Below, piece after piece: positions 1 through 55,671 of a DNA stretch of 55,671 bases. Positions within the stretch are counted from its first letter, which is position 1; each line of letters opens with the position of its first letter. Source of the DNA: Opitutia bacterium (GTDB taxonomy: Bacteria; Verrucomicrobiota; Verrucomicrobiia; Opitutales; Opitutaceae); assembly GCA_016187945.1 (NCBI GenBank), contig JACPIT010000014.1, positions 1 through 55,671 of the forward strand, in the 5' to 3' direction. The notes beneath the pieces are model-generated. The model was not told the origin of the DNA and ran no database searches. It saw nothing but the letters and a program-made list of their open reading frames with translations. The translations under genes were made by a program, and so were the position numbers.

Positions 1-1007
1 GTGCCGAGGCCGCCGGCTTTGAGGATGGAGACCATCGCGAGCGTGAGTTCGCGCACGTCGGTGTTGAACTGGTCGGTGTCCCAGCCGAGGAGCTGGTCGC
101 CGGCGTTGGCGTCGATGGAGCCGAGCATGCCGGCGGAGGCGGCGACCTCGATCTCGTGTTGGAACGAGTGGCCGGCGAGCGTGGCGTGGTTGGTCTCGAT
201 GTTGAACTTGAAGTGTTTTTCGAGGCCGTAGGTGCGGAGGAAGGCGATGCCGCTGGCGACGTCGAAGTCGTATTGGTGCTTCGTGGGCTCCTTCGGCTTC
301 GGCTCGATGAGGAACTGGCCTTTGAAGCCGATGCTCTTCGCGTAGTCGACGGCCAGGTGCATGAAGCGCGCGAGGTGGTCCTGCTCGCGCTTCAGGTTCG
401 TGTTGAGCAGCGTCTCGTAGCCTTCGCGGCCGCCCCAGAACACGTAGTTTTCGCCGCCGAGTTCGAGGGTGGCTTCGAGGGCTTTCTTCACCTGTGCCGC
501 GGCGTAGGCGAAGACGTGCGCGTCGGGATTCGTGGCGGCGCCGCACATGTAGCGCGGGTTCGAGAAGAGATTCGCGGTGCCCCAGAGGAGCTTCACGCCG
601 GTGGCCTTTTGGAGCTGCTTGGCGTGCGCGACGATCTTGTCGAGGTTCTTGTTCGACTCGGCGAGCGTGCGGCCCTCGGGCGCGATGTCGCGGTCGTGGA
701 AGCACCAGAACGGCGACTCGATCTTCGTGAAGAATTCGAAGGCGGCGTCCATGCGGACCTTCGCGATGGAGACGGGATCTTTGCCGCTTTCCCACGGGCG
801 CACGATGGTGCCGGGGCCGAACGGATCGGAGCCGGTGCCGCGGAAGGCGTGCCAGTAGGCGATGGAGAAGCGCAGGTGCTCCTTCAGCGTGACGCCGTCG
901 ATCCGCTCGGTGGGATCGTAGTGCTTGAACGCGAGTGCGGTGCCCGAGCGCGGGCCTTCGTAAGGAATGCGGCCGATGCCGCGGAAATGTTCAGGGGACT
1001 TCTTCAT
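1..1007 (-). CDS. xylA: Xylose isomerase, C-terminus cut by window edge
   Basis: Converts D-xylose to D-xylulose in the cytoplasm, the first step of the isomerase pathway. The visible N-terminal 335 residues (family about 440) carry the family marks: WCFHDRD with the catalytic-type His near residue 104, [10 protein letters not shown] near 191-200, and [14 protein letters not shown] near 235-248 with metal-binding Glu and Lys. The start is the ATG beginning MKKSPEHF. It is divergent from a LacI-type regulator, and xylB follows that regulator, which fits a xylose module. The C-terminal metal ligands lie outside the window. Identity is nearly certain. Confidence 0.96.
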
Positions 1008-1103
1008 GAAGAGAGAGGTTCGGATAACAGCGAGGGACGGACGGCGGCGAGATTCATCTGCGTCAAAGTGCGGGACAACCGTCACCTGGAACTAACATTA
1101 GAC

Positions 1104-1135
1104 TTGAGGCGCGCTTGCTTGCGCGGTGCGCTCAA
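1104..1135. promoter_or_regulatory. Imperfect inverted repeat between xylA and its divergent regulator
   Basis: The 162-base gap between the divergent xylA and LacI-type genes holds an imperfect inverted repeat whose outer ends read TTGAG and CTCAA, with GC-rich inner arms offset by one base. Its position suits an operator for the adjacent regulator. The symmetry is imperfect, so this is inference. No convincing -35/-10 pair was found. Confidence 0.25.
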
Positions 1136-1169
1136 ACGAGACAAGAGCCGCTGCACCCCGCACCCCAAA

Positions 1170-2255
1170 ATGAACGAACGCCGGACCACGCTCGCTGACG
1201 TCGCGAAAGCCGCCGGCGTGCACGTCACGACGGTGTCGCTCGCGCTGCGCAATCACCCCCGTTTGCCGCTCGAGACGCGCGAGCGCCTGCAGGCGATGGC
1301 CCGCACGATGGGCTATACGCCCGATCCGTTGCTGCGCGCGCTCGTGGCTTATCGCGGTCGCACGATGGAGCGGCGCGCGCCGTCGACCCTCGCCTACATC
1401 ACGAACTGGGACTCCGCGTGGGGCTGGAAAAAGGTCACGGCTCACCCGAATTTCCATGAGGGCGCGAAAGCGAAGGCCGAGGAACTCGGCTACAAGCTCG
1501 AGCATTTCTGGATGCGCGAGCCGGGTCTGACGCACGGACGCCTCAGCGGCATTCTCGCGGCGCGCGGCATCAACGGCGTCATCATCGCCTCGCACCAGCG
1601 CGAAGCCGACGACTCGATCCATTTCGAGTGGCAGCGCTTCAGCGCGGTGAAGATCGACTATTTCCCGCACAAGCCGGAGCTGCACAACGTCACCAACGAC
1701 CAGTGCAGCATCATCCGCCTCGCCATGCAGCGCGTGATCGCGGCCGGTTACCGGCGCATCGGCTTCGTGATGCACCGCGGCTGGAATTACTCGGTCGACC
1801 ACCTGTGGTCGGCCGGCTTTCTCTGCGAGCAGGTGAATTTGCCGGCGCGCGAACGCATTCCGATGCTGCTTTTCCCCGACGCGGAACCGATCGAGGACTG
1901 GATGAACGAGTCGAAGACCGACGTCATCGTGCCCGTCGACCGCTTCAAGGACTGGTATGAGCGCTACGAGCCCGAGGTGATCATCGCCAAGGCGTCCTTC
2001 GTGCTCCCGAGCCTCCAGGAAATGAAGCTGCGCGTTCCGCGCGACGTGGCGCTCGTTGACGTGTTCCTCGACAGCTTCGATGGCAAACTCGCCGGCGTGC
2101 GGCAAAATTACGAGACCGTGGGCGCGCTCGCCGTCGAAATTTTGGCCGGCCAGCTTCACCACAACAAATTCGGCGTGCCGTCGATTCCGACCACGACGTT
2201 CGTCGAAGGCACCTGGTTTGACGGCGCGTCGTGTCCGATCCCGGCGCGGCGCTGA
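1170..2255 (+). CDS. LacI-family transcriptional regulator, probably of xylose genes
   Basis: A 361-residue LacI/GalR-type repressor. The N-terminal helix-turn-helix (about residues 7-26, TLADVAKAAGVHVTTVSLAL) is typical. It is followed by a periplasmic-binding-protein-like sensor domain with YRRIGFVMHRG near the middle and an effector-domain end. The frame is open far upstream, but the ATG giving MNERRTTLADV places the helix-turn-helix at the normal distance from the N-terminus. The gene is divergent from xylA and 180 bases upstream of xylB on the same strand, so it probably controls both. The effector (xylose or a xylo-oligosaccharide) is inferred from context only. It resembles the second LacI regulator in this window (8630-9691), sharing TLAYIT and GYKL.HFW motifs. 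Confidence 0.9.
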   Translation: MNERRTTLADVAKAAGVHVTTVSLALRNHPRLPLETRERLQAMARTMGYTPDPLLRALVAYRGRTMERRAPSTLAYITNWDSAWGWKKVTAHPNFHEGAKAKAEELGYKLEHFWMREPGLTHGRLSGILAARGINGVIIASHQREADDSIHFEWQRFSAVKIDYFPHKPELHNVTNDQCSIIRLAMQRVIAAGYRRIGFVMHRGWNYSVDHLWSAGFLCEQVNLPARERIPMLLFPDAEPIEDWMNESKTDVIVPVDRFKDWYERYEPEVIIAKASFVLPSLQEMKLRVPRDVALVDVFLDSFDGKLAGVRQNYETVGALAVEILAGQLHHNKFGVPSIPTTTFVEGTWFDGASCPIPARR

Positions 2256-2268
2256 GACGGATTGAGGT

Positions 2269-2396
2269 AACCACGAAAGAAACGAAATGGAACGGACGCG
2301 AAGTCGCGCAGGCGTCTCGCCTGTTCGGTCGGAGACGGACCGGAAGCACCGCCGCCGCAACGACCACTTTTCGTGTGTTTAGTGTGTTTCGTGGTT
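2269..2396. repeat. Inverted AACCACGAAA ends around a solo REP-like palindrome
   Basis: The gap between the LacI gene and xylB is bounded by AACCACGAAA (2269-2278) and its reverse complement (2387-2396). The right half continues from a T/G-rich run. Between them, 2303-2324 has a palindrome very close to one arm of the 52480-52538 repeat, sharing GCGCAGGCGTCTCGCCTG, but its GTAG head is changed to GTCG. The whole gap looks repeat-derived. Confidence 0.6.
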
Positions 2397-2435
2397 CCCA
2401 CCCGAATCATTCCGACTGAAATTTCCTCCTCCCCC

Positions 2436-3929
<1,494 letters not shown>

Positions 3930-4228
3930 CGACGCGCGGAGACTGGCGAACGGGTCAATTGCTCGCCCCGGGGCGGTCGTCGTCCGACTGCTTCCAGGGC
4001 GCATGCGGTCGTCGTGGTCGCAATCGAAGTGACGCGCGTTTCGGTCTGCCGGCGATTTCCCAATCGCGAAGCAGGGGCCGCGACGGTTCGCCGTTGCGGC
4101 TCGAGTGATTTCGGCGGAGCGAGCGTCCGGACTTTTCTCGACTGAGGCGACGTTTGTCTTGCCGCGAGCGCGCGGTGTGCTCGACCGGCGGGCGATGGCG
4201 TTTGCGCGCGAACGGGCTAAATTGGGGA
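3930..4228. other. Non-coding gap between xylB and the hydrolase gene
   Basis: No coding frame with convincing codon use was found. A short perfect palindrome CGCCCCGGGGCG near 3964 and C/G-rich sequence are the only structure seen. No T-tract terminator is visible. The promoter of the hydrolase-phosphoribosyltransferase pair probably lies here, but no clear boxes were found. Confidence 0.4.
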
Positions 4229-4915
4229 ATGATCGATCGACGTCCACCGATGTCGCCGTCGTCGCCCTGGGCAGGCGCGGTCGAGATTGCGGCCGACGGC
4301 GCGCGATTGGAGGGCGAGCTCCGGATCCCGGATCGGGCGCGCGGACTGGTGCTGTTCTCGCACGGCAGCGGCAGCAGCCGGCACAGTCCGCGCAATCGTC
4401 GCGTGGCCGAACTGCTCCAGCATGCGGGTTTCGGCACGCTCCTGTTTGACCTGTTGACGCGCGACGAGGAGCGGAGCGAGCGATTCACCGGACATCTGCG
4501 CTTCGACATCCCGCTGCTGGCTTCGCGCTTGGAAAACGCGACACGCTGGGCGATGGCCGATGCGCGCACGGCGTCGTTTCCGCTCGGCTATTTTGGCGCG
4601 AGCACGGGCGCCGCAGCCGCGTTGATCGCGGCGGCCGTCCCGGACCTCGCGATCCACGCGGTGGTGTCGCGCGGCGGGCGGCCGGATCTCGCGGCCGACG
4701 CGCTCGAAAGGGTGCGCGCGCCGACGTTGCTGATCGTGGGCGGCGCCGACGACGCGGTGATCCCGCTGAACCAGTCCGCCTACGCTCGCCTGCGGACGAC
4801 GAAGCGTCTCGAACTCGTGCGCGGGGCGACACATCTCTTCGAGGAGCCCGGCGCGCTGGAGCGCGTGGCGATGTTGGCGACCCGCTGGTTTCAACACTAC
4901 TTGATTTTCGCATGA
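4229..4915 (+). CDS. Alpha/beta hydrolase, dienelactone-hydrolase-like
   Basis: A 228-residue cytoplasmic alpha/beta hydrolase. The nucleophile elbow FGASTGAAAAL puts the Ser near residue 125, the acid is in GGADDAVIP near 174, and the His in RGATHLFEEPG near 202, so the triad is complete. The oxyanion region is LFSHGSGSSRHSPRN near the N-terminus. The ATG follows TTGGGGA, a plausible ribosome-binding site. Longer in-frame starts exist upstream. The stop overlaps the next start by ATGA. This hydrolase is often found beside, or fused to, the phosphoribosyltransferase family encoded next. The substrate is unknown. Confidence 0.85.
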   Translation: MIDRRPPMSPSSPWAGAVEIAADGARLEGELRIPDRARGLVLFSHGSGSSRHSPRNRRVAELLQHAGFGTLLFDLLTRDEERSERFTGHLRFDIPLLASRLENATRWAMADARTASFPLGYFGASTGAAAALIAAAVPDLAIHAVVSRGGRPDLAADALERVRAPTLLIVGGADDAVIPLNQSAYARLRTTKRLELVRGATHLFEEPGALERVAMLATRWFQHYLIFA

Positions 4916-5598
4916 ACACCGACGAAGGCTACTTCGATCGCCGCGACGGCGGACGCGTGCTCGCGCCGCACGTGGCCGATCGACTCGGCAGCGTGAACGA
5001 TGCGCTCGTGCTCGGGCTGGCGCGTGGCGGCGTGCCGGTCGCCTGCGAAGTCGCTCTCCGGCTCGATGCGGAGCTCGACGTGTTCGTCGTGCGCAAGATC
5101 GGCGCGCCCGGCTACGAGGAATTTGCCATCGGGGCGATCGCAACGGGCGGCTTCCGGTTGCTGAACTACGAGGCGATCGCGCAACTCGGCGTGAGCGACC
5201 GCGAGGTGACCGCCACGACCGAGCGCGAAACGCGCGAGATCCAGCGTCGCGAAAAACTCTACCGCGCCGGCCGGCCGGCGCCGCGCATCGGCGGACGCGT
5301 CGTGGTGCTGGTCGACGACGGATTGGCGACCGGTTTCAGCATGCGTGCCGCGATTCGCGCGGTGCAGGCGCAGCATCCGCGCCGGCTCGTCGTCGCAGTG
5401 CCGGTCGGCGCGCCCGATGCGTGCGCGGCGATCAAGCGCGAGGCCGACTTGCTCGTGTGTCCGTTCCGGCCCGAGGAATTCCATGCGGTCGGGCGCTGGT
5501 ATCGCGATTTCGGCGCGACGTCGGACGACGAGGTCGTCGAGTGCCTGCGCTCCGCGGCGAGACACCGTGCGGCGCGCGCGCGTTTGCACGGACTCTGA
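4912..5598 (+). CDS. Type I phosphoribosyltransferase-family protein
   Basis: A 228-residue phosphoribosyltransferase-fold protein. The PRPP loop VVVLVDDGLATG (about 130-141) ends the core strand. GLARGGVPVA near 35-44 and VVRKIGAPGYEEFAIGA near 59-75 are hallmarks of the subfamily that occurs with dienelactone-hydrolase-like proteins. It is translationally coupled to the preceding hydrolase through a 4-base overlap. The base or substrate has not been established for this subfamily as far as I know. A nucleotide-salvage role would be a guess, and the overlap suggests the two proteins act together. Confidence 0.85.
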   Translation: MNTDEGYFDRRDGGRVLAPHVADRLGSVNDALVLGLARGGVPVACEVALRLDAELDVFVVRKIGAPGYEEFAIGAIATGGFRLLNYEAIAQLGVSDREVTATTERETREIQRREKLYRAGRPAPRIGGRVVVLVDDGLATGFSMRAAIRAVQAQHPRRLVVAVPVGAPDACAAIKREADLLVCPFRPEEFHAVGRWYRDFGATSDDEVVECLRSAARHRAARARLHGL

Positions 5599-5705
5599 GA
5601 CTTCGTCGGCTGGCGCTCGTTCTCGGAGGCGCGGGTGGACAAAGGTTCCGCACTGCCACTCGCGTGTGCGCGATCGAACGGCGGCCCCACCGGCGGAAGA
5701 GCGAT

Positions 5706-8465
5706 TCAGCGGATCGACAACTCTCCCTCGTCCTCGCCTGACGGCAGCACAATTTCGAGCGTGCCGGGCGCGCGCTGGCGCGCGGGGACGGGCCGGTTTT
5801 TCCAGCGGACCGATTCAGCCGGCGCATCGACGACGGCCAGCACCACCGGCTTTTTTCCCGGGGCGCCGGTGAAGCGCAGGCGCGCCCGCAGACGGTCCGG
5901 TTCGGCTCGCTGCTCGACGATCCAGCAATCGTAGCCGCCCGTCAGCATGCCGGGACGGAAATAGGCGGCGAACCAGTTGAGGATCGGTGAGGAGAGTCCG
6001 CCGAACTGATGCCAGCCCGCGCCGCGGCCGGACTTCACGATGAAATGCTCGAAGCTGCAGCCGGTCGCGCGCACCTCGCGCTCCCACGTGCGCAGCGCGG
6101 TCTCGGCGATTTGCCAGGCGAGGTCGCCTTCGCCGAGGTCGAGCAACGCGCGCCAGAAAAACCATTGGTGCGGCATCCAGACAGTGCCGTTCCAGTAGCC
6201 GTCGTCGCGATAATAGGACGCCGACTGATCGACTGTCGTCAACCCGACGTCGGACCAGAAGACGTGCGGGTTGCGCAGGCGTTCGAGAAAGAGTTTTTCC
6301 TGTGCCGGCGTGCACGCGCCCGCGACGAGCGGGTAGACGCCGTCGGCGCCGCGGTTGAAATTCTCGCCGCTCTCGTGCCGCAGCGGGCCGAGAGTGCGGC
6401 CTTGGTCGTCGTGGCGGACGTAGCTGAACCAGCCGCTCGCCGCGTCCCACGCGTGCGTTTGCAGGGCGTCGGTGAGCGAGGCGATGTCGGCATCGAATTC
6501 GGCGGTCGGTTCGCCGAGGAGTTGCGCCATGCCGCGGAGGAGGCGCGCGGTGCGGATGGCGTGGGCGGTGTTGACGACGGGCGTCGTGCTGCGCGTGAGC
6601 GCCGTGCCGCGGATGAATTTCTGCGGCGGGTAGTCGTCCCAGCCGCCGGAGTTGTAGAAATAGTCCCACGTGCGCAGCAGGCCGGAGCGGAGTGTGCGCG
6701 TGTTGGAGCCTTCGCTCCGACCGGCGAGGAAGCGGTGCATGCGGCGCGCGCCGGGGAAGAAGCGCGCGAGCACGGCGCGGTCCTGGGTGCGGTTCCAGAG
6801 GGCCTGGAGCTGATAAATTTGCACGGGCACCGGGCTGCCGTGGAAGGTGAATGCGGCGTCCTCCTCCGGGCGCGCGAGGTAGGCGGCGAGATTGTCGACG
6901 GAGCGCGCGGGATCGAGTTCGAGCAGGCCGAGGCCGATGAAGCCCGCGTCCCACGTGTAGAGCGAATCCCACCAGCGGCCGGGCGTGTAGTGGCGGATGA
7001 ATTTCCCGCGGCGTCGGACGGGATAGACGACGTTGGTGGCGACGGTGGCGGCGAGTCGTTCGACGCCGTAGGCGTAATCGCGTCCGGCCGCGGTGTGCGC
7101 GGGCAAGCTCGGGGCGTCGACGAGTGTGGGCGCGGGAGCGGCCGCGAAGCGCGCGAGCGCGGCACGCGCTTCGGCCGCGTCGGCGCCGTGGCAGACGAAC
7201 GCAGTGAACTCGCGCGTCTCGCCGGACGCGAGGAAGAGCGGGCGGACGAAGACGTTCGTGTAGTGGCGCTGGCCGCCGAGTTCGAGGCGGCGCTTGATGT
7301 GCTCGTGCGTGTAGAGCGGAAAGTCGTATTCGATGCGATCGGTGAGCCATTCGCGCACTTCGGCGTCGGCCGCGGCCCACGCGAGGCCGTAGCAACCGGG
7401 GATGGCGGCGTAGGCGAGGAGGAGCGCGGAGTCGCCGAGCGGCGTGAGCGCCGGCTGGTAGTCGAGCGGCGGAACGTGAAACTCGACCGCGCTCCGCTGC
7501 GCGGCCGGGACGAGGGCGATGCCGTCGAGTTCGAGTTCGTCGCCGCCGACCGTCTCGACGGAAAATTCGCGCACGGTCGCGTCGGCGAGTGGAACGCTGG
7601 CGAGTTGGAAATCGCCGTTGCCGGTGAGCGCGATTTCGCCGGCGTAGAGACCGGTGCAGCGCAGCGTCGTGCGCGCTTGCGGCGCGAGGCGGATGCGGAA
7701 GAGCGCGACCGTGCCAGCGGCGGCGAAGTTATCCGGCGTCGCGTAGGTGGCGCGTTGCCCGGCGACGCGGCCGAAGCCGCGGGCGAGAGCGACGCCGTTG
7801 ACGCAGCCGTCACGACGGACTTCGCCCCAAATCTCGGCATTGTCGGGCAGGTGGCGCTGCGGCGCGTCCTCGTCCATCGCGAGCGCGTGGTAGTGCGAGC
7901 CATCGATCCACGCGCCGCCGTCGGGGAGCGTCACACGCGCGGCGCGGAGCGGGGGCTGGCGATAGGGGCCGGCTTCGGGAAAGTGGAGCGAGGCGAGGAA
8001 ATTGAGCGAGAGCTGCTGCGGCTGCGGCGTGCGGTTGACGAGTTGCGCGCGCACCAGCGCGCCCGTGTCGTGAGGCGCGAAGGTGACGTCGGCGTAGAAC
8101 GACTCGAGTTCGCCGAGCGGGAAACGCAGCGTGTAGCGCTCGAGGCCCGGCGTGGCGCTCCATGGCTGGAAGCCGGAGTCGTGGGTCACCATCGGCACTT
8201 GCTGGCGGCGGCGGTAGAGGCCGGGGAAAACCGAGAGGTCGAAGCGCAGGCCGCTGGCCGGATCGGGCAGGTGTGCGATGCCGGCGAGGTGTTTCGTGTA
8301 GGGGCCCCACGTGGGCAGCCGCAGGTCGCCGTGCGCGCTCAGGCCTGAGAGCAGATCGCCGACGGGAGCAGCCGGCGCGACGCGTTCGGCGGCGCGGACG
8401 GCGCCGCGCAGCACGAGCGCGGTGGCCAGCAGGGAGGTGCTACCGACGAATTCGCGACGGGTCAT
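5706..8465 (-). CDS. Tat-exported (alpha/alpha)6-barrel glycoside hydrolase, MGH1/GH63-like
   Basis: A 919-residue protein starting with a twin-arginine signal (MTRREFVGSTSLLATALVL), so probably exported folded. The N-terminal half is beta-rich. From about residue 440 comes an alpha-barrel with SLYTWDAGFIGLGLLEL near 495-511, SGGWDDYPPQKF near 605, a YWNGTVWMPHQWFFW block near 760 and GAGWHQFGGLSSPI near 815. These resemble GH63/GH37-type and MGH1-like barrels, in which acidic residues in the WD motifs act in catalysis. A small beta domain ends the protein. It is divergent from a LacI-type regulator, which suggests sugar-responsive control. GH63-like glucosidase is the best guess; a trehalase-like or amylo-1,6-glucosidase-like activity is possible. 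Confidence 0.75.
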   Translation of the reverse strand: MTRREFVGSTSLLATALVLRGAVRAAERVAPAAPVGDLLSGLSAHGDLRLPTWGPYTKHLAGIAHLPDPASGLRFDLSVFPGLYRRRQQVPMVTHDSGFQPWSATPGLERYTLRFPLGELESFYADVTFAPHDTGALVRAQLVNRTPQPQQLSLNFLASLHFPEAGPYRQPPLRAARVTLPDGGAWIDGSHYHALAMDEDAPQRHLPDNAEIWGEVRRDGCVNGVALARGFGRVAGQRATYATPDNFAAAGTVALFRIRLAPQARTTLRCTGLYAGEIALTGNGDFQLASVPLADATVREFSVETVGGDELELDGIALVPAAQRSAVEFHVPPLDYQPALTPLGDSALLLAYAAIPGCYGLAWAAADAEVREWLTDRIEYDFPLYTHEHIKRRLELGGQRHYTNVFVRPLFLASGETREFTAFVCHGADAAEARAALARFAAAPAPTLVDAPSLPAHTAAGRDYAYGVERLAATVATNVVYPVRRRGKFIRHYTPGRWWDSLYTWDAGFIGLGLLELDPARSVDNLAAYLARPEEDAAFTFHGSPVPVQIYQLQALWNRTQDRAVLARFFPGARRMHRFLAGRSEGSNTRTLRSGLLRTWDYFYNSGGWDDYPPQKFIRGTALTRSTTPVVNTAHAIRTARLLRGMAQLLGEPTAEFDADIASLTDALQTHAWDAASGWFSYVRHDDQGRTLGPLRHESGENFNRGADGVYPLVAGACTPAQEKLFLERLRNPHVFWSDVGLTTVDQSASYYRDDGYWNGTVWMPHQWFFWRALLDLGEGDLAWQIAETALRTWEREVRATGCSFEHFIVKSGRGAGWHQFGGLSSPILNWFAAYFRPGMLTGGYDCWIVEQRAEPDRLRARLRFTGAPGKKPVVLAVVDAPAESVRWKNRPVPARQRAPGTLEIVLPSGEDEGELSIR

Positions 8466-8629
8466 GGGCGGGTGGGGTGAGGCCGGGCGCTTCTAGACGG
8501 AGCCGCGCGGCGGGGAAAGCGACGCGGAAGGTAAATCGTTGCCGGAATCGAGCGCACGAGAAAAACGCCGGGGGCGACGACAATCAGGTTTCCTTTTTCC
8601 GCCGAAGCGGTATCGGAGGACGCCACGTT

Positions 8630-9691
8630 ATGGGTGTCACGATGCGAGATGTCGCGGAGCGCGCGAAGGTGTCGATCGCCACGGTGTCGAAATGCCTGCG
8701 CAGTCGCGGCAACATTTCCGCGGCCACGCGCGCGGAGGTGATCGGGATCGCCGAGCAGATGGGTTACCGGACGCACCCGTTCGTCTCGGCGCTGATGCAG
8801 TCGCGGCGCCGCAAGCGCTCGGCGGGCGCGCAGCAGCCGACGCTCGCCTACATCACGGCGTTCCAGACGCACGACGGCTGGACGAAGACGCCGTCGCCGC
8901 TGCTGCGCCTGCTGTTCGAAGGCGCCACGGTGCGCGCCGAGCAGCGCGGCTACAAACTCTCGCATTTCTGGCTCTACCGCGATGGCATGAGCAACCAGCG
9001 TTTCAGCGAGATGCTGCGCGCGCGCGGCGTGCGCGGCGTTTTTCTGACGCCGTTGCCGCGCCTCGGCATGCAGATCGATTTGAAGTGGGAGTATTTTTCG
9101 GTCGTCGCGCACGGACTCAGCATTGCCCAACCGATTTTTCATCGCACATCGAACGACCATTACCAGTCGATGATGCTCGCGCTGCGCGAGTGTCACCGGA
9201 ACGGCTACCGCCGCCCCGGCTTCGTGATGGACGGCCCGCTGTGCCAGCGCCTCGAGCACCGCTGGGAGGCGGCGTTCATGATCGAGCGCGAGAAGCTCGG
9301 CTTCGACGCGGGTGTGCGCTCGTTGCTCTATCAGACGTGGGACGCGGACGAAGTGCGCCGGTGGATTCGACGCGAGAAACCCGACGTGATGATCTCGCTT
9401 CTGCAGGAGGATCAACTTGCGCAGCTCGCCGCGCGCGGCGTGCGCGCGCCGGAGGACTTGGGCATCGTGAGCCTCTCGGTGCACGATCCGGAGAGCCGCA
9501 TCACGGGGATTCACCAGAACGCGCGGCTCATCGGACGCGTTGCGATCGACAAGCTGATCGATCTCGTCGAACGCAACGAAACCGGCGTGCCCGCCGATCC
9601 GATCACGCTGACGATCGAGGGCAAATGGAGCCCGGGACACACGCTGCACTACCTGCCGGCCGACGAACGGGCGGGGCACCACATCATCTGA
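8630..9691 (+). CDS. LacI-family transcriptional regulator
   Basis: A 353-residue LacI/GalR regulator: helix-turn-helix MRDVAERAKVSIATVSKCL at about residues 5-23, then a sugar-sensing domain. The start is set by the helix-turn-helix position and by a GGAGG (8615-8619) ten bases before the ATG; the open frame upstream is not used. It is divergent from the exported glycoside hydrolase and convergent with the SSS symporter gene, with only three bases between the two stop codons. Likely targets are the glycoside hydrolase and perhaps the polysaccharide locus. The effector is unknown. Confidence 0.9.
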   Translation: MGVTMRDVAERAKVSIATVSKCLRSRGNISAATRAEVIGIAEQMGYRTHPFVSALMQSRRRKRSAGAQQPTLAYITAFQTHDGWTKTPSPLLRLLFEGATVRAEQRGYKLSHFWLYRDGMSNQRFSEMLRARGVRGVFLTPLPRLGMQIDLKWEYFSVVAHGLSIAQPIFHRTSNDHYQSMMLALRECHRNGYRRPGFVMDGPLCQRLEHRWEAAFMIEREKLGFDAGVRSLLYQTWDADEVRRWIRREKPDVMISLLQEDQLAQLAARGVRAPEDLGIVSLSVHDPESRITGIHQNARLIGRVAIDKLIDLVERNETGVPADPITLTIEGKWSPGHTLHYLPADERAGHHII

Positions 9692-9694
9692 CGC

Positions 9695-11221
9695 TCAGCG
9701 GCCCGTCCGCGCGAGATCCCACACCGTGAGCCCGCGCAGATCGCGCGGCGCGGCGCGCGACGGCAGGCACAAGCTCGCGCCGTAGCCGGTGACGAGGCAC
9801 GTCATCACGGCGGCGAAACCCTGGAAAAACGGATTGATCGAAGTAAACGCCTGCAGCCAGGCCGTGACGCCGACGCTTATCAGCACGCCGACGATCACGC
9901 CGGGCGCGGTCGCGCGGCGGGTCAGCAAGCCGAGCGCGAACACGCCGGGCAGCCCGCCACCGATCAACGCCGCAAGCATCAGCACCTGGTCCCAGAGCGA
10001 CGGCACGTTGAGGCTCGCGAGGTAGGCCGCCGTCAGCGTTGCGGCGAGGCCCGCGGCAATCGTGGCGCCGCGCGCGACGGCGAGTTTCTGGCGGTCGGTC
10101 GGCTGCGCGCGAAACAGCGGTAGAAAATCCGTCGCGATGACGGTTGCAGCCGAATTCACGTCGCTGCTGAGCGCGCCCATTGCCGACGCGAGCACGCCCG
10201 CGATCACGAGCCCAACCACGCCGCGCGGCAGTTCGCTCACGATGAAGAACGGGAAGATCGCGTCGTTCGGGAGTCCCGCCGGCGGCGCGGTGTGCGTGCG
10301 ATAAAACGCGAACAGCGCCGTGCCCACGAAAAAGAACAGCACCGAGCTCGGCAGCCCCAGCAACGCCCCGAGCGCCACGGTGCGCCGTGCGGCGCGTTCG
10401 TCGGCGGTCGCGAACACGCGCTGCATGAGCGACTGGTCGCTCAGTTGCGTGAAGACGGTGCGCACCATCAAGCCCGCGAAGACCCACACGGTCGGCTCCG
10501 TGAAATCCCACTCCCACGACACGGCGGCGAGTTTCCCTTCGCGCCAGCCCGTTTCCAGAATGCCGCCAAAACCGCCCGGCACCCCAGCCGCCACATAGCA
10601 GAGGGCAATGGCGACGCCGCCAAACATGACGACGAATTGAAACACGTCCGTCCATAACACTGCCGTGAAACCGCCGAGCATCGCGTAGGCGACCGTCACG
10701 CCGCCGAGGATTGCGATGCACGCGTAGACATTGAATCCGGTCACTGACGCGAGCGCCATCGCCGGGAGCAGCATGACGACGCTCATGCGCCCGAATACTT
10801 TCAGCAGCACGCTCAGCGCCGCGCCGAGCAGCCGCACCGCGCGACCGAAGCGCAGATCGAGATACTCGAACACGGTCGTGATGTTCAGGCGGCGCAGTGC
10901 CCCGACGAAACAGAACGCGATCACGAGCGTCGCGGCCGCTTGTGCGGGCGCGGAGCCGATCGCGCGCCAGTCGGTCGCGTAGCTTTTCGCCGGCACCGCC
11001 ATGAAACTGATGCTCGTCGTCGCCGTGGCGTAGAAGCTGATGCCCGCCGCCCACCAGCGCACGCGCCGCTCGCCGCGAAAAAATCCGTCGGCCGACTGCC
11101 GGCGCCGCGCCCAGCGCCAGCCCACGACGAGGTTGGTCGCAAGGTAAGCGCCCAGCACGAGATAATCGAGCCAGTCGAAGGTGCGGATTCCAACGGTGGC
11201 CAGCGCGGTGGCGGTCGACAT
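9695..11221 (-). CDS. Sodium:solute symporter (SSS family)
   Basis: A 508-residue integral membrane protein with about 13 hydrophobic spans, matching the SSS/SGLT family. WWAAGISFYATATTSISFMA in the first core helices (sodium-site region), WTDVFQFVVMFGG in the middle, and SALSSDVNSAATV-like sequence (GALSSDVNSAATVIATD) later are typical. The chosen ATG gives MSTATALATVGIRTFDWLDY; in-frame codons further upstream encode Arg/Pro-rich sequence and overlap the divergent promoter region. It is divergent from a GH28 pectinase, so galacturonate or short oligogalacturonides are reasonable substrates, by context only. Confidence 0.9.
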   Translation of the reverse strand: MSTATALATVGIRTFDWLDYLVLGAYLATNLVVGWRWARRRQSADGFFRGERRVRWWAAGISFYATATTSISFMAVPAKSYATDWRAIGSAPAQAAATLVIAFCFVGALRRLNITTVFEYLDLRFGRAVRLLGAALSVLLKVFGRMSVVMLLPAMALASVTGFNVYACIAILGGVTVAYAMLGGFTAVLWTDVFQFVVMFGGVAIALCYVAAGVPGGFGGILETGWREGKLAAVSWEWDFTEPTVWVFAGLMVRTVFTQLSDQSLMQRVFATADERAARRTVALGALLGLPSSVLFFFVGTALFAFYRTHTAPPAGLPNDAIFPFFIVSELPRGVVGLVIAGVLASAMGALSSDVNSAATVIATDFLPLFRAQPTDRQKLAVARGATIAAGLAATLTAAYLASLNVPSLWDQVLMLAALIGGGLPGVFALGLLTRRATAPGVIVGVLISVGVTAWLQAFTSINPFFQGFAAVMTCLVTGYGASLCLPSRAAPRDLRGLTVWDLARTGR

Positions 11222-11333
11222 GACGGACGGGGAAGGGGTGACGGCGCCGGACCGTGGCGGGCGTTTTGCGCTTCGGCAACAAAGATGCAGCGCGGCGCCG
11301 GAGCACGCAGGCGCGGCCGTGGCGCCGCGCGGA

Positions 11334-11347
11334 GAAGGTAACAATTT
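11334..11347 (+). promoter_or_regulatory. Shared 14-base motif upstream of the first GH28 gene
   Basis: GAAGGTAACAATTT occurs 70 bases before the GH28 start, in the divergent symporter-GH28 gap. The identical 14 bases recur at 18408-18421 upstream of the second GH28 gene. A shorter relative (GAAGGTAA) lies at 8526-8533 in the glycoside-hydrolase/LacI gap. It is a candidate regulator binding site; function is inferred. Confidence 0.35.
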
Positions 11348-11417
11348 AACTCCGGCGCCCCTTTACTCCGCGCGCGGGCGAGACAGAGCTGTGGCCGCTT
11401 CACCCCTGCGACCCCGA

Positions 11418-12911
11418 ATGAGTTTCCCGCGGAATTTTGTCCTCTCCCGTCGTTCCGTCGGCGCGCGCCTGTTGCGCGGCTGGCCCTTCGCTCGCGGCGC
11501 GTGGGCCGCGCTCGCGCTGAGCGTAGCGCTGGCACGGCCGTGTGCCGCCGCCGAAACCGCCGCGGCGCCACGCTTCGAGTGGAGCGATGTGCCGGCGATC
11601 CTCGCGCGCATCAAGGCGCCAGCGTTTCCCGCGCGTAATTTTCCCATCACGGAGCACGGCGCCAAAGGCGACGGCACGACCGACAGCCTGCCGGCCGTGC
11701 GCGCCGCGATCGCGGCGTGTGTCGCGGCGGGCGGCGGCCACGTCGTCGTGCCCGCGGGCACTTATCTGCTCAACGGTCCGGTCCATCTCCAGAGCAACGT
11801 CGACCTCCACCTCGAGGAGGGCTCGACGCTGCTCTTCAGCGGGCGGGCCGCGGATTTTCTGCCTGTGGTGCTCACGCGTTGGGAGGGCGTCATCCTCTAC
11901 AACTACTCGCCGATGATTTACGCGCGCGGCGCGGAGAACGTCGCCGTCACCGGTCGCGGCACGATCGACGGCAACGCGCGGCGCGAATTCCGAAGCTGGG
12001 CGATGGATATTTCCAAGCTGCAAGATCGCGGCCAAGAGCTGAGTCGTCGCATGGGCGCCGCGGGCGCGCCGATCGCGGAACGGCGGTTCGGCGAGGGCTA
12101 TTTCCTGCGGCCGAGTCTGCTGCAGACCTACGAATGCCGCAACGTGCTCATCGAGGGCGTGACGCTCAAGGATTCGCCCTTCTGGGTCGTGCATCCGACG
12201 TTCTGCACGAACGTCACCGTGCGTGGCGTGACGGTCGACAGCCTGCTCATCAACAACGACGGCTGCGATCCCGACTCGTGCACCGACGTGCTGATCGAGA
12301 ACTGCCGCTTTCTCACGGGCGACGACGGCATCGCGCTCAAAGCCGGCCGCGACGCCGACGCGTGGCGCGATGGCCGACGCACGGAGAACGTCGTGATCCG
12401 CCACTGCATTTTCCAATCGAAGATCAACGCCCTTTGCATCGGCAGCGAGATGTCCGCCGGCGTGCGCCACGTGTTCATGGAAGACTGCCGCGTCGAGGAG
12501 GGCGAGTCGTGCATCTATTTCAAATCGAACGCGGATCGCGGCGGCTTCATCGAGAACGTCCGCGTGCGCCGCGTGACGATCGACCTGTCGCGCGCCGCGG
12601 TCGTGCGCTTCGAGACGAATTACCACAGCTACCGCGGCGGCAACGCGCCGACGGCTTATCGCGACTTCGTGATCGAGGACGTCTCCTGCGCGAACGCGAC
12701 CAACTACGCCGTCTTCGCCGAGGGCACGAGCCGCTCGCCGATCGAGGACGTGCTGCTGCGCAACGTCGCGGTGGCGAAGGCGCGCGAAAGCTTGTTTCTG
12801 CGCAACGCCGCTTCGCTGCGCCTCGAAAACGTCCGCGTCAACGGCCGCGAACTGCCCGCGAACCCGCCTGAGACGCCCGCCGACACGCCAAAACTACAGA
12901 TCCGCATCTGA
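11418..12911 (+). CDS. Exported GH28 polygalacturonase-like enzyme
   Basis: A 497-residue right-handed beta-helix glycosidase, likely hydrolysing pectin or rhamnogalacturonan. The N-terminus has a basic stretch and hydrophobic segment ending ACAAAET, consistent with a signal peptide. The body begins ITEHGAKGDGTTDS, the standard GH28 entry. Catalytic motifs are NNDGCDPDSC near 278-287 and TGDDGIALKAG near 299-309, supplying the three active-site Asp residues, then GSEMSAGVRHV and IYFKSNADRGG in place of the usual GHG and RIK motifs, as in bacterial exo-type relatives. The ATG at MSFPRN was chosen because the signal peptide follows. The TonB receptor begins 41 bases downstream, so the two are probably co-transcribed. 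Confidence 0.9.
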   Translation: MSFPRNFVLSRRSVGARLLRGWPFARGAWAALALSVALARPCAAAETAAAPRFEWSDVPAILARIKAPAFPARNFPITEHGAKGDGTTDSLPAVRAAIAACVAAGGGHVVVPAGTYLLNGPVHLQSNVDLHLEEGSTLLFSGRAADFLPVVLTRWEGVILYNYSPMIYARGAENVAVTGRGTIDGNARREFRSWAMDISKLQDRGQELSRRMGAAGAPIAERRFGEGYFLRPSLLQTYECRNVLIEGVTLKDSPFWVVHPTFCTNVTVRGVTVDSLLINNDGCDPDSCTDVLIENCRFLTGDDGIALKAGRDADAWRDGRRTENVVIRHCIFQSKINALCIGSEMSAGVRHVFMEDCRVEEGESCIYFKSNADRGGFIENVRVRRVTIDLSRAAVVRFETNYHSYRGGNAPTAYRDFVIEDVSCANATNYAVFAEGTSRSPIEDVLLRNVAVAKARESLFLRNAASLRLENVRVNGRELPANPPETPADTPKLQIRI

Positions 12912-12952
12912 GCCGCGCCCCTCGTCACCCTTTCCCCAACCCCGAGGCACCC

Positions 12953-15793
12953 ATGCAACCGATCCCCCATCCCCAACGCATCACCGCACGAGCGCTGACG
13001 CTCGCCGCCGTTCTGCTTTCAGCCAGCCTAGCCAACGCGCAAACGCCCGCGCCCGCCGCCGCGGCGTCCACGCCGGCACCTGAGCCGAAGCGCGTCACGT
13101 CGCTCGCCGCCGCCGATCAGGAAAAGACGTTCCAGCTCGAGACGTTCGTCGTCACTGGCATCCGCGCGGGCATCGAGTCATCCATCGCCGCGAAGAAAGA
13201 ATCCGTTTCCATCGTCGAATCGATCACGTCCGAGGACATCGGCAAATTGCCCGACGTGAGCATTGCCGAGTCCGTCGCGCGCCTGCCCGGTCTGGCCGCG
13301 CAACGTGTCGACGGCGCGGCGCAGGTGATTTCCGTGCGCGGCTTGGCGCCGGACTTCGCCACGACGCTGCTCAACGGCCGCGAGCAGGTCAGCACGGGCG
13401 ACAATCGCGGCGTCGAGTTCGATCAGTATCCCTCGGAGCTGATCAATCGCGTGCTCGTGCAGAAAACGCCCGACGCGAGCCTCGTGAGCCAGGGCCTCTC
13501 GGGCACGATCGGCTTGCGGACCACGAGTCCGATTTCGCTCGGCCGGCGCGTGCTGGCGCTCAACGTCCGCGGTGAGCGCAAGACGCTCAACAACCTCGGC
13601 TCCGACTCCAAGACGACGGGTAATCGCATCAGCGCGACCTACGTCGACCAATTTGCCCACAAGACCATCGGCGTCGCCCTTGGTTACGCGCACATGGAGT
13701 CGCCGATTCTCTCGCAGGAGTTCGGCACCTACGGCTGGAGCACGAACCAGACGCCGAACGCGAACCGCGCGGGCTTCGTGCCGGGCACGACGCTGACGAG
13801 CGGCATCAAGACTTTTGCTCGCAGCGGCATGAACACGCGCGACGGTTTCATGGCGGTGCTCGAGTGGCGTCCGAACGCGGCGTTCTCGTCGGTCGTCGAC
13901 GCCTATTACTCGAAGTTCCGCCGCGAGCAGACGAATCGCGGCATCGAAACCCGCCTCGACGGCAACCGCGGCAGCCTGACCGCGCCGTTCATCACCCCGC
14001 AGGCGCTGGCCTTCACGCCCGGCGTCCTCTTCAACAACGCGCTGCTCTCCGCCGCGGTCGCGAATGTCTACCCGGCCGTCCGCAACATGTATAACGACCG
14101 CATCGACAAGCTCAGCGCCGTCGGCTGGAACGGCCAGTATCGCACGGCGAAGTGGATTCTCTCAGGCGACGTCAGCTACTCGAAGGCCGAGCGCCACGAG
14201 CTGAATCTCGAGACGCAAGCCGCGCAACGCTCGGCGACCAACCAGCCCGTCGGCGACACCGTCACCTACGACCTCACGCCCGACGGTTTCCCCACCGTCA
14301 GCTACGGCCTCAACTACGCCGATCCGAACGCCGTCAAGATCGGGCCCACGATCTTCCGTGCCGGCTACGGCAAGGTGCCCTCGATCAAGGACGAGCTCAC
14401 CTCCTACCGCGTCACCGCTTCGCGCAGTCTCTCGAAGTTTTTCGACAACGTCGAAGTGGGTTTCAACTACGGCGACCGCAAGAAGGTCAAGGATCAGCCC
14501 GAGCAACGCTTGATCGAAAAGACCACCGACTTGCCGTTGCCGGTCGCGACGGACGCTTTGCTATCGAACACGACGCTCGCCTTCGCCGGCACGCCCGCCG
14601 CGTTGAGCTGGAGCGTGCCGACGATCTTGAACCTCGGCGTCAACTACGCGCCGTTCACTCCCGGCTACGGCACCTCCGGCATCGGCTCGTCGACCGGCGC
14701 GGCCGCCGACCTCGCATCGAAACGCTGGACGGTCATGGAGGACATCGCGACCTCCTACGCGCAGTTCAACATCGACTCGCAACTCGGCGGCGTCCACGTG
14801 CGCGGCAACCTCGGTGTGCAGGTCAAAGGCGTCGACCAATCCTCGAGCGCCGACTACATTGATCGCCGCGAGCCGGTGCTCGCCAACCAGCTCAAGCGCC
14901 GCACCGACGGCACGAAGTATACCGACGTGCTCCCGAGCTTGAACCTCGCCTTCGAGCTGCCGCATCAGCAGGTGCTGCGCGTCGCCGCCGCGAAACAAGT
15001 CGCGCGTCCGCGTCTCGATCAGATGCGCGCATCGCTCGACTTCAGCGTCAACGGCACCAACGGCCAGCCCAGCGCGACCGGCGGCAACCCGCGCCTCGCG
15101 CCCTGGCGCGCGAACGCCTTCGACGTTTCCTACGAGAAATATTTCGCGACCAAGGGCTACGTCGCGCTCGCCGGTTTCTACAAGGAGATCAAAACCTACA
15201 TCTTCGACCTCACGACGGAGAACTACGACTTCAGCGAGTTCACCGCGGGCGATCCGACTGTGACGACACCGCTCGGCCGGTTCAGCCAGCCGCTCAACGG
15301 CCGCGGCGGCATCTTGAAAGGCGCCGAGCTCACTCTGTCGATGCCGCTCCAACTCGTCTCCTCGCACCTCGACGGCTTCGGCTTTGTCGGCAGCGTCTCG
15401 CGCAACGACAGCGCGATCACGATCGATAACACGAACATCGGGAGCAAAGTCACGCTGCCCGGCCTCTCGAAGACCGTCACGAACCTGACGTTCTACTACG
15501 AGAAGAGCGGTTTCTCCGCGCGTGTGAGCCGCCGCTGGCGCTCGGATTTCGTCGGCGAGATCACGGCCTTCGCCAACACGCGCGCGCTGCGCTTCGTGAG
15601 TGGCGAGGCCGTCGTCGACGGGCAAATCGGCTACACCTTCCGCGACGGAAAGCTCAAGGGCCTCGGCATTCTTCTGCAGGCCTACAACCTCACCGACTCC
15701 GCCTACCGCACCTACCGCGAGACGCATGCGCAGATCGAGGAGTTCCAACGCTACGGTCGCACGTATCTCCTCGGTGCGAACTACCGCTTCTGA
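12953..15793 (+). CDS. TonB-dependent outer-membrane receptor
   Basis: A 946-residue outer-membrane active transporter. The signal peptide runs to about ANAQTPAP. A Pro/Ala linker leads to a possible TonB box around FQLETFVVTGIRAG, then a plug domain (SIVESITSEDIGKLPDVSIA, VRGLAPDFATTLLNGRE), and a large beta-barrel ending with an aromatic C-terminus (ANYRF) typical of BAM substrates. The plug type is the one common in receptors tied to carbohydrate uptake. It lies between a GH28 pectinase and a GH13 amylase on the same strand, so it probably imports oligosaccharides they release. The ligand is unknown. Confidence 0.93.
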   Translation: MQPIPHPQRITARALTLAAVLLSASLANAQTPAPAAAASTPAPEPKRVTSLAAADQEKTFQLETFVVTGIRAGIESSIAAKKESVSIVESITSEDIGKLPDVSIAESVARLPGLAAQRVDGAAQVISVRGLAPDFATTLLNGREQVSTGDNRGVEFDQYPSELINRVLVQKTPDASLVSQGLSGTIGLRTTSPISLGRRVLALNVRGERKTLNNLGSDSKTTGNRISATYVDQFAHKTIGVALGYAHMESPILSQEFGTYGWSTNQTPNANRAGFVPGTTLTSGIKTFARSGMNTRDGFMAVLEWRPNAAFSSVVDAYYSKFRREQTNRGIETRLDGNRGSLTAPFITPQALAFTPGVLFNNALLSAAVANVYPAVRNMYNDRIDKLSAVGWNGQYRTAKWILSGDVSYSKAERHELNLETQAAQRSATNQPVGDTVTYDLTPDGFPTVSYGLNYADPNAVKIGPTIFRAGYGKVPSIKDELTSYRVTASRSLSKFFDNVEVGFNYGDRKKVKDQPEQRLIEKTTDLPLPVATDALLSNTTLAFAGTPAALSWSVPTILNLGVNYAPFTPGYGTSGIGSSTGAAADLASKRWTVMEDIATSYAQFNIDSQLGGVHVRGNLGVQVKGVDQSSSADYIDRREPVLANQLKRRTDGTKYTDVLPSLNLAFELPHQQVLRVAAAKQVARPRLDQMRASLDFSVNGTNGQPSATGGNPRLAPWRANAFDVSYEKYFATKGYVALAGFYKEIKTYIFDLTTENYDFSEFTAGDPTVTTPLGRFSQPLNGRGGILKGAELTLSMPLQLVSSHLDGFGFVGSVSRNDSAITIDNTNIGSKVTLPGLSKTVTNLTFYYEKSGFSARVSRRWRSDFVGEITAFANTRALRFVSGEAVVDGQIGYTFRDGKLKGLGILLQAYNLTDSAYRTYRETHAQIEEFQRYGRTYLLGANYRF

Positions 15794-15805
15794 TGGCCGT
15801 GGGGC

Positions 15806-15833
15806 CGGCTGGACGCGTGGGGGCGTCCGGCCG
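15806..15833 (+). terminator. Hairpin after the TonB receptor gene
   Basis: An 11-pair stem (CGGCTGGACGC with GCGTCCGGCCG, one G-T pair) with a 6-base loop starts 13 bases after the stop codon. No T-tract follows, so it could be an attenuating or RNA-stabilising hairpin and not a true intrinsic terminator. Confidence 0.4.
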
Positions 15834-15904
15834 CGCCTCGTTTCGAGTCGCATTGCCCACGCGCAGGCCGAATCTCGAATCGCTCCGCCCTGCGCCTTCC
15901 GTCC

Positions 15905-18415
15905 ATGCTGATCTTTTTCCTGCGATTCGGCTCCTTCCGACCGGCCGCGTTCGGCGCGGTGCTGGCGTGCGTCGCGTTGCTTGCGCGGGCTGGTGCGGAC
16001 GACGAGACACCCGCTGTGGTCGTGCCGCGCTTCACGCATCCGGGCGCGGGGCAGACGTTCTACTTCGTGCTCCCGGACCGTTTCGCCAACGGCTCGACGG
16101 CGAACGACGGCGGCAGCTTGCTCGCGAGCGATCCGGCGAGCGGCTTCGATCCGACGCGCCTCACGCATTTTCACGGTGGCGATTTCGTCGGGCTCACGGC
16201 GCGGCTCGATTATCTGCAAAGACTCGGAATGACTGCCGTATGGGTCACGCCGCCGATCCGAAATCGCGCCGTGCAATCGCGGCGCGACGGGCACGCCTCG
16301 ACGGGTTACCACGGCTATTGGGGACTCGATTTTCTGCACATCGACCCGCACCTCGGCACCGACGCGGAGTTCCAGCGCTTCGTCGATGCCGCGCACGCGC
16401 GCGGCTTGCGCGTCTACATGGACATCGTCGTCAATCACACCGCCGACGTCATCGACTACGCCGAGCCGCCCGACTACATCGACACCACGGCCGCGCCTTA
16501 CCGCGACGCGAATGGACGGCCATTCGACATTCGCGCCGCCGCCGACAACGGCCTGGGCGATCCCGCGGCGTTTCCGACGCCCTCCGTCGAACGGAGCTTC
16601 CCGCATCGACCGATCATTCCGCCGGGCTGGCAACACGCCAAGAATCCTGACTGGCTCAACGATCCGACGCTCTACCACAACCGCGGCAATCTCAGCCGCA
16701 CGGCGCCCGAGTCGGCGATCTACAGCGATTTTCGCGGCCTCGACGGCATCATGACCGAGCACCCGCGCGTCGTTCGCGGCTTCATCGACGTGTTTCGACA
16801 CTGGGTCGAGGACGTCGGCGTCGACGGCTTTCGCATCGACACGGCGAAGCACGTGAACGCGGAATTCTGGCAAGCCTTCGCGCCCGCCATGCGTGCCTCG
16901 GCGCGCGCACGCGGCCGGCCGGAGTTTCTCGAATTCGGCGAGGTCGTGGGGCAGGGCGGCGACCAGGAATACCTCAGCGGCTTCTCCGTCGCCTGGCCGC
17001 TCGATGCGACGCTCGATTTCGGTTTCTTCGGCGCCGCCCGCGCCTACGTCTCGCAGTCCGGCAACGCGGCCGCGCTCGCGGCCTTCTTCGCGCGCGACGA
17101 TTTCTACACCGACCACGACAGCAACGTGCACTCGGCGACGACGTTCCTCGGCAATCACGATAACGGACGTTTCGGCTTCTTCCTCCAGCGCGACAACCCC
17201 GCCGCGCCGCCCGTGCTGCTCGCGGAGCTGACGAAATTCGCGCACGGTCTGCTGCTGCTCGCGCGCGGCCAGCCCGTGCTCTACTACGGCGACGAGCAGG
17301 GCATGATCGGCCGCGGCGGCGACCACGATCACGCGCGCGAAGACATGTTTGCCGCGCAAGCCGACGAATTCAAAACCGCTACGTTGCTCGGCACCGCGCG
17401 CACCGGCGCGGACGACAAGTTCGACGAGCAACACCCGTTCTACCGCTGCATCGCGCAACTCAGCCGACTGCGCGCTGCGCATCGCGCGCTCCGCACCGGC
17501 GCGATGTTCGTGCGCGCGGCGGACGCGGCGAACGTGTTCGCGTTCTCGCGCATCGATCACGACGAACGCGTGGAATACGTCGTCGCCTTCAACAACTCGC
17601 GCGTGGAGACCGTCACCGCGCGCATGCCGACGAGCCAGCCGGGGCGCGCGAAGCTCGCGGCGGTCTTCGATTCCGCGTCCGACACGGTCGGTTCGGAGCT
17701 CGTGCTCGACGCCGACGGCGTTGCGCATGTGACGCTCGCGCCGTTGCAGTTCGCCGTCTGGCGCGCGGAGCGTCCGCTGGCCGCGCCCGCCTCAACGCCG
17801 CGCATCGCACTCTCGGCGCCGACTCCAGGCGCGCCGCTCGTGAACGGTTCGCGCGAGATCGAAGGCACGGTCTTCCCGCTGCGGCAGGAGGTGCGCGCCG
17901 AAGTCGAGGACGGCGACGGCGTGGCCGAGGTGACGTTCGCGTTGGAGCGTGCGTCGCGTCCGGGGCAGTTCGAGTTGCTCGGCACCGACGACGCGCCGCC
18001 CTATCGCGTCTTCTGGCAACCGCCGCCCGACATCGCCTCGGGCGAGGAAATCACCTTCGTCGCGACCGCGAGCGATCTGCGCGGCCACACCGCGGCGGTG
18101 CGCAGCAGCCCGTTCAAGTGGTCCGGCTCGCCGCCTCCCGGCAGCATTCGCGGCGCGCAAGTGCCGCGACTCGCGACGCCGTTGCCGACGGCACTCGAAC
18201 TCGCATCACAGGACGCGCTCGCGCTCACCGCCGATTTTGCGGGCACGGCGCCGCTCGAATTCCAGTGGTTGCGCGACGGCGAGCCGATCGCCGGCGCGAC
18301 GAGTGCGACGTTGCGCCTGGCTCCGACGGAGGCGCGTGCGGGCCGCTACGCCGTTGTGGCGCACAACCTCGCGGGCTCGACCGTGAGCGCGCCGGTGCGG
18401 GTGCAGCGAAGGTAA
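15905..18415 (+). CDS. Exported GH13 alpha-amylase-family enzyme with C-terminal Ig-like domains
   Basis: An 836-residue glycosidase acting on alpha-glucans. An N-terminal hydrophobic signal ends near residue 30. The GH13 barrel has all four conserved regions: DIVVNHTAD near 172, GFRIDTAKH with the nucleophile Asp near 312, EFGEV with the acid Glu near 346, and FLGNHDN with the third Asp near 419. A C-terminal amylase beta domain is followed by two Ig-like modules; the last (about 750-835, FQWLRDGEPIAGATSATLRL) is a classic Ig_3-type repeat. It lies in the pectinase-TonB receptor locus. The stop codon lies inside the 14-base motif shared with the GH28 promoters. Confidence 0.92.
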   Translation: MLIFFLRFGSFRPAAFGAVLACVALLARAGADDETPAVVVPRFTHPGAGQTFYFVLPDRFANGSTANDGGSLLASDPASGFDPTRLTHFHGGDFVGLTARLDYLQRLGMTAVWVTPPIRNRAVQSRRDGHASTGYHGYWGLDFLHIDPHLGTDAEFQRFVDAAHARGLRVYMDIVVNHTADVIDYAEPPDYIDTTAAPYRDANGRPFDIRAAADNGLGDPAAFPTPSVERSFPHRPIIPPGWQHAKNPDWLNDPTLYHNRGNLSRTAPESAIYSDFRGLDGIMTEHPRVVRGFIDVFRHWVEDVGVDGFRIDTAKHVNAEFWQAFAPAMRASARARGRPEFLEFGEVVGQGGDQEYLSGFSVAWPLDATLDFGFFGAARAYVSQSGNAAALAAFFARDDFYTDHDSNVHSATTFLGNHDNGRFGFFLQRDNPAAPPVLLAELTKFAHGLLLLARGQPVLYYGDEQGMIGRGGDHDHAREDMFAAQADEFKTATLLGTARTGADDKFDEQHPFYRCIAQLSRLRAAHRALRTGAMFVRAADAANVFAFSRIDHDERVEYVVAFNNSRVETVTARMPTSQPGRAKLAAVFDSASDTVGSELVLDADGVAHVTLAPLQFAVWRAERPLAAPASTPRIALSAPTPGAPLVNGSREIEGTVFPLRQEVRAEVEDGDGVAEVTFALERASRPGQFELLGTDDAPPYRVFWQPPPDIASGEEITFVATASDLRGHTAAVRSSPFKWSGSPPPGSIRGAQVPRLATPLPTALELASQDALALTADFAGTAPLEFQWLRDGEPIAGATSATLRLAPTEARAGRYAVVAHNLAGSTVSAPVRVQRR

Positions 18416-18421
18416 CAATTT
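18408..18421 (+). promoter_or_regulatory. Second copy of the GAAGGTAACAATTT motif
   Basis: Identical over 14 bases to 11334-11347. It overlaps the amylase stop codon (TAA at 18413) and lies 135 bases before the second GH28 start. A GCGCC-containing stretch follows both copies. Because it overlaps coding sequence here, chance or local duplication cannot be excluded. Confidence 0.35.
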
Positions 18422-18555
18422 CCCCTGCGCCGGGCTTTCGTTCGCGCCGCTGGTGCGTAGACCGGACGGCGTCACCCCTCAATCCGCGGCCGCGCGTCTG
18501 TCCACACCGCGCGTCCGTTTTCCCAACCGCGCCGCCGCGGGCGGCGCCTACCCCA

Positions 18556-21105
18556 ATGAAAAACCTCCGTATCTCCGCGCCCATGCTCGGGCGCTGCCGG
18601 CCGGCGTTCGCACGGCTGTTCGCCACGACGGTCTTGGTGCTCGCCGCGCTCGCGCTTCCGGTGCGGGCCGCGAATGTCTTCACGCTGAACCAGAAGTTCG
18701 ACGCGCTCGCCACCGATGCGACGCCGGGCAGTCCGTGGACGGTCGTTTCGACGGGCGGCGGCTCCGTCACCGTGAAGGAAGAACCCAACGCGCACGACAA
18801 GAGCGCGCGCATCCAGAAATTGCTCGCGTCGGGCACGTCGAGTTTGTCGACGGCGCTGGCGAACTTGAGCGGGCGCGTCGTGTTCGAGGCGCGCGTGATG
18901 GCGCGCGAGTCGGCCGGCTTCCGCGCCGTGCCCTACGTCTACAACAGCAGCGGCGCGACGGTGGCGTCGGTCGCGTTTCAGGACGGCAACATCCGCGCCC
19001 ACGTCGGCGGCACCTCGACGGTCGTGCAGAGTTTCTCCGTGGACGTGTGGTATCACTTGCGCCTCGTGATCGACACGAACACCGACCAGTTCGACTTCTA
19101 CGTGAACGGCGCCCTCAAGCTCGGCAAGGCCGCGTTGCGCAGCGCGACGACGAACGTCAGCACGCTGAGCTACTTCATGGACGGCACGAACACGGGCACG
19201 TTCTACGTCGACACCGTGCGCGTCTACGCGGAGCCGCCGACGGTGTTCGCGGACCGTTTCGACACGATCGCGACCGACGCGACGCCGCCGAGTCCGTGGA
19301 CGGTGGTTTCGACCGGCGGCGGCTCGGTGAGTGCGAAGACGGTGCCGTTCGCCGAGGACAAGAGCGTGCGCGTGCAGAAGCTCAACACGTCCGGCACGTC
19401 GAGTCTGTCGACGACGTTCGCGGACCAGAGCGGGCGCGTGGTGTTCGAGGCGGATGTGATGGCGCGCGAGACGGCGGGCGCTCGCGCGTTGCCCTACATC
19501 TACAACAGCGGCGGGACGACGGTCGCCTCGGTGCTGTTTGAAGACGGCAACGTCAAGGCCTACGTCGGAGGCGCGAAGACCACGGTGCAGGCGTTCGAGG
19601 CGGACGTCTGGTATCGCGTGCGCGTGGTCGTCGACACCGGCACCGACGAGTTCGATCTCTACATCGACGGCGTGCGGAAGATGAACGACCAACCGCTGCG
19701 CAGCGCCACCGCATCCGTCAATAAAGTGAGTTTCTTCATGGACAGCACGAACACCGGCACGTTCTACGTCGACGGCGTCCGCGTCTACAACGAGGCGGCG
19801 TTCATCGGCGCCGCGCCGACGCCGGTCTTCGACGTGCGCAGCTACGCCGCGACCGGCAACGGCTCGACGAACGACACGACCGCGATCCAGAACGCCATCA
19901 ACGCCTGCGCGGGCACCGGCGGCTCCGTGTTGCTCACGGCGGGCACTTATCGCACGGGCACGCTCACGCTCGGCAGCAACATGACGTTCTTCATCGATCC
20001 GACGGCGACGCTGCTCGGCAGCGCGAACGCGGCGGATTACCCGACGCAGGCGCCCGGCACCGGCAACACGCAGGTGAGCAAGAACTGCAAACGCGCGCTC
20101 CTCTATGTGCCGAGCCGCTCGCAGGTGCGCATCGACGGGGGCGGCGCGATCGACGGCCAGGGCGACTCGTTCGGCGGCGCCGAGGGCGACCGGCCGATCA
20201 TGATCTGGTCCGTGCTCTCCAACAACGTCGCCGTGCAAAACCTCTACTTGAAGAAGGGCGCCGTCTGGAGCCTTGTGAGCATGGAGTCGGATCAGGTGCT
20301 GCTCTCGAACCTCAATCTCCAGAGCAACAACATCACCCACGACGGCATCGACGTCGTCGATGGCGCCGACATCATCGTGCAAAATTGCCAGGTGCGCAGC
20401 GGCGACGACGCGATGTGCCTCAAGACCGGCGTTCGTCGCGGCATCGACACGATGACGATTCGCGACTCGGTCTTCGGCGGCGATGGCACCTCCGGCGGTT
20501 CGAACGGCATCAAGTTCGGCACCGCGACCTACGGCGGGTTCTACGCGTTGGACATCCACGACAACTACGTGAAGGACGTTCAATACGCCGCGATGGCGGT
20601 CGAGTCGCGCGAGGGCGCGGACGTGGACCAGATTCGTTTTCGCCGCGTCGATTTCGCGAACGTGGGCAGCGCGTGCTTTGTCTACCTCGCGCAGCAGGCG
20701 ACGACGCACCCGGTCGGCGACGTGCCGAAGCTCGGTTCGATGAACGCCGTGTCGTTCACCGACGTTTCCGGCTGGACGACCTACTGGTTCAACTCGCCCC
20801 ATCACGCCGCGCTCATCACCGGCCACATCTACAACGGCACGACTTACAAGATCACGAACCTCTCGTTCACGAACATGAACGTGCTCTTCGAGGGCGGCCG
20901 CACCAGCGTGCCCGGCGCGCCGCCGGAAGCGACGCCCGGCCAGTATCCCGAGTCGAACATGTTCGGCGACCTGCCGCCGTGGGCCTACTACCTGCGCCAC
21001 GTCAACGGCGTCACGTTCAGCGGCTGCTCGTCGACGCTGGTGAACTCCGACGTGCGCTCGAAGCTCGTGACGAGTGACGTCAGCGGCCTGGTCGGAACGC
21101 CGTAG
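18556..21105 (+). CDS. Exported GH28 pectinase with two tandem N-terminal beta-sandwich domains
   Basis: An 849-residue exported protein. A signal peptide (ending about ALPVRAAN) is followed by two near-identical modules of about 185 residues that share SPWTVVSTGGGSV, SGTSSLST and NTGTFYVD motifs and look like concanavalin/LamG-type sandwiches. The GH28 beta-helix starts near residue 430 (FDVRSYAATGNGSTNDT). Active-site motifs are THDGIDVVDG near 595 and SGDDAMCLKTG near 615, so the Asp residues are kept although the usual Asn before the first is changed. The start was chosen because MKNLRIS begins the signal peptide. It is the last gene of the polysaccharide locus. Substrate class (pectin/polygalacturonan) is inferred from the fold. 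Confidence 0.88.
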   Translation: MKNLRISAPMLGRCRPAFARLFATTVLVLAALALPVRAANVFTLNQKFDALATDATPGSPWTVVSTGGGSVTVKEEPNAHDKSARIQKLLASGTSSLSTALANLSGRVVFEARVMARESAGFRAVPYVYNSSGATVASVAFQDGNIRAHVGGTSTVVQSFSVDVWYHLRLVIDTNTDQFDFYVNGALKLGKAALRSATTNVSTLSYFMDGTNTGTFYVDTVRVYAEPPTVFADRFDTIATDATPPSPWTVVSTGGGSVSAKTVPFAEDKSVRVQKLNTSGTSSLSTTFADQSGRVVFEADVMARETAGARALPYIYNSGGTTVASVLFEDGNVKAYVGGAKTTVQAFEADVWYRVRVVVDTGTDEFDLYIDGVRKMNDQPLRSATASVNKVSFFMDSTNTGTFYVDGVRVYNEAAFIGAAPTPVFDVRSYAATGNGSTNDTTAIQNAINACAGTGGSVLLTAGTYRTGTLTLGSNMTFFIDPTATLLGSANAADYPTQAPGTGNTQVSKNCKRALLYVPSRSQVRIDGGGAIDGQGDSFGGAEGDRPIMIWSVLSNNVAVQNLYLKKGAVWSLVSMESDQVLLSNLNLQSNNITHDGIDVVDGADIIVQNCQVRSGDDAMCLKTGVRRGIDTMTIRDSVFGGDGTSGGSNGIKFGTATYGGFYALDIHDNYVKDVQYAAMAVESREGADVDQIRFRRVDFANVGSACFVYLAQQATTHPVGDVPKLGSMNAVSFTDVSGWTTYWFNSPHHAALITGHIYNGTTYKITNLSFTNMNVLFEGGRTSVPGAPPEATPGQYPESNMFGDLPPWAYYLRHVNGVTFSGCSSTLVNSDVRSKLVTSDVSGLVGTP

Positions 21106-21181
21106 ACGAGTTCGAACTGCCGGCGCGTCGTTTGCGCTCGGACTTTGCCGGGCGCCGCTTGTCGGCCGACCGGCCGTGATG

Positions 21182-21220
21182 AAAAAAAAACCGCGCCGTC
21201 TTCGAGAGCGGCGCGGTCTT
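21182..21220 (-). terminator. Intrinsic terminator of the tRNA-Tyr gene
   Basis: A 9-pair stem (ACCGCGCCG with CGGCGCGGT) read on the minus strand is followed by an uninterrupted run of nine T. It lies directly after the tRNA 3' end. A shorter TCTTTT on the other side could let it act on the plus-strand GH28 transcript too. Confidence 0.85.
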
Positions 21221-21227
21221 TTGAAAG

Positions 21228-21315
21228 TGGTGGTGGAGGCTGGAGTCGAACCAGCGAACGGCAGGAGCCGAATTGATTTACAGTCAACGCCCTTTGGCCA
21301 CTTGGATACTCCACC
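21228..21315 (-). tRNA. tRNA-Tyr (anticodon GTA)
   Basis: A class II tRNA with a long variable arm. The acceptor 5' GGTGGAG pairs with CTCCACC, the discriminator is A and CCA is encoded. The anticodon loop reads CTGTAAA with GTA, and the T-loop is GGTTCGACTCC. The body is 85 bases plus CCA. A T-tract terminator follows. Confidence 0.97.
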
Positions 21316-21454
21316 ATCAAATGAACGAATGGTCAAAGTAGGTGGAGCGGCGCGCGTTTGCCAAGAGGTTTTTTTCGGAAAGCGCGTTCAAATCACGATC
21401 GGCAGAAGGGGAGGCTACAAAGGGCGCAAAGGGCGCAAAATCAGAACTCCCGTC

Positions 21455-21528
21455 GTAGCAGCCGACGTAAGGAGGCTGGGGGGCGCGACCGCGGCGACGG
21501 TTCACAGCCTCCTCACCTCGGTTGCTAC
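21455..21528. repeat. GTAG-headed inverted repeat (REPIN-like)
   Basis: Two 24-base arms match in 21 of 24 positions when inverted (21455-21478 and 21505-21528), both with GTAG at the outer end. They are separated by 26 bases. The same arm sequence recurs at 53688-53778. It lies between tRNA-Tyr and the radC stop, after a short GGGCGCAAA direct repeat at about 21422-21439. Confidence 0.8.
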
Positions 21529-21549
21529 GGAAGGGCGATCTTGCCGCCT

Positions 21550-22266
21550 TCAAATCAGGCCGCCCTGGCGGAAGCTGAAGAAACCCACGCTGCGCGGGTC
21601 GGTGGCGGCTCGCCCGAGCACGACATGGTCGATGAGATCGATTTCGACGGCGCGGGCGGCCTCGCGGAGCTGGCGCGTGAGCTGGATGTCGGTGGCGCTC
21701 GGGGCCGGGTCGCCGCTCGGGTGGTTGTGCGCGCAGATGACGGCGGTGGCGCCGTGGCGGATCGCCTCGCGGAAAACCTCGCGCGGATGCGCGAGCGAAC
21801 TGGTCGCGGTGCCGGAGGTGATCTCGACCTGTTTCATCAGGCGGTTTTTCCGGTTCAGGCAGAGCACCCAGAATTTCTCGATCTGGAGGCCGGTGTAGTG
21901 CGGCGCGAGGTGATCGCGGACGAGTTCGGGGCGGTTGAGCAGCGGGTCGGTTTCGCCGGTGTCGGCGAGGACGCGGCGGGCGACTTCGAGCACGGCGACG
22001 AGTTGGAGCGCCTTGACGCGGCCAATGCCTTTGATGCGGCGGAAATCCGCCTCGGTCCACGCAACGAGCGTGCGCAGGGAGCCGGCTTCGGTGACGAGCT
22101 GCCGCGCGATCGTGAGGACGTTGTTACCTTTGCCTCCACTGCGCAGGAGCATGGCGAGCAGCTCGGTGTCGCTGAGCGCGGACGCGCCGAGCTTTTGCAG
22201 GCGTTCCTGCGGGCGGTCGGAGACCGCGAGGTCTTTGACGCGGAGGGGCGGGTAGGGATCGCTCAT
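21550..22266 (-). CDS. radC: RadC family protein (JAB/MPN metalloprotease-like domain)
   Basis: A 238-residue cytoplasmic protein named for DNA repair, whose biochemical role remains uncertain. The N-terminal half has helix-hairpin-helix-like sequence (RIKGIGRVKALQLVA near 78-92). The C-terminal JAMM motif AHNHPSGDPAPSATD near 172-186 keeps the HxH...S..D zinc-binding pattern. Length is typical. It is followed on the same strand, upstream, by the SurA-like and mfd genes, so a mfd-surA-radC transcription unit is possible (43-base gap to the chaperone stop). Confidence 0.93.
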   Translation of the reverse strand: MSDPYPPLRVKDLAVSDRPQERLQKLGASALSDTELLAMLLRSGGKGNNVLTIARQLVTEAGSLRTLVAWTEADFRRIKGIGRVKALQLVAVLEVARRVLADTGETDPLLNRPELVRDHLAPHYTGLQIEKFWVLCLNRKNRLMKQVEITSGTATSSLAHPREVFREAIRHGATAVICAHNHPSGDPAPSATDIQLTRQLREAARAVEIDLIDHVVLGRAATDPRSVGFFSFRQGGLI

Positions 22267-22309
22267 CGGGCCGGGGCGCTGCGCCCGCTGGCCCGCGAGC
22301 TGTGCGCAC

Positions 22310-23344
22310 TCAGTAGTGCTTCACGTAGCCGTTGCGTCGGAGTTTCTCGAGCCAGCGTTCCTGCGCCTGACGGGCGTATTGCTGGACGAGCATGCGCTCG
22401 ATCTGGTCGCGCACTTCGTCGAGCGGCTGGATGCCGGCGACTTTGCGCTCTTCGACGTAGAGGAGGAACGCGCCCTCGGGCATCACGAGCAGGTTGCTCG
22501 TCTGGCCTTTCTCGAGGGTGAAGATGACGTCGGAAAATTCCTTGCGGAGGTCGGACTTGCGCTGCCAGCCCCAGTCGCCGCCCTTGGTGCGGCGCGGGTC
22601 TTGCGAGTAGAGGCGGGCGAGGTCGATGAAGCTCGCGCCGGCCTTGAGCTGGTCGAGGACGGGCTGGGCTTTGGCGCGCAGCGCATCGTCGGATTCGCCC
22701 TCGGCGCGGTTGAACTGGATGAGGCGCAGGTGGACCTGGTCTTCCTGGTAGAAGCGCTCTTTGTTCTCGTCGTAGAACGTCTGGATCTTCACCGGGCTGA
22801 CCTGCGTGGCCGATTTTTTCTGCTGCTGGCGCATGTAGCCGTAGATCATGTCCTCTTCGACTTCCTTGCGGTAATCCTTCTGCGAGATGCCGCGGCCGCG
22901 GAGGTAGGCGAGATACTTGGAGCGGTCGCCTTCGAACTGCGTGGCGATGATCTCGGCGATCTGGTTGTCGACGAAGCTGGCGGGGACCTTGCGCTTCTCG
23001 TCCTTGTAGAATTCCTTCACGATCAGCACGCGGTCGATCAGGTCTTGCACGATCTGGTCCTGGAGCGCGGTGATCTTTTCGTTGAACTCGCGTTCGTTGC
23101 GGCTCTCGCGCTGCACCTGCGGGAGGAGCGGGGCGATTTCGCGGCGGATGTCGTCGACGGTGATGACCTTCTCCTCGACCACGGCGGCGATGCCGTTGGC
23201 GAATTGGAGGTTCAGCTTGTCGACGACGGCTTTCTCGACGTTTTCGGGAACCGGGTTGGCCTGCGCGCGAGCGAGATTCGGGAGGGCGGCGACCGCGCTC
23301 AGGGCGATGAGGGCGGAGGCGACACGGAGGCGGCGGAACGTCAT
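22310..23344 (-). CDS. SurA-like periplasmic peptidyl-prolyl isomerase/chaperone
   Basis: A 344-residue exported folding factor for outer-membrane proteins. The signal peptide ends at about NLARAQ. A SurA N-like helical domain follows (VEEKVITVDDIRREIAPLL), then a parvulin domain (YSQDPRRTKGGDWGW near 255-270, GAFLLYVEERKVAG near 300). Only one parvulin domain is seen, where E. coli SurA has two. The start overlaps the mfd stop by ATGA, indicating coupling. In-frame codons upstream lie inside mfd and were not used. Confidence 0.88.
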   Translation of the reverse strand: MTFRRLRVASALIALSAVAALPNLARAQANPVPENVEKAVVDKLNLQFANGIAAVVEEKVITVDDIRREIAPLLPQVQRESRNEREFNEKITALQDQIVQDLIDRVLIVKEFYKDEKRKVPASFVDNQIAEIIATQFEGDRSKYLAYLRGRGISQKDYRKEVEEDMIYGYMRQQQKKSATQVSPVKIQTFYDENKERFYQEDQVHLRLIQFNRAEGESDDALRAKAQPVLDQLKAGASFIDLARLYSQDPRRTKGGDWGWQRKSDLRKEFSDVIFTLEKGQTSNLLVMPEGAFLLYVEERKVAGIQPLDEVRDQIERMLVQQYARQAQERWLEKLRRNGYVKHY

Positions 23345-26300
23345 GGGTTCGGGAGATTGGTCAGAAAGACGATGAGTTCTTTCAACCTTGCGAGGGGGGT
23401 GGGGGCGGTCAAGCGGGGAAAGCGATTGTGGAGCTGGATGAAATCGTCGCGCCGGCCACTGTGGCGCAGACACTTCAGGCGTCCGGAATCCGTTTCGACG
23501 GACAACAAGCCCTTTTGTTCCGCTCGCACACGGATTTCCGTCACGAGCAGCAGTGCGCGGACCTCGTTGCCGAACTTGCCGAAACGGTCGCGCAACTCGG
23601 CCTCGAGCGCGCGCACAGCCTCGACTTTGTCCGCCATTGCCAACCGCCGGTAGAAATCGATGCGCAGGCGTGTCTCGCCGATGTAGGCGGCGGGGAGGCG
23701 GGCCTGAATCTTGGCGAACTCGCCCGCTTCGCGCTCGGCCTGTTTGAGCGCGCTGAAACTGTCGGTCGCATCCGCGCGCTTCGTGGTGGTGCTGTCCGCG
23801 CCCTCGCCGACGAAGACGAAATCGAGCTTCACGCTCGCGCGCACGGTCGCGGCGTGTTTCTCGCCCTTCAGGCGCGCGACGCTCTGCTTGAGCAACTGGC
23901 AATACAGCTCGAAGCCGACGCCGACGATGTGGCCGCTTTGCTCCGCGCCGAGGAGATTGCCGGCGCCGCGCAGCTCGAGGTCGCGCATCGCGATGCGGAA
24001 ACCGGCGCCGAGCTGGTTGTGCTGGCGGATGGCGCTGAGGCGCTGGCGCGCGAGGTCCATCACGCGCGCGTGGCGGTGGAGGAGCAGATAGGCGTAAGCC
24101 TGGTGCTTGAACCGCCCGACGCGGCCGCGGAGCTGGTAGAGTTGCGAAAGCCCGAAGCGATCCGCGCCCTCGATGATGATCGTGTTGCAGTTCGGAATAT
24201 CGAGGCCGCTCTCGATGATCGTTGTGCAAACGAGCACATGGTAATTGCCCGCGACGAAGTCCGTCATCACGTGTTCGAGGTCGTCCTCGTCCATCTGGCC
24301 GTGGCCGATGCCGATGTTCAGCTTCGGCAACAGCTCGCGCAAGCGGGCGGCGACGAGGTCGATCGTCTGCACGCGGTTGTGCAGATAGAAAACCTGCCCG
24401 CCGCGCCGCACCTCGTGCTGGATCGCCTCGACGACGACTTTCTCGTCGTAACTCTTCACGATCGTCTGGATCGGCAGGCGGTTTGTCGGCGCGGTTTCGA
24501 TCGTGCTGAGGTCGCGCGCGCCAGTGAGCGCGAGGTAAAGCGTGCGCGGGATCGGCGTGGCGCTCATCGAGAGCATGTCGACGTGCGCGCGCCAGCGCTT
24601 GAAGACTTCCTTGTGCTTCACGCCGAAGCGCTGCTCCTCGTCGATGATCACGAGCCCGAACTCCTTGAACACGACGTCGCGCTGCACGAGCCGATGCGTG
24701 CCGATGAGGATGTCGATCTTGCCGGTCGCGACCGCGGCGAGGATTTGCGTCTGCTCCTTACGCGAGCGGAAACGCGACACCATTTCCACGGCGACCGGGT
24801 AACCGGCCATGCGCTCGCGAAACGTATTGAGGTGCTGCTGTGCGAGCACGGTCGTCGGCACGAGCACGGCGACCTGCTTGCCGCCCATCACGGCCTTGAA
24901 CGCCGCGCGGATCGCCACCTCGGTCTTGCCGAAGCCGACGTCGCCGCACACGAGCCTGTCCATCGGGCGCGTTTTCTCCATGTCGGCCTTCGTCTCGACG
25001 ATCGCCTTCGCCTGATCGGGCGTCTCGGTGTAGGGAAACGCGGCCTCGAATTCCTTCTGCCAGGTGGCGTCCTCCGCGAACGCATGGCCGGGCTGCGCCT
25101 CGCGTCGCGCCTGGATCTGCAGCAACTCCGCGGCGAGATCGAGCGTGGCGCGTTCGGCGGCGGCGCGAACTTTTTCCCACTTGCCCGAGCCGACGCGGCC
25201 GAGTTGTGGCTTCACCTTCGCGAGGCCGACGTAGCGGCTGATCAGGTGCGACTCCTGGAGCGGGACGTGGAGCGTCACTTTGTCGTCGAATTCGAGCGAG
25301 ATCACCTCGCGGATGCCGTCGGCCGTCTCGAGCTTCGTCAGCCCGCGAAAGACCGCGACGCCGTGCTGGAGGTGGACGACGAAGTCGCCTTCGACGAGGT
25401 CGGCGAAATCGAGCAACTGATCGACGGCGGATGGCGTGACGAGCGCGCGCTTGCCGACGACGCGGCGCTGGCGCTTGCGACCGAAGATTTCGGTTTCGGT
25501 GACGGCGATGTAGCCGCAGGGGCGTGCCGATCGGGGTAGGGCGTGTCGTCCCGACGAGCCGCGTTCAGTGATGTCGGCGGTTGCGGCCGTCGGCTCATCC
25601 GGAGGATTCGCCCTACCAAACGTTACGCGAAACCCTTCGTTCACCGTGCCGCGCACGAAGCGCGGTTTCAGTTTCTTCAGATCGGCATCTTCTTCGAGCA
25701 GCTCGCGCGTGCGCTGTTCCTCGCCCTCCTTCGAGACGAAGAAATCCACGGCGTAGCCCTCGCGCTTCCAGGCGAGCACGCGCTCGAGGAAGTGCCGCCG
25801 CGCGACGTCTTCGGCTTCGAGGCGTTCGTGCGCGAGCTGGTTTTCCTCCGGAAACGAACGGTGGTGGAGCAACGATTCCGTGTCCCACGTCTGCTCGTCG
25901 CTGGCGCCATCGAAGAGCGCGCTCGCGAGATCGAGATCGCCGAGGCCGAAGAGGCGCGCGACGCGTGTCGCGAGCGCATCGAGCGCGGGTGGTAGGGCGA
26001 GTCGTCCCGACGAGCCGGGCTCGGGCGTTACGACCGCATCCGACGACGGCTCGCCGGGACGACTCGCCCTACCGGCGGCGGCGCCACCGAGCAGATCGAA
26101 CGCTTCCTCCAGCGCCCTCGGTTCGACGAGCACGGCGTGCGCGGCGGCACCCAGGTAGTCGAGCAGCGAGGCCTGCGCGTGGGTGGCGTGGATTTGCGGC
26201 GCGGCGGTGAGTGTCACGTGTTCGACGCCCTCGCCGGAGCGCTGCGACACCGGATCGAGCGCGCGGATGTCTTCGAGCGTGTCGCCGAAGAAATCGAGGC

Positions 26301-26862
26301 GGTAGGGCTGGTGCGCGGTGATCGGGTAGATGTCGACGATGCCGCCGCGCACCGCGTATTGGCCGGGCGCCTCGCAGACGGCTTCGCTGTCGTAGTCGAA
26401 CTGCCTCAGCAGCTCGAGCAGACCCTGAAACGGTCGCTCTTCGCCTTTGCGCAGCGTGACTTCGCGTTCGAAGAAATCCTCCGGCGGCGGGACGGGTTGC
26501 AGGAGCGCGCCGGGCGTCGCGAGCACGAGCAACGTGTCGGGCGCGGACGTGGCGTGTTTGCGGCCGCGGAGCTTGCTCAGGACGGCGAGACGGTCGCTGG
26601 CGGCGTTGAAAGCTTCGCGCATGTCGCGGTTGTCAGCCTGCGACTCGGGGAACACGAGCACGTCGAGCGCGGTTTTGCCGTTCGCCGCGTAGTGAAACAG
26701 CGCGAGGTCTTCGGCAAACGCGTCGAGTTCCCGCGCCTCCTCGACGACCACGAGCCACGTCGGCGCGGGGGCTTCCGCTACGAGTCGCGTGAGCGCGTAG
26801 GCGCGCGCCGGCGGACAAACGCCGGTGATCTTCGTGCGCGAGGCGGTGACGGGCTCCGACAT
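23341..26862 (-). CDS. mfd: Transcription-repair coupling factor with two REPIN-derived inserts
   Basis: An 1173-residue ATPase that removes stalled RNA polymerase and recruits UvrA. In order: UvrB-like N-terminal region with YAVRGGIVDIYP near 170, RNA-polymerase interaction domain (DLVEGDFVVHLQHGVAVFRG near 485), helicase with Walker A GDVGFGKT near 640 and DEEQRFGV near 738, LRGRVGR near 900, and a C-terminal TRCF domain. The ATG at MSEPVTASR was preferred; an upstream in-frame start would add 58 Arg-rich residues. Two 83-base GTAG inverted repeats are read through in frame, encoding residues about 264-291 and 416-443. They insert Gly/Pro/Ser-rich segments in the N-terminal half while all motor motifs stay intact. 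Confidence 0.95.
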   Translation of the reverse strand: MSEPVTASRTKITGVCPPARAYALTRLVAEAPAPTWLVVVEEARELDAFAEDLALFHYAANGKTALDVLVFPESQADNRDMREAFNAASDRLAVLSKLRGRKHATSAPDTLLVLATPGALLQPVPPPEDFFEREVTLRKGEERPFQGLLELLRQFDYDSEAVCEAPGQYAVRGGIVDIYPITAHQPYRLDFFGDTLEDIRALDPVSQRSGEGVEHVTLTAAPQIHATHAQASLLDYLGAAAHAVLVEPRALEEAFDLLGGAAAGRASRPGEPSSDAVVTPEPGSSGRLALPPALDALATRVARLFGLGDLDLASALFDGASDEQTWDTESLLHHRSFPEENQLAHERLEAEDVARRHFLERVLAWKREGYAVDFFVSKEGEEQRTRELLEEDADLKKLKPRFVRGTVNEGFRVTFGRANPPDEPTAATADITERGSSGRHALPRSARPCGYIAVTETEIFGRKRQRRVVGKRALVTPSAVDQLLDFADLVEGDFVVHLQHGVAVFRGLTKLETADGIREVISLEFDDKVTLHVPLQESHLISRYVGLAKVKPQLGRVGSGKWEKVRAAAERATLDLAAELLQIQARREAQPGHAFAEDATWQKEFEAAFPYTETPDQAKAIVETKADMEKTRPMDRLVCGDVGFGKTEVAIRAAFKAVMGGKQVAVLVPTTVLAQQHLNTFRERMAGYPVAVEMVSRFRSRKEQTQILAAVATGKIDILIGTHRLVQRDVVFKEFGLVIIDEEQRFGVKHKEVFKRWRAHVDMLSMSATPIPRTLYLALTGARDLSTIETAPTNRLPIQTIVKSYDEKVVVEAIQHEVRRGGQVFYLHNRVQTIDLVAARLRELLPKLNIGIGHGQMDEDDLEHVMTDFVAGNYHVLVCTTIIESGLDIPNCNTIIIEGADRFGLSQLYQLRGRVGRFKHQAYAYLLLHRHARVMDLARQRLSAIRQHNQLGAGFRIAMRDLELRGAGNLLGAEQSGHIVGVGFELYCQLLKQSVARLKGEKHAATVRASVKLDFVFVGEGADSTTTKRADATDSFSALKQAEREAGEFAKIQARLPAAYIGETRLRIDFYRRLAMADKVEAVRALEAELRDRFGKFGNEVRALLLVTEIRVRAEQKGLLSVETDSGRLKCLRHSGRRDDFIQLHNRFPRLTAPTPLARLKELIVFLTNLPNP
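25535..25617. repeat. GTAG inverted repeat inside mfd (copy A)
   Basis: 26-base arms at 25535-25560 and 25592-25617 around a 31-base loop. Both outer ends read GGTAGGGCG on their own strand. Arms match in roughly three quarters of positions. It is translated on the minus strand as residues about 416-443 of Mfd, between the N-terminal region and the RNA-polymerase-binding domain. Confidence 0.85.
25991..26073. repeat. GTAG inverted repeat inside mfd (copy B)
   Basis: 26-base arms at 25991-26016 and 26048-26073 match in 25 of 26 positions around a 31-base loop. Size and arms equal copy A, 374 bases away. It is translated as residues about 264-291 of Mfd. The near-perfect arms suggest a recent or maintained insertion. 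Confidence 0.9.
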
Positions 26863-26976
26863 GCGGGAATCGCTACGGTGCAGCACGCCGCGCGCGGCGC
26901 AAGCGGGCAGGTGTGTCTCTCGCAGAGACGGAAAGGGAGCCCCGTCCTCGGTGAGTCTTCGGCAGCGCGGGGACGC

Positions 26977-27003
26977 GGCTCGTCGGGGACGACTCGCCCT
27001 ACC
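26977..27003 (-). repeat. Solo GTAG repeat arm in the mfd-parA gap
   Basis: One arm of the same family as the two mfd copies (GACGACTCGCCCTACC end) with one extra G. No partner arm is nearby. It lies in the divergent promoter region between mfd and parA. Confidence 0.75.
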
Positions 27004-27062
27004 TCGGAGCGCGTCGCCCACTTCGCGCTCGACCACCTGCGGCGCTTCTCGAATAAAGCGGC

Positions 27063-27848
27063 ATGGCCTGCACGGTTTTCACCATCGCGAATCAAAAAGG
27101 CGGCGTCGGCAAGACGACCACCGCTGTGAATCTCGCTGCCGCACTCGCGGAGCGGAAGATTCACACGCTCGTCGTCGATCTCGATCCGCAGGCCAACGCC
27201 ACCAGCGCGCTCGGCGTAGAGAAACAGGAGGGCAAGTCGCTCTACAAGCCGCTCCACGGCGAAGGCAGTGCGTTCGAGATGCTGACGCCGACGGCGTGGG
27301 AACACCTCGCGCTCATCCCGTCCGAGGTCGACCTGGCCGCGATCGAGATCGAGCTGGCGCAGCAGGAAAATTACCTGCTCCGCCTGAAATCGGTGCTCGA
27401 TCCGATCCGCAATTCGAACGGCTACCGTGCCATCATCATCGATTGCCCGCCCGCGCTCGGCATGCTGTCGATGAACTCGCTCGCCGCCGCCGACCACCTG
27501 CTCATCGCGCTCCAGTGCGAATACATGGCGCTCGAAGGTCTCGGCCAGATTTTGAAGGTGGTCGACCGCCTGAAAAACGCCGGCGTGAACCCGACGCTCG
27601 ATGTCGGCGGCATCGTGATGACGATGTTCGACAGCCGCATTAACCTGGCGAAGCAGGTCGTCGAGGAAGTGCGCCAGCACCTGCCGGAGAAGATTTTCGG
27701 CACGGTGATTCCGCGCACGGTGCGTCTCAGCGAGGCGCCGAGCTTCGGCAAACCGATCTTCGCCTACGATCCGCACGGCCCGGGTGCCACCGCTTACCGC
27801 GCGCTGGCGAAGGAAGTCACGGAACGGTTCAAGCTCACGGAGAAGTGA
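27063..27848 (+). CDS. parA: ParA/Soj-type partition ATPase, without adjacent parB
   Basis: A 261-residue deviant-Walker ATPase that moves chromosome origin regions or other cargo by dynamic nucleoid binding. The deviant Walker A KGGVGKTTTAVN is at residues 11-22, DLDPQANATSALG near 40-52, and IIIDCPPALGMLS (Walker B) near 121. C-terminal PRTVRLSEAPSFGKPI is typical of chromosomal Soj/ParA. In most genomes parB follows directly; here about 480 non-coding bases follow. It is divergent from mfd. ParB may be elsewhere, or this may be an orphan ParA. Confidence 0.92.
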   Translation: MACTVFTIANQKGGVGKTTTAVNLAAALAERKIHTLVVDLDPQANATSALGVEKQEGKSLYKPLHGEGSAFEMLTPTAWEHLALIPSEVDLAAIEIELAQQENYLLRLKSVLDPIRNSNGYRAIIIDCPPALGMLSMNSLAAADHLLIALQCEYMALEGLGQILKVVDRLKNAGVNPTLDVGGIVMTMFDSRINLAKQVVEEVRQHLPEKIFGTVIPRTVRLSEAPSFGKPIFAYDPHGPGATAYRALAKEVTERFKLTEK

Positions 27849-27902
27849 GGCGTGCGGCGCCGCCGGCGAGCATGGCGGTCGATGGGCGGCGTCTGAAGCA
27901 GG

Positions 27903-27919
27903 GCCAGTCTTCGACTGGC
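27903..27919 (+). terminator. Small CUUCG-loop hairpin after parA
   Basis: A 6-pair perfect stem GCCAGT/ACTGGC with a CTTCG loop, 55 bases after the parA stop. The next bases are TTGTTCGC, so only a weak U-tract. It could be a terminator or the core of another small palindromic repeat. The rest of the 27849-28049 stretch shows nothing recognisable. Confidence 0.4.
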
Positions 27920-28049
27920 TTGTTCGCTTGTGCGTCGCGATGAGTTTCCGGCGAACGTGGCTGCACGTAGACCGCGCTTCGATTGCCCGGCATTGCGTCG
28001 AGCGTGGTGGTGAAGCGTCCTGCCAACTCGGATGCATCGCATTGTTGTT

Positions 28050-28131
28050 TGTCATCGCGAGCCCGACGTAGGCGGGCGCGGCGATCCAGCGAGCGCTGGA
28101 TTGCTTCGTCGCTACGCTCCTCGCAATGACA
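28050..28131. repeat. 82-base palindromic element with TGTCAT ends
   Basis: The outer ends TGTCATCGCGAG and CTCGCAATGACA are inverted, and the centre ATCCAGCG-AG-CGCTGGAT is a perfect palindrome. This dispersed element type (ending ...CTCGCAATGAC) is widespread in unrelated bacterial genomes. It lies in the gap before the CHASE kinase gene. Confidence 0.7.
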
Positions 28132-28327
28132 GATCGTGAGAGAGGTGAGACGGCGGGTGCTTTATCCAGGGGGGCGTGTGTGGGATGCGGGCTGACTGAA
28201 TCGTGCGCGTTCGACTGCGTCGAGTTCACGACGATAGACAAAACCGCGGTGCATGCGGCCATCGGGCGTTTTCCCGAGAAGTGCCGTCGCAGTTGCATGC
28301 GGACGGGCGAGCCGCTTTCGTCAGCCG

Positions 28328-31300
28328 ATGCGCCGCGTGTTCGACACGACCACCCCCGCCGGACGCCGTTTCTGGCGCTATTGGCTCGCGGGCGTGGCGA
28401 TGGCCGGGCTGGTGACGGCCGGATGGCAGCAATGGCTGCACGAGGCGACAGAACGGCGGGTCGCCGAGGAAGCGACGCGGCTCGAGGGCGAACTGGTCGG
28501 CCGACTCGAAGCCTACGTCGCCTTGCTGCGCGGTGTGGCGGGGTTGTTCGCGGCGAACGAGCGAGTCACGCGGGTGGACTTCAAAGCCTACGTCGCGCAA
28601 CTCGGAGTGGAGCGGAACTATCCGGGCACGCAGGGCATCGGTTTTTCGCAACGCGTGCCGCCGGCGGACTTGGCGAACGTGATTGCGGATCGCCGTCAGC
28701 AGGGGGCGGAGACGTTTCACGTCTGGCCCGAAGATCCGCGGCGCGAGTATCACACGATCGTCTTTCTCGAACCGGAGGACCGCCGCAATCTGGCGGCGCT
28801 GGGCTACGACATGCACACCGACGCGGTGCGCCGCGAGGCGATGGATCACGCGGGACGCTCGGGCGGAGCGGCGGTCTCGGGCGTGGTGACGCTCGTGCAG
28901 GAGATCGACGCGCAGAAACAACCGGGATTTCTCATCTATTATCCGGTGTATCGGCAACGCGGTGGCGGCGTGCCGGCGTCGGTCGAGGAGCGGGAGCGGA
29001 CGTTGGCCGGTTTTGTCTACGCGCCGTTCCGGGCCGCGGATTTTCTGCGCAATCGGGTGGCGCGGACGGAGCGGCAGGGAATCTGTCTCACGATCTGGGA
29101 GGGCGATCGTCCCGACGCCCGCACGCGGCTGTTCGTCACGTCCGGCGGCGCGAGCGCGCCGGGCGGCGGCTGGTCGCGGGTGGGGGTGACGCGCTCGTTG
29201 CCGATGTTGAATCGCGTGTGGACGTTCCGCTATGAAACGGCGGTGACGGGCTGGCTGCCGTGGTGGGCGGTGTGGTTGATCGGCATCGCGGGCGCGTCGG
29301 TGCTGGCCGTGCTGGTGGATCGCGAACGCCGCGCGCTCGAACTCGCGGAGGAGAGCGCGGCGGCGCGCCGGGATCGCGAGCAGCAACTCGCGTTGCTCAT
29401 GGATGTGATGCCGCTGCTCGTGGTTTTCGTGGACCGCGCCGGCGTGTTCCGCCTCGTGAACGCGCGGCTGCAGGAGTGGTTCGGCGTCGAGCCGCGGATG
29501 CTGATCGGCCGGCCGCTGCGGGAAGTGGCGCGGGGGGAAACCTACGCGGAGCTGGAGCCGATCGTGCGCCGTGCGCTCGCGGGGGAGAAAGTGGCGTTCG
29601 AGCGCTGGTTCGGTCCGAGCGCCGGCGAGGCGGCATCGCCTTTGCCGGCCCGCTATCTCTCGGTGCATCTCGTGCCGTATCGGGACGGAACCGGCCAAGT
29701 GGTGGGGTTCTACGCGGTGGCGTCGGATTTGACGGCGCACATCCACGCCGAGCAGGGCGCGCGTTTCGTCGCCGATTGCAGCAACCTGCTGATCGCGGCG
29801 GCGAGCGAGGGGGCGATCATGCAGGGCCTCGTGCGGCTCGCGGTGCCGCGCGTGGCGGACGGAGCGGTGATTTTCAAGGTGACGCCGGAGAAGCTGCGCG
29901 TGGCGGCGATCGCGCATCGCGAAGCCGAGGCGGAGGTGCTGTTGCGGCGGCGCTTCGGCGGCTTCGAGCTGGGGATCGAGGGCGCGTCGCTGCTGGCGCG
30001 CGCGGCGCGCACGGGGCGTGCGGTGGCGCTGGCGGAGATTCAGAGCGGCGACTTGCGCCGGTTGTTTCCCGATCCCGACGCGAGCGACATGGAGCGGCTC
30101 GGCATCCGCTCGGTGTTGCACGTCCCGGTGGTGGTGCGCGATCGCGTGTGGGCCGTGCTGACGCTCGCGATGGCCGGCAGCGGCCGGCGCTATTCGACCG
30201 ACGACCTGCCGCTCGCCGAGGAAATCTCGACGCGCATCCGGCTGTCGGTGGAAAACGCGCTGCTGTTCCGCGAGGCGCGGCAGGAAATCGAGGAGCGCCG
30301 CCGCGCGGAGCGGACCGCGCGCGAGTCCGAGGAGCGCTTCCGCCTGCTCGTGGAGGGCGCGCGCGACTACGCGATGATCCTGCTCGACGCGGACGGGAAG
30401 ATCGCGAGTTGGAATCCCGGCGCGGGGCGGCTGCTGGGTTTTTCCGAGCAGGAAGCGCTGGGGCTGCCGTTCGCGATGCTCTTCAGCGCCGACGATCGGG
30501 CGGCCGGGCTGCCCGGACAGGAACTCGAGACGGCGCGCAAGGCCGGCTCGGCGCCCGACGAGCGCTGGCACTTGCGCAAGGACGGCTCGCGCTTCTGGGC
30601 GAGCGGGCACACCGTCGCGCTGCGCGACGAGCAGGGCGGCGTCCGCGGGTTCGCGAAGGTCATGCGCGACCTCACGGGCTGGAAATTGAGCGAGGAGGAA
30701 CTCGAGCGCCGCGTGCACCAGCGCACGCTCGAGCTCAACGAGGCGGTGCAGGAGCTGGAGGCGTTTTCCTATTCGGTGTCGCACGATCTGCGCTCGCCGC
30801 TGCGCAGCATTCAGAGTTTCACGAGCTTCACGATCGAGGAAGCGAGCGACCGGCTGAACCCGACCGAACGCGGCTATCTCGAGCGCGTGCAGCGTTCGGC
30901 GGCGCGGCTCGACCGGCTCATCTCCGATCTGCTCGCCTACACCCGCGTGTCGAAGACGCGCGTGCCGCTGGAGCCGGTGAGCCTCGATGCGCTGGTGGGG
31001 CAAATCCAGCGCGAGCACCCGGAGTTCAATCCGCCGCACGCGACGGTGGAAATCCGCGGCCCGCTCGGGCGCATCGTCGGCAACGAGGCTTACGTGACGC
31101 AGTGCGTGACGAACCTGCTGGGCAACGCGGTGAAGTTCGTCGCTCCCGGGCGCGTGCCGGCGGTGAAAATTTGGGGCGAGCGGATCGGCGCGAACGTGCG
31201 GCTGCATTTTCAGGACAACGGCATCGGCGTGCCGCCGGAGCACGCCGCGCGGATTTTCCAGATTTTCGAGCGGCTGCATCCGGGCGGGAGCTACGAGGGC

Positions 31301-31432
31301 ACGGGCGTCGGCCTCGCGATCGTGCGGCGCGCGGCGCAACGGATGAACGGCAGCGTCGGCGTGCGGCCGACTCCCGAGGGCGAGGGCTCGGTTTTCTGGC
31401 TCGAACTGCCGGCGGCGAACGACGCGGTGTGA
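28328..31432 (+). CDS. Membrane sensor histidine kinase: CHASE-PAS-GAF-PAS-HisKA-HATPase
   Basis: A 1034-residue inner-membrane sensor kinase. A first membrane span (about 15-32) and second (about 300-322) enclose a CHASE-type extracellular sensor (AFHV-like TFHVWPEDPRREYHTIV, VTLVQEIDAQKQPGFLIYYP). Then come a PAS domain (about 350-480), a GAF-like domain (about 490-640), a second PAS (RFRLLVEGARDYAMIL) and the kinase core with phospho-accepting His in YSVSHDLRSPLRS near 818, NLLGNAVKF near 930 and GTGVGLAIV near the end. No receiver domain is present and no response regulator gene is adjacent. A longer start 75 bases upstream is possible; the chosen one precedes the first span directly. Confidence 0.9.
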   Translation: MRRVFDTTTPAGRRFWRYWLAGVAMAGLVTAGWQQWLHEATERRVAEEATRLEGELVGRLEAYVALLRGVAGLFAANERVTRVDFKAYVAQLGVERNYPGTQGIGFSQRVPPADLANVIADRRQQGAETFHVWPEDPRREYHTIVFLEPEDRRNLAALGYDMHTDAVRREAMDHAGRSGGAAVSGVVTLVQEIDAQKQPGFLIYYPVYRQRGGGVPASVEERERTLAGFVYAPFRAADFLRNRVARTERQGICLTIWEGDRPDARTRLFVTSGGASAPGGGWSRVGVTRSLPMLNRVWTFRYETAVTGWLPWWAVWLIGIAGASVLAVLVDRERRALELAEESAAARRDREQQLALLMDVMPLLVVFVDRAGVFRLVNARLQEWFGVEPRMLIGRPLREVARGETYAELEPIVRRALAGEKVAFERWFGPSAGEAASPLPARYLSVHLVPYRDGTGQVVGFYAVASDLTAHIHAEQGARFVADCSNLLIAAASEGAIMQGLVRLAVPRVADGAVIFKVTPEKLRVAAIAHREAEAEVLLRRRFGGFELGIEGASLLARAARTGRAVALAEIQSGDLRRLFPDPDASDMERLGIRSVLHVPVVVRDRVWAVLTLAMAGSGRRYSTDDLPLAEEISTRIRLSVENALLFREARQEIEERRRAERTARESEERFRLLVEGARDYAMILLDADGKIASWNPGAGRLLGFSEQEALGLPFAMLFSADDRAAGLPGQELETARKAGSAPDERWHLRKDGSRFWASGHTVALRDEQGGVRGFAKVMRDLTGWKLSEEELERRVHQRTLELNEAVQELEAFSYSVSHDLRSPLRSIQSFTSFTIEEASDRLNPTERGYLERVQRSAARLDRLISDLLAYTRVSKTRVPLEPVSLDALVGQIQREHPEFNPPHATVEIRGPLGRIVGNEAYVTQCVTNLLGNAVKFVAPGRVPAVKIWGERIGANVRLHFQDNGIGVPPEHAARIFQIFERLHPGGSYEGTGVGLAIVRRAAQRMNGSVGVRPTPEGEGSVFWLELPAANDAV

Positions 31433-31509
31433 GCGCGGATGCGTGCGGCGAGTGGCTGCGTCGGCCGGAAGCCGGCGCTGAGCCACGCCCCGCGCGGCGG
31501 AGCGGCGGA

Positions 31510-31656
31510 TCAGGTTTGGAGCAGCCCGATCACGAGCCCGGCGAGGCCGATGGCGAGAGCGAGGGCGAACACGACGGCGGTGGCGGCGGTCTTGAGGCGC
31601 TCAAGATTTTCGGCGGCGACCCACGGGTTTTCGTCCATGACGAGTTTGATCCTCAT
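31510..31656 (-). CDS. Small single-span membrane protein, family member 1
   Basis: A 48-residue protein of unknown function. The N-terminal soluble part (MDENPWVAAENLERLKTAAT) is followed by one hydrophobic span (VVFALALAIGLAGLVIGLL). The ATG is preceded by GAGG seven bases upstream. It aligns with the two small proteins on the other side of glgP (34606-34758 and 34881-35030), sharing N.W(I/L/V)..(S/A)(D/E)..ERLK..AT followed by a span. Codon use is high-GC at third positions. Existence as a gene rests on this similarity. Confidence 0.6.
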   Translation of the reverse strand: MRIKLVMDENPWVAAENLERLKTAATAVVFALALAIGLAGLVIGLLQT

Positions 31657-31755
31657 GACAGCCTCTACATCGGCACGGCGGGGCCGGGCTTGAGGAAAGC
31701 CGGGGCGGTTTAGCCCGGATGTTTCGCCCGCCGAGCGAAGCACGCGACGCAGCGT

Positions 31756-31818
31756 GGTAGCGGAACTCGTGAGAATTTCGCCGCTGTTGAGGTGCGAAAA
31801 CCTCACGGTTTCCGCTCC
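31756..31818. repeat. GTAG inverted repeat downstream of glgP
   Basis: Arms at 31756-31781 (starting GGTAGCGGAA) and 31794-31818 are inverted and match in about 20 of 26 positions, with a 12-base loop. The right arm's outer end reads GGAGC on its own strand instead of GGTAG. The surrounding 31657-32004 stretch shows no coding frame. Confidence 0.65.
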
Positions 31819-31981
31819 GCCGTGAAATATCCTGGTTAAAGAAAGCGACGCCGCGTGCGGTGGGGCAAGGCCGCTGGGCCCGTCGAAACGTGCTCGCGGC
31901 GCGCCCAGCGGTCGCGCCCCGCGCGATCGCGCCGGCCTCGGCGGCGGCCCACTCGCGCGCATCACCCCGGAACGGAGGTTC

Positions 31982-32004
31982 GGTAGGGCCGGCTGAAGCC
32001 GGCC

Positions 32005-32008
<4 letters not shown>
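31982..32008. repeat. Compact GTAG palindrome overlapping the glgP stop
   Basis: A near-perfect palindrome GGTAGGGCCGGCT-GA-AGCCGGCCCTAC with two GTAG heads back to back. The head on the minus strand supplies the TAG stop codon of glgP. It may also act as a 3' hairpin of the glgP transcript. Confidence 0.85.
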
Positions 32009-34470
<2,462 letters not shown>

Positions 34471-34605
34471 GGGGGCATGGGGTGAACCCGGCTGGGCGGC
34501 ACCGTCCGCGTGGAGCCGGCGGCGGGCCAGTCGTGCACCGCGCGAGCGGAGCAGGAGCTTATTACGCGGAGGGCCCGCGCGCGCCAAGGGCAAATCTGCC
34601 GCGCC

Positions 34606-34758
34606 TCACGCGTGCAGCAGGCCGTAGACGAGCAATCCGATGCCCGCCGCACCGGCGACGATCAGGGCCAGCGTGGCCGCGACGAGTTTCAGCCGCTCGC
34701 GACGATCGGATTCGAGCCAGGCGTTTTCGGTTTTGCGTTGGAGAAGCGGCAAGCGCAC
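34606..34758 (-). CDS. Small single-span membrane protein, family member 2
   Basis: Read from a GTG, 50 residues: a short N-terminus with ENAWLESDRRERLKLVAATL, then one span (ALIVAGAAGIGLLVYGLL). It is closely similar to member 3 just upstream on the same strand (NAW(L/I).SDRRERLKLVA identical). An ATG at 34881 would give 91 residues and would overlap the member 3 stop as TGATG. The extra N-terminus is Arg-rich, and the paralogues are 48-49 residues, so the short form was preferred. Function unknown. Confidence 0.6.
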   Translation of the reverse strand: MRLPLLQRKTENAWLESDRRERLKLVAATLALIVAGAAGIGLLVYGLLHA

Positions 34759-34880
34759 CCGGGCTAGAAAGGGAGCTCGCGCCCGGGCGAAAAGCTTTTC
34801 CGCGCGGCGCCGCAACCGATACGCGCACTTTGCCAATTGACGCGGACGGCTCGGGAAAACGTCCGGCTGCGAGCGCGGCA

Positions 34881-35030
34881 TCAGTGTGCAGCGAGGCCGA
34901 AAACCAAGAGGCCGAATCCGCCCGCGAGCGCGGCGACGGAGACGAGCACGGTGGCGACCAGCTTGAGTCGTTCGCGGCGGTCGGAAGCGATCCAAGCGTT
35001 ATCGTTTTTCGGTAAAAAGAAACCGAGCAT
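34881..35030 (-). CDS. Small single-span membrane protein, family member 3
   Basis: A 49-residue protein: MLGFFLPKNDNAWIASDRRE, then RLKLVATVL leading into one hydrophobic span with several Gly (VSVAALAGGFGLLVFGLAA). It shares NAW..SDRRERLKLVAT with member 2 and the looser N.W...(D/E)..ERLK pattern with member 1. The charged N-terminus ahead of the span suggests a cytosolic amphipathic segment next to the membrane. AT-rich sequence about 70 bases upstream (CGTAAAATTG) could be a promoter -10 region. Function unknown. Confidence 0.65.
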   Translation of the reverse strand: MLGFFLPKNDNAWIASDRRERLKLVATVLVSVAALAGGFGLLVFGLAAH

Positions 35031-35159
35031 GCCCCACGAATGCGAAACGAGAGGCACCGTGAAAAGTCCGCGTCGATGAATACGGACAATTTTACGATTT
35101 ATTGGCGCGCACGGCGGTCGGCGCGCTTCGACGAGCCCGGTTTTGCCCGCGGGAGGGGA

Positions 35160-35372
35160 TCAGGTGCGCTTCGTCGTGGAGCTCGATGGCGATGCGAGCG
35201 CGGCGGAGCGCAACTCGGATTCGGCTTTCAGCCAATGCTCGAAGTCGCAGCCGACGGGTTTACCTTCCTCCTGCCAGATGGCGTAGGCGCGGTTGGCGAT
35301 GACGGAGTCGTCGAGCGACACCGTCGGAGCGATCGGGAGCGGAGCGGTTGCGGCAGTCTTCTTCTTTTTCAT
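35160..35372 (-). CDS. DUF2934 domain protein
   Basis: A 70-residue small cytoplasmic protein. After a Lys-rich start (MKKKKTAATA), the body SVIANRAYAIWQEEGKPVGC followed by DFEHWLKAESEL matches the DUF2934 pattern (AY.IW...G.P.G.D..HW..AE.E). The family occurs in many Gram-negative bacteria with no established function. The ATG before KKKK was chosen; the longer frame overlaps the neighbouring gene. It is 22 bases after the stop of the unknown 152-residue gene, so the two are probably co-transcribed. Confidence 0.85.
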   Translation of the reverse strand: MKKKKTAATAPLPIAPTVSLDDSVIANRAYAIWQEEGKPVGCDFEHWLKAESELRSAALASPSSSTTKRT

Positions 35373-35394
35373 GGGCGAGTTGGGTGAAGGTGTT

Positions 35395-35853
35395 TCAGTT
35401 GCGTTCCGGGTGGTGGTCGTTCGTTCGGTTGATGCCGTCGTCCCGCGATCTCGCGTTTTGCCCCTCGGCGGAGATGCGATTTCGGGCCAAAGCGCGGGCG
35501 CGCCACTCATCCAGCCGGATTTCGAGCAGGGTCATCAATCCGGAGATGCTGTCGGTTTCGTGAATATCGCTGGAATGCACGAGCACCTCGACGAGTTCGC
35601 GATGCTCGATGAGGACGAGAGGCGCCTGTGGGGTTTCGTCGTGGGGCTGGCCGCCAGCGTGGTTTCTTTCGACGAACTCGATCGCGCAGGGCAGGAGGCG
35701 GACGAAGCGGTCCCACACGGTGAGCAGGCCGGTCAATTCGCCGGGCGATTCGCTCGCGCGGCGAGCCTTCGAGGTCCGGTGAGACCAGCGGACGACGTGG
35801 TCGAACACGTGGTGGTTCGAGCCGTAGACAAAGATAATGCGCCGCGGTTGCAT
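35395..35853 (-). CDS. Unknown 152-residue protein
   Basis: I do not recognise this protein. Codon third positions are strongly G/C throughout, as in neighbouring genes, which supports real coding. It starts MQPRRIIFVYGSNHHVFDHV, has a hydrophobic-acidic middle (LPCAIEFVERNHAGG; APLVLIEHRELVEVLVHSSD) and a helical C-terminal part (LMTLLEIRLDEWRARALARN), then a polar tail. No signal peptide or membrane span. It lies directly upstream of the DUF2934 gene on the same strand. A perfect TTGACA on the minus strand at 35978-35973 could be a -35 box, but no good -10 follows at standard distance. Confidence 0.6.
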   Translation of the reverse strand: MQPRRIIFVYGSNHHVFDHVVRWSHRTSKARRASESPGELTGLLTVWDRFVRLLPCAIEFVERNHAGGQPHDETPQAPLVLIEHRELVEVLVHSSDIHETDSISGLMTLLEIRLDEWRARALARNRISAEGQNARSRDDGINRTNDHHPERN

Positions 35854-36029
35854 CGGGAGTTGCCCAAAGGGAACTTCGCGAATTCAGAAAGCGGTTCGCG
35901 ATATGACCGGGCCCGGAGACTTTTCGATAGCGCTCGCGTCGGGCCCGCGCGACAGAAAAGAGTCGCGATCTGTGTCAAGGCGGCCCCCGAGGCGTCGCAC
36001 GCGGTGCGGTCGGGCCGCGCCCGGCGATT

Positions 36030-38405
36030 CTACCCGGCGGATGGCTTCGCGTCGGGATGCAGGAGCGAGTGCACGGCCGCGAGCAGCGTCTCGGGCTTGA
36101 ACGGCTTGTAGAGAATCGGCACGCCGACTTTCGCCCAGCCGGGCGACCCGGTGACGGCGAGGATGGGCACATGCGGGTGCTGGCGGCGGAGGAGTTGGAC
36201 GAACGCCTCGCCGCCGAGCTGCGGCATGACGAGGTCGGTGATCACCAGGCGAAGCGAGCGGCGGTGCGTGTCCGCGACGAGAGCGGCTTCGATGCCGTGG
36301 GCAGCGAGAGCGACGGTGTAGCCGTGCGTGGTGAGGGTGACGCCGAGCAGGTCGCGCACGGACGCTTCGTCGTCGACGACGAGGATGAGTTCGCCGTCTC
36401 CGCGCGGGATGGCGCGGGTGGCTGCGTCCGCAGACGAGGTGTCGAGGTCCGTCTCGACGACGGGCAGATAAATGCGGAACGTGGTGCCTTGTCCGACGGC
36501 GGTGTCGACCGTCGCGAAGCCCTCGTGATTCGCGACGATCGCGCGAACGGTTGAGAGACCGAGCCCGGTGCCTTTGCCCTGCGGTTTGGTGGTGAAGAAC
36601 GGCTCCCAGATGCGCGCGAACACGTCGGGCGGAATGCCCGTGCCGGTGTCGCCGACTTCGAGGCAGAGGAAGCGTCCGGCGCGGGCGTCGGGCGCGGCGG
36701 GCAGGGCGGCGGCGTCGAGCACGACGTTGCGCGCGTGCAGGCGCAGCGTGCCGCCGTTGGGCATGGCGTCGCGGGCGTTCACGCAGAGGTTGAGCAGCAC
36801 CTGGTGGATTTGCGTGGCGTTCGCCTTGGTCGGCCAGAGATCGGCGGGGATCGAGTGATCGAGTCGGATGGACGGCGGGAACGTTTCCTCGATGAGCGAA
36901 AGGATGTCGCGCGCGACGTGCTTGAGCTGGACCGCGTGGCGTTCGCCGCCGGTGCCGTGGGCGAAGGCGAGGATCTGCCGCACCAGGCCGGCGCCGCGTT
37001 CGGCGCTCTGCACGAGGGTGTCGAGGAGCCGCTGGTCGGCCGAAGACGCGCCCGGCTCGGCGCGGAGCAATTGGCCGGCCATCAGGATCGGCGAAAGGAT
37101 GTTGTTGAAATCGTGCGCGATGCCGGCGGCGAGCATGCCGAGATTTTCGAGGCGCTGGGAGCGGAGCAGTTGTTCCTCGAGGTTTTTGCGCGCGGTGACG
37201 TCGTGCGCGATGACGAGCAGTGCGGTGCGGCCGTCGTAGTCGATCGGGCAGCCCTGGAGCTCGACGACGATGATGCTTTCGTCCCTGCGGCGATGGTGAC
37301 ACTCGACGGTGCGATTCGGGCGCTGGAGCGAGTCGCGCAGCGCGGTGGCGTGGGGATCGAGATCGGGCTGCGCGGAGAGCTGGGCGATCGTCAGCGAGCG
37401 GAACTCCCCGGCGCTGTAGCCGTAGTGCCGCACGGCCGTTTCGTTGACGGCGAGGATGCGGCAGGTGTCGAGGTCGCAGACCCAGAGCGGCAGGGGGTTG
37501 CGGTCGAAGAGCAGGCGATAGCGTGCTTCGCTGGCGCGGATCGCCTCTTCGACGCGGACCTCGTGGGTGACGTCGAGCAGGACGAAGAACAACGAGTCCA
37601 CGTGGCCGGATGCGTCCTTCACCGGGGTGATCGTCCAATTCCAATAGGTGACCCCGCGCTCGGGCTGATCGACGTAGACGAAGGGGCGGGCGTGCGTCGT
37701 GTAAGGCTGGCCGGTGCGCACGACCTCGCGGAAGATCGCCTCGGCTTCGTCGCCGGGATAGAGCGCAAAGTGATTTTTGCCGACGAAAAACTCCGGGGTT
37801 TGGCGGCCGGTGACCGCGTAGGCGCGGTTCACGCGGAGGAAATTGAAATCGCGATCGAGGTAGGCGATGCAGATCTCGGTCGAATCGAAAATGCGTTCGA
37901 GGAGCGCGTGGTTCTTGCGCAGCTCGGCTTCGATCCGTTTGCGCGAGGTGATGTCGACCATCACGCCGCGAAGCCGGACCGCGCGACCGTTCAGGGAGTC
38001 GACGCGGACAAAATCCTTCAACCACACCGCGCGGCCGTCCGCGGCGAGCATGCGGTATTCGAACTCGTGATTTTCGAGCCGCTGCGTGGCATCGGCGCAG
38101 AACTTCACCGCCATTTCGCGGTCCTCGGGATGGAGGTGGCTCGGCCAGAAGTCCGGCTCTTCAAGCCACGCGCCGAGCGGATAGCCGAGGAGTTCGACCG
38201 CCTTCTCGCTGACGAAAGTGAAATGCCCGGAGACGGGATCGAATTCCCACACGATCGCATCGATCGAGCTGACGATGCCGGTGAGACGTCGCTCGAGATC
38301 CGGGAGCGGTGGCGGTGGGCACGGAACGCTCGGAGGGGTCGCGCGAGGCATCACGGACAGCTTCCCGCCGTCCGCGGCATCGCCGTTGTGCGAGTCGGCG
38401 TTCAT
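36030..38405 (-). CDS. Soluble hybrid histidine kinase: three PAS, HisKA, HATPase, receiver
   Basis: A 791-residue cytoplasmic kinase with no membrane span. Three PAS domains fill about residues 30-410 (FDPVSGHFTFVSEKAVELLG; IFDSTEICIAYLD; LLFDRNPLPLWVCDL). The phospho-accepting His is in GMLAAGIAHDFNNIL near 430, the ATPase has HQVLLNLCVNARDAMPNGG and GKGTGLGLSTV, and a C-terminal receiver domain has its Asp in VITDLVMPQLGG near 723 and Lys in ILYKPFKP. The HDFNNIL type often uses the attached receiver as phosphate sink. The ATG giving MNADSHNGD was chosen; upstream frame overlaps the pdhC region. Signal unknown. Confidence 0.9.
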   Translation of the reverse strand: MNADSHNGDAADGGKLSVMPRATPPSVPCPPPPLPDLERRLTGIVSSIDAIVWEFDPVSGHFTFVSEKAVELLGYPLGAWLEEPDFWPSHLHPEDREMAVKFCADATQRLENHEFEYRMLAADGRAVWLKDFVRVDSLNGRAVRLRGVMVDITSRKRIEAELRKNHALLERIFDSTEICIAYLDRDFNFLRVNRAYAVTGRQTPEFFVGKNHFALYPGDEAEAIFREVVRTGQPYTTHARPFVYVDQPERGVTYWNWTITPVKDASGHVDSLFFVLLDVTHEVRVEEAIRASEARYRLLFDRNPLPLWVCDLDTCRILAVNETAVRHYGYSAGEFRSLTIAQLSAQPDLDPHATALRDSLQRPNRTVECHHRRRDESIIVVELQGCPIDYDGRTALLVIAHDVTARKNLEEQLLRSQRLENLGMLAAGIAHDFNNILSPILMAGQLLRAEPGASSADQRLLDTLVQSAERGAGLVRQILAFAHGTGGERHAVQLKHVARDILSLIEETFPPSIRLDHSIPADLWPTKANATQIHQVLLNLCVNARDAMPNGGTLRLHARNVVLDAAALPAAPDARAGRFLCLEVGDTGTGIPPDVFARIWEPFFTTKPQGKGTGLGLSTVRAIVANHEGFATVDTAVGQGTTFRIYLPVVETDLDTSSADAATRAIPRGDGELILVVDDEASVRDLLGVTLTTHGYTVALAAHGIEAALVADTHRRSLRLVITDLVMPQLGGEAFVQLLRRQHPHVPILAVTGSPGWAKVGVPILYKPFKPETLLAAVHSLLHPDAKPSAG

Positions 38406-38490
38406 GCACGGTGGAAATTCCCCCCGTGGAGACACCGACGCAACCGGGAAACCCGTTCCCGCCGGATTCAGTAGGCGATCAAAAGGGCGA

Positions 38491-38523
38491 AAACAAAAAG
38501 CGCGCCGTGGGGGGGGCGCGCTT
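38491..38523 (-). terminator. Terminator of the pyruvate dehydrogenase operon
   Basis: The stem AAGCGCGCC/GGCGCGCTT with an 8-base G-rich loop, read on the minus strand, is followed by TTTTTGTTTT. It starts 29 bases after the pdhC stop and before the kinase gene. Confidence 0.8.
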
Positions 38524-38551
38524 GAAAAACGGGGAGCGTGAGTCCCGGGGC

Positions 38552-39907
38552 TTAGACGAGCAGCAGCGCGGGTTTTTCGAGGAGGTCTTTCAGCGCGGCG
38601 AGGAACTGCGCGCCGAGCGCGCCGTCGACGACGCGGTGGTCGCAGGAGAGCGTGAGCGTCATCGTCTGGCCGACGACGATCGCGCCGTTCTTCACGACGG
38701 GCTTCGTGACTGTCGTGCCGACGGCGAGGATCGCCGAGTTCGGCGGGTTGATGATCGCGGAGAACTTCGCGACGCCCATCATGCCGAGGTTCGAGACGCA
38801 GAACGTGCCGCCGGTGAACTCGTCGGGCTTGAGCTTCTTTTCCTTGGCGCGTTTGCCGAGCGGCTTGGCCTCGGCGCTGATCGCGAAGACCGACTTCGTG
38901 TGCGCGTCGCGGATGACCGGCGTGATGAGGCCGTCCTCGATGGCGACGGCGAACGAGACGTGCGCGGCGCCGAAGTATTGGATGCCGGTGCCGGTCCAGG
39001 AGGCGTTGACGCCCGGGACGCGGCTGAGCGCCTCGGCGCTGGCCTTGAGGACGAAATCGTTGACGGAGAGTTTCACGCCCTCGGCTTCGAGGCCGGCGTT
39101 GAGTTGCGCGCGCACGGCGAGCAGGGGCTCGGCGTCGACTTCGATCTCGAGGTAGAAGTGCGGGATGGTCGTCTTGGCTTCGAGCAGGCGCTTGGCGATG
39201 GTCGCGCGCATGTTCGTGGCGGGGACGGTGCGGTCTTCCTGGAGCGGGCCGGTCTTCGCGGGCGTGCCGCCCGCGAAGGCTGAGCGCGGAGCGCTGAGCG
39301 CGGAGGGCTGGCCGGCGGCGGGCGCCTTGGGTTGCAGGAGCGCGGGGTTCGCGACGGCGGCGAGGACGTCGGCCTTGACGATGCGGCCGTGCGGGCCGGT
39401 GCCGGCGAGGGCGGCGACGTTGAGGTTGTTCTGCGCGGCGATCTTCTTCGCGAGCGGGGAGATCTTCACGCGGCCTTCGGCCGCGGGTTGAGAGTTGAGA
39501 GTTGAGGGTTGAGAGACCGGAGTCGGCGCGGGCGCAGGGGCCGCGACGGGGGCGGGCGACGGAGTCGCCGGAGCAGAAGTCGGCGCCGGTGCAGCGGGAG
39601 CAGGAGCGGCCGGAGCGGGCGCCGCGGCTTTCGGAGCCGGAGCGCTGGCCGGAGCGTCGACTTGCTCGCCGGGCTGGCCGATGGCGCAGAGCGGGGCGCC
39701 GATGGCGACTTGGGAGCCGGCTTGGGCGAAGATTTTGATGAGCGTGCCGTCGAAGAACGACTCGAGCTCCATCGTCGCCTTGTCGGTTTCGACTTCGGCG
39801 AGCATGTCGCCGGACTTCACGGCGTCGCCTTCCTTCTTGAGCCACTTGACGAGCGTGCCCACCGACATCGTGTCGGAGAGCTTCGGCATATCGATGATGT
39901 TGGCCAT
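38552..39907 (-). CDS. pdhC: Pyruvate dehydrogenase E2, dihydrolipoamide acetyltransferase
   Basis: A 451-residue E2 core subunit passing acetyl from lipoate to CoA. One lipoyl domain with the lipoylated Lys near 43 (ETDKATMELESF), an Ala/Pro linker, a subunit-binding domain (AGTGPHGRIVKADV near 165), a second linker, and the catalytic domain with SCDHRVVDGALGAQFL near 419 (active-site His). Both linkers carry repeat DNA: TTGAGAG repeats in the first, a perfect palindrome plus CTGAGCGCGGAG repeats in the second. It is the third gene after pdhA and pdhB. The leader before the ATG is a CTACTCACTAC-type repeat with no visible ribosome-binding site. Confidence 0.95.
   Translation of the reverse strand: MANIIDMPKLSDTMSVGTLVKWLKKEGDAVKSGDMLAEVETDKATMELESFFDGTLIKIFAQAGSQVAIGAPLCAIGQPGEQVDAPASAPAPKAAAPAPAAPAPAAPAPTSAPATPSPAPVAAPAPAPTPVSQPSTLNSQPAAEGRVKISPLAKKIAAQNNLNVAALAGTGPHGRIVKADVLAAVANPALLQPKAPAAGQPSALSAPRSAFAGGTPAKTGPLQEDRTVPATNMRATIAKRLLEAKTTIPHFYLEIEVDAEPLLAVRAQLNAGLEAEGVKLSVNDFVLKASAEALSRVPGVNASWTGTGIQYFGAAHVSFAVAIEDGLITPVIRDAHTKSVFAISAEAKPLGKRAKEKKLKPDEFTGGTFCVSNLGMMGVAKFSAIINPPNSAILAVGTTVTKPVVKNGAIVVGQTMTLTLSCDHRVVDGALGAQFLAALKDLLEKPALLLV
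39255..39307. repeat. Palindrome and direct repeats in the second E2 linker
   Basis: A 23-base perfect palindrome (TTCGCGGGCG-TGC-CGCCCGCGAA, 39255-39277) is followed by two CTGAGCGCGGAG copies to 39307. It is translated as SALSAPRSAFAGGTPAKTG in the flexible linker before the catalytic domain. Confidence 0.75.
39487..39515. repeat. TTGAGAG tandem repeat in the first E2 linker
   Basis: Four consecutive copies of a 7-base unit (GTTGAGAG/GTTGAGGG variants) are read in frame as VSQPSTLNSQP in the Ala/Pro linker. The same unit occurs between pdhA and pdhB at 41069-41097. Confidence 0.8.
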
Positions 39908-39908
39908 G

Positions 39909-40073
39909 ACTAGTAGTGAGTAGCGAGTAGCGGGTAGTGAGTAGAGGAGGAAGTAGGCGGCGGGGCCGGGTCTCTTTCCTCTTTCTCTTAATCTTTCTCT
40001 TTCTCCGGTTCGGCTCGATCGCTTTGGAAGCGGTGCGTTCGAGCGAGAAAGATTAAGAGAAAGAGGAAAGAGA
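39909..40073. repeat. GAGTAG repeats and a 29-base perfect inverted repeat between pdhB and pdhC
   Basis: Next to the pdhC start, 39909-39944 is a tandem of GTAG(T/C)GAGTAG units. Then a purine/pyrimidine-asymmetric inverted repeat has arms 39971-39999 and 40045-40073 that are exact reverse complements over 29 bases, with a 45-base loop. The right arm ends eight bases from the pdhB stop. It would form a strong hairpin in the pdh transcript. Confidence 0.9.
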
Positions 40074-40081
40074 AAGATTGA

Positions 40082-41059
40082 TTACTTCAGGACCTCCAGC
40101 GCGGCGGTGAAGATCCGGTCGACGTTCGGGAGCTGGAGCTTTTCGAGCGGCGGGCTGTAGATCGCGGGCGAGTCGATCGACGTGACGCGCTTGATCGGGG
40201 CGTCGAGGTCGTCGAAGGCTTTTTCCGCGATGATGCAGGCGAGCATCGCGCCGACGGAGCAGAAGGGCTTCGACTCTTCGACGATGAGCACGCGGTTGGT
40301 TTTGCGCACCGAGGCGAGCACGGTCTCCTCGTCGAGCGGGCGGATCGAGCGGAGGTCGACGACTTCGGCGTTGATGTTGTGCTTTTCCTTGAGGAGATCG
40401 GCGGCCTTGAGCGCCATCTGGATCGGGCGGCCGTGGCCGACGATCGTGAGGTCGGTGCCGGCGCGCTTCACGTCGGCTTTGCCGAGCGGGATGAGGTATT
40501 CGCCGTCGGGGACTTCCATCGACTCGCCGTAGAGCATGGTGTTTTCCATGAACATCACGGGGTCGTTGTCGCGGATGGCGGACTTCATGAGGCCCTTGGC
40601 GTCGTAGGCGTTCGACGGGGCGACGACCTTGATGCCGGGGTGGTAGGCGGCGATGCCCTCGGGCGTGTGCGAGTGGGTTGCGCCGACGTTCGTGCCGCCG
40701 TTGGCGGGGCCGCGGAGCACGATCGGGCAGTTGATGAGGCCGCCGGACATGTAGCGGATGTTGGCCGCGTTGTTGAAGATCTGGTCGAACGCGACCGTGT
40801 AGAAGCTGAAGAACATCAGCTCCATGATCGGGCGCATGCCGAGCATGGCGGCGCCGACGCCCATGCCGATGAACCCGGCCTCGGAGATGGGCGTGTCGAT
40901 GATGCGCTTCGGGCCGTATTTGGCCAACATGCCTTCGGAGACCTTGTAGGCGCCGTTGAACTGGCCGACTTCCTCGCCCATGAGCACGACGTTTTCGTCG
41001 CGCTCGATTTCCTCGCTCATGGCGTGGCGGAGGGCTTCGCGGTAGGTGATGACGGGCAT
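40082..41059 (-). CDS. pdhB: Pyruvate dehydrogenase E1 beta subunit
   Basis: A 325-residue subunit of the thiamine-dependent E1 component, cytoplasmic. Typical motifs are MGEEVGQFNGAYKVSEGM near 27, TPISEAGFIGMGVGAAM near 57, MSGGLINCPIVLRGPANGG near 107 and VVDLRSIRPLDEETVLASV near 240. It starts MPVITYREALRHAM. It sits between pdhA (56-base gap with TTGAGAG repeats) and pdhC (174-base gap with a long inverted repeat). Confidence 0.95.
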   Translation of the reverse strand: MPVITYREALRHAMSEEIERDENVVLMGEEVGQFNGAYKVSEGMLAKYGPKRIIDTPISEAGFIGMGVGAAMLGMRPIMELMFFSFYTVAFDQIFNNAANIRYMSGGLINCPIVLRGPANGGTNVGATHSHTPEGIAAYHPGIKVVAPSNAYDAKGLMKSAIRDNDPVMFMENTMLYGESMEVPDGEYLIPLGKADVKRAGTDLTIVGHGRPIQMALKAADLLKEKHNINAEVVDLRSIRPLDEETVLASVRKTNRVLIVEESKPFCSVGAMLACIIAEKAFDDLDAPIKRVTSIDSPAIYSPPLEKLQLPNVDRIFTAALEVLK

Positions 41060-41068
41060 TGCGGAAAA

Positions 41069-41097
41069 GTTGAGGGTTGAGAGATGAGAGTTGAGAG
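41069..41097. repeat. TTGAGAG repeats between pdhA and pdhB
   Basis: Tandem 7-base units (GTTGAGGG, TTGAGAG, ATGAGAG, TTGAGAG) fill most of the gap just before the pdhB start, so that gene has no obvious ribosome-binding site outside the repeat. Confidence 0.8.
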
Positions 41098-41115
41098 CAG
41101 CGGACGCGTGGCGGC

Positions 41116-42213
41116 TCAGTCGAAGAAGAGGCTGCCGACGGATTTGCGGTCGGCGGGATTGTCTGCCTCCCAATAGACGTGCTTCTTCACGTCTTCGAGA
41201 GTCGGGAAGGGGCTCTGCTCGGCGAATTGCGCGGAGGTCTCGGCTTCGGCGCGGGCGGCTTCGTCGATTTGCTTGATGAGCGCTTCGGTGAGGACGCCTT
41301 CGGCCGTGAGCTGGCGCTCGTAGGTCTGGATGGGATCCTTGGTCGCCTTGTATTCCTCGATCTCCTTCTTCTCGCGGTAAGTCGTGTCGGGGTCGGCGAC
41401 GGAGTGGCCGCGGTAGCGATACGTGCGGATCTCGAGCACGCTTGGCTTCGACTCGTCGTGCGCGAGCTTGAGCAGGCGGGCGAACTTGTCGCGGACTTCG
41501 AGCACGTCGTGGCCGTTTTCGGAAATTTCCCAATTCATCCCGTAAGCCTCGGCGCGCTGCGCGAGCGACGGGGCGGCGGAGGAGCGGGCCTGGCTGGTGC
41601 CCATCGAGTAGCCGTTGTTCTCGACGACGAAGATCACCGGGAGATTCCAGAGCGCGGCGAGGTTGTAGGCTTCGTGGACCGCGCCCTGATTGACCGCGCC
41701 GTCGCCCATGAACGCCATCGCGGCGCCCTTGCGGCCCTTGTATTTCAGTGCGAAGGCGAGGCCGGTGCCGAGCGGGATCTGGCCGCCGACGATGCCGTGG
41801 CCGCCCCAGAAATTGCGGCTCGGGTCGAAGTAGTGCATCGAGCCGCCCTTGCCCTGCGAGCAGCCGGTGACCTTGCCGTAGTTCTCGGCCATGCACTCGT
41901 TCATGCCCATGCCGACGGCCAACGCGTGGCCGTGGTCGCGGTAGGCGGTGATGATGTGATCGTCCTTGTTCATCACCGACGCGCAGGCGACGGCGATCGA
42001 CTCCTGGCCGATGTAGAGGTGGAGGAAGCCGCCGATCTTGCCCTGCTGGTAAGAGCGCAAGCAGCGCTCCTCAAAACGGCGGATGCGAACCATGTCGCGG
42101 TAGAATTTCAGCAACTCATCCGCGCCGAGCTTCGCATTCACGGGCGCTTGGCGGGAGTTGTAGGCAGGTGCGCCCTCGTCGGGCTTTTTCGGGGAGGTGG
42201 CTTTCTTGCTCAC
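41116..42213 (-). CDS. pdhA: Pyruvate dehydrogenase E1 alpha subunit
   Basis: A 365-residue thiamine-diphosphate subunit decarboxylating pyruvate. YRDHGHALAVGM near 92, GGSMHYFDPSRNFWGGHG near 122, and the TPP/Mg motif AMAFMGDGAVNQGAVHEAYN near 164-183 are diagnostic. YRYRGHSVADPDTTYR near 266 is the phosphorylation-loop-like region. The start codon appears to be GTG before SKKATSPKK; the Lys-rich N-terminus is not conserved, so a slightly later start is possible. It is the first gene of pdhA-pdhB-pdhC. Confidence 0.95.
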   Translation of the reverse strand: MSKKATSPKKPDEGAPAYNSRQAPVNAKLGADELLKFYRDMVRIRRFEERCLRSYQQGKIGGFLHLYIGQESIAVACASVMNKDDHIITAYRDHGHALAVGMGMNECMAENYGKVTGCSQGKGGSMHYFDPSRNFWGGHGIVGGQIPLGTGLAFALKYKGRKGAAMAFMGDGAVNQGAVHEAYNLAALWNLPVIFVVENNGYSMGTSQARSSAAPSLAQRAEAYGMNWEISENGHDVLEVRDKFARLLKLAHDESKPSVLEIRTYRYRGHSVADPDTTYREKKEIEEYKATKDPIQTYERQLTAEGVLTEALIKQIDEAARAEAETSAQFAEQSPFPTLEDVKKHVYWEADNPADRKSVGSLFFD

Positions 42214-42375
42214 AGATTGATTTGAGTTTGAAATAGTTTTCGGACGCCAAGTCCCTACCTTGGGGAAGCGCAGAGAAACACAAGCGAAACTTCGGGCGGC
42301 GCGGCTTATTACGCGGCCGGTCGTTCGCCTGATGCCTGATGCCCGAGGCCTCGAAGCTCTCGCTCGCGATCCGGC

Positions 42376-42441
42376 GAGGTAGGGCGCGAACGCTGGGCGC
42401 GCCGTAAGGACGTTCGCGGCCGGCCCGGCGGTCCGGCCCTA
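42376..42441. repeat. GTAG inverted repeat between pdhA and the Nudix gene
   Basis: 26-base arms at 42376-42401 and 42416-42441, both with GGTAGGGC outer ends, around a 14-base loop. Inner arm positions have diverged. It lies in a 320-base gap upstream of pdhA; otherwise a small CCAAG...CTTGG hairpin near 42249 is the only structure. Confidence 0.7.
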
Positions 42442-42533
42442 CCGGCGCTGCCGCGCCGAACGCTACGAGGGCGCCGCCGTGTGGGCTCGGTGCGTGCAGG
42501 CCCGGCGCCATTCTAGATTACCGACCCGGCGCC

Positions 42534-43058
42534 CTACGGCCGGCCGGTGATCTGCTCCACCGTGATCTGAATCGGCGACACCGAGCAGTCCGCACGCAGT
42601 GCTACGAAGCTGTCGCGATACCGATCGTAGATCGGCCAGAGCGCTTTCGCGTCGGTTTCGGGAATCTCGAGCGTCTTGATCTGCTCGCGCGACCAGAAGG
42701 CGAATTTCCCCTCGGTGATGTCGGCCGGGAGCGTCTCGAGCGGGAGCTTGCAGTGAAACAAAAACATCAGCCAGTGGTTGTGCCCCTGGTAAGCCTTCTC
42801 GGCGATCATCGCGAAGAGGTGCAGGTCGCTCTCCTTCACCTTCAGGCAGACCTCCTCCTCGATTTCGCGCACGGCGCACTGGAACGGCGACTCGCCGGTC
42901 GCCATCTCGAGCTTGCCGCCGATCGGCGACCAGATGCCGAGGTTCGGCTGCTTCGCCCGCAGCATGAGCAGCAGCTCGCCGGCGCGGTTTTCGAGAAACA
43001 CGAGCACGCTGATCTTGTAGGGCAGGGTGGAAGTGGCGACGGACGCGGCGGCAGACAT
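42534..43058 (-). CDS. Nudix hydrolase
   Basis: A 174-residue hydrolase of nucleoside diphosphate-linked substrates. The Nudix box region reads IGGKLEMATGESPFQCAVRE then IEEEVCL near 63-87: the catalytic REIEEE helix is intact, but two extra residues sit between GGKLE and GE compared with the canonical Gx5E spacing, and the usual Gly after EE is Cys. The C-terminal part (FAFWSREQIKTLEIPETD) is typical of house-cleaning Nudix proteins. The ATG at MSAAASVATS was chosen over an upstream frame that overlaps the divergent pilus operon. Substrate unknown. Confidence 0.85.
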   Translation of the reverse strand: MSAAASVATSTLPYKISVLVFLENRAGELLLMLRAKQPNLGIWSPIGGKLEMATGESPFQCAVREIEEEVCLKVKESDLHLFAMIAEKAYQGHNHWLMFLFHCKLPLETLPADITEGKFAFWSREQIKTLEIPETDAKALWPIYDRYRDSFVALRADCSVSPIQITVEQITGRP

Positions 43059-43137
43059 GACGGAGAGATTGAGCGTGACCTTTGCGGAAACTCGGGCAAA
43101 CACAACCGCGCACGGGCCGCCTTTCTTCGCGCTGCCC

Positions 43138-44751
43138 GTGTTTTCTTTTTCCTGCCAGACGATCGTGATCGATTGTGGCGCCAGCCATTTGGCCGCCGGC
43201 GTGTTTGCGTGCGGCGGCGGGCGGCTCCGGCTGGAGCAGTTCGCCTGGGAAACGTTTTCGGTGCCCTCGGGCCGCGAGGAAGAATGGCCGAATGCCCTCC
43301 GCGGCGCGCTCAGCGCGGTCGCGACGCGGCTGAAGGTTCGCGGCCCAGCCACGATCGTGCTGCCGGGGCATCTCGTGCTCACGAAGTTCATCAAGACGCC
43401 GCGCGTCGACGCCGCGAAGCGCGAGAAAGTCATCCGCTTCGAAGCGCAGCAAAACATCCCTTACGCGCTCACCGACGTCGCGTGGGGCCACGCCGTCGCG
43501 GGCGGGGCCGACCTCGATCTCGATGTGATGCTCTGCGCCGCCAAGCTCGAAGCGATCGACGCGCTCTGCGCGAGCTGCGAGGCGGCGGGATTCCAGCCGC
43601 GTGCGCTCGTGCCCGGAGCACTGGCGCTGAACGCCGCGGTGCGAGCGTGCGCATCCGCCGAGCCCACGCTCTTCGCCAATCTCGGCGCGCGCTCGACGAC
43701 GCTGCTGCTCCTCGCAAATGGCCGCCTCCACGCGCGCTCGTTCACGCTCGGCGGCCAGCACGTGACGCAGCAGCTCGTCGAGATTCAGGACTGCGATTGG
43801 GCTGACGCCGAGGCGTTGAAATTGTCCGCGCGCAACCCCGACGCCGTCGCGCCGGCCATCGAGTCTTTCGCCACACGGCTCGGCCAGGAGATCACGCGCA
43901 GCGCCGTGCACTTCAAGCGTTCCGCTGGCGCCGCAAGTCCCGTGCGCATCGTCCTCACCGGCGGTGCGGCTCGCGCGAGCGGACTCGGCGAACGGGTCGC
44001 CGCGCGACTGAACGTGCCGGTGGAAAATTTCGATCCGCTCGCCTCGCTCGAGGTCGCGCGGCCGGCGGCCGACGCCGGCGTGGTCGAAGTCGCCCCGCAT
44101 CTCGCCGACCTCGTCGGCGCAGCGCAGGCGCATTTCGCGGGCGACGCGGCCACGATCAACCTGCTGCCGCCGCGCTTGCTCACGCGGGAAAACACCCGTC
44201 GCCGCCAGCCGTGGCTGGCGCTCGCCGCGGTGCTCGTGGCCGCGGCGTTTGTGCCGCCGTTGCAGTATTACCGCGAATGGGACGCCGCCTTGCACCGCAA
44301 GTCGGTCGCGCTCGACGCCGAGATTGCGCTGCTGCGTGAGCGTGAGGCGCGCAATCGTGCGAATCTCGAAAAACTGGCCGAACTTCAGCACCAGGTCGCA
44401 GCGCTGCGCGACATCGCGGCGCGCCGCGCGAGCTGGCAGCAGTTGCTCGCGGATTTGCAGGAGCGCTTCGTCAAGGTCGAGGACGTGTGGCTCGAACGCG
44501 TTCAGCTCTCCTCCGACGCCACCGACGCGAGCGCACCGCTGCGCGTCGCCGTCTCGGGTCGCATGCTCGACCGCACGAATCCGCTCTCGCGCGCGAGCGA
44601 GGACGCGAAGCGCCGCGTCGTGGCGCTGCTGACGAGCATCGTCGACTCGCCCCTCGTCTCCGCGGTGGACAACGAGCGCTTCGACGACCGGCAGCCCGGC
44701 CTCCTGCGCTTCGACGTCGTGCTCGTCGCCGAGCCCTCGCGTCCCCTGTGA
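43138..44751 (+). CDS. PilM-PilN-like pilus assembly protein, Amuc_1101 type
   Basis: A 537-residue inner-membrane-associated protein. Residues to about 345 form an actin-like PilM domain (TIVIDCGASHLAAGVFA, ANLGARSTTLLLL, VLTGGAARASGLGE). One membrane span (about 370-388, WLALAAVLVAAAFVPP), a coiled coil and a PilN-like domain follow, so PilM and PilN functions seem joined. The GTG start leaves a normal gap to the divergent Nudix gene; an ATG at 43057 would overlap that gene's start codon. First gene of a four-gene operon in the order known for Akkermansia Amuc_1101-1100-1099-1098. Overlap GTGA with the next gene is possible. Confidence 0.82.
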   Translation: MFSFSCQTIVIDCGASHLAAGVFACGGGRLRLEQFAWETFSVPSGREEEWPNALRGALSAVATRLKVRGPATIVLPGHLVLTKFIKTPRVDAAKREKVIRFEAQQNIPYALTDVAWGHAVAGGADLDLDVMLCAAKLEAIDALCASCEAAGFQPRALVPGALALNAAVRACASAEPTLFANLGARSTTLLLLANGRLHARSFTLGGQHVTQQLVEIQDCDWADAEALKLSARNPDAVAPAIESFATRLGQEITRSAVHFKRSAGAASPVRIVLTGGAARASGLGERVAARLNVPVENFDPLASLEVARPAADAGVVEVAPHLADLVGAAQAHFAGDAATINLLPPRLLTRENTRRRQPWLALAAVLVAAAFVPPLQYYREWDAALHRKSVALDAEIALLREREARNRANLEKLAELQHQVAALRDIAARRASWQQLLADLQERFVKVEDVWLERVQLSSDATDASAPLRVAVSGRMLDRTNPLSRASEDAKRRVVALLTSIVDSPLVSAVDNERFDDRQPGLLRFDVVLVAEPSRPL

Positions 44752-44753
44752 AA

Positions 44754-45716
44754 ATGGACTGGCCGAAAAAGAACCCGCGGTTCGCCGCGATTCTGCTCGC
44801 GAGCGCGGCGGCGTGCGCCCTCCAAGGGTGGCTGATCCACACGACGCACGAGCGAGCGCGCCGGGCCGCCGTGCAGGTGGAGGCGAAACGCGCCGAGCGC
44901 GACTGGCTCGCGCGGCAATCGCCGGCGCTCAGCGAGGAAAACGCACGCGCGATCGCCGCGGAGGTTGCCGCTGCCGCGCAGCGCGCCGCGGAGTTTCGCG
45001 CCGCGATCGCGGGCCAGGCGTGGCTGTCGGCGCCGCCCGAGCGACCGGTCGACGGTTATTTCGCCCTCGCGTCGTTCACCGAAACGATGCGCGCGCTCGC
45101 CGTGCGCGCGCGGGTCGCGTTGCGCACAGAGGAGCGATTCGGCTTCGCGACCTACGCCAACGAAGGTCCGGAAGCCGACCTGCTGGGGCCGGTGCATCGG
45201 CAGCGCGTCGTGATGCAGCACTTGCTCGAGGCGTTGTTCGAGGCGCATCCGAAGTCGCTGGTCGCCGCCGTGCGCGAACGGCCGCTGACCGCGGCGCAGC
45301 GTGCCGGCCGACGCGCGGCGATCTCCGCTGCGGCGGCTGACGCGACGTCGAACGGAAATCTCTCCGGAGCGGCCGGGCAACCGGCGGACTTCTTCGAGCC
45401 CGACTCGCGGCTGCGTCTCGACGCGCGCGGCGTGGCCGACGGCGAACTGTTTCGCGTCGAGTTCACCGGTCAAACGCAGGCGCTGCGCGCGTTCCTGAAT
45501 TCCCTCGCGGCCTCGCCGCTGCCGCTTTTCGTTCGCGCGGTTGAGGTCGAGCCCGAGATGCCGGGCGCGTCCGCACCGGTCGCCACGGCCTCCGCCGGAA
45601 CGCTCGCGCCGATCGCTCCGGTGCCTTTGGTCACGCAAAATTCTTCAACGTTCGCCGTCGTGATCGAATGTATCGAAGTCGCACCCGCAGCGGCCGCAGT
45701 CGCATCGTCGCCGTGA
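44754..45716 (+). CDS. Amuc_1100-family pilus-associated protein
   Basis: A 320-residue protein: short cytosolic start, one N-terminal span (about 9-27, FAAILLASAAACALQGW), a coiled-coil stretch rich in Ala/Arg/Glu, and a C-terminal globular part, as in PilO-like proteins. Position between the PilM-like and the next pilus gene matches Amuc_1100, the Akkermansia surface/pilus-region protein. A GTG six bases upstream (giving VKMDW) overlaps the preceding stop as GTGA and may be the real start. A Gly/Ala/Pro-rich stretch near the C-terminus precedes VIECIEVAP. Identity is from gene order and architecture, since sequence conservation is low. Confidence 0.75.
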   Translation: MDWPKKNPRFAAILLASAAACALQGWLIHTTHERARRAAVQVEAKRAERDWLARQSPALSEENARAIAAEVAAAAQRAAEFRAAIAGQAWLSAPPERPVDGYFALASFTETMRALAVRARVALRTEERFGFATYANEGPEADLLGPVHRQRVVMQHLLEALFEAHPKSLVAAVRERPLTAAQRAGRRAAISAAAADATSNGNLSGAAGQPADFFEPDSRLRLDARGVADGELFRVEFTGQTQALRAFLNSLAASPLPLFVRAVEVEPEMPGASAPVATASAGTLAPIAPVPLVTQNSSTFAVVIECIEVAPAAAAVASSP

Positions 45717-46651
45717 CCGTGTCGCGCCTGATTTCTGCGGAGAAAGTGCTCGCGTTGGTTGCGCTCGCGTCGGCGCTCGGCGTCGCGGCTTGGTGGTGGA
45801 CGCAGCAGGTGCCGCTGCGCCGCTTGCGTGTGGAGCGGGTCGCGGTCGAGCTGTCGGGCGCGGTCTACGTGGCGGCGGCCCTGCCCGAGACTCCGTCGCC
45901 CGCGCCCGCCTGGAGGAAACCGGGCGCGCAGTCCGCCGGCGGCGGTTGGATCTACGAGCTCTTCACGCCGCCGGTAATCTATTACCATGCCGCGACGCGC
46001 GTTTTTACCGTCACGCCGCCGACGTATGCGGCGGAGAAAGCGGACCTACCCTTCGGCCTCGAATTGCTCGCGGTGAAACGCGAACCGTTCCGCCTGCAAC
46101 TCGTCGGCTACGTGGGCGCGCCGGGCGATTACCTTGCGGCCTTCGTCAGCGAGCAGACGCCCGAGACGCTTCTCGCGCGCATCGGCGGGCGTTTCGACCG
46201 GCTCGGTCTCGCGTTGCGCTCGTTCGAGATTCGGCGGCTAAACGTCGCACCGCCGACGCAGCCGCCGGTCCTCAGCGTCGCGGCGGTCGCGACATTGCGT
46301 GACGAGCGGACGGGAGAGGAAGTGACGCTCGACACGCTCGGCCCGAGACTCACCGACACACCGCTCGCCGTGCTCCGCGTGCGGGCGGACGCGAAGGCGA
46401 AGCCGCGGGTGTTGCACCAAGGCGACACGTTTCAGCAGGACGACGCGACGTTCCGCGTCGAACACATCCAGCTCGATCCGCCCGAAGTCGTCGTCGCCAA
46501 GCAAACCGCGGGCCTGCCGTATCCTGAGATGCGCGTGCTGAAACCCGAGGCGACTGCCGCAAAAGCGGCCGCGGCCGCCGCGGCGACGGCGCGCCGTTTC
46601 GCCGACGCGACCGCGAAGCCCGGCGTCGCCCGCCGCGCGTCGCGCCCCTGA
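45713..46651 (+). CDS. Amuc_1099-type pilus system protein
   Basis: A 312-residue protein with one N-terminal span (about 12-30, ALVALASALGVAAWWW) and a mostly beta periplasmic part containing two repeated segments (LPFGLELLAVKREPFRLQLV; LDTLGPRLTDTPLAVLRV) reminiscent of PilP-like modules. The C-terminus is Ala/Lys-rich. The GTG start overlaps the preceding stop by four bases (GTGA), matching the coupling elsewhere in the operon. It sits directly before the secretin gene, as Amuc_1099 does before Amuc_1098. Confidence 0.72.
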   Translation: MTVSRLISAEKVLALVALASALGVAAWWWTQQVPLRRLRVERVAVELSGAVYVAAALPETPSPAPAWRKPGAQSAGGGWIYELFTPPVIYYHAATRVFTVTPPTYAAEKADLPFGLELLAVKREPFRLQLVGYVGAPGDYLAAFVSEQTPETLLARIGGRFDRLGLALRSFEIRRLNVAPPTQPPVLSVAAVATLRDERTGEEVTLDTLGPRLTDTPLAVLRVRADAKAKPRVLHQGDTFQQDDATFRVEHIQLDPPEVVVAKQTAGLPYPEMRVLKPEATAAKAAAAAAATARRFADATAKPGVARRASRP

Positions 46652-46659
46652 TTTTTCGC

Positions 46660-49356
46660 ATGCCCCGTCGAATCCCCGTCCTGTGTGTGGCTCTCGCGCT
46701 GGCGGCGAGCGGCTACGTTGTCGCCCGTCAGATCGAGGTCGCGCCCGACGCCTCGGAAACGAAAGTGCGCCTGCTCTCCGACGCGCTCCGCGCCCGCGAC
46801 AGCGGCAACGTCGCCGAAGCGCGCGCGAAGTTGGAGAAGCTGCTCAAGCTTGCGCCTGGCGACGCGACCGTCACGCGTCTGCTCGCCACGCTGGCTCAGC
46901 GCACCGCAACCAAAGTGACCGTGAGCGCAGGCGTCGTGGCGCCGCCGAGCGAAGCCGACCAGCTCGCGCGAGAAGAGGAGCAACGACTCGAACGCGCCGT
47001 CGCCGCCGCGCGGGAAAACGTGCGCGCCGCACGCGAGGCGGCGGACGCGAAACAGTTCAACGCCGCGCTCGACCAACTGGCGCAATCGCGCCGCGCGTTG
47101 CCGGAAAACCCGGCGACGCAGTCCATCGTCGCCGAAATCGACGCCGCCACCACGGAGATCGCGCGTGCGCGCGAGGCGCATCTCGCGAGTGTCGCCGCCG
47201 CGGCGACAGAACCGGAGGCAGTGGAACCGAAACCCATTGCGCCCAGCGAACCCGGCAGCCCGCGATCTCCGGTCGCGGGAAACGGACTCGCGAGCCAGGC
47301 ACCCGCGCCCGGAGGTCGCGGGCTACCTGAAGCCGCGCCGGTCGCGAATCCCGAGTTGCGTGCGCTCGTGGCGCGCGGCCGCAGCCAATATCTCGCCGGC
47401 GACCCATCGTCGGCGGCGCAGACTTTCGCGCGCGTGCTCGAACTCGATCCCGGCAACGCCGCCGCGGAGAGTTTCATGCGGCGCATCGCGGGCGAGAGCA
47501 TTGATCGCAATCTCGACCGAGCGCAGACCAGCGCGCAGTTGCTCAACGAGGTCGCCCGCGCCTGGCAGCGGCCGAGCGTTTACCAGGAGCCGCCGCCTGG
47601 CGCCGCAGTCGAGAGCGGCCGGTCGCCGCTGCTCGCGAAGTTGAATGAGATCGTGCTGCCCGAGGTGAATTTCAGCGCCATGGAACTCGGGCGCGTTATG
47701 ACGTTTCTCGGCGCCGCGTCCGCCGAATACGATCGCACCGCGGTGGCGCCGAAGGGCGTGAACATCGTGCTCCTTGATCCGTCCGGCGCGAATCCACTGG
47801 TGAACGACATCGCGCTGCGGAACATGCCGCTCAAGCGGGTGCTCGACTTCGTGACGCAGGCGGTCGGCTATCAATACGAGGTGCAAACCGACGCCGTGAT
47901 CGTGCGGCCCGGCGGCGAGCAGACGACGCTCGACACGCGGTTTTTCCCGGTGTCGCGCTCGACGGTGCTCCGCATGACGGGCCGCGGCGCGGACGCGAAC
48001 GGCGCGCGTGATGCGATCGTGAACTCGCTCGCGGGCGGCGCGAAAACCTCCGGCGCGACGGCGCCGAGCGTGGAGGGCGAGGGGCAGTCGATCCGCAATT
48101 TCCTCCAACTCGCCGGCGTGAACTTCGGGGATACGCCCGGCAGCACGCTGGCGTTCGACGGCTCGCAATTGATCGTCACGCAGACCGGCCGCAATTTGGA
48201 GCGCATCCGGAACATCCTCGCACGCTACAGCGACGTGCGGCAGGTGGAGATCGAAGCGAAGTTCATGGAAGTGCAGGACGGCGCGCTCGAGGAACTCGGC
48301 GTGAACTGGAGCGTCGGCAAAAAGGCGACGCAGCACGGCGGCGCGAGCGTGACGAACTACGCGACGAGCAACCGGTCGCTGGCCGATGCGTTCAACAGCA
48401 ACACGACCGGCGCGCAGGGCGCGATCGTGCGTCCGGCCGTCGATCCGATCGCAACGACGACGACCGATGCGGACGGCAACACGACGACGGCGGTGACGAC
48501 CGCGGGGTCGGCGGCGTTAAATTTGCCGATCGTGAACAACCCGCCGCCGATTCCAGGCACGAACAACCTCGGGATCGGAGCGAATCCGCTCGCGGCGGTC
48601 ACCGGCATTCTCGGCGAATTCAACGTGAGCGCCGTCATCCGGGCGCTCTCGCAGCGCAGCGGCACGGAGCTGCTCAGCGCGCCGAAGCTCACCGTGCTCT
48701 CCGGCAATCCCGCGACGATCACGGTCGCGCAGGAGCTGCGTTATCCGCAGTCGTATGGCCAGGTGCAGAGCCAGGTCGGCACCGGCAGCGCGAGCGGCGG
48801 CGGCTCGGCGGGCGTGACGATCACCGCGGGGACGCCGCAGGAATTCACGACGCGCAACATCGGCGTGGAGCTGAAGGTGACGCCGACCGTGGAAGAGGAC
48901 GATTACAGCATCAGCCTTGACCTGAATCCGAAGGTAACGGAGTTCGAGGGCTTCGTCGAATACGGCGGGCAGAGCGTCGCGGTGTCGGGCAGCACGACGG
49001 TCACGGTGCCGTCGGGTTTTTATCAACCGATCTTCGCCGTGCGCGAGTTGACGACGAAGGTGACGATCTGGGACGGCGCAACGCTCGTGATGGGCGGGCT
49101 GACGCGCGAGGACACGCGCAAGACGAACGACAAGGTGCCGCTGATCGGCAACCTGCCGGTGCTCGGCCGGCTGTTTCGCAGCAGTGGCGAGAGCGCGCAG
49201 AAGCGGAATCTGCTGATCTTCGTGACGGCGAATCTGGTGAGTCCAGGCGGGTCGTTGAAGAAACAGTCCGTGCGCGGCGCACCGGCGAAATCGATTTTCC
49301 AGAATCCGACGATCGTGACGCCCGCGGGACCGGCGGGACGCGAGGCGAAGAGGTAA
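46660..49356 (+). CDS. Type IV pilus secretin, Amuc_1098 type, with a REPIN-derived insert
   Basis: An 898-residue outer-membrane channel. An N-terminal hydrophobic segment, TPR-like helices (residues about 30-70), a coiled-coil region (about 95-180), a Pro/Gly insert, more TPR-like sequence, N-domains (about 320-540) and the secretin domain: VEIEAKFMEVQDGALEELGV near 530, LSAPKLTVLSGNPATITVAQ near 670, GVELKVTPTVEEDDYSISLD near 735, and C-terminal KVPLIGNLPVLGRLFRSSGE near 826. Residues 199-223 are encoded by a 74-base GTAG-type inverted repeat (47254-47327) read in frame between the coiled coil and the next helices. Last gene of the pilus operon. Confidence 0.88.
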   Translation: MPRRIPVLCVALALAASGYVVARQIEVAPDASETKVRLLSDALRARDSGNVAEARAKLEKLLKLAPGDATVTRLLATLAQRTATKVTVSAGVVAPPSEADQLAREEEQRLERAVAAARENVRAAREAADAKQFNAALDQLAQSRRALPENPATQSIVAEIDAATTEIARAREAHLASVAAAATEPEAVEPKPIAPSEPGSPRSPVAGNGLASQAPAPGGRGLPEAAPVANPELRALVARGRSQYLAGDPSSAAQTFARVLELDPGNAAAESFMRRIAGESIDRNLDRAQTSAQLLNEVARAWQRPSVYQEPPPGAAVESGRSPLLAKLNEIVLPEVNFSAMELGRVMTFLGAASAEYDRTAVAPKGVNIVLLDPSGANPLVNDIALRNMPLKRVLDFVTQAVGYQYEVQTDAVIVRPGGEQTTLDTRFFPVSRSTVLRMTGRGADANGARDAIVNSLAGGAKTSGATAPSVEGEGQSIRNFLQLAGVNFGDTPGSTLAFDGSQLIVTQTGRNLERIRNILARYSDVRQVEIEAKFMEVQDGALEELGVNWSVGKKATQHGGASVTNYATSNRSLADAFNSNTTGAQGAIVRPAVDPIATTTTDADGNTTTAVTTAGSAALNLPIVNNPPPIPGTNNLGIGANPLAAVTGILGEFNVSAVIRALSQRSGTELLSAPKLTVLSGNPATITVAQELRYPQSYGQVQSQVGTGSASGGGSAGVTITAGTPQEFTTRNIGVELKVTPTVEEDDYSISLDLNPKVTEFEGFVEYGGQSVAVSGSTTVTVPSGFYQPIFAVRELTTKVTIWDGATLVMGGLTREDTRKTNDKVPLIGNLPVLGRLFRSSGESAQKRNLLIFVTANLVSPGGSLKKQSVRGAPAKSIFQNPTIVTPAGPAGREAKR
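47254..47327. repeat. GTAG-type inverted repeat inside the secretin gene
   Basis: 26-base arms at 47254-47279 and 47302-47327 match in 23 of 26 positions when inverted; loop 22 bases. The right arm keeps the CTACC end; the left has GGCAG instead of GGTAG. It starts exactly on a codon boundary (codon 199). Confidence 0.85.
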
Positions 49357-49388
49357 GCGCCGGCGCACGAGCCCCGCGCGACGAGGAG

Positions 49389-49407
49389 CGGCGATATAAT
49401 ATCGCCG
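49389..49407. promoter_or_regulatory. 19-base palindrome containing TATAAT before the exonuclease gene
   Basis: A perfect odd palindrome, CGGCGATAT-A-ATATCGCCG, contains TATAAT at 49395-49400, the ideal -10 box, in otherwise GC-rich DNA. It could be a promoter with a built-in operator. No matching -35 is visible. A (GC)6 alternating run (49463-49474) lies between it and the start codon. Confidence 0.45.
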
Positions 49408-49495
49408 TTCCGGAAAACTCGGCGTTGAGGTTCGCACGAGGCGTGCCGCCGAGATTGGGTTTGCGCGCGCGCGCGCATGCGATTGCGTCGGACGC

Positions 49496-50380
49496 ATGGC
49501 GAAATGGCTTTTGCTGGACGGCTACAACCTGGCGTTCCGCGCGTTCTACGGGATGCCGGAGCTGACGCGCGCGGATGGGTTTCCGACGGGCGCGTTGCAC
49601 GGCTGGGTGAAGAGCATCTGGCGGTTGCAGGACCAGGAGAAGCCGGACTTCACGCTGTGCTTTTTCGATCTCGGCGGCGCGCAGGACCGGCTGGCGCTCC
49701 ACCCGGAATACAAGGCGCACCGCAAGGAGACGCCCGAGCCGCTCGAAAAGCAGATGCCAGTCATCAAGGAGATCACGCGAGCGCTCGGACTCGTCGGCAT
49801 CGAACTCGATGGCGTGGAGTCGGACGATTTGCTCGCGTCGCAGGCCCGTGCGCTGGCGAATGCCGGCAACGAGGTCTGGATCGTGAGCGCCGACAAGGAT
49901 TTTGCGCAGTGCGTGGACGATCGCATCAAGATCGTCCTGCCGCCGCCGACCGCGAACCCGAAGCTCGGCTGGCGCACGATGGACGCGGCGGGCGTGGTGG
50001 AGAAATTCGGCGTGCCGCCGGCGAAGATCGCCGAGTATCTCGCGATCGTGGGCGACACATCGGATAACATCCCCGGCATCGACGGTTGCGGGCCGAAGAC
50101 CGCGGTGAAATGGCTGACCGAGTTCGGCGACCTCGAAGGCATCATCGCGAACGCCGCGAAGCTGAAGCCAGACCGTTGCGCGGCGCAGGTGGTGGCGCGA
50201 CCGGAGGATTTGCGGCGGAATTTGAAACTGACGACGCTGCGCACGACGTCGCCGCTGCCGTGGGTCGCGCCCGGTCCGGTCGACACGGAAAAACTTTTCC
50301 CGCTGCTCGAATCGATGGAGATGCGCTCGACGCTCGCGGAGGCCAGGAAGCGCTACACGGGGCAGCAGGAGTTGTTCTGA
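49496..50380 (+). CDS. 5'-3' exonuclease (PolI N-terminal / flap-endonuclease type)
   Basis: A 294-residue stand-alone 5' nuclease acting on DNA flaps and RNA primers, cytoplasmic. Metal-binding acidic positions appear in LLLDGYNLAFRAFYGMP near 5-21, GVESDDLLASQAR near 102, and IVSADKDFAQCVDD near 125-138. The helix-hairpin-helix DNA-binding motif is GDTSDNIPGIDGCGPKTAVK near 183-202. There is no polymerase domain, and the C-terminus ends soon after the nuclease fold. It might complement a PolA elsewhere. Start follows a GC-alternating tract; MAKWLLLDGYN fits the family N-terminus. Confidence 0.92.
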   Translation: MAKWLLLDGYNLAFRAFYGMPELTRADGFPTGALHGWVKSIWRLQDQEKPDFTLCFFDLGGAQDRLALHPEYKAHRKETPEPLEKQMPVIKEITRALGLVGIELDGVESDDLLASQARALANAGNEVWIVSADKDFAQCVDDRIKIVLPPPTANPKLGWRTMDAAGVVEKFGVPPAKIAEYLAIVGDTSDNIPGIDGCGPKTAVKWLTEFGDLEGIIANAAKLKPDRCAAQVVARPEDLRRNLKLTTLRTTSPLPWVAPGPVDTEKLFPLLESMEMRSTLAEARKRYTGQQELF

Positions 50381-50447
50381 GGCGTCCGAACTGACGTGGA
50401 CAGCGCGAGCGCGTGCAGTGCGTGCCGCCGGCGCACGTTGTTTTTCG

Positions 50448-50523
50448 CCACGGATTAAACGGATGAAGACGGATCGCGCTTCGAGCCGGGTGCCTTTATC
50501 CGTGTTATCCGGGTAATCCGTGG
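50448..50523. repeat. CCACGGATTA inverted repeat
   Basis: Arms 50448-50474 and 50498-50523 are inverted and match in about 21 of 26 positions, outer ends CCACGGATTA. This is a different family from the GTAG repeats. It lies in the 267-base gap between convergent exonuclease and response-regulator genes, which otherwise holds only the solo repeat at 50587. Confidence 0.75.
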
Positions 50524-50586
50524 TCAAAGAAATGACGGCGATCGCGGCATGCGCTGACTCGCGGGCCGCGATGGCACGCGAAAAAA

Positions 50587-50609
50587 GCCGGTCGGAGACC
50601 GGCGCTACC
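50587..50609 (-). repeat. Solo GTAG repeat downstream of the response regulator
   Basis: On the minus strand it reads GGTAGCGCCGGTCTCCGACC then GGC: a GTAG head followed by an 8-pair imperfect palindrome, the classic REP form. It lies 39 bases after the response-regulator stop and may act as its 3' hairpin. Confidence 0.75.
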
Positions 50610-50647
50610 TAAACTTCAACTTCAACTCGCGTGAAGCGCGCCGCGCT

Positions 50648-51382
50648 TCACGCGGCGGGTGGCTCGAAGATGTAGCCGATGCCGTGGACGGTTTTGAAGC
50701 TGTCGAGCGTCAGGCCGTTGTCGGCGAAGGCGGCGCGGACTTTCACGATGTATTGGTCGAGCGAACGGCTGCGGACGTCGGCGTGGATGCCCCAGACGGA
50801 GTGGATGAGTTCCTTGCGCGTGATGACGACGTGGCGGTGCGTGTTCAGATAGGCGAGGATGCCGAGTTCCTTGCGGCCGATCTTGTGCGCGACGCCATTG
50901 GGGAACTCGATCTCGAGGCGGTCGGGGTGGACCTTGGCGCCGAGAAACTCGAAGGGCTGGTCGACGGTGCGGACGTTTTTCGTGAGGTTGAAATCTTTGT
51001 TCGACTCAGCGCGACGGAGCACGGCGTTGATGCGCGCGACGAGTTCGGCATAGCTGAACGGCTTTGTGATGTAGTCGTCGCCGCCCATGTTGAGGCCCTT
51101 GACCTTGTCGGCCTCGATGGCGCTGCCGGTGAGGAAAATGGTCGGGACGTTGATGTCGCGCTGCTTGAGGTCGCTGAGGAGTTGGAAGCCGGTCGAGTCG
51201 GGGAGGTTCAGGTCGAGCAGCAGCAGGTTGGCGAAATTGCGCTCCAGGAAACGCAGCGCGGGCGCACAGCGATCGTAGGGCTGCGTTTGCATGCCGGCGG
51301 CTTCGAGATGCTGGCAGATGAGCGAGCAGAGCTCTTTTTCGTCTTCTACGACGACGATCAGCGGACGAGGGGCAGCGCACAT
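50648..51382 (-). CDS. OmpR/PhoB-type response regulator
   Basis: A 244-residue DNA-binding regulator. Receiver domain: acidic pair VVEDEKELC near 13, phospho-acceptor Asp57 in LLLLDLNLPD, Thr in IFLTGS, Lys in DDYITKPFSY. Winged-helix output domain from about 145 (HKIGRKELGILAYL, ELIHSVWGIHADVRSRSLDQ, KTVHGIGYIF). It is divergent from the amidase gene, and no kinase gene adjoins it. ATG 51382 gives MCAAPRPLIVVVEDE, the natural receiver start; an in-frame codon at 51415 would add eleven residues. Partner kinase and targets are unknown. Confidence 0.92.
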   Translation of the reverse strand: MCAAPRPLIVVVEDEKELCSLICQHLEAAGMQTQPYDRCAPALRFLERNFANLLLLDLNLPDSTGFQLLSDLKQRDINVPTIFLTGSAIEADKVKGLNMGGDDYITKPFSYAELVARINAVLRRAESNKDFNLTKNVRTVDQPFEFLGAKVHPDRLEIEFPNGVAHKIGRKELGILAYLNTHRHVVITRKELIHSVWGIHADVRSRSLDQYIVKVRAAFADNGLTLDSFKTVHGIGYIFEPPAA

Positions 51383-51595
51383 GGGATGAGGTGACAGGTT
51401 GCGAGCTCGAAACAAACGCCGGCGCGGATGGCCCCGGCGTCGCAGAGCCTTTTACAATCGCGGAATCACTTGTCAAAGCCTTGTTCGTCACGGGGAAGTT
51501 GCGCTTCGGCGCGTAGAGTTTACTTGTGTTTCGCCGCGCCGGTCCGTTCCCTCGCGCGAATCGTCGGCTCTCGCCTCCAATCCGAATTTCACGTC

Positions 51596-52471
51596 ATGAA
51601 AGTCACGCTGGGTCTGCTCCAACACGCCTGCTCCGCCAAGCCCGCGGAGAATCTGAAAAAGACGCTCGCGCTCGCCGAACAGGCGGCGAAGAAGGGCGCG
51701 AAAATCATCTGCACGCAGGAGCTGTTTCGCTCGCAGTATTTCTGCCAGGCGGAAAACCACGACTACTTCAAGCTCGCCGAGCCGATCCCGGGGCCGAGCG
51801 CGGAGGCGTTTCAGAAGATCGCGAAGAAATACAAGACCGTGATCGTCGCCTCGCTCTTCGAGAAGCGCGCGAGCGGCCTCTATCACAACACGGCCGTCAT
51901 CATCGACGCGGACGGCTCGCTCCTCGGCATCTACCGCAAGATGCACATCCCGGACGATCCGCTCTACTACGAGAAATTCTACTTCACGCCGGGCGACACC
52001 GGCTTCAAGGCGTGGCAGACCAAATACGGCAAGATCGGCGTGCTCGTGTGCTGGGACCAGTGGTATCCCGAGGGCGCGCGGCTCACGGCGTTGCAGGGCG
52101 CGGAGATCATTTTCTATCCAACCGCGATCGGCTGGCACCCGAGCGAAAAAACCGAATACGGCGTGAACCAGCACGGCGCTTGGGAAACCATCCAGCGCGC
52201 GCACGCCGTCGCGAACGGTTGCTACGTCGCCGTGACGAACCGCATCGGCGTCGAAACGCCGGAGGGCGGCGACGGTATCGAGTTCTGGGGCCAGAGCTTC
52301 ATCGCCGGCACCAGCGGCCAGATCCTCAAAAAGGCCAGCGTCGATCAGGAGGAGATTCTCCTCCAGGAAATCGATCTCGAGAAAGTCGACGTTACGCGCA
52401 CGCACTGGCCGTTCCTGCGCGACCGCCGCATCGACGCCTACGGCGACCTCACGAAGCGTTTCCGCGATTAA
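51596..52471 (+). CDS. aguB: N-carbamoylputrescine amidase
   Basis: Hydrolyses N-carbamoylputrescine to putrescine, the last step of the agmatine route. A 291-residue nitrilase-fold enzyme with the Glu-Lys-Cys triad: Glu42 in CTQELF, Lys115 in YRKMHIPDDP, Cys152 in VLVCWDQWYPEGAR. Further family marks are YEKFYFTPGD and IGWHPSEK near 180. The ATG at MKVTLGLLQH fits the fold. The agmatine deiminase gene follows on the same strand. Confidence 0.94.
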   Translation: MKVTLGLLQHACSAKPAENLKKTLALAEQAAKKGAKIICTQELFRSQYFCQAENHDYFKLAEPIPGPSAEAFQKIAKKYKTVIVASLFEKRASGLYHNTAVIIDADGSLLGIYRKMHIPDDPLYYEKFYFTPGDTGFKAWQTKYGKIGVLVCWDQWYPEGARLTALQGAEIIFYPTAIGWHPSEKTEYGVNQHGAWETIQRAHAVANGCYVAVTNRIGVETPEGGDGIEFWGQSFIAGTSGQILKKASVDQEEILLQEIDLEKVDVTRTHWPFLRDRRIDAYGDLTKRFRD

Positions 52472-52479
52472 TTTCTGCC

Positions 52480-52538
52480 GTGGCGCAGGCGTCCCGCCTG
52501 CCGACAAAAATCGAATGCAGGCGAGACGCCTGCGCTAC
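52480..52538. repeat. GTAG-type inverted repeat between aguB and aguA
   Basis: 22-base arms at 52480-52501 and 52517-52538 match in 20 of 22 positions (core GCGCAGGCGTCTCGCCTGC). The right arm's outer end is CTAC, the left is GTGG. It starts nine bases after the aguB stop and overlaps the first in-frame ATG of aguA. A solo relative is at 2303-2324. Confidence 0.85.
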
Positions 52539-53639
52539 TTTTCCGTGTCCGCCAAGAAATCCAAGCCAACCGCAAAAACGAAATCGAAGCCCGAGACGCC
52601 CGCTGCGCTCGGCTTCCGCATGCCCGCCGAGTGGGAGCCGCAGGAAGCGATCTGGCTCTCGTGGCCGCACAACTACGATTCGTGGCCCAGCCAGTTCCGC
52701 CCGGTGCCCTATGCCTTCGGTCGAATCGTTGCCGCGATCAGCCGCTTCCAGCACGTGCGCATCAACGCCGCCGCGCGTCTCCACCAACGCGCGAAACGTT
52801 TCTGCGAAAAAGGCGGCGCCGACCTGTCGCGCGTCACGTTCTACGATCACCCGACGAACGACGCCTGGTGCCGCGACCACGGCCCGATCTTCGTGAAGAA
52901 CGACGCGACCGGCGAAGTCGCACTCACCGACTGGGCCTACAACGCCTGGGGCGGCAAATACCCGCCCTACGACCTCGACAACCAGATCCCGATCAGCATC
53001 GGCGAAAAGCTCGGGCTGCGCCGCTTCGAGAACGACATGATTCTCGAGGGCGGCTCGATCGACGTGAACGGCGCCGGTCTCCTTCTCACGAGCGAGCAGT
53101 GCCTGCTGAACAAGAACCGCAACCCGCACCTCTCTCGCGCGCAGATCGAGAAGAACCTGAAGGATTTTCTCGGCATCGCCAAAGTGCTTTGGGTCGGCGA
53201 CGGCATCATCGGCGACGACACCGACGGTCACATCGACGACATCACGCGCTTCTACAAGCCCGACGGTTTCATCACCTGCGTCGAACCGAACGAGCGCGAC
53301 AAGAATCACCAGATTCTCGCGGAAAACCTGGAGCGCCTGAAATCCTTCCGCACGTCCGAGGGGAAGAAATTCTCGATCGTCGAGCTGCCGATGCCGAAGC
53401 CGTTCGCGTTTCAGCGCCAGCGCGTGCCGGCGAGCTACGCGAATTTTCTCATCATCAACGGCGCGGTGCTCATGCCGACGTTCCGACAGAAGACCCGCGA
53501 CGCGCAGGCGCTCGAAATCGTGCAGAGCTGTTTCCCCGGCCGCCAGGCTATCGGTCTCGATTGCTACCACCTGATCTGGGGCCTCGGCACGCTGCACTGC
53601 ATCTCGCAGCAGCAGCCGGCGGCGGGGAAGGCGTCTTAA
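52515..53639 (+). CDS. aguA: Agmatine deiminase
   Basis: Converts agmatine to N-carbamoylputrescine and ammonia. A 374-residue beta-alpha propeller enzyme with MPAEWEPQEAIWLSWPH near 36, DAWCRDHGPIF near 116-126, ILEGGSIDVNG near 177, GDDTDGHIDD near 235, and catalytic Cys362 in GLGTLHCISQQQP. The first ATG (MQARRLRYF) lies in a repeat arm; a GTG at 52545 (VSAKKSKP) or the ATG at 52620 (MPAEWEPQ) may be the true start. The last matches the conserved family start. Operon partner of aguB. Confidence 0.94.
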   Translation: MQARRLRYFSVSAKKSKPTAKTKSKPETPAALGFRMPAEWEPQEAIWLSWPHNYDSWPSQFRPVPYAFGRIVAAISRFQHVRINAAARLHQRAKRFCEKGGADLSRVTFYDHPTNDAWCRDHGPIFVKNDATGEVALTDWAYNAWGGKYPPYDLDNQIPISIGEKLGLRRFENDMILEGGSIDVNGAGLLLTSEQCLLNKNRNPHLSRAQIEKNLKDFLGIAKVLWVGDGIIGDDTDGHIDDITRFYKPDGFITCVEPNERDKNHQILAENLERLKSFRTSEGKKFSIVELPMPKPFAFQRQRVPASYANFLIINGAVLMPTFRQKTRDAQALEIVQSCFPGRQAIGLDCYHLIWGLGTLHCISQQQPAAGKAS

Positions 53640-53687
53640 CTTTTCTCGCCGCGCGCCACCGTCATGCAAGCGAGTCCGCGCCGCGCC

Positions 53688-53778
53688 GTAGCAGCCGAGG
53701 TAACGAGGCTGTCGCGCATCAAGGTAACGAGGCTGTCGCACGCCAAGTCGGCGCCAGCCTCCTCACGTCGGCTGCCAC
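53688..53778. repeat. GTAG inverted repeat upstream of the lipoprotein gene
   Basis: Arms 53688-53711 (GTAGCAGCCGAGG start) and 53755-53778 are inverted copies of the arms at 21455-21528. The left arm's inner part AAGGTAACGAGGCTGTCGC is duplicated at 53720-53738. The element ends 25 bases before the lipoprotein start. Confidence 0.8.
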
Positions 53779-53803
53779 GTGCGGGTCTTCTTCCACTTTC
53801 TCG

Positions 53804-54274
53804 ATGAAAACTCTCGTTTGCCTGCTCTCGCTCGTCAGCCTCGCCTTCCTCGCCGGCTGCGAGTCCCTCGAATCCCGCGTGCGCGATCGCTTCAGCGAAG
53901 TGCCGCCGAAGACGCAGACGTTCGACGGCGACACGCGCGCGGTCTACTTCGCTGTGCAGGCGGCGTTCAAGCGCCTCGATTTCAATCTCACGCGCTCCTC
54001 CATCGGCGATCTGCGCGTCGAAGCCGCCAGCCGCATCAACACCAGCCGCGCGTTCGCCGACTCGCGGCAGCTCGTCGCGCAGGTGACCGTGGCGGCCGTC
54101 GGTCCGGCGCAATCCGAAGTCAGCCTGCGCCTCACGGAGCAAGTGGAGGCGCAAGGCCTCGGCGGATCGAACGAGCGGCCGTTGCGCGAACACGGTTTCT
54201 ACGAGACCTATTTCGCTGTGTTGCAACAAATGCTCGCCGAGCAAAAAGCTGCGCCCGCCGACGCGAAGCGCTGA
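53804..54274 (+). CDS. Small predicted lipoprotein of unknown function
   Basis: A 156-residue protein with a lipoprotein signal peptide: MKTLVCLLSLVSLAFLAGC, lipidation Cys19. The mature part (SRVRDRFSEVPPKTQTFDGD; VYFAVQAAFKRLDFNLTRSS; DLRVEAASRINTSRAFADSR) has an alternating beta pattern, like small envelope proteins of unknown role. The frame is open upstream, but the lipobox fixes the start. It is downstream of aguA by about 165 bases that contain a GTAG repeat. Function not recognised. Confidence 0.8.
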   Translation: MKTLVCLLSLVSLAFLAGCESLESRVRDRFSEVPPKTQTFDGDTRAVYFAVQAAFKRLDFNLTRSSIGDLRVEAASRINTSRAFADSRQLVAQVTVAAVGPAQSEVSLRLTEQVEAQGLGGSNERPLREHGFYETYFAVLQQMLAEQKAAPADAKR

Positions 54275-54309
54275 CGCGCGAGTCGAGCGTGCCGCCGTCG
54301 CATCGCCTT

Positions 54310-54388
54310 GTGGGCAGCCCGCTTGCGGGCGCCAAGGATCTAGAAGCCGGACAAATTCGGCGCCAGCGCGAGCAAGCTCGCTGCCCAC
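54310..54388. repeat. Inverted repeat with GTGGGCAGC ends
   Basis: Arms 54310-54333 and 54359-54388 are inverted (outer GTGGGCAGC, inner GGCGCC) with a GTGG head, a likely variant of the GTAG family. It lies between the lipoprotein and rpsA. Confidence 0.65.
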
Positions 54389-54607
54389 GTTCGCGAGCGG
54401 GGGAGATTCGTGGATTTTCCGCTTGCGGGGCAGGAGCGCTTTCGGGACTTTCGTCCTCTTTCGCGGCGTTCTTCGTCACAGCCGGTGCAGCCGCGGCACT
54501 CCCACCGGCCTTTAGTTAGAAACAATCAACCCACGGATCCGCAAGGGTCCACCGCCTGGAAGGCGTGCGGCGTCGGAGTGCGACGTTCGTCTTCGGCACA
54601 CAGTCAA
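54389..54607. other. Leader region before rpsA
   Basis: No coding frame seen. GC content drops near 54512-54540 (TTAGTTAGAAACAATCAACCC), the likeliest promoter or leader zone for rpsA. A short hairpin CCGCC-TGGAA-GGCG lies at about 54551-54564. No riboswitch was recognised. Confidence 0.35.
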
Positions 54608-55671
54608 ATGAGTTCGTTAATGGAACAACTGCTCGAGCAATCCTCCTTCGACAAGTTGAAGGAAGGCACGATGGTCCCGGGCACGATCACGGAAATCCGC
54701 GCCAACGAAGTTATCGTCGATATCGGCGGCAAAGCCGAAGGCGCCATCCCGGCCAATGAATTCTTCGACCTCGGCGAGCTGCAAGTCGGCTCCTCGATCG
54801 AAGTCCTCCTCGAAAAACTCGAGGACAAGGAAGGCAATCCCGTCCTCTCCTACGAAAAGGCTCAGCAGAAGAAGAATTGGGAAAACATCCTCACGCGCTG
54901 CAACGAAGGCTCCATCGTCTCGGGCCGCGTGAAGGGCAAGGTCAAGGGTGGCCTCCTCGTCTCCATCGGCGTGGACTCCTTCCTCCCGGCCTCGCACATC
55001 GACATCCAGCCGCCGAAGAACCTCGATCAGTATCTCGGCCAGACCTACGACTTCAAGGTTCTCAAAATTAACCACGAGCGGAAGAACATCGTTCTCTCCC
55101 GCCGCGAGCTCATCGAAGAGCAGCGCCACCAGAAGCGCCGCGACCTCCTCGAGAAGCTCCAGCCCGGCCAGATCCGCAAGGGCGTCGTCAAGAACATCAC
55201 CGACTTCGGCGCGTTCATCGACCTCGACGGCATGGACGGCCTGCTGCACATCACCGACATGTCCTGGGGCCGCATCGGTCACCCGTCCGAAATGCTCAAG
55301 CAGGGCGAGGAGATCGAGGTCATGGTCATCGACATCAACCGCGAGAAAGAGCGCGTTTCCCTCGGCCTCAAGCAGACCAAGAACAATCCGTGGGACAACA
55401 TCGACCACAAGTTCCCGGTCGGCGCCAAGGTCCGCGGCAAGGTCGTCAACCTCGTCCCCTACGGCGCGTTCATCGAACTCGAGCCGGGCGTGGAAGGTCT
55501 CGTCCACATCACCGAGATGTCCTGGACCAAGCGCATCACCAAGCCCTCCGAACTGCTCAAGGTCGGTCAGGAGCTCGATGCGGTCGTCCTCGGCATCCAG
55601 AAGGAAGAGCAGAAGATCTCGCTCGGCCTCCGCCAGCTCGAGCCCAACCCGTGGGACATGGTCCGCCACAA
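54608..55671 (+). CDS. rpsA: Ribosomal protein S1, C-terminus cut by window edge
   Basis: RNA-binding protein that helps mRNA onto the 30S subunit. The visible 354 residues contain four S1-type OB folds: VPGTITEIRANEVIVDIGGK near 23-42, VSGRVKGKVKGGLLVSIGVD near 104, RKGVVKNITDFGAFIDLDG near 194-212 and VRGKVVNLVPYGAFIELEPG near 278. LLHITDMSWGRIGHPSEMLK and LVHITEMSWTKRITKPSELL are classic S1 repeat ends. Two ATG codons 12 bases apart (54608, 54620) could start it; no strong ribosome-binding site was seen. Codon use is more biased than in neighbouring genes, as expected for high expression. Confidence 0.96.
   Translation, partial: MSSLMEQLLEQSSFDKLKEGTMVPGTITEIRANEVIVDIGGKAEGAIPANEFFDLGELQVGSSIEVLLEKLEDKEGNPVLSYEKAQQKKNWENILTRCNEGSIVSGRVKGKVKGGLLVSIGVDSFLPASHIDIQPPKNLDQYLGQTYDFKVLKINHERKNIVLSRRELIEEQRHQKRRDLLEKLQPGQIRKGVVKNITDFGAFIDLDGMDGLLHITDMSWGRIGHPSEMLKQGEEIEVMVIDINREKERVSLGLKQTKNNPWDNIDHKFPVGAKVRGKVVNLVPYGAFIELEPGVEGLVHITEMSWTKRITKPSELLKVGQELDAVVLGIQKEEQKISLGLRQLEPNPWDMVRH

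Follow-up and report, generated by a model that had tools for sequence, protein, structure and literature searches.

GTAG REPINs carried in frame by two probable loops of an Opitutaceae Mfd, sites that relatives leave empty or fill with other repeats

Intragenic GTAG REPs are already known for the bacterial group studied here, and the novelty of our observations is limited to that extent. In the parts of their report drawn on here, Di Nocera et al. (2013; PMC3733652) described such REPs as most numerous in Opitutus terrae, with many of the REP-bearing ORFs being replication and repair genes, sometimes with two insertions per gene, and with intragenic REP dimers or groups encoding 20 to 30 amino acids. 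Both O. terrae uvrA genes carry double insertions, and the recB genes of X. campestris and X. oryzae were hit at approximately the same site by different REPs. The same authors speculated that REP inserts alter repair proteins and also proposed flexible linkers or loops as neutral sites. The main text of PMC3733652, taken apart from its supplementary Additional file 3, contains no occurrence of mfd.

Two other systems bear a resemblance, as far as the portions of the reports used here describe them. The REPINs of P. fluorescens SBW25 (Bertels and Rainey 2011; PMC3116915) are likewise pairs of REPs in inverted orientation with an association to RAYT genes, but they are primarily extragenic: for the commonest 16-mers, only 14 of 1,067 occurrences overlap genes. 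The Rickettsia RPEs (PMC3767692, PMC10969869) are palindromic and lie in frame at solvent-exposed positions of conserved genes; we compare them as an analogue only. They belong to another lineage and element type and measure ∼100 to 150 bp. In R. japonica, different RPE groups occur near one another in the same genes, and the choice between hotspots and diverged copies was left undecided (PMC3767692). RPE-4 and RPE-6 have been counted as CGTC repeats, a class given in Table 1 of PMC3733652 as having no association with transposase genes.

The locus described here lies in a window of 55,671 nucleotides (the whole stretch of DNA analyzed) from a 5.47-Mb Opitutaceae genome, G000. Its mfd gene (transcription-repair coupling factor) has no internal stops when the minus strand of the window is translated, and the protein scored 930 bits against NCBIfam TIGR00580 (cut-off, 800) in a family search, with Pfam matches above cut-offs to UvrB_inter, RID, DEAD, Helicase_C, and TRCF. 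An initial annotation had proposed that two inverted repeats lie within this otherwise intact gene. We found both, each encoding the very residues assigned to it (Table 1). A repeat search placed the two elements 373 nt apart, with arms of ∼27 nt or more and 73% mutual identity.

Table 1. Repeat elements and host gene in the window (positions are those of the whole stretch)
Feature	Coordinates	Strand	Description
mfd (transcription-repair coupling factor)	23341..26862	minus	1173 aa, open across both elements
Site-1 REPIN	25991..26073	minus	83 nt, residues 264-291 (GRASRPGEP...GSSGRLALP)
Site-2 REPIN	25535..25617	minus	83 nt, residues 416-443 (GRANPPDEP...GSSGRHALP)
Single REP, family of the mfd elements	26977..27003	minus	Upstream of the mfd start codon; end motif at 26995-27003
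Third REPIN in the window	42378..42443		66 nt, arms of another family; lies in no called gene and is not part of mfd

For the purposes of this analysis, we labeled the arm families F1 (TCGTCCCGACGA), F2 (CCTCCGGA), and F3 (TTCTCCGAA). Each arm of the site-1 element is F1, and the site-2 element, on the mfd sense strand, has an F2 arm followed by an F1 arm. With arms from two subfamilies, the latter is the less symmetric (81% complementary over 27 nt), and its RNA fold has an energy of -44.8 kcal/mol (z, -5.62 versus shuffles) compared to -72.3 kcal/mol (z, -9.76) for the site-1 element. The arm of the mfd elements had 95 matches at up to three mismatches in G000 and the reversed control pattern had none, which together with the fold z-scores excludes a chance origin. 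The stricter F1 pattern (two ambiguous positions, no mismatch) had 53 matches. Complete units of the form GGTAGGGC N42-72 GCCCTACC numbered 77 in G000, again with none for the reversed control, and such units were present in 23 of the 57 genomes searched, G000 included. The single REP upstream of mfd sits between this gene and what we take to be a ParA-like gene. Elsewhere in the window, at 28050-28140, is a repeat-like stretch, GCGATCCAGCGAGCGCTGGATTGCTTCGTCGCTACGCTCCTCGCAATGACA, which presumably resembles a widespread intergenic repeat.

G000 has eight matches to Y1_Tnp (PF01797). One of these genes, at C11:5711 (27 bits; cut-off, 23), encodes an HLH motif and has F1 REPs on either side, a layout expected of a cognate RAYT; the link to the repeat family is made for this RAYT-like gene alone, the other seven Y1_Tnp genes having no family tie. 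On the basis of the arm copy number, the full units, and the Y1_Tnp gene flanked by F1 REPs, the two mfd segments are GTAG REPINs, i.e., inverted REP pairs. They have the terminal GTAG, the palindromic stem-loop, the high copy number, and the dispersal of GTAG REPs, with two inverted REPs around a spacer, and the genome contains a RAYT gene that has the same REP on its flanks. For target-site duplication, a trait of classical DDE-type MITEs, the sequences bordering filled and empty sites have diverged too far for a target to be defined. An intein was set aside, 28 residues being too short and below intein size. On contig C11 (L044:600-2600), the RAYT gene is flanked by a duplicated REP-spacer-REP unit, and the adjoining gene, which we assume to resemble a murein-peptide (Mpl-type) ligase gene, contains an in-frame REPIN of its own.

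Is the arrangement in mfd peculiar to this genome? We compared Mfd at the codon level between G000 and 14 relatives (13 at site 2, where G003 has no sequence). The close relative G007 has an Mfd without either insert; site 1 is empty in G001 and G002; and no palindromes were found by inverted-repeat scores at site 1 or 2 in G004, G008, G009, G010, and G011. Others among the relatives carry different repeats. Where the palindrome is missing, the corresponding residues are missing too, and the alignment gaps fit both segments, in support of the proposal that the REPINs were inserted in frame. An assembly error was rejected, as G002, a separate assembly of another species, has an 83-nt REPIN at site 2.

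We then scanned 126 nonredundant Mfd ORFs from the family and order for inverted repeats. At the main threshold (a score of 15), 24 inverted repeats were detected in 19 of the 126 ORFs; 4 upstream of residue 1 were set aside, and the 20 coding repeats began at three places only, at reference residues 102 to 107 (n = 3), 258 to 264 (site 1, n = 9), and 415 to 425 (site 2, n = 8). The codon-shuffled control gave 4 repeats in 126 ORFs. The site-2 element of G000 itself scores 14.5, slightly below this threshold. Scans at lower thresholds, which differ from the main scan in seed and windows, yielded 27 coding matches at 14 (2 of them off the three sites, in bins 480 and 540; shuffled, 1), 35 at 13 (more of them off-site than at 14; shuffled, 13), and 71 at 12 (likewise more off-site, with 6 each in bins 480 and 540; shuffled, 24). 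The counts still peak at the main sites, with matches elsewhere and a background. At least six arm families occupy the Mfd sites, with arm types TCGTCCCGACGA, CCTCCGGA, TTCTCCGAA, CCCTCCGGG, GGACCGC, GGCACTCC, CGGACTCC, TGTAGGGCGGGGTC, and GTGGGAGCGAGC. Near reference residue 102, the Mfd of L188 has a third variable loop with a long in-frame repeat stretch of the GGAGCT/AGAGCT type and no GTAG REPIN.

The distribution of the inserts was set against a tree of 36 Mfd sequences calculated without the insert columns. These rows were hand-picked from the 126 and include 12 of the 14 ORFs with a site-1 or site-2 match, so the tree provides change counts and not frequencies; it is partly resolved (18 of 33 inner branches starred), and the G002 row fills 44% of columns. 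Presence at site 1 (9 of 36) requires at least 7 changes; for presence at site 2, the minimum is 7 changes at threshold 13 (9 of 36) and 6 at threshold 15 (7 of 36). These counts bear on the suggestion, made in the initial annotation, that the repeats had been domesticated as protein segments. According to such an explanation, which follows a speculation in the part of PMC3733652 consulted, the peptides would have been recruited to tune Mfd, for example in its contacts with RNA polymerase or UvrA. Repair genes (mfd and a UvrA-type gene) are indeed among the REPIN hosts, and the site-2 insert is common to G000 and G002 with well-kept arms. However, the repeated changes on the tree, the variation of repeat families between relatives, the absence of both inserts from G007, and a host range that extends to GH43, an RND pump, MenD, RlmN, and others make recruitment very unlikely, and the segments, being gained, lost, and filled by differing repeat families in relatives, lend domestication no support.

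What kind of position accepts these inserts? An AlphaFold2 model of Mfd was obtained from 44 Mfds (mean pLDDT, 72; weak pTM, 0.53). Both inserts were modeled as coil (core block means, ∼33 to 46), with site 1 between confident helices at 248-263 and 292-300 and site 2 between confident strands at 411-414 and 450-454. Low pLDDT also occurs in motor regions (e.g., 902-1001) and is thus not specific to the inserts. The best PDB matches by E value were E. coli and mycobacterial Mfd, at a TM score of ∼0.4 that leaves domain placement unreliable. The model supports the view that the insert sites are probably flexible loops.

REPINs of this genome were then placed relative to genes in two surveys, using gene calls from a self-trained codon model that by construction detects open insertions only. 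The first covered the initial 1.2 Mb of the 1.5-Mb contig C9, picked regardless of repeats; 9 of 41 units were located within called genes, 60 nt or more from the gene ends, compared to 3,500 of 5,000 random 72-mers. With 32 of 41 units outside called genes, REPINs are mostly extragenic, and the mfd pair are exceptions. The second survey, of the window and 67 stretches selected for containing the main arm, found 14 of 49 units to be intragenic versus 3,557 of 5,000 random 75-mers. The surveys overlap in six units and give 17 distinct intragenic units in 13 genes.

The 32 extragenic units of C9 comprise 24 between same-strand genes, 7 between convergent genes, and 1 between divergent genes. Many of these units are thus probably transcribed, which, together with the very stable RNA folds, could be taken to mean that the elements work through their DNA or RNA structure, as hairpins of the mfd transcript or as binding sites for gyrase or a RAYT, and that their translation is incidental. 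Because the strong mfd elements occur at three positions only and in frame, and because relatives manage without them, we regard this as highly improbable. For two of the 32 units, the flanking genes share a strand and abut closely (-70 to +15 nt on each side); by reading of the proteins, they look like different genes and not like one that was split.

All 17 intragenic units are open, as gene calling demands. Two of the three entry phases at the left end of a REPIN lack a stop, making these elements translatable: one reads GGT AGG GCG (GRA), one reads xxG GTA GGG (VG), and the third reads TAG. Fourteen intragenic units entered in the GRA phase, three in the other open phase, and none in the TAG phase. 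Family searches named 11 of the 13 host genes, the other two being C9:669260 and C9:814355. Besides mfd, the ten further hosts are genes for a UvrA-type protein, HrpA, CusA/CzcA, RlmN, MenD, a SpoU methylase, an FMN dehydrogenase, GH43, DUF255, and DUF58.

We consider it very likely that REPIN insertion was tolerated in permissive loops of Mfd and that the inserts persist in frame as flexible hydrophilic peptide without having been domesticated. GTAG REPINs would have been moved by a RAYT/TnpA-REP single-strand transposase, for which the C11 RAYT is a candidate on sequence grounds, and would have landed in the two loops. The inserts may then have persisted where they remained in frame and encoded a flexible, hydrophilic peptide, presumably with a near-neutral effect on Mfd, and the same sites would be filled repeatedly since few positions are likely to tolerate inserts. 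An insert of 83 nt would keep the frame only with one additional nucleotide (modulo 3) of target change, and the flanks of the mfd inserts are too diverged to pinpoint the compensating nucleotide.

The initial annotation had also held that such repeats in a repair motor would be unusual. This is only partly so: intragenic GTAG REPs are in print for O. terrae, including repair genes such as uvrA (PMC3733652), and the Rickettsia RPEs are alike (PMC10969869), as judged from the portions of these sources considered. The O. terrae REPs are, like those described here, GTAG-tagged palindromes or dimers inside ORFs; unlike in the portion of that report considered, we followed corresponding loops in Mfd, HrpA, and RlmN over many species with differing REP families. 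A search over titles and abstract openings, covering few subscription papers, showed among the entries listed no recognizable report of the same Mfd loops being refilled by different REP families. The novelty lies in comparing loops of one protein that are empty in some species, filled in others, and filled differently in still others, which turns a catalogue of REPs in repair genes into a series for the same loops. This series allows a direct test of the question raised for the Rickettsia RPEs (hotspot versus one old insert that diverged) and favors loop tolerance over repair tuning as the reason that genes retain inserts.

The same pattern was observed in HrpA and RlmN, whose loops, as in Mfd, are filled differently between species. 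The search covered 14 genomes; HrpA was aligned from 13 (G011 was excluded for stops in its copy) and RlmN from 11, with no close match in G003, G011, and G012. At approximately residue 840 of HrpA, G000, G001, and G002 have NPPDEP-type inserts, G003 and G012 have SSPHEP- and SSPNEP-type inserts, and G004 and G009 are empty. The arms follow the lineage: G012 has F3 arms at both Mfd sites and a genome with 21 F3 matches, three of them contributed by those mfd arms, and 2 F1 matches, compared to 1 and 53, respectively, in G000. In G011, the HrpA-like match on contig C2 (∼31268-34013) has several stop codons in its pieces, and this copy looks broken.

Were the inserts inherited, inserted anew, or rewritten in place? 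To set loop identities against chance, we used a null of 44 comparisons from a pool of 12 REPINs (11 with loops of at least 12 nt). Between G000 and G002, the site-2 elements share 77 of 83 bases and their loops 26 of 31 (null as high, 0/44); identities in HrpA were 18/24 for G001 and G002 and 21/24 for G003 and G012 (0/44 each). Some inserts, namely, Mfd site 2 in G000 and G002 and HrpA in G001 and G002 and in G003 and G012, are thus inherited. Counted by eye, the G000 and G002 site-2 arms differ at 1 of 52 bases, against 77% identity over the Mfd coding sequence that the two have in common; the well-kept arms could hint at constraint or recent homogenization rather than neutrality. In HrpA, however, G000 and G001 have elements with the same arms but loops of unequal length, and the match between them was not above the null (29/44 as high).

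A tentative alternative, which we think possible but doubtful, is that old insertions were changed in place, their arms having been overwritten by the dominant REP family of each lineage (concerted evolution) and not replaced by repeated insertion. It overlaps with the explanation that we prefer, the difference being the way in which the sites came to be refilled. The five mfd elements of G000, G002, and G012 are each 83 nt despite different arms, a hint that points to arm replacement in place, and the F3 and F1 matches in G012 and G000 fit the same idea. The HrpA loops of F2/F1-armed G001 and F3-armed G012 or G003 match at 15/24 (1/44 as high), which is suggestive of in-place replacement for these pairs at one HrpA site and for no other pairs. 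However, differently armed Mfd loops were indistinguishable from chance at site 1 (9/31; 34/44 as high) and within chance at site 2 (16/31 and 17/31; 8/44 and 6/44), the HrpA loops of G002 matched those of G012 and G003 at 11/24 (8/44 and 9/44), and those of G000 and G012 differ in length (27 versus 24 nt; 9/44). In addition, wholly different repeat types (GTGGGAG and TGTAGG) occupy the same sites, which suggests new insertion. A broader proposition, that fixed permissive loops in Opitutaceae are long-term residences in which the lineage-dominant REP family overwrites the REPIN arms in place, seems to us rather unlikely; if true, conserved repair and RNA enzymes would have coding sequence under concerted evolution driven by selfish elements.

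Two of the host genes contain further repeats. HrpA (L111:913-5259, 1449 aa) has three GGTAGGGC-type REPINs in one helicase and two more repeat-like segments near residues 200 and 437, positions that are variably filled in relatives. The UvrA-type gene on contig C6 (L082:1786-7926, 2047 aa) has one REPIN and a lone segment that by eye resembles a REP. In several of its linkers, peptides such as QLSTLNSQL and SKIEN recur, apparently as in-frame copies of additional short DNA repeats.
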